From the IMG/VR virus record IMGVR_UViG_3300035670_000597, positions 1 to 38,581 of that record: a stretch of DNA of 38,581 nt, one strand, 5' to 3'. This DNA comes from a virus. Position numbers and translations under genes: made by a program. This document shows, one piece after another, positions 1 to 38,581 of the stretch. The notes below the pieces were generated by a model. The model was not told where the DNA came from. It did not search any database and saw only the letters and a program-made list of their open reading frames with translations. The first letter of the stretch is position 1. Every line of letters begins with the position of its first letter.

Positions 1-127
1 GGGGTGGGGCAGGCAGACCCCTAGTTGGGATCCACCTGCCCCTATTGGCTACTTGGCTACAGGCTCTACGGCGTAGACCGTGTAACCCATTGTGCCTTTG
101 GCGTAGTCGGCTTCCACGATCTCGATC
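1..127. repeat. Left copy of the 127-bp terminal overlap
   Basis: Bases 1-127 are identical to the last 127 bases of the window (38455-38581). The length equals a common maximum k-mer of short-read assemblers, so this is most simply the overlap of a circular contig rather than a biological terminal repeat. The copy includes the 3' end of the gene at 49-321. The unique genome would then be 38,454 bp. Confidence 0.95.
6..42 (-). terminator. GC-rich stem-loop after the gene at 49-321
   Basis: A perfect 8-bp inverted repeat, GGGGCAGG (6-13) and CCTGCCCC (35-42), encloses a 21-base loop. It begins 6 bases beyond the stop codon of the gene at 49-321, the last gene of the early direction of transcription. 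There is no U-tract on the transcript side, so it would have to be a factor-dependent terminator or a 3'-end stabilising hairpin. Confidence 0.4.
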
Positions 128-321
128 GCTTCGCCTACCACCCTTTGGACACTTGCCTGACCGTTCCACTTGAGAAGACGCACAATGTCCCCATCGGTGA
201 CATTCTGACCTTCCCAGATCTTCGCACCGAAGATCTTAGAACCTTCTGGACTCTCGCCCAGAACCTTCCAAGCACCTACGGCTACGACCGTAAGGCTTGC
301 TGTCTTTGGCTTTGTTGCCAT
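49..321 (-). CDS. Hypothetical protein, 90 aa
   Basis: The product is unrecognised. The ATG at 321 is chosen over an in-frame upstream ATG at 426 because AAAGGAG lies just upstream of it. The N-terminus is Lys/Thr-rich (MATKPKT). The rest alternates hydrophobic and charged residues in a pattern suggesting a small beta-rich fold, with GDIVRLLKWNGQASVQRVVG around residues 53-72. It is the last gene before the non-coding gap that leads, across the contig junction, to the packaging genes. Its 3' end is duplicated at 38503-38581 by the terminal overlap. The gene is intact and no function is proposed. Confidence 0.7.
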   Translation of the reverse strand: MATKPKTASLTVVAVGAWKVLGESPEGSKIFGAKIWEGQNVTDGDIVRLLKWNGQASVQRVVGEAIEIVEADYAKGTMGYTVYAVEPVAK

Positions 322-456
322 TGCCCTTCTCCTTTGTGTTGTTGTCGGCGGGCTTGCCGACACCGACCACGCTACCGACTCTCCGAACGAGTTGCAACCC
401 TGCCCCGTTCCTATACCCAATGGCACTAGGACATGGCGCGATCAGCCGCCACCGGT

Positions 457-508
457 GCTTTCGCCATGCGCCATTGCGCAAAGCCATAGCAATAGCGGTA
501 GCGGTAGC
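457..508 (-). repeat. GCTACC repeat plus stem-loop downstream of the gene at 510-749
   Basis: Just beyond the stop codon at 510-512 the minus strand reads three GCTACC-like units (plus strand TAGCGGTAGCGGTAGC at 493-508). A bulged stem-loop follows: GCTTT (457-461) plus TGCGC (467-471) against GCGCAAAGC (476-484). The same 16-base repeat followed by a stem-loop occurs downstream of the gene at 4073-4612. The remaining bases of this gap (322-456) show no convincing gene, because the overlapping reading frame there lacks a ribosome binding site. Confidence 0.5.
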
Positions 509-509
509 G

Positions 510-749
510 CTAGTCGGCTTGTTCTTCTAGGGCGTTATGCAGCTTGGCTATGTGTTCTTCTGCGCCATCGGTGAAGGTATCCAATGCGTCTACGACATTG
601 GCTACGAACTCTTGCGATGTAGCCATGAGATAGTCCAACATGGTCTCTAGGTATTCCGTATAGTCCATTACGGCTTCATCGCCATTGGCTGAAGCCATGT
701 TCACATAATGGTTGTATTCGTCTTTCCACTTATTGGGCATTGCTGTCAT
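510..749 (-). CDS. Small acidic hypothetical protein, 79 aa
   Basis: The product is not recognised. It is acidic and predicted mostly helical, with a central Tyr/Met-rich segment (DYTEYLETMLDYLMATS) and an Asp/Glu-rich C-terminus, and has no Cys or membrane segment. The start at 749 has a strong AAAGGAG. The gene stands alone between two structured gaps: a large stem-loop (774-834) precedes its ribosome binding site and a GCTACC repeat follows its stop. It may belong to the MoxR/vWA transcription unit upstream, but nothing in the sequence ties it to that function. Confidence 0.75.
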   Translation of the reverse strand: MTAMPNKWKDEYNHYVNMASANGDEAVMDYTEYLETMLDYLMATSQEFVANVVDALDTFTDGAEEHIAKLHNALEEQAD

Positions 750-773
750 GGTGTTACTCCTTTAGTAGCGGAA

Positions 774-834
774 GGCTAACCCCATTGGACATTGGCTCTG
801 GGGGTAGTGCCTTTGCCCAATGGGGTCGTTAGCC
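774..834 (-). promoter_or_regulatory. Large stem-loop in the leader of the gene at 510-749
   Basis: Fifteen bases at 774-788 (GGCTAACCCCATTGG) pair with 817-834 (CCAATGGGG, bulge TCG, TTAGCC) around a 28-base loop. The structure ends 24 bases before the ATG at 749. No U-tract follows on the transcript side, so a leader structure, attenuator or operator is more likely than a simple terminator. Confidence 0.5.
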
Positions 835-944
835 CTCAAACTGTTCTCACTTATTGGCTATAAGCAAGAACACCAGTATGGCTATTAGATACAACAAGGG
901 TATGTCGTAACCTAACTCCCTTCTGTCGTTTGTGGGTAAATCAT

Positions 945-1664
945 CTACTCACCAAGGCTCTCTGGGTCGATACCCTTGTCGCGTAATTCGTTCTTCATGT
1001 GCTCTATGGACTTATCCATAAGGGCATCGTAGGCATCAGGGAAATGACGCTTCAGTTCCCTTGGCTGTTGCGCTGCCGTGACAAGGATCTGCATGAGTTT
1101 CATGTTCTCATCACCACCAAACTCATCAGGATCTGGGATCTCCTGATCGTAGGTGGCATGGCGATACTCAGACTTGCCGTCTGGCGTAGTCCATTCGTAG
1201 GCAAGATCATTGGGGAATGAAACGCCTTTGAACACAGAGCCATCTTCGTTTACGATTCTGGCAACTAGACCCATTGGCTTAGCCCAACCATGCAACATCA
1301 TTACTACGGTTTGATCACCTAGCAACTCAACGAGTTTGTCCTTGGGGACAGGGGGCATACACATAGCAGCCTTTGCTGCCCTGACTTCTGACTCCTGAAG
1401 TCGCTTACGCAACCCTTCTACAGTGTCTCCTTCTGCAACCCCAATGTGCTTCTTGTCCTCAAGATCTTGTAGCGCTTCGTCATTATCGACTGACGCCACA
1501 TAGAGCAAGATGCTGTTCTCTTCATCGGCAAACTCGTTGTCCAATGCTGCAAAGATGCCTTTGCTTATGGTCACTGCTTCATCACGGGCTTCCTGCGTAA
1601 GACGCTTGTCTTCTGCCTCTACGATGTTGCGCAGTTGATCCATCAACTCCTTCTCGCTATCCAT
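945..1664 (-). CDS. Hypothetical protein, third gene of the MoxR/vWA cluster, 239 aa
   Basis: The product is not assigned. The ATG at 1664 is preferred because AAGGAAGGAG precedes it, and it lies 2 bases after the stop of the vWA gene, so the two are co-translated. The N-terminus is an acidic amphipathic helix (ELMDQLRNIVEAEDKR). The middle carries a hydrophobic strand with VVMMLHGWAKP near residues 121-131. The C-terminal half is rich in Asp/Glu and ends in a helical segment. The ELMD-L start and the hydrophobic strand with a W-A pair echo the protein at 4073-4612, so the two may be distant relatives. Position suggests a partner or substrate adaptor of the AAA+/vWA pair, which is inference only. 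Confidence 0.75.
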   Translation of the reverse strand: MDSEKELMDQLRNIVEAEDKRLTQEARDEAVTISKGIFAALDNEFADEENSILLYVASVDNDEALQDLEDKKHIGVAEGDTVEGLRKRLQESEVRAAKAAMCMPPVPKDKLVELLGDQTVVMMLHGWAKPMGLVARIVNEDGSVFKGVSFPNDLAYEWTTPDGKSEYRHATYDQEIPDPDEFGGDENMKLMQILVTAAQQPRELKRHFPDAYDALMDKSIEHMKNELRDKGIDPESLGE

Positions 1665-1666
1665 TG

Positions 1667-3001
1667 CTATCTCCTTCCTTGTAGTGACTTGAGTATCTTT
1701 ACTGCTTCTGGCACATCTTTGGCTTCGTGAATGTTGTACCTGCGCACTAGGTGCAAGCACTCATCAAGCAATGCCTCTGAGTGATAATCGCCTTGTCCTG
1801 TGACATTCTGGTCTGATACCCAAATGACGGGGTTCTTGCTGCTTTGGCGCAAGCCCAAACCGTATTTGAGAGCGGGAGCATCACACCCATTGCCACCAGG
1901 GAACTCTGGCAAGCGTCGTACACGCCTGCCCCTACGAGCAACGACCCAAGCGTTAGGGTAGTTGTCGCTGGCGTAAGCGCCTGTTGAGTAACAGAGCACG
2001 GTGCTACCTGCTGCAGCAGCCATAACCTGTTCCATCTCTTGTTCCGTCAAGGACATAGAGCCAGAACAGTCAAAGACCACAACAGCACCAAGAGCAGGAG
2101 ACTTCTTGGCAAAGCAACGCCTGTGTTCATCGGTGTAGAACCGACTGATGTTACGCACCACTTTGCCTGAGTCTGAATACCCAAGTTTCCTGCCCATAAG
2201 ACCAGAGTGTGTGATCTCTAGGTCTGGCTTCTGAACAAACAATGGATACCAATGGTTGGACTCAAAGCCCTTGGTTGGCATACCATTGCCGAACTCTTGA
2301 GTATTGCCTTGCGGCTTCCTGCCCTGAGCCTGATCTGCCTCACAAACTCTCTGGCTCTCAGTCTTTGACACCCTGTCAAGCAAGCGAGCCAAGCGCCTGT
2401 ACATGTACATTGCTCGGTTCCTGTACCACTTGTCGTCAGAGTTCAGACGCAAGATGCAACTGATGAAACCGTACTGGTCGGTTAGCCGTTGGACAGCATT
2501 CTGTATTTGTCCAAGAGCAACCTGCCGATACATGTCATCGGTGTTTGCTATCAGGGTTGCCATAGCCTGAGTGTTTGCGTACTTTGCCGCTTCTAGCAAC
2601 AGCGCCGGTGTAGGCTCTGGCTCTTTCAGCAACTGGGTCAGAACATCTAACTGAACCGTGCCAATAGTCGGATCATCGTTGTACACATGGCTGTATACAG
2701 CGTAAGAGACTATGTGCTGAGCAGTTGAGAGTGCTGCTTCTGATACTTCCCATCTCTTGGTGTAGGTCTTTGCCTTTGGGAGAAAGAAGCGTGCGTGCGT
2801 AAGAGCAACACGGCGCAACTTCCTAGACAATGAGCCTTCGCCAATAGGGGCGTTGATGGAGTGTGACCGTTTGGGCGTACCAAACTGCACACTAACGCCA
2901 TTGAGATCAGCAGCAGACGAGCCTTGCTCGTACTTGTTGTGATCTAATAATGGTCGTTTGGGTAACGCTTCTGGCGTTACTAGCCGTCTGGGCGTAGACA
3001 T
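1667..3001 (-). CDS. CobT-like protein with C-terminal vWA domain, 444 aa
   Basis: The C-terminal third is a von Willebrand factor A domain. VVVFDCSGSMS (D311, S313, S315) is the first MIDAS metal-binding motif, GGNGCDAPAL near 370 fits the second loop, and VIWVSD (D397) the third. The first 300 residues are helical and basic, with a large hydrophobic and charged region typical of proteins that pair with MoxR-type ATPases. This layout (long N-terminus, C-terminal vWA) is that of cobaltochelatase subunit CobT and of vWA partners of MoxR. The ATG at 3001 overlaps the stop of the ATPase gene in TAATG, so the two are translationally coupled. Members of this family act as adaptors between an AAA+ ring and a protein target. 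No CobN-like chelatase is present, so cobalamin synthesis is not indicated. Confidence 0.88.
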   Translation of the reverse strand: MSTPRRLVTPEALPKRPLLDHNKYEQGSSAADLNGVSVQFGTPKRSHSINAPIGEGSLSRKLRRVALTHARFFLPKAKTYTKRWEVSEAALSTAQHIVSYAVYSHVYNDDPTIGTVQLDVLTQLLKEPEPTPALLLEAAKYANTQAMATLIANTDDMYRQVALGQIQNAVQRLTDQYGFISCILRLNSDDKWYRNRAMYMYRRLARLLDRVSKTESQRVCEADQAQGRKPQGNTQEFGNGMPTKGFESNHWYPLFVQKPDLEITHSGLMGRKLGYSDSGKVVRNISRFYTDEHRRCFAKKSPALGAVVVFDCSGSMSLTEQEMEQVMAAAAGSTVLCYSTGAYASDNYPNAWVVARRGRRVRRLPEFPGGNGCDAPALKYGLGLRQSSKNPVIWVSDQNVTGQGDYHSEALLDECLHLVRRYNIHEAKDVPEAVKILKSLQGRR

Positions 3002-3765
3002 TACAGGCTCTCCATCTGTGCCAATGCCATAGCATCAACAACCTGCTCGGCAATACGGGGCAAGCAGATTTCTGCTGAGCGCTGAATGTTACCGGTGTTG
3101 GCAACAGCACGCACAAACTCTACGAAGTTACGCAGAGAGTACCTGTCCTTATCGGTTCTGCTGCACATGGACAACGCCAAGTCCCTGATGTATTCGGGCA
3201 ATGACCCTACGGCTTCAGGGTGTGGCTCGTTGATCTGCACTTGGACAATGAGCCTGTCCTGAATGGCTCGCGCCAAGTCTTCAGGCTCGCCGTTCATTGT
3301 GGCGACAACGCTGAAGCCATTAGCAGGCTTGATGACTTCACCCGTTTCTGGGTGTTGCCAAGAAGACGATGAGTCTGTGTCAATGAGTGCCATGAGCCTT
3401 GACTCAATGTCGCCATTGACCCTGTCGATTTCGTCTACGACCAAACGACCACCTGTTCTCCAAGCCTGAATGGCAACGCCTTCATGGAACTTGAGAGCCA
3501 TGTGACCGTCAATGGCTGTTGGCTTGTAAACGCCAATGAGATCAGCGTCTGTCATCTCTTGCGTACACACCAAGCGATAAGTCGGCTTGTCGTTAGTGTG
3601 ATAGTTCATTGCGTAGAAGGTCTTACCTGTACCAGGCAATCCGTGTAAGAGCACACGGTTTACGCCTGACTGCAAGGCAAAGTCTGCCTTCTCCCAAGCC
3701 GTCATGGGCTTGGTCTCTGGAGTAACGACCATCTGGTCGTTGCTCGTTTCGGTTACGGTATCCAT
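3001..3765 (-). CDS. MoxR/CobS-type AAA+ ATPase, 254 aa
   Basis: Walker A is GLPGTGKT (42-49), Walker B LVVDEID (108-114), sensor 1 VVATMN (N158) and a likely arginine finger lies in QDRL (R171). The length and the short C-terminal helical lid fit MoxR and CobS proteins. The ATG at 3765 has AAGGGAG upstream, whereas an earlier in-frame ATG at 3810 lies inside a palindrome. The gene opens a unit with the vWA gene (TAATG overlap) and a third protein. In known systems such ATPases remodel protein complexes or assist metal insertion, with the vWA protein as adaptor. CobS-like genes occur in several phage groups, but their role in infection is unresolved. The call of ATPase is firm and the target is unknown. 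Confidence 0.92.
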   Translation of the reverse strand: MDTVTETSNDQMVVTPETKPMTAWEKADFALQSGVNRVLLHGLPGTGKTFYAMNYHTNDKPTYRLVCTQEMTDADLIGVYKPTAIDGHMALKFHEGVAIQAWRTGGRLVVDEIDRVNGDIESRLMALIDTDSSSSWQHPETGEVIKPANGFSVVATMNGEPEDLARAIQDRLIVQVQINEPHPEAVGSLPEYIRDLALSMCSRTDKDRYSLRNFVEFVRAVANTGNIQRSAEICLPRIAEQVVDAMALAQMESL

Positions 3766-3806
3766 TGTTATTCTCCCTTGGTTATTTACTGGTTTGGTTT
3801 GATGTG

Positions 3807-3831
3807 GCATACCGTTAGAACGGCAGTATGC
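3807..3831. promoter_or_regulatory. Operator-like palindrome upstream of the MoxR gene
   Basis: An imperfect 25-bp dyad has outer arms GCATAC and GTATGC and inner CGTT and AACG. It lies 42 bases before the MoxR start, where an operator would be expected. No convincing -35/-10 pair was found nearby. A second dyad, CTTACAGC (3867-3874) and GCTGTAAG (3886-3893), lies just upstream. Confidence 0.4.
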
Positions 3832-3911
3832 CAGTGCCGTTTAGCCCAAGTGTCTAACTCACTTCGCTTACAGCCGAAGGGTAACGCTGTAAGAGATCGC
3901 GAACCTGCGAA

Positions 3912-3937
3912 GGTCGGGGGCGACGCTACCCCCGACC
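3912..3937. terminator. Perfect GC-rich stem-loop in the gap upstream of MoxR
   Basis: GGTCGGGGG (3912-3920) and CCCCCGACC (3929-3937) form a perfect 9-bp stem with an 8-base loop. It sits between the end of the gene at 4073 and the MoxR start at 3765, so it probably separates the two units. It lacks a U-tract. CCCGACC-like units continue to about 3965. Confidence 0.45.
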
Positions 3938-4003
3938 CGACCGACTAGCAACCCCGACCCCGACCTATGCCCTAGCGCGATAGAACCAATGGATAACGAG
4001 CAA

Positions 4004-4068
4004 CACCCCGAGGAGCATGCCTATGGCATGCTTGCCCTGGGGTGCGCTTCGGTAGCGGTAGCGGTAGC
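4004..4068 (-). terminator. GCTACC repeat plus stem-loop downstream of the gene at 4073-4612
   Basis: Five bases beyond the stop codon (4073-4075) the plus strand carries three GGTAGC units (4051-4068). These include the same 16-base string found at 493-508. The transcript then enters a long stem-loop: CACCCC (4004-4009) with GGGGTG (4039-4044), and inside it AGCATGCC (4014-4021) with GGCATGCT (4025-4032). The position suggests a 3'-end or terminator element. Confidence 0.5.
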
Positions 4069-4072
4069 TGGA

Positions 4073-4612
4073 CTACCAGCCGTAACAGGCTGTTGCTATT
4101 GCTCTTGTTAGTTTGTTCTCTGAACGGAATGCATCACTCTTCGTCTCGCTCATTTCGTGAACCTCGTTGTTGAAACGAGCAAGAACATGTACACCAGCAG
4201 AGGTGCAAAGGCAAGTGATGTGCGTTGTGTATCTGTCGTCGGACTCGGACGGCTTCTTCCCGGTAGCGGGAGCGGTAGCGGAAGTCCAGGCCGTACACCT
4301 GAGAACTATGCCCACGCTTCCGTCGTTCTTGCACTCCTGGATCATGTCGTCATCAGCAAGTGCGACGTAAGGATCAGGGTACACACCGACAAGCTTGACT
4401 CCAAGAGCGAAGCCTTCCTCTGGTTGTTCTTCTGGTTCCGAAAGAGACCACACTTCGGTGACTCCATCCTCAACTGGATCTGCTTTCTCCACGAAGCCAG
4501 CTTCGATTGCTTTGAAGTCTTCCATCTCGAGCTCCATCCGATCTTTATTGGCGCTGACCGCAGCGTCAAACATGATCTTCTTGAGTTCGTCCATTAGTTC
4601 TTCGTTGCTCAT
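4073..4612 (-). CDS. Acidic hypothetical protein, 179 aa
   Basis: The product is unrecognised. The ATG at 4612 overlaps the upstream stop in TAATG and has an AAGAAGG-like site. The N-terminus (NEELMDELKKIMFDAAVSAN) is an acidic amphipathic helix, and residues 40-80 are very Glu-rich. The C-terminal half is hydrophobic beta-type sequence with VGIVLRCTAWTSA and a CLCTSAG strand. A low-complexity Ala/Thr stretch is encoded by GGTAGC-like triplet repeats around 4259-4281. Its start and its W-A strand resemble the protein at 945-1664. The pair may be copies of one domain placed on either side of the MoxR/vWA genes, but the similarity is weak. Confidence 0.75.
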   Translation of the reverse strand: MSNEELMDELKKIMFDAAVSANKDRMELEMEDFKAIEAGFVEKADPVEDGVTEVWSLSEPEEQPEEGFALGVKLVGVYPDPYVALADDDMIQECKNDGSVGIVLRCTAWTSATAPATGKKPSESDDRYTTHITCLCTSAGVHVLARFNNEVHEMSETKSDAFRSENKLTRAIATACYGW

Positions 4613-4818
4613 TAGCTCACCTTCTTTGAGTTTTCCCTGTAGCGAAATGCCGCATACTCCTTGCTTCGGTTCACAGACTCCTGCGGAAGGATGTCTGCTA
4701 TGCCCACGGCTAGGTTTGCAACCAATGGCCTGATGTGATCGCCACATTGAAGCGCTAGTACTAGCACCTCGGTCAGCAGGTTCTCAGCCTGCTCCCTCTC
4801 GTGTTCTGTTAGTTTCAT
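4612..4818 (-). CDS. Small helical hypothetical protein, 68 aa
   Basis: The product is not recognised. AAGGGAG lies upstream of the ATG at 4818. The sequence is one long amphipathic region (EREQAENLLTEVLVLALQCG) followed by a short hydrophobic stretch and a basic tail. It is too polar for a clear membrane helix. It overlaps the zinc-protein gene before it by 35 bases and ends in a TAATG overlap with the gene after it, so it sits inside one co-translated string of small early genes. Confidence 0.7.
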   Translation of the reverse strand: MKLTEHEREQAENLLTEVLVLALQCGDHIRPLVANLAVGIADILPQESVNRSKEYAAFRYRENSKKVS

Positions 4819-4954
4819 TTGCTCTCCCTTTCTTTCTTTCCATATCCACTATGGAATGCTTGTTGGAATTAGTGCAGGTCGGGGGCTCCGACAATGCAAC
4901 GAATGTAATAAGTGTGCCCTTACAAGTGGGGCAAATCCAAAGCTGTCTGTTCAT
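4784..4954 (-). CDS. Small zinc-finger-like protein, 56 aa
   Basis: The ATG at 4954 gives a protein with CPTC near residues 7-10, then LSEPPTC (C26) and a His seven residues later, which together can hold one zinc ion. A Cys pair followed by a PPTC motif is a layout I recall from small proteins of actinobacterial phages, where the role is unknown. GGAG lies about 10 bases upstream. The gene overlaps both neighbours, which is consistent with the packing seen across this early region. The tail after residue 36 is basic. Confidence 0.6.
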   Translation of the reverse strand: MNRQLWICPTCKGTLITFVALSEPPTCTNSNKHSIVDMERKKGRANETNRTREGAG

Positions 4955-5351
4955 AGTCTTTGTACTCCGATCTGCACTGACACTTCTTGACAACCGAATA
5001 GGTCTTGCCCTCCCACTGCTCGGTGTAAACCCAGCGGCGGACGACCTGACCGTGCGGTCCCTCGGTGATGATGATACCCGTGTCCCAGCCGTCCCCGTTA
5101 CACCTCGGGCAACTTATTTTTTTCTCGTTGCTTCGGGTGATCTCGCGGATGATCTGTTTGACTCGGGCCAGAGTCGGGAACTTTTGTTCGGACTCAATCT
5201 TTTTGGCGGCAAGTCTTGCGACCTCCACCTCCGTGTCAAGCAGGAAGTCATCCTGTGACCAAGCTTTCTTCACCGTGTTGCGTGCGATGTTGTCGGTTGG
5301 GAACAACCCGCAAATCCTGTCAACGAACAGGTCTATGTTTTCTGGCTTCAT
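4920..5351 (-). CDS. Zinc-ribbon protein with helicase-loader-like N-terminus, 143 aa
   Basis: Residues 1-70 are helical with the pattern GLFP, then a Trp (W31), then KFPTLARVKQIIRE. This resembles the N-terminal domain of phage helicase loader/inhibitor proteins (G39P type). Residues 81-126 hold CPRCNGDGW and CQC, a DnaJ-type or zinc-ribbon arrangement. AAGGGAG precedes the ATG at 5351. Because the phage carries no helicase or primase of its own, a protein that captures host DnaB would be a sensible replication factor. That role is inference from the pattern alone. A nucleic-acid-binding regulator is the main alternative. Confidence 0.75.
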   Translation of the reverse strand: MKPENIDLFVDRICGLFPTDNIARNTVKKAWSQDDFLLDTEVEVARLAAKKIESEQKFPTLARVKQIIREITRSNEKKISCPRCNGDGWDTGIIITEGPHGQVVRRWVYTEQWEGKTYSVVKKCQCRSEYKDYEQTALDLPHL

Positions 5352-5511
5352 CTGCTTTCTCCCTTACTCGTCGAAGTATTTCTTTGTCTATTTCTATCAG
5401 CGTCTCGAACAGTTCCTGCTCTTCCATCTTCCCGACATACACACGCCTAAGAAACTTGGATGCGGAGCGAAGCGCTTTGTCGCTGATCACTTTTTGTTTT
5501 CCTTGCGCCAT
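5320..5511 (-). CDS. Small charged helical protein, 63 aa
   Basis: The product is not recognised. It is highly charged and helical throughout, with a likely coiled-coil segment EEQELFETLIEIDKEILRRV and a basic C-terminus. The start (ATG, 5511) lies inside the 3' end of the whiB gene and the end overlaps the following gene by 32 bases, so it depends on coupled translation. Its ribosome binding site is poor. The length and overlap on both sides make it less certain than its neighbours. Confidence 0.55.
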   Translation of the reverse strand: MAQGKQKVISDKALRSASKFLRRVYVGKMEEQELFETLIEIDKEILRRVREKADEARKHRPVR

Positions 5512-5792
5512 TTGATTCTGATGTTCTTTCTCTCTACTCCAGACAACCCACCCCATACTCCGTGGTAGATGTCGTTCTCTAGTGCAAACTCCAGGCACTC
5601 TGTCTTTACAAGGCACCTGTTGCAAATTTCTTTTGCAATCCTGAGCTTGTCGTTTTCTCCTCTGTCCGGAAAGAACGTGGCACCTGGCATTCCATTGCAT
5701 GCCGCGTCATCCATCCAGTCGAAGTGCTTATTGACAAGCGACCAGTCGCTGAGTATCTCCATCCATAGCTCCCTTTTTTGTTGTTCATTCAT
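5487..5792 (-). CDS. whiB: WhiB-family iron-sulfur transcriptional regulator
   Basis: The four cluster-binding cysteines are in family spacing: C32 in DDAACNGM, then C57, C60 and C66 as CNRCLVKTEC (C-x2-C-x5-C). The turn motif GVWGG is at 78-82, followed by a basic C-terminus (RKNIRIKWRKENKK) for DNA contact. The length (101 aa) is normal for the family. WhiB proteins bind a 4Fe-4S cluster and act with the primary sigma factor. They are confined to Actinobacteria and their phages, which is the best host evidence here. The ATG at 5792 with GAGGG upstream is preferred, although a GTG at 5804 overlapping the previous stop (GTGA) is possible. It probably retunes host or phage transcription, and some phage WhiB proteins are known to interfere with host WhiB2. 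Confidence 0.93.
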   Translation of the reverse strand: MNEQQKRELWMEILSDWSLVNKHFDWMDDAACNGMPGATFFPDRGENDKLRIAKEICNRCLVKTECLEFALENDIYHGVWGGLSGVERKNIRIKWRKENKK

Positions 5793-5800
5793 TCGGGCCC

Positions 5801-6331
5801 TCACCCCTGGGGAAACCAGGGGCTCCAGCCTGCCACATCAAACAAAAGCTTTCCAGCTTTTAGATTCGTTAACGGATCCATTAGTGTCTGTTGATCACAT
5901 ACACCCATTCTCTTGCACACTAAGCCGTGATACTGGGCGTGATCCTGCTTCCAGTGAACGCCGTTGATCTGCAATAGGCCAGTGTCGGATCTGTGATTCC
6001 ATCGTGCGACCCGCGTGACATTGCAGTCCTTATCAACGACATCACCTCCGGCCCTGTAGGGGCAACCCCCAGACTCCCGAAGGATGATATGCCCCAGCCT
6101 TTTGTGCGTTTTTGGTGGCCATCCAGCTTTCAGTGCCAGCTCCGGTAGCCAGGAGATATCTCCATGTCGGAAGATTATTGGGGTCTGGCTCTTGATCTGG
6201 GGCTTCGTCGTCACCACAGGTGGAGGCGAATAAACCCTGACTGCACCAGGGGCTTCGATCTGTTCTGCATGCGCCATGACTGGCGAACAAGCAATGATAG
6301 ATGCGGATATAGCCCGCACTAGATATCTCAT
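5801..6331 (-). CDS. Secreted lytic-transglycosylase-like protein, 176 aa
   Basis: The ATG at 6331 (preceded by GGAGAGGGAC) begins a clean signal peptide: basic MRYLVR, a hydrophobic core, and AHA-E as a likely cleavage site after residue 22. A proline-rich linker leads to a lysozyme-like fold. ILRESGG (E86) has the expected catalytic glutamate context, SDTGLLQIN (115-123) is the usual second motif, and LMDPLTNLKAGKLLFD plus a final GWSPW complete an SLT or resuscitation-factor-like domain. Four cysteines may form disulfides outside the cell. It cleaves peptidoglycan glycan strands if active. It sits among early genes next to whiB, far from the lysis cassette, which is unusual. Confidence 0.85.
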   Translation of the reverse strand: MRYLVRAISASIIACSPVMAHAEQIEAPGAVRVYSPPPVVTTKPQIKSQTPIIFRHGDISWLPELALKAGWPPKTHKRLGHIILRESGGCPYRAGGDVVDKDCNVTRVARWNHRSDTGLLQINGVHWKQDHAQYHGLVCKRMGVCDQQTLMDPLTNLKAGKLLFDVAGWSPWFPQG

Positions 6332-6365
6332 TGTCCCTCTCCATTCTACAACTCCCTTGAATTGC

Positions 6366-6818
6366 TTATTCTGTAAGGTTGAGAGCACTCATCATTTCCG
6401 AGAACTCAGATAACAACATCAGCACTATACCGTCGGTTGTCCCGTCCGGCATGGCAACCATCACAAATGGACGATTGTCACCCAGCGCTTTCGCCGCATC
6501 GCTCTGCGCTTTCGCGTCTTTGAATCGTGTATGAATCGGACCGACTTGATTGCCCGCTTTGATCTCGGTACGAAAAACGCCACCCCAATTTTCTTCGTGA
6601 CGGGTAAGATGGCCACCCAGCCCAAGTTTCTTGCGGGCACGACGCGCTTTGGCATCGCCTTTAGATCGGTTACGTTTACCCCTAGCCGCAGGGTCGCCAC
6701 AGTGTCGAACCCTACGCGCACCATCACGACCCGGTCGCCCAAGGGTTCCGAACTTTGGGCATCCATCGGCGTTGCACTTCTCTCTGTTACCTTCACACTC
6801 ACCCTTTCTCTGATCCAT
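6366..6818 (-). CDS. PD-(D/E)XK nuclease-like protein, possibly a Holliday junction resolvase
   Basis: The N-terminal 40 residues hold C8, C15, C20 and C40, a possible zinc site. The core reads KGDAKARRARKKLG (from residue 53), then RHEENWGG (E75/E76) and RTEIKAG (E85-x-K87). This is the E-...-E-x-K signature of the restriction-endonuclease-like fold used by archaeal-type Hjc resolvases. The arrangement is familiar from actinophage proteins of unknown or resolvase annotation. The neighbouring exonuclease and annealing-like genes support a role in recombination or in resolving replication intermediates. A rival reading frame on the same strand (6461-6802) was rejected because it has no such motif. 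Confidence 0.75.
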   Translation of the reverse strand: MDQRKGECEGNREKCNADGCPKFGTLGRPGRDGARRVRHCGDPAARGKRNRSKGDAKARRARKKLGLGGHLTRHEENWGGVFRTEIKAGNQVGPIHTRFKDAKAQSDAAKALGDNRPFVMVAMPDGTTDGIVLMLLSEFSEMMSALNLTE

Positions 6819-6948
6819 CTGTTGCCTCTAATCTGTCGACAGCCTCTTCGTATTCCTCGATGGCGCTGACCATAACCCTATGGTCGTATTCCATGGTTGC
6901 GTTGTAGAGGCGTGTTGCTATTTCGTACCAGTCGATAATCGCTGGCAT
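6799..6948 (-). CDS. Small acidic protein, 49 aa
   Basis: The ATG at 6948 overlaps the stop of the annealing-protein gene as ATGA. The 49-residue frame starts MPAIIDWYEIATRLYNATM, continues as an acidic helix (AIEEYEEAVDRLEATD) and ends at TGA 6799-6801, overlapping the next gene by 20 bases. It fills an otherwise empty 130-base gap in exactly the coupled style of its neighbours. The function is unknown. Confidence 0.65.
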   Translation of the reverse strand: MPAIIDWYEIATRLYNATMEYDHRVMVSAIEEYEEAVDRLEATDGSEKG

Positions 6949-7619
6949 CAGTTCTGCTGTTCCTTGAACTTAGAGATAAGCATTGAAGCCTCGCCCTTTG
7001 TGAGTTCATCCAGCTTTTCGATCATGCGACCAACAGTTGCACCGCACAGGTCGATCACGTCCGACTGTGTGGTCACCTCCATACCACGGAGAACCGCACG
7101 AATCATGCCGAGTTGCTTGGGCGATGCTGGCTCATCTGGGTTCTTGATAGATGGCGCGGTGCTAACCACCTCTCCCCCAAACTGCTTGATCACTTCGTCA
7201 ACGGCGTCAGCAACGCTTGTCTGATCCTGCTTGGAAAAATTCTGGGCTGGCTTTGCTGGCATCGGGCGTTCTACCGGACGCTCGTTGTACCTGTTCACCT
7301 TCTCCATCTCTTGCCTGCTTGGACGAGGAGCCGCCTTGGATTGGAACCCACAGTTGGCCAAGCCTCTTCCAATTGCAGAAGTGTCTGCGTTCTCGACATG
7401 AGCTGTCTTATTGACTGGGCTCGAGCCTCGAACTTCTTCTGCATATCCGGTGGCAACAGGGCGCTCGTCCTCACGGTTGAAATAAATCTCAGCCTTGATG
7501 ACTACCTTGTTGTCGTCGTAGTGGTGGATGCTGGTAAGGATGCGACCCTCGGGGTGTGCCTCCCAGAATTTGACGAGTCTTTCTTCGACTGTCTCGTAGT
7601 TGTCGAGATTGAATCCCAT
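6948..7619 (-). CDS. Single-strand annealing-like recombination protein, 223 aa
   Basis: The N-terminal domain has YETVEERLVKFWEAHPEGRI (8-27) and beta strands around KVVIKAEIYF. It also has ENADTSAIGRGLANCGF (76-92), the N-x-TSAIGR-LA motif shared by ERF/Sak-type annealing proteins and many actinophage relatives. A low-complexity linker (about 95-150) leads to a C-terminal helical domain from residue 160. The gene directly follows the exonuclease, with overlapping ends at base 7619. This is the classic pairing of a 5'-3' exonuclease with an annealing protein. I infer homologous strand annealing in replication and genome repair. The exact superfamily is not certain by eye. Confidence 0.75.
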   Translation of the reverse strand: MGFNLDNYETVEERLVKFWEAHPEGRILTSIHHYDDNKVVIKAEIYFNREDERPVATGYAEEVRGSSPVNKTAHVENADTSAIGRGLANCGFQSKAAPRPSRQEMEKVNRYNERPVERPMPAKPAQNFSKQDQTSVADAVDEVIKQFGGEVVSTAPSIKNPDEPASPKQLGMIRAVLRGMEVTTQSDVIDLCGATVGRMIEKLDELTKGEASMLISKFKEQQN

Positions 7620-8560
7620 TACTTGCTCCTCTTCTTGATTTTCATTTGACGGTATTGAGTTGTCTTACGGAACTTGTTGACGAGAGCTGGATGTGCCTGA
7701 CCCAATGCTTTGGTGTCGAGCGAATCCCGCTTGACCGTCTTCCAAGTGATTACTTCCTCGCCACCATACAGGCCGATCTCGGCATCTTGCAACACGCTTC
7801 CGATTTGCGCGCTCAATTTGCTCTCGACCTCCTCCAAGGTTGCGATCTGTTCCTTGACTTCCTTCAAGTGTTCGATGGTTTGAAGGTCGTATTCATCGAG
7901 GTCAACAGACTTTGGCTGTGACTCTGGATACATCTCTCCAACTTCTGCAAAGGTTGGGTCTGCGTTGTCCGGCATTCTCCCCTCGTCGATTGCGGAGAGG
8001 AACATGCGCACTTCGTTCTTGTGCACTTCCATCTCGTCAGAGGTGACGAACTGCGTGTACCTATGTAGCTCCATGGATCCATCAAAGATCACCCATTCGA
8101 CCGTGGTACTACCTGCACAGATGGCCTGCTGTACACCCTGCCAGCGCCAGTGGTCTGGGAGTTCCCCGTCCCACCTCTTCTTTGTTGTCTTGACCTCATA
8201 GGGGGTTCCTTGCTCGTCGATTGCGTCGAGGGTTGCGATCATCCTGCAAGCCCCATCCTCGTAGCAATACATAACGTCTGGCGTTATGAGCTTTTTGTTC
8301 TCCAGATCCCCAGCCCATTCGATGAGCATCGGCTCCATTCGGTTGCCGCGTTCCATGTCTTTGTTTGAAGCCTTTGGAACTGGTGCGGTATCAGCCAAAA
8401 GCTCACCAGCAAGAGATGCTGAAGAAGTCCAAGGGTGGCTGTTATGAATGGCAGCAGCAACAGATGCGGAGATGCGCCTGTTCCCCTGCTTGTCTGCCCA
8501 CCTGACTCGCAGCCACTCTTCGCTGCCGTGGTGTGGTTTTTCTATTTCGTATCTGTACAT
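7619..8560 (-). CDS. YqaJ/lambda-exonuclease-family recombinase nuclease, 313 aa
   Basis: RRISASVAAAI (28-38) matches the conserved serine region. E76 in GNRMEPML, D112 in IATLDAI and E122/K124 in YEVKTT give the PD-(D/E)XK catalytic set. WRWQGVQQAICAG follows as the usual QxQ-like helix. The C-terminal third is a coiled coil (about 225-255). A strong GAGGGAGG precedes the ATG at 8560. Enzymes of this family degrade the 5' strand of DNA ends and hand the 3' strand to an annealing protein, here the next gene. This gives the phage its own recombination pathway. Confidence 0.88.
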   Translation of the reverse strand: MYRYEIEKPHHGSEEWLRVRWADKQGNRRISASVAAAIHNSHPWTSSASLAGELLADTAPVPKASNKDMERGNRMEPMLIEWAGDLENKKLITPDVMYCYEDGACRMIATLDAIDEQGTPYEVKTTKKRWDGELPDHWRWQGVQQAICAGSTTVEWVIFDGSMELHRYTQFVTSDEMEVHKNEVRMFLSAIDEGRMPDNADPTFAEVGEMYPESQPKSVDLDEYDLQTIEHLKEVKEQIATLEEVESKLSAQIGSVLQDAEIGLYGGEEVITWKTVKRDSLDTKALGQAHPALVNKFRKTTQYRQMKIKKRSK

Positions 8561-8579
8561 GTTGCCTCCCTCTGCAACT

Positions 8580-8600
8580 TAGTGACAGGGTGTCACAAAC
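8580..8600. promoter_or_regulatory. Short perfect dyad before the exonuclease gene
   Basis: GTGACA (8582-8587) and TGTCAC (8591-8596) are separated by three bases. The dyad lies between the stop of the gene at 8600 and the exonuclease ribosome binding site. It could be an operator or a small mRNA hairpin. No promoter elements were found with it. Confidence 0.35.
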
Positions 8601-8866
8601 TAAATCGTACCGGGTTTCCCAACTATCGACAACCTGCGAACCATTAGTGATGGTATATGCATGGGGGCAATGCCGTCCCCATCACTGAGAGTCTGCCAAA
8701 CGGTTACATGATCCTTCTTTGATCCAGGATCGCCAACCGGAACGAGAAACCCAACGGTATAGACAATCGCCTCGCCATCATCGACGAATTCATCCAGCGT
8801 CAGCCAGCCGGGATCCCCAGTGTGTGCGTCCGCCCACTCAACCAACACGATCGTATTATTCGTCAT
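8600..8866 (-). CDS. Small conserved phage-type protein, 88 aa
   Basis: The protein opens with VLVEWADAHTGDPGWLTLDE, has a mid-section of beta strands (IVYTVGFLVPV) and ends in DHVTVWQTLSDGDGI plus HIPSLMVRRLSIV. This combination of an N-terminal W-x-DAH and a terminal IP-MVRRL is one I recall from many small uncharacterised actinophage proteins. The ATG at 8866 with AGGGG upstream is preferred over a frame extension to 8923. It is acidic and has no zinc ligands or membrane segment. It belongs to the early recombination cluster, but no function is known. Confidence 0.7.
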   Translation of the reverse strand: MTNNTIVLVEWADAHTGDPGWLTLDEFVDDGEAIVYTVGFLVPVGDPGSKKDHVTVWQTLSDGDGIAPMHIPSLMVRRLSIVGKPGTI

Positions 8867-8950
8867 CCTCGACGCCCCTGTCTCCGCATTCCGGGTCGGC
8901 TGGGACGGGTGTCCGACACACACATTTATATGTGCGCGCGCCGACGGGGG

Positions 8951-9112
8951 TCACTCTACTTCCTCGTAGTTTGCCCCAGACATTTTAAGGATTCTCCCGC
9001 TCCTGTCGAATGCAATCCAGCTCGGTGCATCTGGGTCGCAGTTGCAACCGTTTACAGATTCCTCACTGTGGGTGACGAAAACGCCACACTTGATGCACCT
9101 TATTGTCTTCAC
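8951..9112 (-). CDS. Small zinc-binding protein with GTG start, 53 aa
   Basis: The GTG at 9112 overlaps the stop of the phosphoesterase gene (GTGA). The frame encodes CIKCG, then an HSEESVNGCNCD cluster, then PDAPSWIAF, ending at TGA 8951-8953. Two Cys pairs suggest one bound zinc. A C-x2-C, C-x-C-D-PDAP pattern recurs in small actinophage proteins. It has no ribosome binding site of its own and must rely on coupled translation. The roughly 85 bases between it and the next start carry only a CA/TG-rich stretch. Confidence 0.65.
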   Translation of the reverse strand: MKTIRCIKCGVFVTHSEESVNGCNCDPDAPSWIAFDRSGRILKMSGANYEEVE

Positions 9113-10119
9113 AGCCAGACTGTGTACTCAGCAGTCACACGACCTTTTTCTGGGTCTACAAAATGGAGTCGCTGGCTTGGCTGACCGACAGCGGCAACGA
9201 AGACTCGAGCGTATTCATTGTGCGACTCTGGGCTACCAGACACGAATACCCGTCCGGCGTTAGCCATTGTCAGAGTCATGGGTGTGTGGAAGTGCCCCAT
9301 GTAAACATCTTGGAAATCTTCCACCACTCCAGTAGCCCATGCGTTGCACTTACGAAGAATGCCAAAGGCTGGAACGTTCCCCCCGTAGGAGTTAATCTCG
9401 TCTCCATGAACGAGCATTGCTTTGTAGTTCCCGATCTTGACCATCTGATGCCAGTCTTCTGACATCTGCCAACTTGCATTCTTCAGGTCTGCTGTTCTAT
9501 CTGCAGTGATTCTGTATGCAACCCTGTCGATGTTGTCACCACCTGGCATGTCACCTTTCCTGCCAAGCCGACCATGGTTGCCGTACTCACATACAACATG
9601 AACCTTTTCGAAGTACGAGGAGAGGGTTCGAACCATTGTCTCCATGATCTTCGACACTTCGAACAACTGTTCGAACAAGTGGGCTTCGATCTCGTATGCC
9701 TGTCCCGGAAATATTGACACCCCTTCCACCATGTCCCCACCAAACATAAGAACACATTCTTTTACTGGGTGATGATGTCTTTGTATTTCAGTAAGCTCTA
9801 TTACCTTTCTGGTAAAAGCTTTCATTCTTTCGGAAAGAACATCGATGTCATATGACTGTGTCTTTTTTCCACACTGCCAGTCGGTTGCATGGACTAGAGC
9901 AACCTCCGCCTTGCCCTTGCGGGTGTCTTTCTTTGGAGGATTGACGGATTTACCTCCGCCAACGGCAAGTGCAGCGTCCTTTGCGGCGGAGTAGACGGCG
10001 TCAATGATCCCTTGTGACTTGATCTTTGCCCTGAACTCTGCCTGCTGTGCTGTCTTTAGTGCACGCCTCAGCTCTGACAATTCGTTCTCATGTTGTGCTA
10101 ACAGTTCAAACTTATTCAC
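9109..10119 (-). CDS. Calcineurin-like metallophosphoesterase, 336 aa
   Basis: With the GTG at 10119 as residue 1, the five family motifs appear in order: HATDWQ (D80, with Gln at the usual His position), GGDMVEG (D129), YGNHGR (N181, H182), LVHGDE (H238) and GHFH (H276, H278). The N-terminal 70 residues are a helical, coiled-coil-like extension. AAAGGA six bases before the GTG decides the start. The fold hydrolyses phosphodiesters with two metals and includes SbcD/Mre11 nucleases. Its place directly before the recombination genes favours a DNA end-processing nuclease. It overlaps the HTH gene upstream by 8 bases. Confidence 0.85.
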   Translation of the reverse strand: MNKFELLAQHENELSELRRALKTAQQAEFRAKIKSQGIIDAVYSAAKDAALAVGGGKSVNPPKKDTRKGKAEVALVHATDWQCGKKTQSYDIDVLSERMKAFTRKVIELTEIQRHHHPVKECVLMFGGDMVEGVSIFPGQAYEIEAHLFEQLFEVSKIMETMVRTLSSYFEKVHVVCEYGNHGRLGRKGDMPGGDNIDRVAYRITADRTADLKNASWQMSEDWHQMVKIGNYKAMLVHGDEINSYGGNVPAFGILRKCNAWATGVVEDFQDVYMGHFHTPMTLTMANAGRVFVSGSPESHNEYARVFVAAVGQPSQRLHFVDPEKGRVTAEYTVWL

Positions 10120-10318
10120 CACGCATCCTTTGGATAGACATTGCCGAAACAGAAACACCAAGAGACTTGAGTGCTTTCTGAATTGCCGCAGAACTAATCT
10201 GAGAGTTCTTCATTGCGGCTTCCCATTCTTTGTATGACTCAGGATCAAGAGTTTCTTTGATCCTGTCTTTGACTCCAAGAACTTTTGTCTTGTTCAAAGC
10301 TTCACCAAATTTTGTCAT
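10112..10318 (-). CDS. Small helix-turn-helix protein, 68 aa, first early gene
   Basis: AAGGAG precedes the ATG at 10318, which rules out a longer frame. The C-terminal 30 residues (SSAAIQKALKSLGVSVSAMS, then a basic tail) read as a helix-turn-helix with a recognition helix ending in RMRGE. The N-terminus is helical and charged. It is the first gene after the strongest promoter in the window and is coupled to the phosphoesterase gene. Proteins of this layout sit before phosphoesterase genes in several actinophages. It may regulate its own promoter, where a leader dyad lies at 10345-10378, but this is inference. Confidence 0.75.
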   Translation of the reverse strand: MTKFGEALNKTKVLGVKDRIKETLDPESYKEWEAAMKNSQISSAAIQKALKSLGVSVSAMSIQRMRGE

Positions 10319-10344
10319 GATGTTCTCCTTCTTTAAAGTGTGGA

Positions 10345-10378
10345 TTGGGATCCTAGAAGGGAGTAACAAAGATCCCAA
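10345..10378. promoter_or_regulatory. Leader dyad of the early operon
   Basis: TTGGGATC (10345-10352) and GATCCCAA (10371-10378) form an 8-bp dyad with an 18-base loop. It lies between the predicted transcription start and the first early gene, so it could be an operator for the HTH protein or an mRNA leader hairpin. Confidence 0.45.
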
Positions 10379-10390
10379 CCCACGAATAAA

Positions 10391-10419
10391 AAAATATCAG
10401 ACTGGTTGCAACAGGTCAA
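10391..10419 (-). promoter_or_regulatory. Putative early promoter
   Basis: On the minus strand, TTGACC (10414-10419) and TATTTT (10391-10396) are separated by exactly 17 bases. This matches a host housekeeping sigma factor. Predicted initiation is near 10384, about 66 bases before the ATG at 10318. It lies downstream of hairpins that close the lysis operon, so it would start early transcription. Confidence 0.6.
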
Positions 10420-10461
10420 TCATCGGGCTATCTTGTTCGACCACAACCGAGAAGTCTCATG

Positions 10462-10570
10462 CGTGTGCCCCTGTCGCAGGGGGTGGGCGGTAAACAGGGG
10501 AACCTGGGTAGTCCGTGCTGTCGTGGCACGGGGCGAATTAGAAGTGGGAGTCGGGCTGAGGCAACCCGAC
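10462..10570. terminator. Hairpin cluster between late and early operons
   Basis: Three GC-rich stem-loops lie between the lysis operon and the early promoter. They are CCCCTG-TCG-CAGGGG (about 10467-10481), CCGTGC (10513-10518) with GCACGG (10526-10531), and GTCGGG (10550-10555) with CCCGAC (10565-10570). The last is the first met by transcripts leaving the lysis genes and is followed by a moderately U-rich stretch. The group most likely ends late transcription. No gene is visible in 10319-10583. Confidence 0.5.
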
Positions 10571-10583
10571 GGGGGGCATTCAG

Positions 10584-10787
10584 TTACTTGGGTTCGCCGT
10601 GGTTCTGGATGTGGTCGTCCAGCTTTTGTTCAATCCGTGTGTGTGATTTGTACAGAATCTTGAGCATTCCTACGACTACGTTGTGGTCGGCCTGGTTCTC
10701 TTTGCGGAACTTTTGAATCAACGCAACTAGCACCGTCCCAACAGCACTCACAAATGCTGCAAGGATCAGCGCCCAACCAGCGTCCAT
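10584..10787 (-). CDS. Small membrane protein of the lysis cassette, 67 aa
   Basis: One N-terminal transmembrane helix (GWALILAAFVSAVGTVLVALI, residues 4-24) is followed by QKFRKENQADH and a charged coiled-coil tail with IEQKLDDHIQNH. This N-out, C-in layout is common for small phage membrane proteins annotated as holins or as spanin-like or accessory lysis factors. AAGGGAA lies 8 bases before the ATG at 10787, directly after the endolysin stop. It is the last gene of the late operon, before the hairpin cluster. A second holin or a holin regulator is most likely. Confidence 0.7.
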   Translation of the reverse strand: MDAGWALILAAFVSAVGTVLVALIQKFRKENQADHNVVVGMLKILYKSHTRIEQKLDDHIQNHGEPK

Positions 10788-10788
10788 T

Positions 10789-11382
10789 TCACAGTTCCCT
10801 TCCGCAGCAGTTACACACGGGCTTTGATTCTGGACTCTGTACAGACTTTGACTCTTTCCAGGCTTTTACAGCGTCAGGAGTTTTGTCCCCACACACATAC
10901 CGAAGATGCCACGGTTCTGACTGCACCTCCCAGGAAAATCCGTACTTGTGCGCATTGGACAGCAACCAGTCGAGCCTCTTGCCAGAAGCATTGGCAATGT
11001 CAACCGCAATCCCGAGGTTGTGGTTCGAGGTCCCCGGCACAGCCATGGGGGCAAGCTTTGGTGATTTTATATACCAGGCTTTACCCTTGTAGATCCTTGG
11101 CTTTCCTTTCGCCTGCTTCTTGTTCGGCTTATCGGTGTACCGTTGAAAGAACCCATACTCTTGCATCTCAAGAGAGCGGTAGGTGTCAGCCGTTGAGGTT
11201 GGAGAAAGGTCGATGCCAACAGCATTAGCTGCTTCATCCATCGCCTCGTATGCATCAGCGGCACAGTGATGCAACTTTCCCTTCTCGATGGTTTTTAGTA
11301 AATCAGCAGAAAGTGCACCCGGCTTCGCATTCTTCAAGTGCGAGCAGAGTTCCACCTTCACAACGGGGAACGGCTTGCGCAT
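10789..11382 (-). CDS. Endolysin, M15-type D-Ala-D-Ala carboxypeptidase family
   Basis: SNHNLGIAVDI (H121, D128) and SEPWHLRYV (E156, H159) give the zinc ligands and the catalytic acid of VanY/M15 peptidases. The N-terminal half (about 1-100) is a separate domain of unclear type, and the C-terminus ends in a CNCCGREL motif. There is no signal peptide, so release would need the holin. The ATG at 11382 overlaps the holin stop in TAATG. It would cut peptide cross-links of peptidoglycan at the end of infection, complementing the glycan-cleaving enzyme at 5801-6331. Confidence 0.88.
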   Translation of the reverse strand: MRKPFPVVKVELCSHLKNAKPGALSADLLKTIEKGKLHHCAADAYEAMDEAANAVGIDLSPTSTADTYRSLEMQEYGFFQRYTDKPNKKQAKGKPRIYKGKAWYIKSPKLAPMAVPGTSNHNLGIAVDIANASGKRLDWLLSNAHKYGFSWEVQSEPWHLRYVCGDKTPDAVKAWKESKSVQSPESKPVCNCCGREL

Positions 11383-11609
11383 TACTTAGCCTTGCCGAAA
11401 GCCTCAGCGATCTCGTCCTTGGTGAGCACGCCGTCGCTTGCCCACGCACGAAGAAGCGACTCCGTCACCTTGGCTGCTGCAACGATACCAGCAATAGCGG
11501 CAGCTTTCCACAGCTCCACATCAAGAACTGCGCCACCGGCCACAGCGGCAAGGGCCGAAGATCCAAACACGGCCAGCACGCGGAGAACCAGGGTCTTGAG
11601 GGTTTGCAT
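11382..11609 (-). CDS. r1t-type holin, 75 aa
   Basis: Two hydrophobic helices (about residues 8-28 and 33-50) are separated by a short turn (DVELWK). A polar tail, ASDGVLTKDEIAEAFGKAK, follows with a TKDEI-like motif typical of r1t-family holins in actinophages. AAAGGACTAAA precedes the ATG at 11609. The stop overlaps the endolysin start, the usual holin-endolysin order. It would form the membrane lesion that lets the leaderless endolysin reach the cell wall. Confidence 0.82.
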   Translation of the reverse strand: MQTLKTLVLRVLAVFGSSALAAVAGGAVLDVELWKAAAIAGIVAAAKVTESLLRAWASDGVLTKDEIAEAFGKAK

Positions 11610-11610
11610 T

Positions 11611-11772
11611 TTAGTCCTTTCGGGAAAGTGTCAAGGTCGCATGTACGACCAATGTTACACCAGTGATCATTAAGGCCGACCTAAAAGTGGGTCCGCTTAG
11701 GGTAATTAGTACTAAGCCGGTGCCTGCGTAGGTCCAGCTGTTGTCCGCTAGGAAGTCAAAGAACTTTCTCAT
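11611..11772 (-). CDS. Small two-helix membrane protein, 53 aa
   Basis: The ATG at 11772 overlaps the stop of the secreted-protein gene as ATGA, and the stop (11611-11613) is one base before the holin start. The product, beginning MRKFFDFLADNSWTYAGTGL, has two hydrophobic segments around residues 15-27 and 33-48 with a basic C-terminus. It could be a second holin, an antiholin or a membrane partner of the preceding protein. It fills the gap exactly and is translationally coupled on both sides. Confidence 0.7.
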   Translation of the reverse strand: MRKFFDFLADNSWTYAGTGLVLITLSGPTFRSALMITGVTLVVHATLTLSRKD

Positions 11773-12803
11773 CTCCGACGTCTAACATTACTAGGAGGGG
11801 GTGCAAACATAATTGCGACAGCAGTTACTGCGACTATTGTCCTGCGCTCAGCCACCGTAATGGTGGATCCGGCTGGGACGTAGTCGTCATATTCCCCAGA
11901 ATAAATGTTGACCTGGGCCTCAAACTCCTGTTTGGCCTCATAGGAGGCGTTTTCAGGTGGCATTTCTTCTAGTGCTGTGGGGGACACAGGGGGAACCGTT
12001 TCGTCGACGACAGGGGCTGTAATCGTGGTCTCAGGGGAAACTACGGTAGTGGTCGGCTCCAACGTAGTAGTAGCGGCAACTGTAGTCGTCGGAGCTACGG
12101 TCGTCGCGGGAGGCAAGGTAGTCGGTAGTACCGTGGTAGGAACAGTTGTCTCGTAGTAGGTTGTCGTAGGTGCGACTGTTTCTACCACTGGTTCCGTGGC
12201 TGGGGGCGGCGGCATGGTCGTGCTGGAAGAGGTCGTCGAAGAGGTCGTCGTAGATGTTGACTCTGTTGTGGTTGTCTCTGGCTCTTCTGGGGGCAACTCT
12301 GTCGACGAGGTACTTGTTGAACTCTCTGTTTCGCCCCACCAAGACAACGAGTCGAAGAGCCATAAATCCGCGTCTGCCGGTAATGAAAATCTTTCGATGG
12401 CCATGCCCTCATTCGCAGTCACCAACACTGTGGTTTCACAGCAGGTTCCGTCGATGGGCTTATCCTCTGTCGTGCCGTCTGTGTAGGAAAGAGTTAGCTG
12501 ACTAGTTCCATTCTTCGCTCCAGCAACGAACTGGAATCCTTGAACCGGAACGGGAAATACAAACTCTGTTGCGCTTTGCGTACTGAACAAGCACAGGGAG
12601 GGACCTTCAGTCCCATACTGATTAGAGTACTGATCACACCAGTAGGCTCCGCTGCCAAGCTGCACAAACAAATCGTAGGAGTCGTCATCAAAGTTCTCGG
12701 TGTATGTGTCGGCTGATGCTGGTGTAGAAAAAGCTATTAGCGCCGCTGGAGCAAAAACTATTAGGCGACTAAATCGCGAAAACCGTGATGTGCCGGTTCT
12801 CAA
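11769..12803 (-). CDS. Secreted Thr/Pro-rich membrane-anchored protein, 344 aa
   Basis: The protein has four parts. The signal peptide is basic with a cleavage site near ASA-D31/32. Residues 32-160 form a beta-rich domain with Cys residues including a CC pair (about 119-120). Residues 163-265 are a mucin-like linker of Thr, Ser and Pro. The C-terminal region (about 270-344) has a hydrophobic helix, RRTIVAVTAVAIMFAP, ending in RRRR, a stop-transfer pattern. The start is TTG at 12803 because no ATG or GTG gives a signal peptide. It overlaps the fibre gene by 35 bases and is coupled to two membrane proteins and the holin. Long TTT/P linkers are typical of surface proteins of actinobacteria. It may modify the host surface, block superinfection or disrupt the envelope; none is proven. 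Confidence 0.75.
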   Translation of the reverse strand: MRTGTSRFSRFSRLIVFAPAALIAFSTPASADTYTENFDDDSYDLFVQLGSGAYWCDQYSNQYGTEGPSLCLFSTQSATEFVFPVPVQGFQFVAGAKNGTSQLTLSYTDGTTEDKPIDGTCCETTVLVTANEGMAIERFSLPADADLWLFDSLSWWGETESSTSTSSTELPPEEPETTTTESTSTTTSSTTSSSTTMPPPPATEPVVETVAPTTTYYETTVPTTVLPTTLPPATTVAPTTTVAATTTLEPTTTVVSPETTITAPVVDETVPPVSPTALEEMPPENASYEAKQEFEAQVNIYSGEYDDYVPAGSTITVAERRTIVAVTAVAIMFAPPPSNVRRRR

Positions 12804-13914
12804 AGCGGGCAGAGCTGCTTGAGCAGCGATACTTCATGGTGAATGTGTTAGATCCTGCGGTTAGGCCAGACAGCTTGAACGTTGTTGAAATGCTTACGTT
12901 TCCAGATGATGAAGCGAAGTCATCTCCGTTTAAGAACAATGAATAGTTGGTTGATGCAGAAACCGTTGAGGCACCAGACACTGCAACTCCGGCATGAATT
13001 GTCTGCCCGGCATCTGCTCCCTGACCAAGGATTGCACTAATAGTGACAAGAACTTCGGTGCCAGTGTTTAGGGTTACGGATGGGCCTGCAGTTGCCAGAT
13101 CGGTAAACGTAGTTGAAGAAGTATTTTCTGCCGTCAGCACGCTTGCGGAGGCAACTGCGGTAATGGCTGATGGCGACGGCGTAGCCCACTTGACACCAGT
13201 TGCTTCAGCTGAATCTGCCGTAAGCACTTGACCATTTGTTCCAACAGCAACACGGGATACTGTGTCGGCAGCGGAGGCAACAATAATGTCGCCTTTGGCG
13301 TCAGCGATGGTTGGTTGGATTGCAGCAGCGGCATCAAGCTTTGCTGCAGTAACAGCACCATTTGCAATCTTTGCCGTCGACACAGAACTTGAGGCAAGCT
13401 TGGCCTCGGTTACGTTTCCGTCAAGAATCTTTGCGGTGACAACAGCATCGTTCTCGATGCCAGCAGAAGCAACCTGGGACCAGCGAACACCATTTGTTGC
13501 TGAGGAGTCAGCAGCAAGAACGTAATCATTGGTTCCGACAGGAAGGCGGTTAAGGGCTGATCCAGTGGTGACGAGAAGGTCGCCTTTGGTGGTCAGCTTT
13601 GCGGCAACCTCGTTAGCTTCATCAGCATCGTTTGCTGCAAACACCGGATAAATGGAGGCACCAGAAGCATGGTTGGAAGCGGTCGTGTCGTCCTGGGCTC
13701 GAGTAAGGGTGAGGATGCTTCCAGCTCGAGTTGCTAGACACTTCTCTTCCGACGAAGTACCTGGGTCAATGACCACATAGAAGGGGACGCCAGCAGTCGA
13801 CGGCCACCCAGTTGTTGCCGCAATAGTGCAACTAGTGTCCGTCGTGTTGATACCCGCAGTCAGCGTGGTGGCTACTGCGGAACCAGAGTATTGCCTTCTA
13901 GTAAACGCTGCCAT
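12769..13914 (-). CDS. Tail fibre protein, 381 aa
   Basis: Residues 111-145 and 208-243 are two copies of a repeat: GDLLVTTGSALNRLPVGTND and GDIIVASAADTVSRVAVGTN, each ending in a Gly-Val-[RK]-W strand. Between them lies a run of short beta-helical units (about 152-193, such as VTAKILDGNVTEAKL), as in trimeric phage fibres. The C-terminal 110 residues form a beta-sandwich head ending in GLTAGSNTFTMKYRCSSSSA and a final FAI. The head closely matches the C-terminus of the fibre protein at 20334-20894. The N-terminus (1-70) probably attaches to the virion. It is the best candidate for the main receptor-binding fibre. Confidence 0.82.
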   Translation of the reverse strand: MAAFTRRQYSGSAVATTLTAGINTTDTSCTIAATTGWPSTAGVPFYVVIDPGTSSEEKCLATRAGSILTLTRAQDDTTASNHASGASIYPVFAANDADEANEVAAKLTTKGDLLVTTGSALNRLPVGTNDYVLAADSSATNGVRWSQVASAGIENDAVVTAKILDGNVTEAKLASSSVSTAKIANGAVTAAKLDAAAAIQPTIADAKGDIIVASAADTVSRVAVGTNGQVLTADSAEATGVKWATPSPSAITAVASASVLTAENTSSTTFTDLATAGPSVTLNTGTEVLVTISAILGQGADAGQTIHAGVAVSGASTVSASTNYSLFLNGDDFASSSGNVSISTTFKLSGLTAGSNTFTMKYRCSSSSARFENRHITVFAI

Positions 13915-13922
13915 GGCTCAAT

Positions 13923-15803
13923 CTACCTTACACTACGCATAATAACGGTACAGGTTCCCTCCCACTCCCATGGGGATTCGGACCAGTTCGACTTCACCGG
14001 GTTCCAGCGAACGTCCTCGACGACAACCGAATAGCTAGAGTTGCCTTCCTGATAAGACACGATTCTTGGAAACTCAACCAAACTGGACAAAGATTCCAGC
14101 TCGGACTGCACGTCAAAGTAGTAGTCGACCCCATTGCTTGGGGTAATTACCTTGTGCAACAAGACCGGAACAGAAAAGATAATCGACCTAACTGGTGCAG
14201 CGTAAGCCTTGGCTACCCACCTTGTAAGGATTGGTCCGGATGTTGCGTCCGTTGATGATCGGCTAAGAACGACCCTTGCCTCAGCCTCAACAACTCGATC
14301 CTCAAAACCATCAAGGGATGCTTCAAGGTACCCCTGTGAGTCCATAACCCCCAAGGATTCGAAGTCGCTGTCAGAAGCATCATCCCCAGCATTGCCAGCA
14401 ACCTTGAGCTCTACCGTTCCATTGAGTGGTTCGGTCCTGACCTCCCACTTTGGGATGAACTTTGCGTCAGGGATACCCCACCTGTATACACCCCCATCCA
14501 GATATCCCGATGACACGAGGTTGGTTGGGTGGGCTCTATATGCACCGATGCCACTGATGGTAAACACCGGTTCGTTATCCCATTCGTGTACATCCAGAAC
14601 CGTACCCTGGGTTGACGCCATGATGTCAGAGGCGTAAGCGGGTTGGTTTGGTGAGATCTGCACGGAAAGATCTAGGCGTCCAAGTCCGGTTGACTCACTG
14701 TCATAGTTGGTCCAACCAAAGTAGACATACTTACCAATTCCTGAAAAGTGTGAAACCTGTGTGCCGGTTTCGATTAACGGTCCAATTACAAGGTTGCCGT
14801 CTCCGTCAGACGAAGCAACTCGGAATCCATTGGAAAGGCCAATAAGAACGTACCCAAGGTAGCCGTCGATGCCCGTGATGATTTCACCAAATGGCAACTC
14901 TCCAGCAGGAGATGGGACGTCCAAAGCAGTTCCGTCAGCTTTAATTTGTGTCTTGTAAATAATAGACTTGTTGCCGGCACTGCCAGCCGAATAGATGTAG
15001 TTCTGTCCAGCCGCAAAACCGACAAAGTCAAACTCAACGTTTGCATGGGTGTGTAGAGCCGCCGGGTTGTTTGCGGTAGATGATGTCGACGTGGTGATAT
15101 TCCAAGTCTTGTTCTTTGACGTGGATGACCCAGCTGCCATCAGTCGCCCTTTGACGTAAGCCAAAGTGGAGCAGTCAATGTTTGTAATCCAGGATGTAGC
15201 TGCGCTTGATCCGGAGTTGGTTATGTAAATGGTGTCATCGGCAAACGACACATAGACGTTGTATCCATCCGATGCAATACCAAGAATGTCAAAAGCAGGA
15301 GTTCCGGTAACGGTTGTAAAGGTTGACCAGTCGGTGGTGTATAGAAGTGATTGTCCATCGGTCCCGTAAATCCTGTTACCTGCAGTTGCCATGTAAAGGT
15401 TGGTGTTGGATGAACTGTAAGCAAGCTGGGTGTCCTTGAGTAGGGTCAGTTGCCCTCTGTCCCATGGATTAACACCCTTAGATCTGTGGAATCGATATGG
15501 TTCGGCATCTGAAGCATCCGAATACTTTTGGCCGGCACCATAGTGCCAAGAGGACTGGGACCTACGCCACAGACCCTGAGTGTTGATTGCTGCTTCTCCA
15601 GGTTCAGACGACTGATCGACAGAGTCTCGAACCCTGGAATCAAACTGCCTGGCAAAGTCACCCGACTTTAGGTCCAGCATGTATGGACGACCGTTGATAG
15701 CAACAGGAAACACCTTTGGAACCAGTTGGGTTGAACCGGTTCCGGAGTAGAAGGCTGGAGTTCCTACAAACGGAAAACTGTTTGTGGTTATGGTGACGGT
15801 CAT
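13923..15803 (-). CDS. Large tail/nozzle protein with propeller-like repeats, 626 aa
   Basis: The middle (about residues 140-430) reads as a beta-propeller of degenerate blades, with YMATAGNRIYGTDGQSLLYT, NVYVSFADDTIYI and YVYFGWTNY strands. The C-terminal 200 residues are beta-sandwich-like and end in EDVRWNPVKSNWSESPWEWE. Proteins of this size and place, next to the neck protein and just before the fibre, resemble tail tubular protein B or nozzle proteins of podoviruses. The start at 15803 is one base after the upstream stop. Assignment as the distal tail tube is inference from position and strand pattern. Confidence 0.7.
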   Translation of the reverse strand: MTVTITTNSFPFVGTPAFYSGTGSTQLVPKVFPVAINGRPYMLDLKSGDFARQFDSRVRDSVDQSSEPGEAAINTQGLWRRSQSSWHYGAGQKYSDASDAEPYRFHRSKGVNPWDRGQLTLLKDTQLAYSSSNTNLYMATAGNRIYGTDGQSLLYTTDWSTFTTVTGTPAFDILGIASDGYNVYVSFADDTIYITNSGSSAATSWITNIDCSTLAYVKGRLMAAGSSTSKNKTWNITTSTSSTANNPAALHTHANVEFDFVGFAAGQNYIYSAGSAGNKSIIYKTQIKADGTALDVPSPAGELPFGEIITGIDGYLGYVLIGLSNGFRVASSDGDGNLVIGPLIETGTQVSHFSGIGKYVYFGWTNYDSESTGLGRLDLSVQISPNQPAYASDIMASTQGTVLDVHEWDNEPVFTISGIGAYRAHPTNLVSSGYLDGGVYRWGIPDAKFIPKWEVRTEPLNGTVELKVAGNAGDDASDSDFESLGVMDSQGYLEASLDGFEDRVVEAEARVVLSRSSTDATSGPILTRWVAKAYAAPVRSIIFSVPVLLHKVITPSNGVDYYFDVQSELESLSSLVEFPRIVSYQEGNSSYSVVVEDVRWNPVKSNWSESPWEWEGTCTVIMRSVR

Positions 15804-15804
15804 C

Positions 15805-16689
15805 TTACGACCTGATGGTTAGCGGATACTGCCTTACCAGCTTCGCCTTTTCTGCAATAATCCTGTCCCTGCGCAGTCGTAGGACATTGGCAAACGAATC
15901 ACGCATTGCCCCTACTGGCACTTCGTCTGGCCTGCGAGTGTCGCCCTGCCCCTCAAGGAAGGAGCGCTTTACTTCTCGAGAAGAGAGGATCCTCATAATC
16001 ACGCCCATCTCAAGGATATCTTCCATGGTGGTTGGGACCTTTGCCACCGACTGAATGTCATCCGTCAGTGATGAGACCCGAGAAAACCCAGACTTGTACG
16101 TGACCCTAAGCGTGCCCGCCATGATGTCGTCGTCAAATACGATTGAGTATCCAGACGGAAAGTCGGTTGTTGGCAGGTTGCGTTGAAGGCGAGTGCCACG
16201 AATAATTGGGTAGTCGTCAGAAAGATAACGAAGTCTTACCTCAATAAGGTCAATAACATTCGTTGCTCCGGTGATATCGATCTGTCTGTCGCTTCCGTTG
16301 TATGGAAGGTCGATGCTCACAACAGCGAACAGTCCGTGAACCGGGCTGGCCAGGTCGTCGATGTCCTGGTTGAGAGCGTCGAACATTTGCGCCTTTGGAA
16401 AGCGCGGATTGATTACGATGGTTGAGTCAATTGAATGTGTTGCCGGAGTCGTTCCGGAATACCCACGCTCAACGGTAAGTGTCTTTGTACCCTGGTTTAC
16501 TTCCCAGATGTAGCAAAGTTCTGAGTCGACCTCGAAGACTGTTCCGGGGCGCAGCCCACCAACGTCGTAAGTGGTTACGAACGAAGTCTCGCTTGCATCA
16601 ACCGCTACCGCAAGCTTGTTCCTCTGCTCGACGGTTCCGCTAAGAAGTTGACGCTGTACGCGATCAAGCAGCGCAGCGGCAGTGGACAT
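15805..16689 (-). CDS. Neck/tail-tube adaptor protein, 294 aa
   Basis: The sequence LLDRVQRQLLSGTVEQRNKL near the start, TVERGYSGTTPATHS near 72-86 and RFPKAQMFDALNQDIDDLA after it form a conserved pattern I recognise from the neck region of many actinophages. The C-terminal helical part follows a strand region with TGATNVIDLIEVRLRYLSDD. No enzymatic motif is present. Its position next to the nozzle-like gene and its size suggest the portal-tail adaptor or tail tube A. The start at 16689 directly follows the stop of the 45-aa gene. Confidence 0.75.
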   Translation of the reverse strand: MSTAAALLDRVQRQLLSGTVEQRNKLAVAVDASETSFVTTYDVGGLRPGTVFEVDSELCYIWEVNQGTKTLTVERGYSGTTPATHSIDSTIVINPRFPKAQMFDALNQDIDDLASPVHGLFAVVSIDLPYNGSDRQIDITGATNVIDLIEVRLRYLSDDYPIIRGTRLQRNLPTTDFPSGYSIVFDDDIMAGTLRVTYKSGFSRVSSLTDDIQSVAKVPTTMEDILEMGVIMRILSSREVKRSFLEGQGDTRRPDEVPVGAMRDSFANVLRLRRDRIIAEKAKLVRQYPLTIRS

Positions 16690-16827
16690 CTACTTCTTCT
16701 TGGAGCCCTTCTTCATCTTGGACTTCTTGCCCATTTCCATCTTCTTGCCGGTCTTCTTTGCCTCAGCCTTGGCCATAGCCATGCCCTTTGCTGAGTACGA
16801 GAATTCCTTCTTTCCTACCTTTGGCAT
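16690..16827 (-). CDS. Very basic small protein, 45 aa
   Basis: AAGGAGAACTT precedes the ATG at 16827 and the frame ends at TAG 16690-16692. The product begins MPKVGKKEFSYSAKGMAMAK and ends in runs of Lys, with about 40 percent Lys overall and no acidic patch. Similar MPKVGKK-type peptides are common in phage genomes near neck genes. It could bind DNA or RNA or line the virion interior. Confidence 0.7.
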   Translation of the reverse strand: MPKVGKKEFSYSAKGMAMAKAEAKKTGKKMEMGKKSKMKKGSKKK

Positions 16828-16845
16828 AAGTTCTCCTTGGTCGAA

Positions 16846-17118
16846 CTACCACTTTACCTTATCAGCCCAATACGCAGCAGACATTTTGCCTTTGGCAATG
16901 TTCTTGGCATGACGGGCCTTAAAGGACTCACGGCGCTTTCTATAAGCAGCTGACTCCCCGGCCTTCTTTGGTGAACCACTAACACCCTGCTGGCCGAAAC
17001 GAATCAACTTGACCCTGTTCCCCTCCTTAGCAAGAACCGCATGAGACTTCTTTGCGCCAGGGGTGCGCTTTGGCTTGTTGTACCCAGCAAACTTTTCGCC
17101 TCTGTAGTTGATCGTCAT
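16846..17118 (-). CDS. Basic conserved phage protein, 90 aa
   Basis: GGAGAGGAAA precedes the ATG at 17118. The sequence is strongly basic, with NYRGEKFAGYNKPKRTPGAK, then VKLIRFGQQGVSGSPKKAG, and ends RHAKNIAKGKMSAAYWADKV. The last segment (RHAKN-KG-SAAYWA-KVKW) is strikingly conserved in my memory of phage and giant-virus proteins of unknown function. No catalytic motif is visible. It sits in a run of four small, mostly basic proteins between the repeat-containing tail protein and the neck protein. A packaged DNA-binding role is possible. Confidence 0.75.
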   Translation of the reverse strand: MTINYRGEKFAGYNKPKRTPGAKKSHAVLAKEGNRVKLIRFGQQGVSGSPKKAGESAAYRKRRESFKARHAKNIAKGKMSAAYWADKVKW

Positions 17119-17513
17119 TTTCCTCTCCTTGCCTGTCTGCCAGCACTCTTTGCCGCCGGGGTGTTAGCCACGAATTGCTTGCCCTTGCGGGATCCTTCTT
17201 GCTTCTTCCTGTTTGTTGCAGCCTTCTCCGCTGCGGACAACTTGTCCCACGCCTTGTCTGGCAGGTAGCGGGTTGTTCCGCCCTTGCGTTCGGCAGGCTT
17301 TCTGTCGGACGTGCGCCACTTTTCCTTGGTCCACTTAGAAAGATTCTTTTGGCTCTTTGTCTTGCTTCCCGTATATCCGCCGCCAGCCTTTTCGTATTGC
17401 TGGGCAAGCAACTGGGCTTTACGAGCAGACCATTGGCCGGGCTTGCCGCCTTTTGACCCAGCCATAATTCTGTCTTTGATCCTTTCGCGCAGCTCCGGCT
17501 TCGTGTATGCCAT
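17115..17513 (-). CDS. DUF5872-like basic protein, 132 aa
   Basis: The motif order YTKPELRERIKDRIMAGSKG, GKPGQWSARKAQLLA, then LSKWTKEKWRTSDRKP and TTRYLPDKAW matches the family I know as DUF5872 from phages and large DNA viruses. It is highly basic with Trp-rich motifs. The C-terminus is Lys/Arg/Ala-rich (GRQARRGK). It overlaps its neighbours by a few bases at each end. The family name is given from memory and needs a profile search. The function is unknown, though nucleic-acid binding is plausible. Confidence 0.72.
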   Translation of the reverse strand: MAYTKPELRERIKDRIMAGSKGGKPGQWSARKAQLLAQQYEKAGGGYTGSKTKSQKNLSKWTKEKWRTSDRKPAERKGGTTRYLPDKAWDKLSAAEKAATNRKKQEGSRKGKQFVANTPAAKSAGRQARRGK

Positions 17514-17782
17514 CAGATACCAAGACCAGTCTCAACCTGCCACTTGTGTTCTGCCTTCTTCTCTACCTCTGCGGCACCATCGATTTTCTTGGGCTGCAGT
17601 CCCTCTCTACGCAGACGCTTATAGGCTGGCATGTCCACGTTCCAGCCACGCTCGGTCTTGTTGATCTGCTCAACCTGCTTTCCCCTGGTTGTCGTGGTGT
17701 TAGCACCCATACGAACACTCGACACGCGACATGCAAAGCACCCCTCTACGTTCAGATCTGGGTGTGTCTCTGTGTGCTTCAC
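17513..17782 (-). CDS. Small CFxC zinc-type phage protein, 89 aa
   Basis: The start is GTG at 17782, overlapping the upstream stop as GTGA. HPDLNVEGCFACRVSSV supplies His and two Cys, a half zinc site. WNVDMPAYKRLRREGLQPKK and DGAAEVEKKA follow. The CF-C motif followed by a Trp-x-x-DM-AYKRLR-GLQP stretch is one of the most widespread small-protein signatures in actinophage structural regions. It may be a virion or assembly protein. No function has been shown that I can cite. Confidence 0.75.
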   Translation of the reverse strand: MKHTETHPDLNVEGCFACRVSSVRMGANTTTTRGKQVEQINKTERGWNVDMPAYKRLRREGLQPKKIDGAAEVEKKAEHKWQVETGLGI

Positions 17783-18669
17783 GAAATGTATTCCCCATAG
17801 CCAGCTGCTGTGAGCTGGGAAACCTCTTCATCTGTCAAGAATTCATTGTGCGCCCCAAGGTAGACCTTGTCAATCAATTCTGGGTTGACAGGATCATTCG
17901 TGGTGTAGGTGCCATCGTTGAGGCGGAACAGGTTCCTAGCTCGGACGCCCTCCGGAATGTGGGCAAACAGTCTGTGCGGACTCCTGTCACGGAACATCCT
18001 GGCAAACGTGTAAGAGTCTTGGGCTGGCAGCCGCAATATTCTGGACTTTGTCCAAACCGCACCAACAGACGACCCGGCACCAGAAGCAGTAGCAACCCTG
18101 AATACCTTGCGAAGCTTGATTGCAGACTGAGAACTGATGCCGGAACCAGATGCGGTTCTTGGCAGGGTTTCAAAGGATGTGGTCGTGGACTCCCCTGCCG
18201 CTCCAGCACCGGTTGCTGTCCTGTAAAAGGTTGCGAGTTCCTGGCTTGAGCTAGAGCCAGATCCAGAATCAGATGCGTAAACAAATGTGGTGCGCAACTG
18301 GGCGACAGAAGAGGACCCAACTCCCGACCCGGTAGCTGTCTTGAGCCATGTCGTTCTCGGAGAGGCCGTTGCACTGCTTGATCCACTGCCGGTAGCGGTG
18401 CGGATCGAGGTAACAAGTCGAGTTGCTTGGTCCCCAGCGGTTGCTCCGCCAGCGCCAGTACCAGAACGAATGCTCTTGAATAGAGTTACGTTTCCTGATG
18501 TTCCAACGCCAGATCCGGTTGCGTTACGGGATACAACACGAACGCCTACAACCGTTGCGGATCCAAGACCAGAGCCGCTGGCTGTGCGCGTATAGGTGAC
18601 CGAAGACTGGTCGTAAATAAAAATAGATTCGTTGTATACAAATCCTGGCTCGTTGTAGACCCTAGCCAT
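17779..18669 (-). CDS. Gly/Ser-rich repeat tail protein, 296 aa
   Basis: From residue 27 to about 210 the sequence is about nine tandem copies of a 19-22 residue unit, roughly R-T-A-T-G-S-G-x-G-S-S followed by an 8-10 residue hydrophobic/polar strand. Each unit probably adds one turn or strand to a fibrous or solenoid structure. The N-terminus (YNEPGFVYNESIFIYDQS) is a Tyr-rich attachment segment. The C-terminal 80 residues are globular and end in QLTAAGYGEYIS, a common virion-protein terminus. The repeats are diverged, so they are not a recent duplication. A fibre, spike or adhesin-like tail component is likely. Confidence 0.7.
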   Translation of the reverse strand: MARVYNEPGFVYNESIFIYDQSSVTYTRTASGSGLGSATVVGVRVVSRNATGSGVGTSGNVTLFKSIRSGTGAGGATAGDQATRLVTSIRTATGSGSSSATASPRTTWLKTATGSGVGSSSVAQLRTTFVYASDSGSGSSSSQELATFYRTATGAGAAGESTTTSFETLPRTASGSGISSQSAIKLRKVFRVATASGAGSSVGAVWTKSRILRLPAQDSYTFARMFRDRSPHRLFAHIPEGVRARNLFRLNDGTYTTNDPVNPELIDKVYLGAHNEFLTDEEVSQLTAAGYGEYIS

Positions 18670-18675
18670 AACGAG

Positions 18676-18861
18676 CTAGATGCCTAACAGGGCTTTTGCT
18701 TCGTCCTCAGTCAAACCCAACTTAATCAAAACCAAACGACGCGCCTGTTCTTTTTCTATGGTCCTCTGTGTGGCTTCTTCGCTTTCTTGCATCGCAATAA
18801 CGTGCGCGGCTTCTTCTTCGGGTGTCATATCCCGAACCTCTGTACCTACTTGAGTTTTCAT
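18676..18861 (-). CDS. Small fibre-associated protein, 61 aa
   Basis: It is a charged helix (TPEEEAAHVIAMQESEEATQ), then EQARRLVLIKLGLTEDEAKA and a hydrophobic end (LLGI). The ATG at 18861 overlaps the stop of the third fibre gene as ATGA. An LGLTEDEAKALLG motif closes many short proteins encoded right after tail fibres in phages. A fibre-assembly chaperone is a reasonable guess, and the gene at 20170-20337 occupies the same relation to another fibre gene. Confidence 0.65.
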   Translation of the reverse strand: MKTQVGTEVRDMTPEEEAAHVIAMQESEEATQRTIEKEQARRLVLIKLGLTEDEAKALLGI

Positions 18862-19529
18862 TGGTTATACCCATAAACAGTATAAAAGCCGCTAATATTT
18901 GCGGAACCTAAAAATGTCATACTGTCGTAAACGGTGTCGGAATATTGCAAACCCGAACCGACCATATCACCTGAATATGTTGGAGTCGGGTCAGCCGACC
19001 AACCTTGATAAATCAACCTCGTTCGTTCTGCTCTTTTCGGACTCATGACGTCCATCTTGAAACTAAACGCCTCTTGAATCGCAAAGCCCAAACGGATACT
19101 TGACTGGTTATCGCCGCCATAAACGGACGACGTAGAATTAAATCGGCTATTTGTTTGGCCCCAATAATACGAGGTAGTCGTATCGGTCCCAGATGCACGA
19201 AAACGAGCGGTGATAGTTGAGGTTGCCGCCTGTTCTAAAGTAATCATTACGCGATAATTGTCGTAAGTGCTTGTAAAAGTATTGTTCGCAAGACTTACGG
19301 AGGCCACGTTGGTAAAAGTCGTTTTACCAGTAATCAAAACTAATCCAGGCGTTAAGGTTGGAGTATATGGACCGATTGTCACCCACGACGAACCATCCCA
19401 CGACTTAACCAAATCCGTGTCGGTCTCGTAAATCGTTTGCCCCTCGTACGGTGCCGCAGGACGAGTCAAAGAAGTACACACCCCAGGCTTCAGGATGGAT
19501 GAGGCACCGATGACGGACGATAATGGCAC
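18858..19529 (-). CDS. Tail fibre paralogue 3, 223 aa
   Basis: Residues 17-55 carry the shared adapter GVCTSLTRPAAPYEGQTIYE followed by TDTDLVKSWDGSSW. It also occurs in the two fibre genes upstream. The remainder is a beta-rich receptor domain with YDNYRVMITLEQAA, a region of FSFKMDVMSPKRAE and a VYGYNQ end. That layout matches paralogue 2 but shares little sequence. The start is GTG at 19529 with GGAACTAACC upstream. By eye this gene is more AT-rich and uses different codons from its neighbours, suggesting a recently acquired tip. Confidence 0.75.
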   Translation of the reverse strand: MPLSSVIGASSILKPGVCTSLTRPAAPYEGQTIYETDTDLVKSWDGSSWVTIGPYTPTLTPGLVLITGKTTFTNVASVSLANNTFTSTYDNYRVMITLEQAATSTITARFRASGTDTTTSYYWGQTNSRFNSTSSVYGGDNQSSIRLGFAIQEAFSFKMDVMSPKRAERTRLIYQGWSADPTPTYSGDMVGSGLQYSDTVYDSMTFLGSANISGFYTVYGYNQ

Positions 19530-19531
19530 GG

Positions 19532-20170
19532 TTAGTTCCTGTATCCGTAAACTCGAATAATTCCACCAGTTAGGGTACCAGACTGAGGAATTACGTCAAA
19601 TGAAGTGTACTGAGTTACCGTGGCAACCATAAAGGCGTAGCTGGTTGAGTAGTCGTAACCGAAAGATTGTCCATGCAGCGACGAGCGAGCTGCAAGGTTT
19701 GGACTAAAAACATCAAAAGAAATGTTGCAGGTATCGTTTGAGTCGGTCAGACCGATGGTTGCCTGAGTGCCATTGTTTGTGTAGTAGTAGCCGTTAGTGG
19801 AGCCATACCTTCCATACTGAAGGCTTCCGTAATAACTTGTTGCGGTTGAGCCAAAGCGCAAATAAATGAAGTTGCCATCAGTGGAAGCGTCCATGTCTCC
19901 AATGACCACCCTGTAGTTGTCAAATTCGGAAGAAAACACGTCGCTGACTGTCACCGATGAAACGGCGGTTCCTACTGTTTGAGATTTAATTAACTGAAGT
20001 CCTGGTGGGGAGTCGGTGTCTGCAATCATCACCCACGCTGCATTATCCCAAACCAACACACGATTGGTATCGGTCTCGTAAATCACCATTCCTTCGAATG
20101 GGGAGGAGGGACGGTTGGTAGAAGTACATACGCCCGGGCGCAGACCCCGGGTGGTGGCAGAAATACCCAT
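19532..20170 (-). CDS. Tail fibre paralogue 2, 212 aa
   Basis: The adapter GVCTSTNRPSSPFEGMVIYE with TDTNRVLVWDNAAW occupies residues 13-50. The C-terminal domain contains FDNYRVVIGDMDASTDGNFI, an NISFDVFSPNLAARSS stretch and a final RVYGYRN, a frequent ending of phage receptor-binding domains. The ATG at 20170 overlaps the stop of the small gene before it (TAATG). It is a fibre or decoration protein paralogous to the genes at 18858 and 20334. Confidence 0.77.
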   Translation of the reverse strand: MGISATTRGLRPGVCTSTNRPSSPFEGMVIYETDTNRVLVWDNAAWVMIADTDSPPGLQLIKSQTVGTAVSSVTVSDVFSSEFDNYRVVIGDMDASTDGNFIYLRFGSTATSYYGSLQYGRYGSTNGYYYTNNGTQATIGLTDSNDTCNISFDVFSPNLAARSSLHGQSFGYDYSTSYAFMVATVTQYTSFDVIPQSGTLTGGIIRVYGYRN

Positions 20171-20337
20171 TACGACCTATCCTTTATCTCTTCAATTTTG
20201 GCCAACACTGGGGCCGTGTCAATGAACTCCTTGTCATCTTCCGTCCCAAGCCAGATTGTTCCATCTGGCTCGACGGCAAAAGACTCATACCCAAGCTCGG
20301 TCATTGCCTCGAAGTAAAGCTGCTGGTCAACGCTCAT
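20170..20337 (-). CDS. Small acidic fibre-associated protein, 55 aa
   Basis: The ATG at 20337 overlaps the stop of the first fibre gene as ATGA, with GGTGA seven bases before it. The product has DQQLYFEAMTELGYESFAVE, then DGTIWLGTEDDKEF and a charged helical end. Its position directly after a fibre gene suggests a chaperone or assembly partner, similar in place but not in sequence to the gene at 18676-18861. Confidence 0.65.
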   Translation of the reverse strand: MSVDQQLYFEAMTELGYESFAVEPDGTIWLGTEDDKEFIDTAPVLAKIEEIKDRS

Positions 20338-20894
20338 ATCGACATCACCCAAAATGAACGATTGTAGACGTTGCAGTTCGTTGAAGCTCGACGATACTGG
20401 GCGGTAAATGTATTAGAGCCAGCGGTTAGACCAGTAATTCGAATTACTCTCGTAAGGGTAGTTCCTGAAAGCGAGTAGGTGTAGGCAATAATTCCCTCTG
20501 CGTCGCTTGCTGCACGAGTTGTAGCTCCAGAAACCGAGAAACTCATGTAGAAAGTTGATTCTGGGGCTGGCCTTGTCCACATGCAACCCATTCCAATAAG
20601 AGCCGTGGTGCCAGTTGTTATCGTCAAAGCCTCGCTGGATGAAAGAGTCTGGTATGACCCTGACGTAGATGTCTGCGATGTAGCAACATTCACCGAGGCG
20701 ATATTTATCGTGGACTGCAGCGTCGAGGTGTCTACCGGACCCACGGTTTCCCACGTCGATCCGTTCCAGACCTTGGCAAAATTGGTATCTGTTTCGTAAA
20801 TGAGCTGACCGTCAAATGGTGCAGCTGGACGCGAAGTGCTAGTGCAAACCCCGGTCTTTAGTGAACCGATTCCATACGTTGCTCCAATACCCAT
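20334..20894 (-). CDS. Tail fibre paralogue 1, 186 aa
   Basis: The adapter GVCTSTSRPAAPFDGQLIYE with TDTNFAKVWNGSTW spans residues 15-53. The C-terminal domain is different from paralogues 2 and 3. It ends in GLTAGSNTFTAQYRRASTN and a final WVMSI, which is clearly related to the head of the long fibre at 12769-13914. One gene therefore combines the small-fibre adapter with the long-fibre tip. The ATG at 20894 overlaps the upstream stop in TAATG. Confidence 0.78.
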   Translation of the reverse strand: MGIGATYGIGSLKTGVCTSTSRPAAPFDGQLIYETDTNFAKVWNGSTWETVGPVDTSTLQSTINIASVNVATSQTSTSGSYQTLSSSEALTITTGTTALIGMGCMWTRPAPESTFYMSFSVSGATTRAASDAEGIIAYTYSLSGTTLTRVIRITGLTAGSNTFTAQYRRASTNCNVYNRSFWVMSI

Positions 20895-21232
20895 TAGGCC
20901 GTTTGCTTCTCCCAGCCGATAGCCGTTACGTTCACCTTGCTTGCGGTATCGGCAAGACCCTGCAGGGTTTCGCCAGCCGCCAACACGAGAGCAGTATCCC
21001 AGATGATTGTGTCGTTTGCACCAATTGGCATCGTGTCGATTACGCGGTTAGCGGCAGTAGCCGCCGTGCCAATTGCCAGGGTGAAAGTGCGCTCCAACGT
21101 ATCCGTGTTCGTGATAACGATCTGCTTAATGATCTCTGCATACCCCGTGGCAGCGGTGCAGATAGTTGTCGTAGTGGTGCCCAGTTGTGTTGGGCCACCA
21201 AGCCGTGATTCGTTCCTGTCTCCTACTGCCAT
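20894..21232 (-). CDS. Small beta-structured virion protein, 112 aa
   Basis: A single beta-sandwich-like domain has TTICTAATGYAEIIKQIVIT, then NTDTLERTFTLAIG, MPIGANDTIIWD and AAGETLQGLADTASKV. This ligand-like pattern (Tyr-x-x-I-x-x-I, then N-T, then ANDTI-D and AGETL) recurs in many phage structural clusters, often as an Ig-like or tail-surface protein. AGGAG precedes the ATG at 21232. It has no catalytic residues. It is probably a head or tail decoration subunit. Confidence 0.7.
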   Translation of the reverse strand: MAVGDRNESRLGGPTQLGTTTTTICTAATGYAEIIKQIVITNTDTLERTFTLAIGTAATAANRVIDTMPIGANDTIIWDTALVLAAGETLQGLADTASKVNVTAIGWEKQTA

Positions 21233-21233
21233 T

Positions 21234-21470
21234 TCAAACTCCTATATCCATAGTAATGATTGCTGCCAGAACGTCAGAGTTCAAGGGCTTGTTGACCTTG
21301 TAGTCCAGGCTAGTAGAGACGCTTGATCCGTTTACCCCAACCTTTGCCTGGATGGCTTCAATCGCATCGTTGGCATTTGCGTGCTGGTCCGCGTGGGATG
21401 GATTGGTAAGCGGATCGCTGGATGTAGGGTTCGTCAGCGCATCAAGAGTGGTGGGAAAGTTAGTCGCCAC
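21234..21470 (-). CDS. Small fibre N-terminus-like protein, 78 aa
   Basis: The motif FPTTLDALTNPTSSDPLTNP followed by HADQHANANDAIEAIQAKVG and SSLDY-type ends is a very common phage segment, usually at the start of tail fibres or as a free small protein. The start is GTG at 21470 with AGGGA upstream. The last residues suggest a short helix. It may trimerise with or anchor the fibre proteins downstream. Confidence 0.72.
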   Translation of the reverse strand: MATNFPTTLDALTNPTSSDPLTNPSHADQHANANDAIEAIQAKVGVNGSSVSTSLDYKVNKPLNSDVLAAIITMDIGV

Positions 21471-21484
21471 GAGTGGCCATTCCC

Positions 21485-21847
21485 TTAGTCAAGCGTCAGC
21501 GTGAGCGAGGTGATCTCGAAGGTGTCTCCTGCGGTCACTGCAGCCGAGGACGAAAGAGCCCCGGTCCACAAGCAGTTGCCACCAGTGGATGCGTCCCAAA
21601 GGCTCCAGTGTGTGTATGTTTCAGTGGTGGACACATTGGTCCAAGAAAGAGTTGCGCTCGAGGACTTGGAGCCGCTTGAGGCTGCGTTCCAGGAAACCAA
21701 CTTGCGGCTCGTTTCGGCGGCAGCATTCGCGCTGCCATCTTCACCCGGATCACCAAGGTGAAGCTTTACGTACGAGTTGGCAACGGTGAAAGAAGTATTG
21801 CCGAGCGTGTCGAGAAGAGCATTTTCGGCGTAGTTAGAAATCGACAT
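21485..21847 (-). CDS. Conserved phage structural protein with LGDPGEDG motif, 120 aa
   Basis: The order is LLDTLGNTSFTVANSYVKLH, then LGDPGEDGSANAAAETSRK, WNAAS, TETYTHWSLWDASTGGN, CLWTGAL and VTAGDTFEITSLTLTLD. This is a widespread family in tailed phages, found beside capsid and tail genes, with a predicted beta-sandwich. GAAAGG lies upstream of the ATG at 21847. The role is unknown but structural from context: it is the first gene after the major capsid protein and its hairpin. Confidence 0.78.
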   Translation of the reverse strand: MSISNYAENALLDTLGNTSFTVANSYVKLHLGDPGEDGSANAAAETSRKLVSWNAASSGSKSSSATLSWTNVSTTETYTHWSLWDASTGGNCLWTGALSSSAAVTAGDTFEITSLTLTLD

Positions 21848-21873
21848 TCAGATACCTTTCTTCAGAGATAGTA

Positions 21874-21911
21874 GCACAGGGGCCGCCCCGTTCCAGGAGC
21901 GACCCCCGTGC
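21874..21911 (-). terminator. Stem-loop after the major capsid gene
   Basis: GCACAGGGG (21874-21882) and CCCCCGTGC (21903-21911) pair with one mismatch around a 20-base loop. It starts 16 bases after the capsid stop codon. A leaky terminator or mRNA-stabilising hairpin here would raise capsid levels relative to downstream tail genes. Confidence 0.5.
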
Positions 21912-21926
21912 GGATCTATCAGCTTG

Positions 21927-22895
21927 TTAACTGTTTGCGCCGATGCTGGACGACGACTCGATGCGACGGAGGCTCGCCTCACGGAAGCGACCGTAGCCAC
22001 CAAGCCAGTACCAACCCAACGGCTGCAAGCGCATGAGGTAGTCGGTGACATTGCCACGGACAACCTTCGGCACCGGACCATTGCCATCCTGCATGCTGTA
22101 CGCCTTTGCAAGGGCCTGACGACCCATGACATGCGTGCAGTACACATCGATGGTGCCCGTCGAACCCGAACCGTCAGAGGCGTTTGCGAACACCTTGGCG
22201 CGTGGGGTCTCGATGAAGCGCACGGACTCGAAGAGGCCGATCTCACCGTTGTAGATACCGGTCGGATCGACGTAGTTGGCAGGCGTGCGCCATGCAGCTG
22301 CGTCGGTTGCCGAGCGGAAGTCGTACGACACGTCCGGGTGGATGAAGCCGATGTACGAGCCGTTGAACGTCGGAACGTTCGCAGCGCGCAGCTGGGCCAC
22401 AACACGACGGACATCGTTCGCGGCGAGGATGTCCTCGGCCTGAACGGTCGTGCGGCTTGACGGATCGGTGCTACCACCGGTCGCGTACACGACGTTGGTT
22501 CCACCAGCGAGAACTTCGCGGACAACCTGGTCCATTGAGTCGCCAGCGTTGTAGCCAATGATGTTGGCCGCAGCGGTGTCGACGTCAAGGAACGAGGTGC
22601 CACGCAGCTTGGCGGTGGTCACAACGGCGTTGCCGTATTCGTACAAGGTCACGGTGACCTGGCTGTCCGAGAGGGCAACCGGGGTGACGTCGGTCACTTC
22701 GTTCAACGTCGACGTGGCCGCCGAAATGTCGTTGAAGATCGTGAACGTAACGCCAGAACCAGGCATTGCCTGGGCCGTGGGCTGAACGTCAGCCGCCTGA
22801 TCGAACAAGAGCTCTGAGCGCAGCGCGAAATACGCGAGGCGATCAAATGCAACCTGGTCGACAGACAGTGACGAGGTAGTGGTTTCTCCTGCCAT
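21927..22895 (-). CDS. Major capsid protein, N4 gp56-like
   Basis: The N-terminal arm (MAGETTTSSLSVDQVAFDRL) is followed by PGSGVTFTIFNDISAATSTL, then VTLYEYGNAVVTTAKLRGTS, ISGYNAG-like and FIHPDVSYDF motifs and a VRFIETPRA strand. This is the order of the N4 gp56-type HK97-fold capsid family. The length (322 aa) is usual. AAGGA upstream and a scaffold gene before it fit. By eye its codons are more G+C-rich and more uniform than those of its neighbours, as expected for the most abundant virion protein. Confidence 0.9.
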   Translation of the reverse strand: MAGETTTSSLSVDQVAFDRLAYFALRSELLFDQAADVQPTAQAMPGSGVTFTIFNDISAATSTLNEVTDVTPVALSDSQVTVTLYEYGNAVVTTAKLRGTSFLDVDTAAANIIGYNAGDSMDQVVREVLAGGTNVVYATGGSTDPSSRTTVQAEDILAANDVRRVVAQLRAANVPTFNGSYIGFIHPDVSYDFRSATDAAAWRTPANYVDPTGIYNGEIGLFESVRFIETPRAKVFANASDGSGSTGTIDVYCTHVMGRQALAKAYSMQDGNGPVPKVVRGNVTDYLMRLQPLGWYWLGGYGRFREASLRRIESSSSIGANS

Positions 22896-22914
22896 TGTTG
22901 TTTTTCCTTAGTTG

Positions 22915-23376
22915 TTAGAGGATGTTGCGTTGGTTGGCTTTCGCCTGGGACAGCAGTTCCAACACTTCACTCTCGGTACGTGCGTTCGCGATCTTCATCG
23001 CATAGTCGACCACGGGTTCCGCAGAATCCCCAACCTTGGCAGCATTACTAATCCGACCCCACGCCTGTTGTTCCTGCTGTGTCGGTGCTTCTTGCTTTGC
23101 CATAGATGTGATGAGATTTGCCTCTGCCGCTGCCTGCTGGATTGCCTGAACGTCGAGTTCCCCGTCGTAGCCCTTAACGAAGTACTTTGCCATCGGGGAG
23201 GACAGGTCTACACCCGCCTTCACGAAAGCAAGCTCTCGCCTGGCTTCGAGGGCCTCCGCCTCAATCTGGCGAAGCCTCTTGTTTTCGGCTTCCACTTTGC
23301 GCAATTGTGCGCGAACTGGATCCTTTGGCTGCTGGTCTTCCTGAACGTCTTCCTCGAAGAAGTCCTGATCTGACAT
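22915..23376 (-). CDS. Capsid scaffold protein, 153 aa
   Basis: It is acidic at the N-terminus (DQDFFEEDVQEDQQPKD) and then a long coiled coil (about 25-50, AENKRLRQIEAEALEARREL). AGVDLSSPMAKYFVKGYDGE follows, and the C-terminus is helical. These features, the length and a position directly before the capsid gene match podovirus-type scaffolds. GGAG lies upstream of the ATG at 23376. It would direct procapsid assembly and then leave. Confidence 0.82.
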   Translation of the reverse strand: MSDQDFFEEDVQEDQQPKDPVRAQLRKVEAENKRLRQIEAEALEARRELAFVKAGVDLSSPMAKYFVKGYDGELDVQAIQQAAAEANLITSMAKQEAPTQQEQQAWGRISNAAKVGDSAEPVVDYAMKIANARTESEVLELLSQAKANQRNIL

Positions 23377-23494
23377 GGCCCACTCCTATCTGCCCACACC
23401 TGGTTGGAGGTTCCAGATGGCTGCAATCTCACCCCTTATGGCACGTTGAAGTCGGGGGGTTCTCCAACGGTGTCCCCATCAAGGGAACAGCACA

Positions 23495-23503
23495 ACTATA
23501 ACA
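23495..23503 (-). promoter_or_regulatory. Possible extended -10 promoter before the scaffold gene
   Basis: TGTTATAGT on the minus strand fits an extended -10 (TGnTATAAT-like). There is no good -35. It lies in the 133-base gap before the scaffold start, one of the few late-region gaps. GTTGGAG (23403-23409) and CTCCAAC (23462-23468) form a long-loop dyad in the same gap. Confidence 0.35.
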
Positions 23504-23509
23504 CAGCGC

Positions 23510-24550
23510 TTATTGAGCTCTACCGATTCCAGTTACGATAGACCCAGCGGTATCACCTGCAGCTCGCGTGAACTCTCCACCGCCAACAAACTCACCAATC
23601 CTTGACTTCTTCCTTTGCTCTAGTTCCCGCTTGGCTTGCTCATTTAGACCAAACTGTTGAGCGATCAAATCCTGGTCGGTAATCCCAGCCTCTCCGGGCA
23701 GTGCAGTTCGAAGTTCACCGAGCTTTCCAATTTCCTGGAAGCCAGTCTCTGCCTCGGCAAGCGTTACTCCAGAACGAACCAGTTCCTCCGCCTGAGCCCT
23801 ACTCAAGCCAATGTTCCCCATTGTCTGAGCCCTACCCATAAACAAAGCTGACTGAGCCTGGCGCTTGTAGTCTGCCGCAGTGAGCAGTGGGCGAGCGCGG
23901 TCTGGGTCAATGAAGTAGGCAAGGATGTCGCCGTCCGTCAAGTTGTATTCCTGACGTAGCTTTTGCTTTACTGTCTCGTCGGCGTCCTCGACGATCCTGT
24001 ACGCATCTCGCAGCCGGTTGTCCAGCTCGGTAATGGCAACGTCTCCGCCAATAAGTTTTTCAAAGTCCGCAGGGTCGTCATAAAATCCTGCAGGCAAACC
24101 GTTCTTTGCCAAAACATTTGAGTAGCTCTTTTCGAGTTCAATGTAGGTCGAGGGGAGCAGTTCGCTGAGTCCCGCTGCCTTGCGCAGTTCGTTGGCTCGG
24201 AAGCGCTTCTTATATGCGGGTTCATCTTTCACCGACAAAACGAGTGCATCAGCATCGGTGAAGTCAACTTCTTGTTTTGCGTACTTATCCCACAATGTTG
24301 CAGAAAGGTCCTGTAGCCCATATTGAATCAAAACCGCCGCAAGAATTTGCTTTGCATCTTCCCGTGGGGTGAACTCTGCATCTTCGAGCACGCCAGCCTC
24401 AAGTTCTGAAACTCGAGACTCGAGGCTGACAATGTACGGGTCCTTGCCGTAATCAGGATCGCTTGAATCACGACCCCACGCATCTGTTGCGGGATTAAGG
24501 GGAGTTACATCAAATGGCTGAATTCTCCCGATGTCAAATGCCATGCTCAT
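23510..24550 (-). CDS. Conserved virion-type protein, 346 aa
   Basis: The order is AAVLIQYGLQDLSATLWDKY, then YKKRFRANELRKAAGLSELL, YIELEKSYSNVLAKNGLPAG, FYDDPADFEKLIGGDV and AYFIDPDRARPLL. It matches a family I recognise from many actinophage capsid regions, always of unknown function. It is helical throughout with no signal peptide. The start overlaps the preceding stop as ATGA. Its place between the giant protein and the scaffold suggests an internal virion protein. Confidence 0.78.
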   Translation of the reverse strand: MSMAFDIGRIQPFDVTPLNPATDAWGRDSSDPDYGKDPYIVSLESRVSELEAGVLEDAEFTPREDAKQILAAVLIQYGLQDLSATLWDKYAKQEVDFTDADALVLSVKDEPAYKKRFRANELRKAAGLSELLPSTYIELEKSYSNVLAKNGLPAGFYDDPADFEKLIGGDVAITELDNRLRDAYRIVEDADETVKQKLRQEYNLTDGDILAYFIDPDRARPLLTAADYKRQAQSALFMGRAQTMGNIGLSRAQAEELVRSGVTLAEAETGFQEIGKLGELRTALPGEAGITDQDLIAQQFGLNEQAKRELEQRKKSRIGEFVGGGEFTRAAGDTAGSIVTGIGRAQ

Positions 24551-25491
24551 TCAACTGCTCCAAACGCTTTAGCCAAAGTCATCGCCATCTGTCTCGCGTC
24601 GTTCTTTGCCTGCTTTGTGTACTTGTACCCATAGCGGTCATCCGTCCTAAGCATGTTTTCCCATTCCGTCATGCTGAGTGGTCTGCCGTTTTCTGAGCCA
24701 AATGCAGCGGCGAACTTTCCGTCCATCATGTCAATTGATTCCTCGGACATTTCAAGAACCTGTGCAGCTTTCTGCCGGTAAGGATCGAAGATGTCCTTCA
24801 GGGTCAACCCAGCATCAAGCTGGGGGGCCAAATGAAAGTACGCGGACTTGGCCGTCAAAATACCCTTCTTGCGAAGTGAATCTTCTGAGATTGACTGACC
24901 GTTGTAGGCATTGCCAGTAAGGATTGCGTAAACCTGGTCATCAAGATCCCCTGGGTTGTATCCGTACGACTTAGCCAAATTCTTCAATGCCATGCCATCA
25001 AGACTCGAAACCACATCGGCCTTACTTCTCCGCGTAGTCCCAACCGTGGAATAAATGTAATTGTCCGCAACGACGCCAGTCATGCCAAACCTGGTCACAT
25101 CCCTGGCAATCTTGTCAAGCTCAGAAATGGTGAGCCCCAGATCACCATACTTTGATGCGATCTGCGCACGAATTGCGGAAATGGATGCAGCCCTATCGGC
25201 ATCCGTCATTGAGTCAAATTGCTTGGCCTTATCTGCGGTCTGGTTCCAATATGTGGTTGCCTTGATCTTGCCATCAAGAGCCATCAAACCGGCATCGGTA
25301 TCCAGAGAATAGTTCTGTGGATTCTTTGCTACATCCAGAATCAGGTCGACAAGGTCGTTGCCGAATACGCTGCGTGCTTCAGCTTCGCCGGCGCCACCGT
25401 CAACCAGTCGTGCGTACTGGGGGAACTGAGATATAAATCTGCTTCTCCAGTCTTGTTCTGGAGTTTCTTTTTGTTTCTTTTTAGTTGCCAC
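24547..25491 (-). CDS. Conserved virion-type protein, 314 aa
   Basis: It is a helical protein whose C-terminal part has DIFDPYRQKAAQVLEMSEES, then a DGKFAAAF stretch and SMTEWENMLRTDDRYGYKYT. This repeats across tailed-phage proteins next to the 346-aa family encoded by the following gene. The N-terminus (MATKKKQKETPEQDW) is basic. The start is GTG at 25491, overlapping the upstream stop (TAGTG). The two proteins probably work as a pair inside the virion. No catalytic motif is visible. Confidence 0.77.
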   Translation of the reverse strand: MATKKKQKETPEQDWRSRFISQFPQYARLVDGGAGEAEARSVFGNDLVDLILDVAKNPQNYSLDTDAGLMALDGKIKATTYWNQTADKAKQFDSMTDADRAASISAIRAQIASKYGDLGLTISELDKIARDVTRFGMTGVVADNYIYSTVGTTRRSKADVVSSLDGMALKNLAKSYGYNPGDLDDQVYAILTGNAYNGQSISEDSLRKKGILTAKSAYFHLAPQLDAGLTLKDIFDPYRQKAAQVLEMSEESIDMMDGKFAAAFGSENGRPLSMTEWENMLRTDDRYGYKYTKQAKNDARQMAMTLAKAFGAVE

Positions 25492-26393
25492 TACGACCCA
25501 CCGAGCAGTGCAAAGATTCTGTTGATTGCCCCACCAACCTTATACGCAGTTGCTTCTGCCGGTGATATTGCTTCTACTTGGCCCTTGGCTGCCACAGACA
25601 AAGAGGCGGGGTCCTCGGTGCGACCCATTGCTGCGGCGCGCTCTTCCGCCTGGATTCGCTGAACTGCAGCGTTGATTTCATTCTTTGTAAGCGCCCTGCC
25701 CAGATATCTGAACGATGCTTCAGTGAGAGCCTGCTCCGCGTCCTTTTTGGAAACGGTCGAATATGCCCGTCCACCACCAGAGCTGACGTTACCGACGGCA
25801 ATGACACCGCCAGCCACCATTCCAGCCACTGCCTTCCAGGTTCTGCCAAGACCTACGGAGAAATCAAGAAGATCCTGGATAGCCCTCTTGTCTTCGTTCT
25901 GCAAACCAAATCCCTTGACGGCTACATCGGAGGGCTTGCCGTCTCCGTAGTATCCGAGACGCTGTGCGGTTTTCAGCAGCAGCGATCTATCGGCGTCAGT
26001 CTGAAGATTCCAATATTCTGGGCCGATATCGGAACCATCATCGGAGTATGAAACCCTGACAATGTTGTTGTTCTCGTCTACTAGCGAAGGGCCCACGTAA
26101 ACAAGCTGGTTTTGCAATGCTGGGATACCTGAGATTTTCTTAATTGAAACCCCGGTAAACGATGTCAGCTTGTCATTTTCTGCCCAACGAAGGTTTTCTG
26201 AATTATTGTTGATGTATCTATTTGGATACGGGTAGACGTTCGTCCCGGAAGCGCCAGTTCTAATCGTGCTGGAAGGAGGAAACATTCCCGGATCAATGTT
26301 GCCGATCCCCGTACCTTCGCTTCCGGTCGCTTCGTCTGGTGCCAGTTCTGTGGCCTCTGTTTCCAAATCTTGTTGATTTTGTGGCCTTACCAT
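25491..26393 (-). CDS. Virion-associated protein, 300 aa
   Basis: It begins MVRPQNQQDLETEATELAPD with a disordered, acidic 90-residue N-terminus. The middle holds NLQTDADRSLLLKTAQRLGY and GLQNEDKRAIQDLLDFSVGL, two helical motifs resembling parts of the neighbouring family proteins and peptidoglycan-binding-type repeats. A hydrophobic Gly/Val patch (AVAGMVAGGVIAVGNV) could be membrane-active. The ATG at 26393 overlaps the previous stop in TGATG, with GAGGACT before it. It is a candidate component of an ejected complex. Confidence 0.72.
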   Translation of the reverse strand: MVRPQNQQDLETEATELAPDEATGSEGTGIGNIDPGMFPPSSTIRTGASGTNVYPYPNRYINNNSENLRWAENDKLTSFTGVSIKKISGIPALQNQLVYVGPSLVDENNNIVRVSYSDDGSDIGPEYWNLQTDADRSLLLKTAQRLGYYGDGKPSDVAVKGFGLQNEDKRAIQDLLDFSVGLGRTWKAVAGMVAGGVIAVGNVSSGGGRAYSTVSKKDAEQALTEASFRYLGRALTKNEINAAVQRIQAEERAAAMGRTEDPASLSVAAKGQVEAISPAEATAYKVGGAINRIFALLGGS

Positions 26394-29300
26394 CAGTCCT
26401 CTACCTCTTGAGCCAGCACGCGCTGCCAAATTCTAGCAAATTCTGGGCTTTGCTCAGAAAGGTCCTCTCCGAATGTACGCAGGTGAGCTTTTGCGTATGA
26501 CGCTCTTTGGGACTGCAAACTCCTAACACCAAGAGATGCGTAATACTGATTGCGCAGCTCTAGGTATTTTGTCAATGGAGCGGTCAGCTTGTTGTCCGAA
26601 ACTCTTGGATCCCTAATGATCTTGTTCAGTTCTTCTACGGTGTTTGGAAACTCACCGACAGTAAATTCCGCGTACCTGGGGAACCCTGGGTATTCCCTGT
26701 TTAGTTCGGCCCTATAGTTGTCGAGCAAGGTGCGCTGCATCCCTGTAAGGTTTGCACCAAACAGTTTTCTTGCAGCCCTGTACCTGGAAGAACCAATTCT
26801 TTTCTGGGCCAGCTCGATGAGCTCGTCGTCTGTGAGACGAACTCTCTTGCCTTGTTGGCGCTGACGCTCGTAAACGTCAAAGTTGAACTCAGATCCAGAT
26901 GGTGCAAAGTAAGCTGCTACGTCTGGGTACTCGGTAAACAAGTCTCCATTTGCAAACTCCCACTCACCGAACTCCCTGCTTGCCTCGAGTCCTGGGACGA
27001 TTGTCTTGGTTTTGGAACCAATGTACAAAGTCATTTCTTCACCGAATACCTTTTCAAACCGCTGGATTGCGGTGTCGTAGTTTTCGGTTTGGAACTTTTC
27101 GAGAACCTTGGTCATTTCGTCCACGTAAACGTCCCGCTCGATCAGGCCCTTGGACTCGACTTTCATCCCGATCTGTGGAGAGGTTGGCCCAAGGAACTGC
27201 TGGATGATCCGCATCATGGAGATGGTTTGCGCTTCACGCTTGGCCTTAGACTTCAGGGCCTTCAGTCCATCTTCGGTGTTTAGATCAAACTCTCCGGTTG
27301 AGCTCAGCGCCCTAAGCACCTCAATGTAGGTCCTTGCAAAAGTAGAGTTCATGTCGTCTTCTCGGTTGTATGCGAGTGACGAAATGAGGTCGGCTGTCTT
27401 GGTGAGGGTTCCAGGAAGTGGGTTGAAGGCACCAGCAACTTCCTGCGCCGTTGATGTCTTGCCGTAAGGAAGAATTACTTGAACTAGCTGGCTCGTATCC
27501 GGCGTATTCCTCAAAATGAACGATGCCGGAATCTGCGCTAGAGGACCAATACCTGGCATCCAGCTGATACCTTGGCTCAACTGCGATACGGGAGCCTCAG
27601 CAAGTACATCGGTGTCGTAAAGATTCATGGCATTACCCAGTCCGAGCAGCGATGGAAACTGGAAGTACATCTGGTCAGACTGTGGATCCTTGTAGAAGAA
27701 GCCACGACCATCCTGGTCTGGGTCGGCCTGGGTCAATCCGTGTGAAAAACGATTGAACCGCGCAGCGATGGACGGATCCTCGATCATCAGCGACGTCCAC
27801 CTGCCAATGATTTCTCGCCAAGCTGTGACGAATGGCATCGTTATGCGCAGAATATCTTCAAGGTTTGACCTTGCCGATGCATCGTATAGAAGTTCTTTTG
27901 TTTTCTGGAGGGCCATCAATCTTGCGTAGTCATCAAGGTCTTCCATCTTTACCTTGCCGCCCTTGCCCGACTTGGCGATCTTTTCGATTTGTGCCGCTAC
28001 TTTCTTGTCACCGATGTACTCAGCGATGTTGTCGTAGCCGTCACGCTTCGCATTGGTCTCTAGCTTCTTAAGCAATTTCTTTGCCGAATTGGGATCGATC
28101 TGGTCGAGCCTTTGAGCAACTTCGTCGTAGTAGAACTTCCGGAAAACCGGGCTCCGTTCCGTGGTCTTTACCCACTTCTTTCCGTAAAGCTCACCGAAGA
28201 TCTTGTCCGTGAACTGGTCAAGACCTTCGTTTATGCCAGCAAACAGTCCCTTGTCTGTGCCGTCTTTTTCGTAGATTTCCTTTTGGACGTACTGCGGCAA
28301 ACCCTGATTGGTTGACTTGTCATACATTGGGGCACGACGCAGGACGCTTCTAGCTTCTTTGGTCCCGTAATAGTTGAAGCTTCCATTCGGCAGGGTGGTG
28401 ACAGATTTGCCTGTGGTTGGAATAACAACAATGTCGCTGCCGCTGATTCCGGAAATGATTGCCTCATCGCCATTCTTTAGCGTTACGGCTTGTCCGATTA
28501 CCGGCTTTGGCGATCCAGAAAGAAGTTTTACGCTTGAAACAGGAACTGTCTGGATTTCGTCAAACCTTCCGACCCTGTCAAATGCCTGCATAAACGCAAC
28601 TTCTTGAAGGTTTCCGGAGTTGATCTGTACGTTTCCGACAACAACGGTCTTGATGTGGTTGCGCAGCCAGTCATCAAGCTCCGCCTTTGAAAGTGATCTG
28701 AGATCAATTGGTGGACCAAATGCTTCAACGCCGTCAACACTTTTGAATGGAACGCCACGCTTGTATATGCCGTTGAGATCCTTGAAAACCTCTGGCGTTT
28801 TGGCGATCCTTACCGCCTCTTCGACGGCTTCATCAATATCGCCGCCGAATGCAATTGATCTAGCAATTGTCTTTTGCAGTTCATCTTTGTTGGCAAGCCT
28901 TACCTGCTGCAGCACGCCCCTGATGTATTGCTCTTCTCCATCCAACTTGGACACGGGACGCCAGTTATTGGTTGCTCGCAGGTGGGTGCCAACCGTATGC
29001 ATTCCAAGACCCTGCTGACGCATATTGAAGTTAAGGAGTTCGGCGTGCTCCCTCCTCAATCCTTCTGCGTTCTTGTAGGCGACAAGAGTTTCGCCCAGGA
29101 TTGAACGATTCTTCATCGAGAATCCAGCTTTACGAAATAGCTTGTTTAGTTTGTTCGACTCTTTTGTTTCTGCAACAACAAGAGCCATGTACTGAAATGG
29201 GTGGTTTAGGATTCCGGTTTGTGCACCAAAGGCCATACGCAACTGTGCGTCCATTGCATTTCTAAGGATGTACCCGATTGTTGCAAGGTTGAGTGGCTTC

Positions 29301-31393
29301 CAAATTCTGTTCTGCAGGTGGTCAAGAAATGTCAAATACCCACGCTGTTCGCCACTAAATAGGCGCTTGTCAGATACTTCTACCAGGCTTTCGCGCTCAC
29401 TCAGAAGCTGCTTGTACTGAGCTTCTTGAAGTGCAGAACGCTTTCTTCCAGCAAGTTTACGTATCTCGCTCTGAACAACTTCGTATCTGGCCGGATCAAG
29501 AATTGTTTCTACGTCCTCATACAGCCTTCGCTTGGTAGTCAGAGCCATGGTTGGCTTTCTAATTACCTTGGGTACGTTGTTTAGGGCTTCCGAAATAAAC
29601 GGATTGTTCGTCAGCCTTCTGATTTCGCGGTAATCCGGAAGCGTTTGCACCCTATCGAATAGCTCCGAAAGCTGCATTGGTCGCACGATTCCGTGGGCTG
29701 ATCCGCCGACTTCTGCTGCCTGCTTAATGAAATCGTTGTATACGGTCGGTGGAAGATGGTTCTTTAGCAGGCTTCCATACAAACCCATGAACTTGTGGTC
29801 AGTTGGAATGCCGGAACGCTCGATCATGATTGACCGAAGCTTTTCCATGGACTGCCGTGGCCTGCGAAGGATGTCGTCGACAACCTCTTTGCGCACCCCG
29901 TTCTTGTTTAAAACGGTTGACACCAGCTGTTCATAGATTTTGTATGCGTCCCTTTGGTCATCCGCGCTGGACTTTGCCAAGAAGTTCTTGCTTGCGGTTT
30001 CTAGGAATTCGGCAATCTCGTCGTCAGAAGCGCCAGCACCCTTTAGGGACAAAGAAAAGTTCTTCATTGCCGAAGCCCTGTCGTAGTCATCACCGTTAAT
30101 AACGATCTGACTTTCTGGAAGGTTCGTTAAAAGGCGCGACCTCTTGAGAGGACTACGCTTCAAAAGGTATTTGGCTGGTTGGCTGAAACCTGGGCGGATG
30201 TCGTAGATGTTGGTGGTAAGTGTGTTCTTGCCAATGGCGTAACCGTTTACCAATGCATACTTAACTTTTTCTGCAGTGTCTGCCTTTTGCAGTTCCAGCG
30301 CCTGCTCTGGTGTGAGCTTAAAGTCATACATCTTATAGATGTTGTAAAGACTCTTTTCTCTTGCAAGATCATCGACAACCTTTACCGCCGTAGCGTTGCT
30401 GTCCATAAATCGATTCCACTTCTGGACGTCAAGGGACATTCCAGAAAGGGAAGATTGAAGACCAGCTTGAGACCTAACCGCACGCCTGTAGGCCAAAGCC
30501 TCATTTCTGCTAAGAAGCGGAATGTTGCCCCGTGCCGACTGCAGTGCTTCGCCATAGCCAACGCCAAGTTTTCCTGCCACAACTCCAGCCTTGCCAGCCT
30601 GAGCCAGTGACCTTGTTCCTTTGACTATGAGTCTTGTTGGGTCTGGTGCTGTTAATTGCGTGATTAGGTCCAGGGTTCCAGACAATACGTTGTACCAAAG
30701 ACCTTCTTCCAACCCAACAGTTACTGCCGCACCACGACCAACAGAGAAAGCCGATCCATTGTTTATCGTTCCACGAAACTTTCGTGCTGCTTTCGCTTGT
30801 TCCTGCACCAGCTCGTCTGCCATGTAGAAACCAGATCCCTGATCGCTCCAATTAGCAGCAAGTTGATAGATGCTAAATGACTCCGCATACTCCTTAAAGA
30901 ACTGAAGTCCTTGCGATTTTGTCTTGCCGGGATTTAAAACCGCTGCCGCATTGTTGATTGCTTCTGGCGCAATCTGACCCAGGGCACCAGCAACCCTGGC
31001 AATACCCTTCAACCCGGAGTAGAAAGAGTCCAGAGACAGCAGGGATGGACCCTCTCCGTTTGACTGAACGTTTGCTTCTTGTGCTGGAACATTCTTTACA
31101 ACCGCGTACTGTTCGCGTGGACGCTCCAGTTCTGGAACTTGACCCCTTCTGTCTACGATGTTCCTGCCGGCAAACTCAGCGATCTTGTCGATTGCCGCAT
31201 CGCTTGCATAGCTGCGTGCCAACGCAATCTGTGTTGGTGCCGCAATCCATGGGGCACGCTGGTTTATGTATGCAATTCGCTCCGCAATGGTCGGATCCTG
31301 TTGCGTAGCGAAAGCAATCTGTCGCTCCTGGAGGAGAGCCTCTCTATTGAGTACCTCTCTGGACGACTTGTCCAGGTTTCTTTGCCAACTCAT
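26393..31393 (-). CDS. Giant internal/ejection-type virion protein, 1666 aa
   Basis: At 5.0 kb it takes 13 percent of the genome. It is mainly helical, without signal peptide. Landmarks are a hydrophobic N-terminal third (GIARVAGALGQIAPEAINNA near 130), a conserved-looking PLNLATIGYILRNAMDAQLR near 700, a beta-rich insert near 990-1010 (GDEAIISGISGSDIVVI) and DILRITMPFVTAWREIIGRW near 1185. No peptidase or transglycosylase motif was found by eye. Its location between portal and capsid and its size resemble ejected core proteins of podoviruses and the large polyvalent proteins of phages. It probably enters the host with the DNA, which is inference. Confidence 0.72.
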   Translation of the reverse strand: MSWQRNLDKSSREVLNREALLQERQIAFATQQDPTIAERIAYINQRAPWIAAPTQIALARSYASDAAIDKIAEFAGRNIVDRRGQVPELERPREQYAVVKNVPAQEANVQSNGEGPSLLSLDSFYSGLKGIARVAGALGQIAPEAINNAAAVLNPGKTKSQGLQFFKEYAESFSIYQLAANWSDQGSGFYMADELVQEQAKAARKFRGTINNGSAFSVGRGAAVTVGLEEGLWYNVLSGTLDLITQLTAPDPTRLIVKGTRSLAQAGKAGVVAGKLGVGYGEALQSARGNIPLLSRNEALAYRRAVRSQAGLQSSLSGMSLDVQKWNRFMDSNATAVKVVDDLAREKSLYNIYKMYDFKLTPEQALELQKADTAEKVKYALVNGYAIGKNTLTTNIYDIRPGFSQPAKYLLKRSPLKRSRLLTNLPESQIVINGDDYDRASAMKNFSLSLKGAGASDDEIAEFLETASKNFLAKSSADDQRDAYKIYEQLVSTVLNKNGVRKEVVDDILRRPRQSMEKLRSIMIERSGIPTDHKFMGLYGSLLKNHLPPTVYNDFIKQAAEVGGSAHGIVRPMQLSELFDRVQTLPDYREIRRLTNNPFISEALNNVPKVIRKPTMALTTKRRLYEDVETILDPARYEVVQSEIRKLAGRKRSALQEAQYKQLLSERESLVEVSDKRLFSGEQRGYLTFLDHLQNRIWKPLNLATIGYILRNAMDAQLRMAFGAQTGILNHPFQYMALVVAETKESNKLNKLFRKAGFSMKNRSILGETLVAYKNAEGLRREHAELLNFNMRQQGLGMHTVGTHLRATNNWRPVSKLDGEEQYIRGVLQQVRLANKDELQKTIARSIAFGGDIDEAVEEAVRIAKTPEVFKDLNGIYKRGVPFKSVDGVEAFGPPIDLRSLSKAELDDWLRNHIKTVVVGNVQINSGNLQEVAFMQAFDRVGRFDEIQTVPVSSVKLLSGSPKPVIGQAVTLKNGDEAIISGISGSDIVVIPTTGKSVTTLPNGSFNYYGTKEARSVLRRAPMYDKSTNQGLPQYVQKEIYEKDGTDKGLFAGINEGLDQFTDKIFGELYGKKWVKTTERSPVFRKFYYDEVAQRLDQIDPNSAKKLLKKLETNAKRDGYDNIAEYIGDKKVAAQIEKIAKSGKGGKVKMEDLDDYARLMALQKTKELLYDASARSNLEDILRITMPFVTAWREIIGRWTSLMIEDPSIAARFNRFSHGLTQADPDQDGRGFFYKDPQSDQMYFQFPSLLGLGNAMNLYDTDVLAEAPVSQLSQGISWMPGIGPLAQIPASFILRNTPDTSQLVQVILPYGKTSTAQEVAGAFNPLPGTLTKTADLISSLAYNREDDMNSTFARTYIEVLRALSSTGEFDLNTEDGLKALKSKAKREAQTISMMRIIQQFLGPTSPQIGMKVESKGLIERDVYVDEMTKVLEKFQTENYDTAIQRFEKVFGEEMTLYIGSKTKTIVPGLEASREFGEWEFANGDLFTEYPDVAAYFAPSGSEFNFDVYERQRQQGKRVRLTDDELIELAQKRIGSSRYRAARKLFGANLTGMQRTLLDNYRAELNREYPGFPRYAEFTVGEFPNTVEELNKIIRDPRVSDNKLTAPLTKYLELRNQYYASLGVRSLQSQRASYAKAHLRTFGEDLSEQSPEFARIWQRVLAQEVED

Positions 31394-31779
31394 CAGACTC
31401 CATACTTGTCTAGCAAGTCAGCAATACCGCTATTGGGGTAGAACCTAGCAATATTCCTAAGCTCGATGACGGCATCGTTCTGTGGATTGGCTAGTGGAAT
31501 GCCTGCCTGAAGCGAGTTGATCCCAGGACCAATGTCCGCGCCAGCCGTAATCGGCTCATTTGGCCTTGCTGTGGGAGCGAGAATGTCCACAACATTGCCT
31601 GGCTGCGGTCGATTTGGTTGCTGCTGGGCGCTTTCCGTGGGCGGGGCAGATGCAGGAACATCACGAAGACCGCGCATTAGGCGCGCTGATTCACCGTATT
31701 GGTTGGACGGCGGCACCTTGGGCGTCATTGTCTGGCCAATCTTTGCCGCTTTGTTCTGCAGATCCGAGCGAATTGCCAA
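31393..31779 (-). CDS. Hypothetical virion protein, 128 aa
   Basis: The start is TTG at 31779, decided by a perfect GGAGGA ten bases upstream; there is no ATG before residue 18. The first half is proline- and glutamine-rich and probably disordered (SAPPTESAQQQPNRPQPGNV). The last 30 residues form a helix (AVIELRNIARFYPNSGIADL). It follows the portal and precedes the giant protein with a TGATG overlap. It may link them or act in assembly. No family was recognised. Confidence 0.7.
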   Translation of the reverse strand: MAIRSDLQNKAAKIGQTMTPKVPPSNQYGESARLMRGLRDVPASAPPTESAQQQPNRPQPGNVVDILAPTARPNEPITAGADIGPGINSLQAGIPLANPQNDAVIELRNIARFYPNSGIADLLDKYGV

Positions 31780-31782
31780 GTT

Positions 31783-33552
31783 TTATCCTCCGAGTTGCGC
31801 CAGCAACGCGTCCAATCCGCCCCCCTGCGGGGCCATGGCTGGTGCTTCCGCACCCATTCCGGGCATGGCAAGTCCAGGCATCGCCTCAGGAGAGCCTGGA
31901 ACAACCATAGCAGCCTGCCTATCTCGCGCTCGCTGGTCAGTACGTTTTACCGCTTCAAACAACGGCACATCATTTTCTACTACAAGCTTAACAAGGTATG
32001 CAAGATCTTCTGGTTGGTATGGTCCGTTCGGATCAACAGCCTGCTGCTGGATAGATGCAAGCAGCGCGGCCTCTACTCCTTCCTGGATGATTCTGTCGTG
32101 CTCAAGATCTGGGTCAGAGATGAGCGGGTCTGCTTCGCGTGCAGATTCTTTACTCATCAAGCCAGTGCCGAGACGCTGACCAAGTCCAACGATCAAACCA
32201 TTTACGTCAGATCCTGCAGCAGAATACGTAACGTAGTGGAAGTCGTTGTCCCAAAGCTCATTGGGAACATACAAGGACATTCCGCCAGCCGAGCGACCAG
32301 GAATGTAAAAGGACTTTTGGAACTGCCCCCAATAGCTTCTTTCGATAGAGATAGCAATCTTGTCCTCCTCGATCAAAGAAGACTCAAAGATTGATTGCGC
32401 CTCCTGCACCCGATAGTCGATGGTTGCGGAAAGGATGGCGTCACCACGCCGACCAGTGCGGATGTTTGTTCCAGATTCTCCACCGAACTCTGCCGGAATT
32501 GAACCCTCTAGTCGTTCCTGGCGCTCGAGCCTGTCCAGCGCAATATCGGTCTTATACCCAGGGTTGATTTGCTGCTGGGTAATGTCTCCGCCTTTGACAA
32601 CTCCAAGCTGTCCAGTCTTGCCATCGGCAAGTGAAAGGATTTCTGGGTTCTCTCCGGTGCGGGCGACCAAGTACTCGTCTGGGAAAATGCCTCGTTCAAT
32701 AGCGATTTCGGTAAGAGCCTGCAAACGAGCACGCGTGTAGTACATGCCCAACACGCCATCAAACTGTCCGCGTGGACGATCCAACGTAATTCGGTTTGGC
32801 ATAACAACCAGCGGCATCCCGGTCCTGTTTGGGATGGACTCCAGCAGGGTTGCTGAATAGTTTCCGAATCCAATCGTGTCAGCATCAAACGTGTCGTCGT
32901 TTACGGTAGACCCTGCGGCACACAGTTGGATCGCTTCCGGAGAAACGTACTCAAGGATTACATACTTCTGGTCTGGGTCAACCTTCCCCATTCCAAGTTG
33001 CGCGGCAACATTTGACCCGTAGGTTCGGAGAAGCCACGAAGCTGTGACGTAATAGGAAAAAATACAGTCGTAAGGGACCGGATCGTCCGGGTCCTCCACT
33101 GGGGCTGCATAAGTATCTAGCGGATTGCGCACGGTCCAGGAAGGCTGCATAGTGCGAAAGTTCGGCTTAATGATTACCGGTGACTGCGAGTATGCAAGAA
33201 GGTGTCGAGCACGACGACGCATCTTTTGCTGCATGCGATTGCCGTCCCAGATGGCTAGCATGGCTTGACGCTTTTGCCGCGCCATCTTCTTTGCCTTTTC
33301 CTGACCCTCCTTTACTGGAGGAAAGTACGGGCTTGGCATGGTCGAGGCAACACGCATTGACATTTGATCGAGACCCTGAACCAGCAGGTTGGCAACGGAT
33401 GACTTAGCGTTCTTGTCAAGCTCGTTTAGGGGTACGACGACATCGCCATTCGCCAGGTCGCGCACTCGGCGCATCTGCTCCTTCAGCGGGCCAGCAGCCT
33501 TTCGCCTGGAGCTATACAGCTCTACTATTTCCTCAGCGGAAAGCATTGTCAC
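31783..33552 (-). CDS. Portal protein, 589 aa
   Basis: The N-terminal helices (LYSSRRKAAGPLKEQMRRVR), the SSVANLLVQGLDQMSMRVAS stretch, PSWTVRNPLDTYAAPVEDPD and the C-terminal GLMSKESAREADPLISDPDL are typical of portals of podovirus-type phages. The C-terminus is Pro/Ala/Met-rich. It is placed two genes after the terminase, as expected. The start may be GTG at 33552 or the ATG six bases later at 33546; AGGTGA overlaps the first. It would form the dodecameric ring at the capsid vertex. Confidence 0.87.
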   Translation of the reverse strand: MTMLSAEEIVELYSSRRKAAGPLKEQMRRVRDLANGDVVVPLNELDKNAKSSVANLLVQGLDQMSMRVASTMPSPYFPPVKEGQEKAKKMARQKRQAMLAIWDGNRMQQKMRRRARHLLAYSQSPVIIKPNFRTMQPSWTVRNPLDTYAAPVEDPDDPVPYDCIFSYYVTASWLLRTYGSNVAAQLGMGKVDPDQKYVILEYVSPEAIQLCAAGSTVNDDTFDADTIGFGNYSATLLESIPNRTGMPLVVMPNRITLDRPRGQFDGVLGMYYTRARLQALTEIAIERGIFPDEYLVARTGENPEILSLADGKTGQLGVVKGGDITQQQINPGYKTDIALDRLERQERLEGSIPAEFGGESGTNIRTGRRGDAILSATIDYRVQEAQSIFESSLIEEDKIAISIERSYWGQFQKSFYIPGRSAGGMSLYVPNELWDNDFHYVTYSAAGSDVNGLIVGLGQRLGTGLMSKESAREADPLISDPDLEHDRIIQEGVEAALLASIQQQAVDPNGPYQPEDLAYLVKLVVENDVPLFEAVKRTDQRARDRQAAMVVPGSPEAMPGLAMPGMGAEAPAMAPQGGGLDALLAQLGG

Positions 33553-35442
33553 CTATTTCTTTTTTGTCTTGCGTGCCGTGCTCCTGATGGCTCCAACCGT
33601 TTCAGACTGACGGTTTGCCTGAGCAAACGCAACCCTGTTGTAAAGAGCTTGCGTTTCTGGGCGCGCCCGCTTGTATCGAGCCATCCTTCTTTCCTGTTTA
33701 AGAATTGCAGAAGCCGAACTCTTCTTCTGCGCGGAAACCGTTTCCTGCAACTCCTTGATCAGTTTGCTATTCCGTTGAACAAAAGCCTTCTGCTCTGCTG
33801 GAGACGCAGCGCGAAGAAGTTCTTTGCCTCCACTTGCGGTCCACTTGTCTAGTTCCTTTGTCGTCTTGAACGTTGCTTCAGAAACCGACCTAATGTTCTT
33901 GGGCTGACCACCAATAACAACATCAAAAACCTTTTTGGTTTCTGCTTTTGTGGTCTTAGGTTTTGTTGACTTGGCAACGTTCGTGGCTTTTACCCTTGGA
34001 GCCGCTGCCTTCTTGGCTACAGTTTCTCCGCCTTCTGCAACAAACTTTGCCATCGCCTTTGACTGGTTCTGAACCATGTTGTTGATTACATCAGAAGAAA
34101 CCATTTCCAGATTGCTGCCAGAAGCCTTTGAGGTTGTCTCAAGGAAGTTGGCATTCATGCGCGGACCGGTGTAGATCATTCCTTCAAACTTTGGCTCTGC
34201 GGCTTTCTTGGCTGGTGCCTTCTTGGCTTGAGCCTTCTTTACGGTTGCCTTCTTGGCTGGTGCTTTTTTGGCAACAGCCTTTGTCGGCGCAGCCTTGGTT
34301 GTCTTTGCAATTGTTTCAACCTTTGGAGCTTCAACAACTTGTTGTGCAGCCTTCTTTGCCGAAGCCTTTTTGACCGGAGCCTTCTTTGCCACTTTTACGG
34401 CTGGAGCACCACTACGACCACTGAGCTTTACGCCAGGAACCTTTGCTCCACTGGCTGCATTCTTGGCTCCTTTTGCTGCGCCCTTTGCGCCAGCGGCAGC
34501 ACCCTTAGCACCTTGGGCTGCGCCGCGTACGCCACCAGCAGTTGTGGACCTTGTCACAGGCGTTGGCGTCTTGGTCGCACGAGGAGTTCGCGGCTTCTTG
34601 AGCGGACCCGGGGTATTAATTTTTACCCCGCCAAGTTCACCCGGCTTTGGCCCCATCCTTACCGCATCATCAATCTTGCTGGTTACGACTTTTGCGTCGT
34701 CTGCCTTTGAAAGAATCCTTCCGGTTCTAGATGCGGTCAGCGCCGCCCTACTGCCTTTGGCAAGACCCTTAATGGTTGCACCAGCGGCAGGGGTACCAAC
34801 GATGCTTGCAAGTGTTGCAGCCGTATTGACTGCGGCCTCAAGCGGAGCAGCCTCACGAACCTTAAGCTTTGGAGAGATTCGCCCAACACTTTGGTTCCAT
34901 GCAGGAGCAACAAATGTGGCCTGAAGGCTTTCGGCTTCACCAACAACAAAGTCCCCAGCCTTCTTCTGTGCTCCCTGAAGCCACTTCATCCAATTGCTTG
35001 GATTAAATGCCGCTTCTGTGGTTCGCTGAATAATGTCGGGTTTCCAAGTAGCAGCAGGCTTGGTTGAACCTGCAGGTGTCTGGCCCCAGCCCTGAACGGA
35101 CTGACGCCGGACCTGATTCATCTGGGCAGATGAGATACGCGTTGGTGAAGTTGTAGAACCCTTGCCCGACGAACCACGGTTGTTGGCCGCTTTCGTCGCA
35201 GCGATTCTCTTGAGGTCTGTTTCTGTGTAAAAGCCAGCACGCTTTACTCCTCCCGTTTCAAACTTTTGACGAAGCGCCTTTCGATCAACGGGCTTACCCG
35301 CTGCTTCAAGTTCTGCTGCACGCTTCTGAACAAAGAAACGCTTGCGAGCTTCGGCTTTTTCTAGATTGGGTCGAGCCTGAACAAATTCACGGCGTTCTTT
35401 TTCCAGCTGAATTTGTGCAGGTGTCTTCTTCTTCGATGCCAT
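33553..35442 (-). CDS. Histone-like Lys/Ala-rich virion protein, 629 aa
   Basis: Residues 1-170 are basic and helical. Residues 171-214 are a segment also present in the protein at 37425-37991. Residues 307-335 repeat G-A-A-x-G-A-K. Residues 351-415 repeat A-K-K-A-P-A-K-K, as in the tails of actinobacterial HU proteins and histone H1, which bind DNA. The last 180 residues are helical and basic (ARYKRARPETQALYN). GGAG lies before the ATG at 35442. It is placed between terminase and portal. It may condense DNA in the capsid or on entry, but could equally be a head component with a disordered basic region. Confidence 0.78.
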   Translation of the reverse strand: MASKKKTPAQIQLEKERREFVQARPNLEKAEARKRFFVQKRAAELEAAGKPVDRKALRQKFETGGVKRAGFYTETDLKRIAATKAANNRGSSGKGSTTSPTRISSAQMNQVRRQSVQGWGQTPAGSTKPAATWKPDIIQRTTEAAFNPSNWMKWLQGAQKKAGDFVVGEAESLQATFVAPAWNQSVGRISPKLKVREAAPLEAAVNTAATLASIVGTPAAGATIKGLAKGSRAALTASRTGRILSKADDAKVVTSKIDDAVRMGPKPGELGGVKINTPGPLKKPRTPRATKTPTPVTRSTTAGGVRGAAQGAKGAAAGAKGAAKGAKNAASGAKVPGVKLSGRSGAPAVKVAKKAPVKKASAKKAAQQVVEAPKVETIAKTTKAAPTKAVAKKAPAKKATVKKAQAKKAPAKKAAEPKFEGMIYTGPRMNANFLETTSKASGSNLEMVSSDVINNMVQNQSKAMAKFVAEGGETVAKKAAAPRVKATNVAKSTKPKTTKAETKKVFDVVIGGQPKNIRSVSEATFKTTKELDKWTASGGKELLRAASPAEQKAFVQRNSKLIKELQETVSAQKKSSASAILKQERRMARYKRARPETQALYNRVAFAQANRQSETVGAIRSTARKTKKK

Positions 35443-35456
35443 CCAGTCTCCAGTGC

Positions 35457-35477
35457 GTGCTAAATAAAAAATAGCAC
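35457..35477 (-). terminator. Small T-rich-loop hairpin between terminase and next gene
   Basis: GTGCTA (35457-35462) and TAGCAC (35472-35477) form a 6-bp stem with a 9-base A/T-only loop, one base after the terminase stop codon. It may be a weak terminator, an RNA-processing site or a promoter element in a 36-base gap. Confidence 0.4.
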
Positions 35478-35478
35478 A

Positions 35479-37425
35479 CTAGATCCAGGATGGTCGCCAC
35501 ATTCTAGGGGGAGAAACGATTGGACGCAACTGTGGCATGTGCAATTCTGCAAACCAATGCGCCATGACTAGGTCGGTTCCGTTCTTTTTGTCCCTGGTCC
35601 ATGAGCACATCTCGTCAACAAAGGCAAGGGTCTTCCAGTTCCCACGCATGGTTGGAATCCGAACCTGCCCGGCGCGCCAAAGCGGTGGAAGGAGAGCCTC
35701 AACGCCAAGGTTTTCGTCAAACTTGTTGCGACTGGTCGTGTGCGGAACCACGTTTACTCCATGCAGGGCTTGCCACTTGCGCACAAAGTCATGTGCCAGA
35801 AGGAATCGCTGGGCGGCATTGATCTCTACCACCCAATGGGAGATGGGGTATCCGTATTCCCACGACCGATTCTGCCAGTCCTCCATGATCCCCGAGTATT
35901 CACGGGTGGCAGTGTCATAACCAAGCAAATCTTCAGCCGTAAGCTTGATCCTTTCCAGGTCAACCAGGTACCTCAGGTTGGTTTCTGGCTGGTATAGCCA
36001 CCACTGAAGCGCCCAGAACATAGTCGGTGACGGGTCGACCGATGCAATTGAGATGATGGGTGGCGTTAAACCCTCTGGCACCCATCCAGCCGTGCGGTCG
36101 TTGTCGATACATCCTGGGTACAACACCCCGTCTGGCCCAAGACCACCCGTTGCCCACACCCTATTGATCAGATAGTGATCCTCGGCCAGGTCTTTCTGCT
36201 GGTAAACCACATCAAACTTGGATGGAGAGGAGTGCTTGATGTATGAAAGGTCCTTCCAGGACAACCTGAATGGCTCAAGCAGTGGCCCATCTGGCCATGC
36301 TGGGGCATCTTGGCGCCTTGAGGCTGGCCCAGTGTCCAGCTCGTCGTAGTAAGCCTTGTAAATCAGGTGGTGATACTTCTGGCTCTTGACTGGTTCCTTC
36401 TCTTCGGACACATCAGTTACGTCTTCGCCGTCGTAGTCGTCCAGTTCGTAGGTTACTTTGGACAAACAGTGGGCGTAAAGGTCGCCAGGTCCCAATCTTT
36501 GGCCAATTACGGCCAGCATTCCACCCGGATCGACGCGGGCTTCGGCCATTGAGTCCCATCTTTCCAGCAATTTGTCCCTGGCTGCGGACTCTTTAGCGTT
36601 TTCCGGAGAGGCAACGTCATCGAAAAGCACCAAATCTGCGCGGTGTCCGATGAATTCCGACTCTATTCCGTACGCAGATACGGTTGGTTCTTTGTTATCC
36701 AGCCCGGAACTGTCGAGTTGTTCGACAATGAACTCCTCAGCACGCCATAGAGCCCCAACATAGTTGGGGCGAAAGCGCCCATAATCGATGGAAAGGCATC
36801 GCTCCGCGTTGATGGCCAGCCCTCGAGCCACCATTTCGGGGTCTGGTTTGATTGGCTGCGTGCGCTCAAGGGTCTCACGAATACGACGGGAGTACATCTT
36901 GGCCAGCGTCTGACTGATTGAACCGATCATCACACGGATAGCGCGGTTACGAACGATACACCAGACCGCTACATCGTGAAAGAGTGTGGACTTACCCACG
37001 CCCGGAGGACAGTTGAGAACCATGAACTGCTTCTCTGGATCTTCCAGCATGGCTACGATCTTGTATGCAGCATCCACCTGCCAGGGGGAGGGGACTCTTC
37101 CCAGGTAAACCCGGCGGAAATAGTCGAAGTCTTCTAGTCCCTGCTGTGCTTCTGGGCATAGGCGACCAGCCGGGATGACTGGTGGCATATTGATCATCTC
37201 GACTCGGTCCTTGTCGACCTTGCCACGGCCCTCGGCGCGCACGCCCTTGAGCTGGTCCATCTGCAAATCTGCTGCTGTCTGCTTGGCTTTGTTGCGCCAT
37301 TTGATCGCAGCGTTGTATGAGATGCCTGCTATCCGTGCAGCCTCAGCGGTCGACAGACCAGACTGAAGCGCTTGCCAGAACCGCTCCCGGTCTTCCGCGG
37401 GAACGACCCTTCTACCTTTTGACAT
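35479..37425 (-). CDS. terL: Terminase large subunit with N-terminal HTH, 648 aa
   Basis: Residues 17-47 read as a helix-turn-helix (STAEAARIAGISYNAAIKWR), the type normally found in a separate small subunit. The ATPase has Walker A NCPPGVGKS (139-147) and Walker B LVLFDD (265-270). The RNase H-like nuclease has D464 (ASVDPS), E534 (VVEINAAQ) and D618 (GTDLVMAHW). It packages DNA into the procapsid, and DNA recognition may be built into the same chain. The ATG at 37425 overlaps the upstream stop in TAATG. The motor and nuclease residues are complete. Confidence 0.92.
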   Translation of the reverse strand: MSKGRRVVPAEDRERFWQALQSGLSTAEAARIAGISYNAAIKWRNKAKQTAADLQMDQLKGVRAEGRGKVDKDRVEMINMPPVIPAGRLCPEAQQGLEDFDYFRRVYLGRVPSPWQVDAAYKIVAMLEDPEKQFMVLNCPPGVGKSTLFHDVAVWCIVRNRAIRVMIGSISQTLAKMYSRRIRETLERTQPIKPDPEMVARGLAINAERCLSIDYGRFRPNYVGALWRAEEFIVEQLDSSGLDNKEPTVSAYGIESEFIGHRADLVLFDDVASPENAKESAARDKLLERWDSMAEARVDPGGMLAVIGQRLGPGDLYAHCLSKVTYELDDYDGEDVTDVSEEKEPVKSQKYHHLIYKAYYDELDTGPASRRQDAPAWPDGPLLEPFRLSWKDLSYIKHSSPSKFDVVYQQKDLAEDHYLINRVWATGGLGPDGVLYPGCIDNDRTAGWVPEGLTPPIISIASVDPSPTMFWALQWWLYQPETNLRYLVDLERIKLTAEDLLGYDTATREYSGIMEDWQNRSWEYGYPISHWVVEINAAQRFLLAHDFVRKWQALHGVNVVPHTTSRNKFDENLGVEALLPPLWRAGQVRIPTMRGNWKTLAFVDEMCSWTRDKKNGTDLVMAHWFAELHMPQLRPIVSPPRMWRPSWI

Positions 37426-37991
37426 TAGTCTCCGAAGATAGCGCCTCTGGTGAGATACTTGATTCTTCCAGCGGAACGCCGTATTTCATTTGCGCTTCTT
37501 TGCTGCTGAAGCTGCATGTCCTGTATGTGCTTTACTATTTCTTTTCTTTTGGCCATCCCGGCAGGATGCCCCCCGTACTTCATCCCCTTCTCGGCAAGAA
37601 TCCCAATCATTCTTTCAGCCTCGTCTATGACCCCTCTTTCCTGGGCCAGTCGCTCCAGGCTGCTATCTACTGCTTGAGACGCTCCAGCTGCCCGTGACGT
37701 ACCTTTTCCCGCACTCATCACAGTAGACGCGGACTTTGCCATCCCGCCAGTAGCAATCGACGCAATCGCTGTCGCTGTATTGATCGCTGCTTCCTTCGGG
37801 CTCGACTCCCTCAAGTTCGGGTTCTTCCCGATTGCTTTCCCTGCCAGATTGATCCATGGGTTAGTAAATGTAGCAGCCTGTGACTCCAGATCCGACTTTA
37901 CGACATTAACCACACCCTTGGCCGCGTCAGCCAGTGCGGACTTAAAGTCGGAAAGGTTGTTGTTCCAGTCGATGCCAGGCTTTCTTTTCAC
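37425..37991 (-). CDS. Hypothetical protein sharing a segment with the histone-like protein, 188 aa
   Basis: Residues 36-79 (ESQAATFTNPWINLAGKAIG, then ESSPKEAAINTATAIASI) align with residues 171-214 of the 629-aa protein two genes downstream, about half identical with one gap. The C-terminal half is basic and helical (EIVKHIQDMQLQQQRSANEI). It starts with GTG at 37991 overlapping the preceding stop (GTGA). It sits directly before the terminase, the usual small-subunit position, but has no HTH that I can see. The role is unknown. Confidence 0.72.
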   Translation of the reverse strand: MKRKPGIDWNNNLSDFKSALADAAKGVVNVVKSDLESQAATFTNPWINLAGKAIGKNPNLRESSPKEAAINTATAIASIATGGMAKSASTVMSAGKGTSRAAGASQAVDSSLERLAQERGVIDEAERMIGILAEKGMKYGGHPAGMAKRKEIVKHIQDMQLQQQRSANEIRRSAGRIKYLTRGAIFGD

Positions 37992-38116
37992 TTCTTCTTC
38001 CTCTTCCTGGTAACTACGATCTTGCCGGACTTTTCCGACACACGCATACCGGCGCTTTCCGTCTGGGCTTTTAATTGCCTGTACTTCTCTGCAACCGAAA
38101 GTTTCTTACTAGCCAT
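37988..38116 (-). CDS. Very small basic protein, first late gene, 42 aa
   Basis: The ATG at 38116 opens a 42-residue frame (MASKKLSVAEKYRQLKAQTE, ending KIVVTRKRKKK) that closes in GTGA overlap with the next gene. Strongly basic at both ends, it could bind DNA. It lacks a good ribosome binding site, but a TATGAT box lies 8 bases before the ATG, so the mRNA may be nearly leaderless, as is common in actinobacteria. Confidence 0.6.
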   Translation of the reverse strand: MASKKLSVAEKYRQLKAQTESAGMRVSEKSGKIVVTRKRKKK

Positions 38117-38454
38117 CACTTGACATCATACAACTATGGTGTACACTCCTTGGCACAAACCACCAAGTCCTCCGCGCTGGGAAGCAGCTGAGGCATGCAT
38201 GGCCGTACTTCATTCGCACGAAGCGGGGCATTGAACACCAGGAAACTGGGGTAGACCTTCCTGTAATGGGAGGGAGCGACGTGAGAAACGTAATCTCAAC
38301 TACAAGGTGTCGGCTAAACATTGGCCACGGCTACCTGCTCTAGGAGCAAAACGTGGGGGGAGCTCCATTTGCCATATCTTTTCACACAAGCCACGGCCTC
38401 GTTGTGGCAGAAATACACACATATCGAGGACGGATATTCACACCCCCCGGGGTG
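38117..38454. other. Non-coding gap before the packaging genes; candidate packaging or origin site
   Basis: About 340 bases here, plus 48 at the other end of the circle, hold no convincing gene on either strand. The gap contains TGCTC-TAG-GAGCA (38336-38348), the palindrome GGAGCTCC (38359-38366), a direct repeat GCCACGGC (38324-38331 and 38390-38397), CACCCC-CC-GGGGTG (38441-38454), and a G-rich run over the contig junction (GGGGTGGGGGTGGGG from 38449). Its location just upstream of the terminase genes is where cos or pac sites often lie. Confidence 0.5.
38125..38146 (-). promoter_or_regulatory. Possible late promoter with GTGTACAC dyad
   Basis: TATGAT on the minus strand (38125-38130) matches a -10 box, and the palindrome GTGTACAC (38139-38146) lies nine bases upstream, where an activator could bind. 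There is no good -35. Initiation would fall about 2-3 bases before the ATG at 38116. Confidence 0.35.
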
Positions 38455-38581
38455 GGGGTGGGGCAGGCAGACCCCTAGTTGGGATCCACCTGCCCCTATT
38501 GGCTACTTGGCTACAGGCTCTACGGCGTAGACCGTGTAACCCATTGTGCCTTTGGCGTAGTCGGCTTCCACGATCTCGATC
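38455..38581. repeat. Right copy of the 127-bp terminal overlap
   Basis: This segment is identical to bases 1-127. It includes a second, truncated copy of the 3' end of the gene at 49-321 (38503-38581), which is an artefact of the duplicated contig end rather than a pseudogene. Confidence 0.95.

Follow-up and report, generated by a model that had tools for sequence, protein, structure and literature searches.

What does a small virus do with a MoxR-type AAA+ ATPase gene coupled to a vWA gene? This is the question raised by the locus described here. The window, meaning the whole stretch of DNA that was analyzed, is a virus record of 38,581 bases in which almost every gene lies on the minus strand. 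The genes recognized encode the terminase large subunit, portal, capsid and tail proteins, a RecE/YqaJ-type exonuclease, a second exonuclease-family protein, and WhiB. As noted in the first-pass annotation, no polymerase or helicase was recognized among the ORFs searched. The presence of WhiB points to an actinobacterial host. In the relative L001, the left-end genes continue straight into the terminase, and the window record is therefore probably a circularly permuted genome, as judged from gene order. The pair is flanked on one side by the WhiB/recombination genes and on the other by the packaging genes:

3001-3765, minus strand: MoxR/CobS-like AAA+ ATPase, 254 aa (AAA_5, PHROG 16448, PHROG 249, invariant motifs)
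1667-3001, minus strand: CobT-like vWA protein, 444 aa, basic, pI 9.4 (PHROG 33218, profile match, Foldseek)

The ATPase matched Pfam AAA_5 at 60.7 bits (curated cut-off 22; E 2e-16), PHROG 16448 (ATPase) at E 1e-59, and PHROG 249 (CobS) at E 3e-21. The earlier description of a complete AAA+ ATPase was verified. The Walker A (GLPGTGKT), Walker B (LVVDEID), sensor 1 (ATMN) and QDR residues were invariant in 10 relatives. The first ATG of the ORF is at 3810; the start chosen, 3765, is supported because the L001 ORF begins at the equivalent residue. The best solved sequence relatives were the AAA domains of midasin, and NorQ was also among the matched structures. In a maximum-likelihood tree, 19 phage ATPases clustered together (99/99), separately from cyanophage CobS and from the AAA proteins of Gordonia phages, the placement of which is itself weak. 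By its sequence, the gene product is a MoxR-type AAA+ ATPase.

The ATG of the vWA gene has one base in common with the ATPase stop codon (TAATG), exactly the overlap first reported. The vWA protein contains a helical N-terminal domain (about residues 57-225) and a C-terminal vWA domain (about 300-444), and it matched PHROG 33218, a family of unannotated function, at E 1e-127. The vWA fold was not detected by Pfam, NCBIfam or PDB sequence search. A profile of the vWA domain, however, matched vWA proteins of the kind that partner MoxR ATPases: one from Cytobacillus (P 4e-6), YehP (2e-4), ViaA (5e-4) and one from Halomicrobium (7e-4), as well as a Gordonia CobT-like protein (P 0.003); the controls, 31 phage families of unrelated proteins encoded at those loci, gave 0.078 at best. 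NorD gave no match to this profile. The AlphaFold model (pLDDT 81) showed the strand-helix order expected for vWA; its pTM of 0.53 makes the relative arrangement of the domains uncertain. Foldseek comparison of the model with viral models placed VWFA (4.5e-7) and the CobT-like protein of GMA7 (1e-5) among the top matches, and comparison of the full-length model with the PDB returned no vWA protein and nothing significant. The profiles, the predicted strand order and the viral Foldseek matches thus give good support for a very divergent vWA protein, and the objection considered at the outset, that the protein might lack a vWA fold, is answered. The family is conserved at identities as low as about 25% while its motifs stay invariant, which excludes chance or an annotation artefact.

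The first-pass annotation had counted all three MIDAS loops. Each was located, and the residues listed were invariant in 26 aligned sequences:

2054-2086, minus strand: MIDAS loop 1, AVVVFDCSGSM (D311, S313, S315)
1877-1897, minus strand: MIDAS loop 2, GGNGCDA (N371, D374)
1808-1825, minus strand: MIDAS loop 3, IWVSDQ (D397)

Loops 1 (DCSGSM) and 3 (WVSD) are canonical, as claimed, but loop 2 has the form GNGxD, with Asn N371 in place of the usual Thr. The loop-2 pattern differs in certain more distant relatives that were found later. A Ro60/TROVE-like reading, prompted by the GGNGCD motif, was dropped when no match was found. The N-terminus also separates two lineages. An HExxH motif was present in 0 of 17 sequences with an N-terminus in the window's lineage versus 8 of 8 in a distant lineage, here called lineage B, where it is followed in most proteins by EE(V/M)RVN. 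In cyanophage and Gordonia CobT-like proteins, HExxH is followed by ED(I/M)R. From these motifs, a peptidase site was likely, if not certainly, lost in the window's lineage.

The resemblance to CobS and CobT brings in one explanation, namely that the pair serves as CobST-type cobaltochelatase subunits that use host CobN to boost cobalamin output. The match of the ATPase to the phage CobS family, the resemblance of loop 2 (GNGxD.PAL) to Gordonia-phage CobT-like proteins, and the proposal of this role for other tailed viruses (PMC8651126) are in its favor. The ATPase, however, scored only 14.9 bits against the NCBIfam CobS model TIGR01650, far below the cut-off of 558.55, and does not group with cyanophage CobS. 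Pfam CobT (PF06213) and CobT_C (PF11775) gave no match at E 1 in the window, and PF06213 was likewise absent from four lineage-B records. CobN (PF02514) was not found in the genome, in agreement with the original observation, and no ribonucleotide reductase was recognized among the ORFs searched. Failure at the CobS and CobT cut-offs, together with the lack of CobN in the genome, makes cobalt chelation unlikely. The sequence features tested reject cobaltochelatase membership but not a MoxR-vWA remodelling activity, the metal insertion role once suggested is left unsupported, and the explanation as a whole is very improbable.

The pair is accompanied by acidic proteins:

945-1664, minus strand: third protein, 239 aa, pI 4.5, of a family found directly after the vWA gene in close relatives
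4073-4612, minus strand: acidic protein, 179 aa, pI 4.4, upstream of the ATPase, aligned by hhalign to the third-protein family

The third protein starts 2 bases past the vWA stop, as first described, with a ribosome-binding-like GGAGG ahead of it. Its AlphaFold model (pLDDT 83.5) is alpha/beta with long N- and C-terminal helices, and no significant fold match to it was found in the PDB with Foldseek. The 4073-4612 and 945-1664 families are distant paralogues (hhalign 97.9%, E 5e-13). In each lineage checked, a basic vWA gene (pI 8.6-10.1) is followed by an acidic gene (pI 4.2-5.0). Between c12 and c14, the third-protein families of the two main lineages, no homology was detected, so a fixed third component is not established. 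The broader description of a dedicated pair of CobT-like flavor with extra partners close by is supported.

Other genes were observed around the pair. An acidic family with a GWxxP-type motif, c5, whose profile resembles the 4073-4612 family, varies in position by lineage. It lies between the ATPase and vWA genes in L005-L009, L011, L022 and L024, and downstream of the third gene in L031-L039. A protein of the PHROG 3704 'ferredoxin' family is encoded near the pair in lineage-B phages (L039:3898-4587).

Relatives were collected by several routes. Neither protein had a relative in a set of 84,980 bacterial and archaeal genomes that was scanned twice. Searches of phage genomes by tblastn gave no match with the vWA protein or with two of its distant relatives as queries, and scans of viral sequences with single-sequence queries picked up two relatives of the ATPase but none of the vWA protein. 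A motif scan built from an eight-sequence alignment found 31 vWA loci. In all 28 of these with upstream sequence, the ATPase gene lies directly ahead of the vWA gene, with a single small gene separating the two in one sub-clade. In L089 (5105-6488), the ATPase gene is intact but the adjacent vWA gene is broken up into two ORFs that overlap, through sequencing error or gene decay.

Co-inheritance was measured with the terminase as an independent bait, and loci were counted if at least 6.5 kb of upstream sequence was available. Among the 52 terminase-matched phages, 21 carried both genes, 31 carried neither, and none carried a single gene. When 28 contigs that had been called lacking or unclear were searched over their whole records, the genes turned up only in G026 and G027, at a contig end. 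All pair-lacking phages fall in a single clade (100/100), and one joint loss or gain is therefore enough for the tree. Outside these viruses, a vWA gene came next in 4 of 6 plasmid relatives of the ATPase checked, and ViaA follows RavA in E. coli. The pair is adjacent and co-inherited in viruses, and the coupling is strong and real; relatives with the two genes in unrelated places, once named as a possible refutation, did not appear among the loci.

The same comparison contradicts, for this phage type, the suggestion that the task is essential, as the 31 pair-lacking genomes belong to close sister phages, with terminases 72-76% identical; many are near full genome length. Upstream of the terminase, the sister clade carries C5-methyltransferases (16 of 31), ArdA (6) and N6/N4-methyltransferases (3). 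In L110, L127 and other sisters, the stretch between WhiB and the terminase holds a fast-changing methyltransferase/ArdA set in place of the pair. The contrast, a single evolutionary one, suggests that the stretch holding the pair is an early/accessory locus.

This setting raises the explanation of counter-defence or host takeover, in which a host complex is stripped or put out of action by the pair early in infection, the role that methyltransferases and ArdA play in the sisters. The shared WhiB-terminase stretch fits, and anti-restriction-type genes (methyltransferases, ArdA) occur in 20/31 pair-lacking versus 1/21 pair-bearing phages (Fisher p 1e-5, a value that overstates the contrast because the pair-lacking phages are a single clade and the change of the pair is one event). 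The anti-restriction genes, moreover, need 11 changes on the tree, unlike the pair, which is stable in its own clade. Counter-defence is an unlikely explanation. Its most specific form, a clade-defining actinophage machine in which the MoxR-vWA pair and acidic adaptors dismantle a host restriction/defence complex inside the cell, is more doubtful still.

A second explanation, in which the pair is a chaperone of virion assembly or maturation and some structural or injected protein is what it folds or remodels, is brought in by a gene on the other side of the terminase:

33553-35442, minus strand: histone-like Lys/Ala-rich protein, 629 aa, pI 10.8, between terminase and portal

A large gene in this position was found in 19/23 pair-bearing versus 0/29 pair-lacking phages. 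The products form one linked homology group and are basic and Lys/Ala-rich in the examples read. Homologues of the 33553-35442 product range from 359 to 1565 aa, occur in most of the pair-bearing clade, and are absent from this position in sister phages. The product is possibly an internal virion protein. A virion role was also proposed for the ATV p618/p892 and jumbo-phage MoxR-vWA pairs (PMC4124505, PMC7824862). However, L077, L083, L086 and L101 carry the pair without a large gene between terminase and portal, and these four phages make it less likely that the pair acts on behalf of the basic protein encoded there; pair and large gene may simply be co-inherited within one clade. In lineage B the pair occurs alongside another terminase family and an early module of RecT type, so the pair is not tied to one virion type. 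No ATPase of this kind was seen in sister phages or in Streptomyces phages whose terminase, portal or tail proteins are related. The virion explanation is possible but rather unlikely, and an intracellular early/accessory role is somewhat favored over it.

We conclude that the pair is probably a phage-encoded two-component MoxR AAA+/vWA protein remodeller. The data establish the ATPase family, the conserved active-site residues and the co-inheritance with adjacency, and give good support for the vWA fold. If the pair works like midasin, RavA-ViaA and CobS-CobT, its ATPase would form a hexameric ring on which the basic vWA protein would dock. The metal site of the vWA MIDAS may then grip a carboxylate on an adaptor or client of acidic character, and motion driven by ATP would extract the client from a complex or insert it into one. 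Among the neighbors, the acidic protein 945-1664 and its paralogue 4073-4612 are the best candidates for such an adaptor or client. We infer that the target of such a machine would be a phage or host complex within the infected cell, in an early/accessory role, and not in the virion.

The system offers a natural experiment, with sister clades of closely related terminase and portal, one always carrying both genes and the other neither. The presence of HExxH in one lineage and its absence in the other, together with the adjacent acidic client candidates, adds to this, and the function of phage CobS/CobT-like pairs thereby becomes directly testable. Viral MoxR-vWA pairs are widely reported in tailed viruses, and hardly any functional work was found for bacteriophages.

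The earlier statement that CobS-like genes alone are known in phages does not hold. Tailed viruses whose hosts span eight prokaryotic orders were described with cobS-cobT (cobST) clusters (PMC8651126), and MoxR-vWA pairs were reported from jumbo phages (PMC7824862), from a Bacillus phage (PMC2147016) and from haloviruses (PMC7911831). The one viral pair found with biochemical data is ATV p618/p892: the two proteins interact, p892 raises the ATPase activity of p618, and the pair was assigned to virion tail development, p618 being a virion component (PMC4124505). ATV thus resembles the window in joining a MoxR ATPase to a vWA cofactor in a virus, but it is archaeal and spindle-shaped.

The cobS-cobT pairs of T4-like cyanophages and haloviruses (PMC8651126) are likewise tailed-virus genes for a MoxR-type AAA+ ATPase and a neighboring vWA/MIDAS protein. 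In P-HM2, the order is reversed relative to the window, with a vWA 'peptidase' just ahead of cobS, between gp46 and gp45. HExxH and a canonical GGT in loop 2 are features of the cyanophage vWA protein, neither of which is present in the window protein, and cyanophage CobS forms a separate group in the tree. When the window vWA protein was compared by hhalign with CobT from two cyanophage sequences, the alignment was confined to the DxSGS stretch. The Gordonia phages Katyusha and GMA7 carry an AAA-ATPase and a CobT-like protein and are actinophages, as is inferred for the window virus; Katyusha also has WhiB, and its loop 2 (GNLDG) is likened to that of the window. However, three small genes separate the two genes in Katyusha, the Gordonia CobT-like proteins have an N-terminal HExxH that the window lacks, and their ATPases are only distantly similar. 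Jumbo-phage group 2.2 MoxR-vWA proteins have an N-terminal metallopeptidase domain (PMC7824862) and are likened by domain type to lineage B (L031-L041), which has an N-terminal HExxH; the window's lineage lacks the motif and its genomes are much smaller. In RavA-ViaA, NorQ-NorD and midasin, MoxR-type AAA+ and vWA/MIDAS are likewise adjacent or fused, but these systems are cellular and their clients differ; the window vWA profile matches ViaA and YehP, not NorD. Since MoxR-vWA pairs are already published in tailed viruses, the window pair is a divergent form of a known type, and what is new here is a distant variant of that pair in a small, probably actinobacterial virus.
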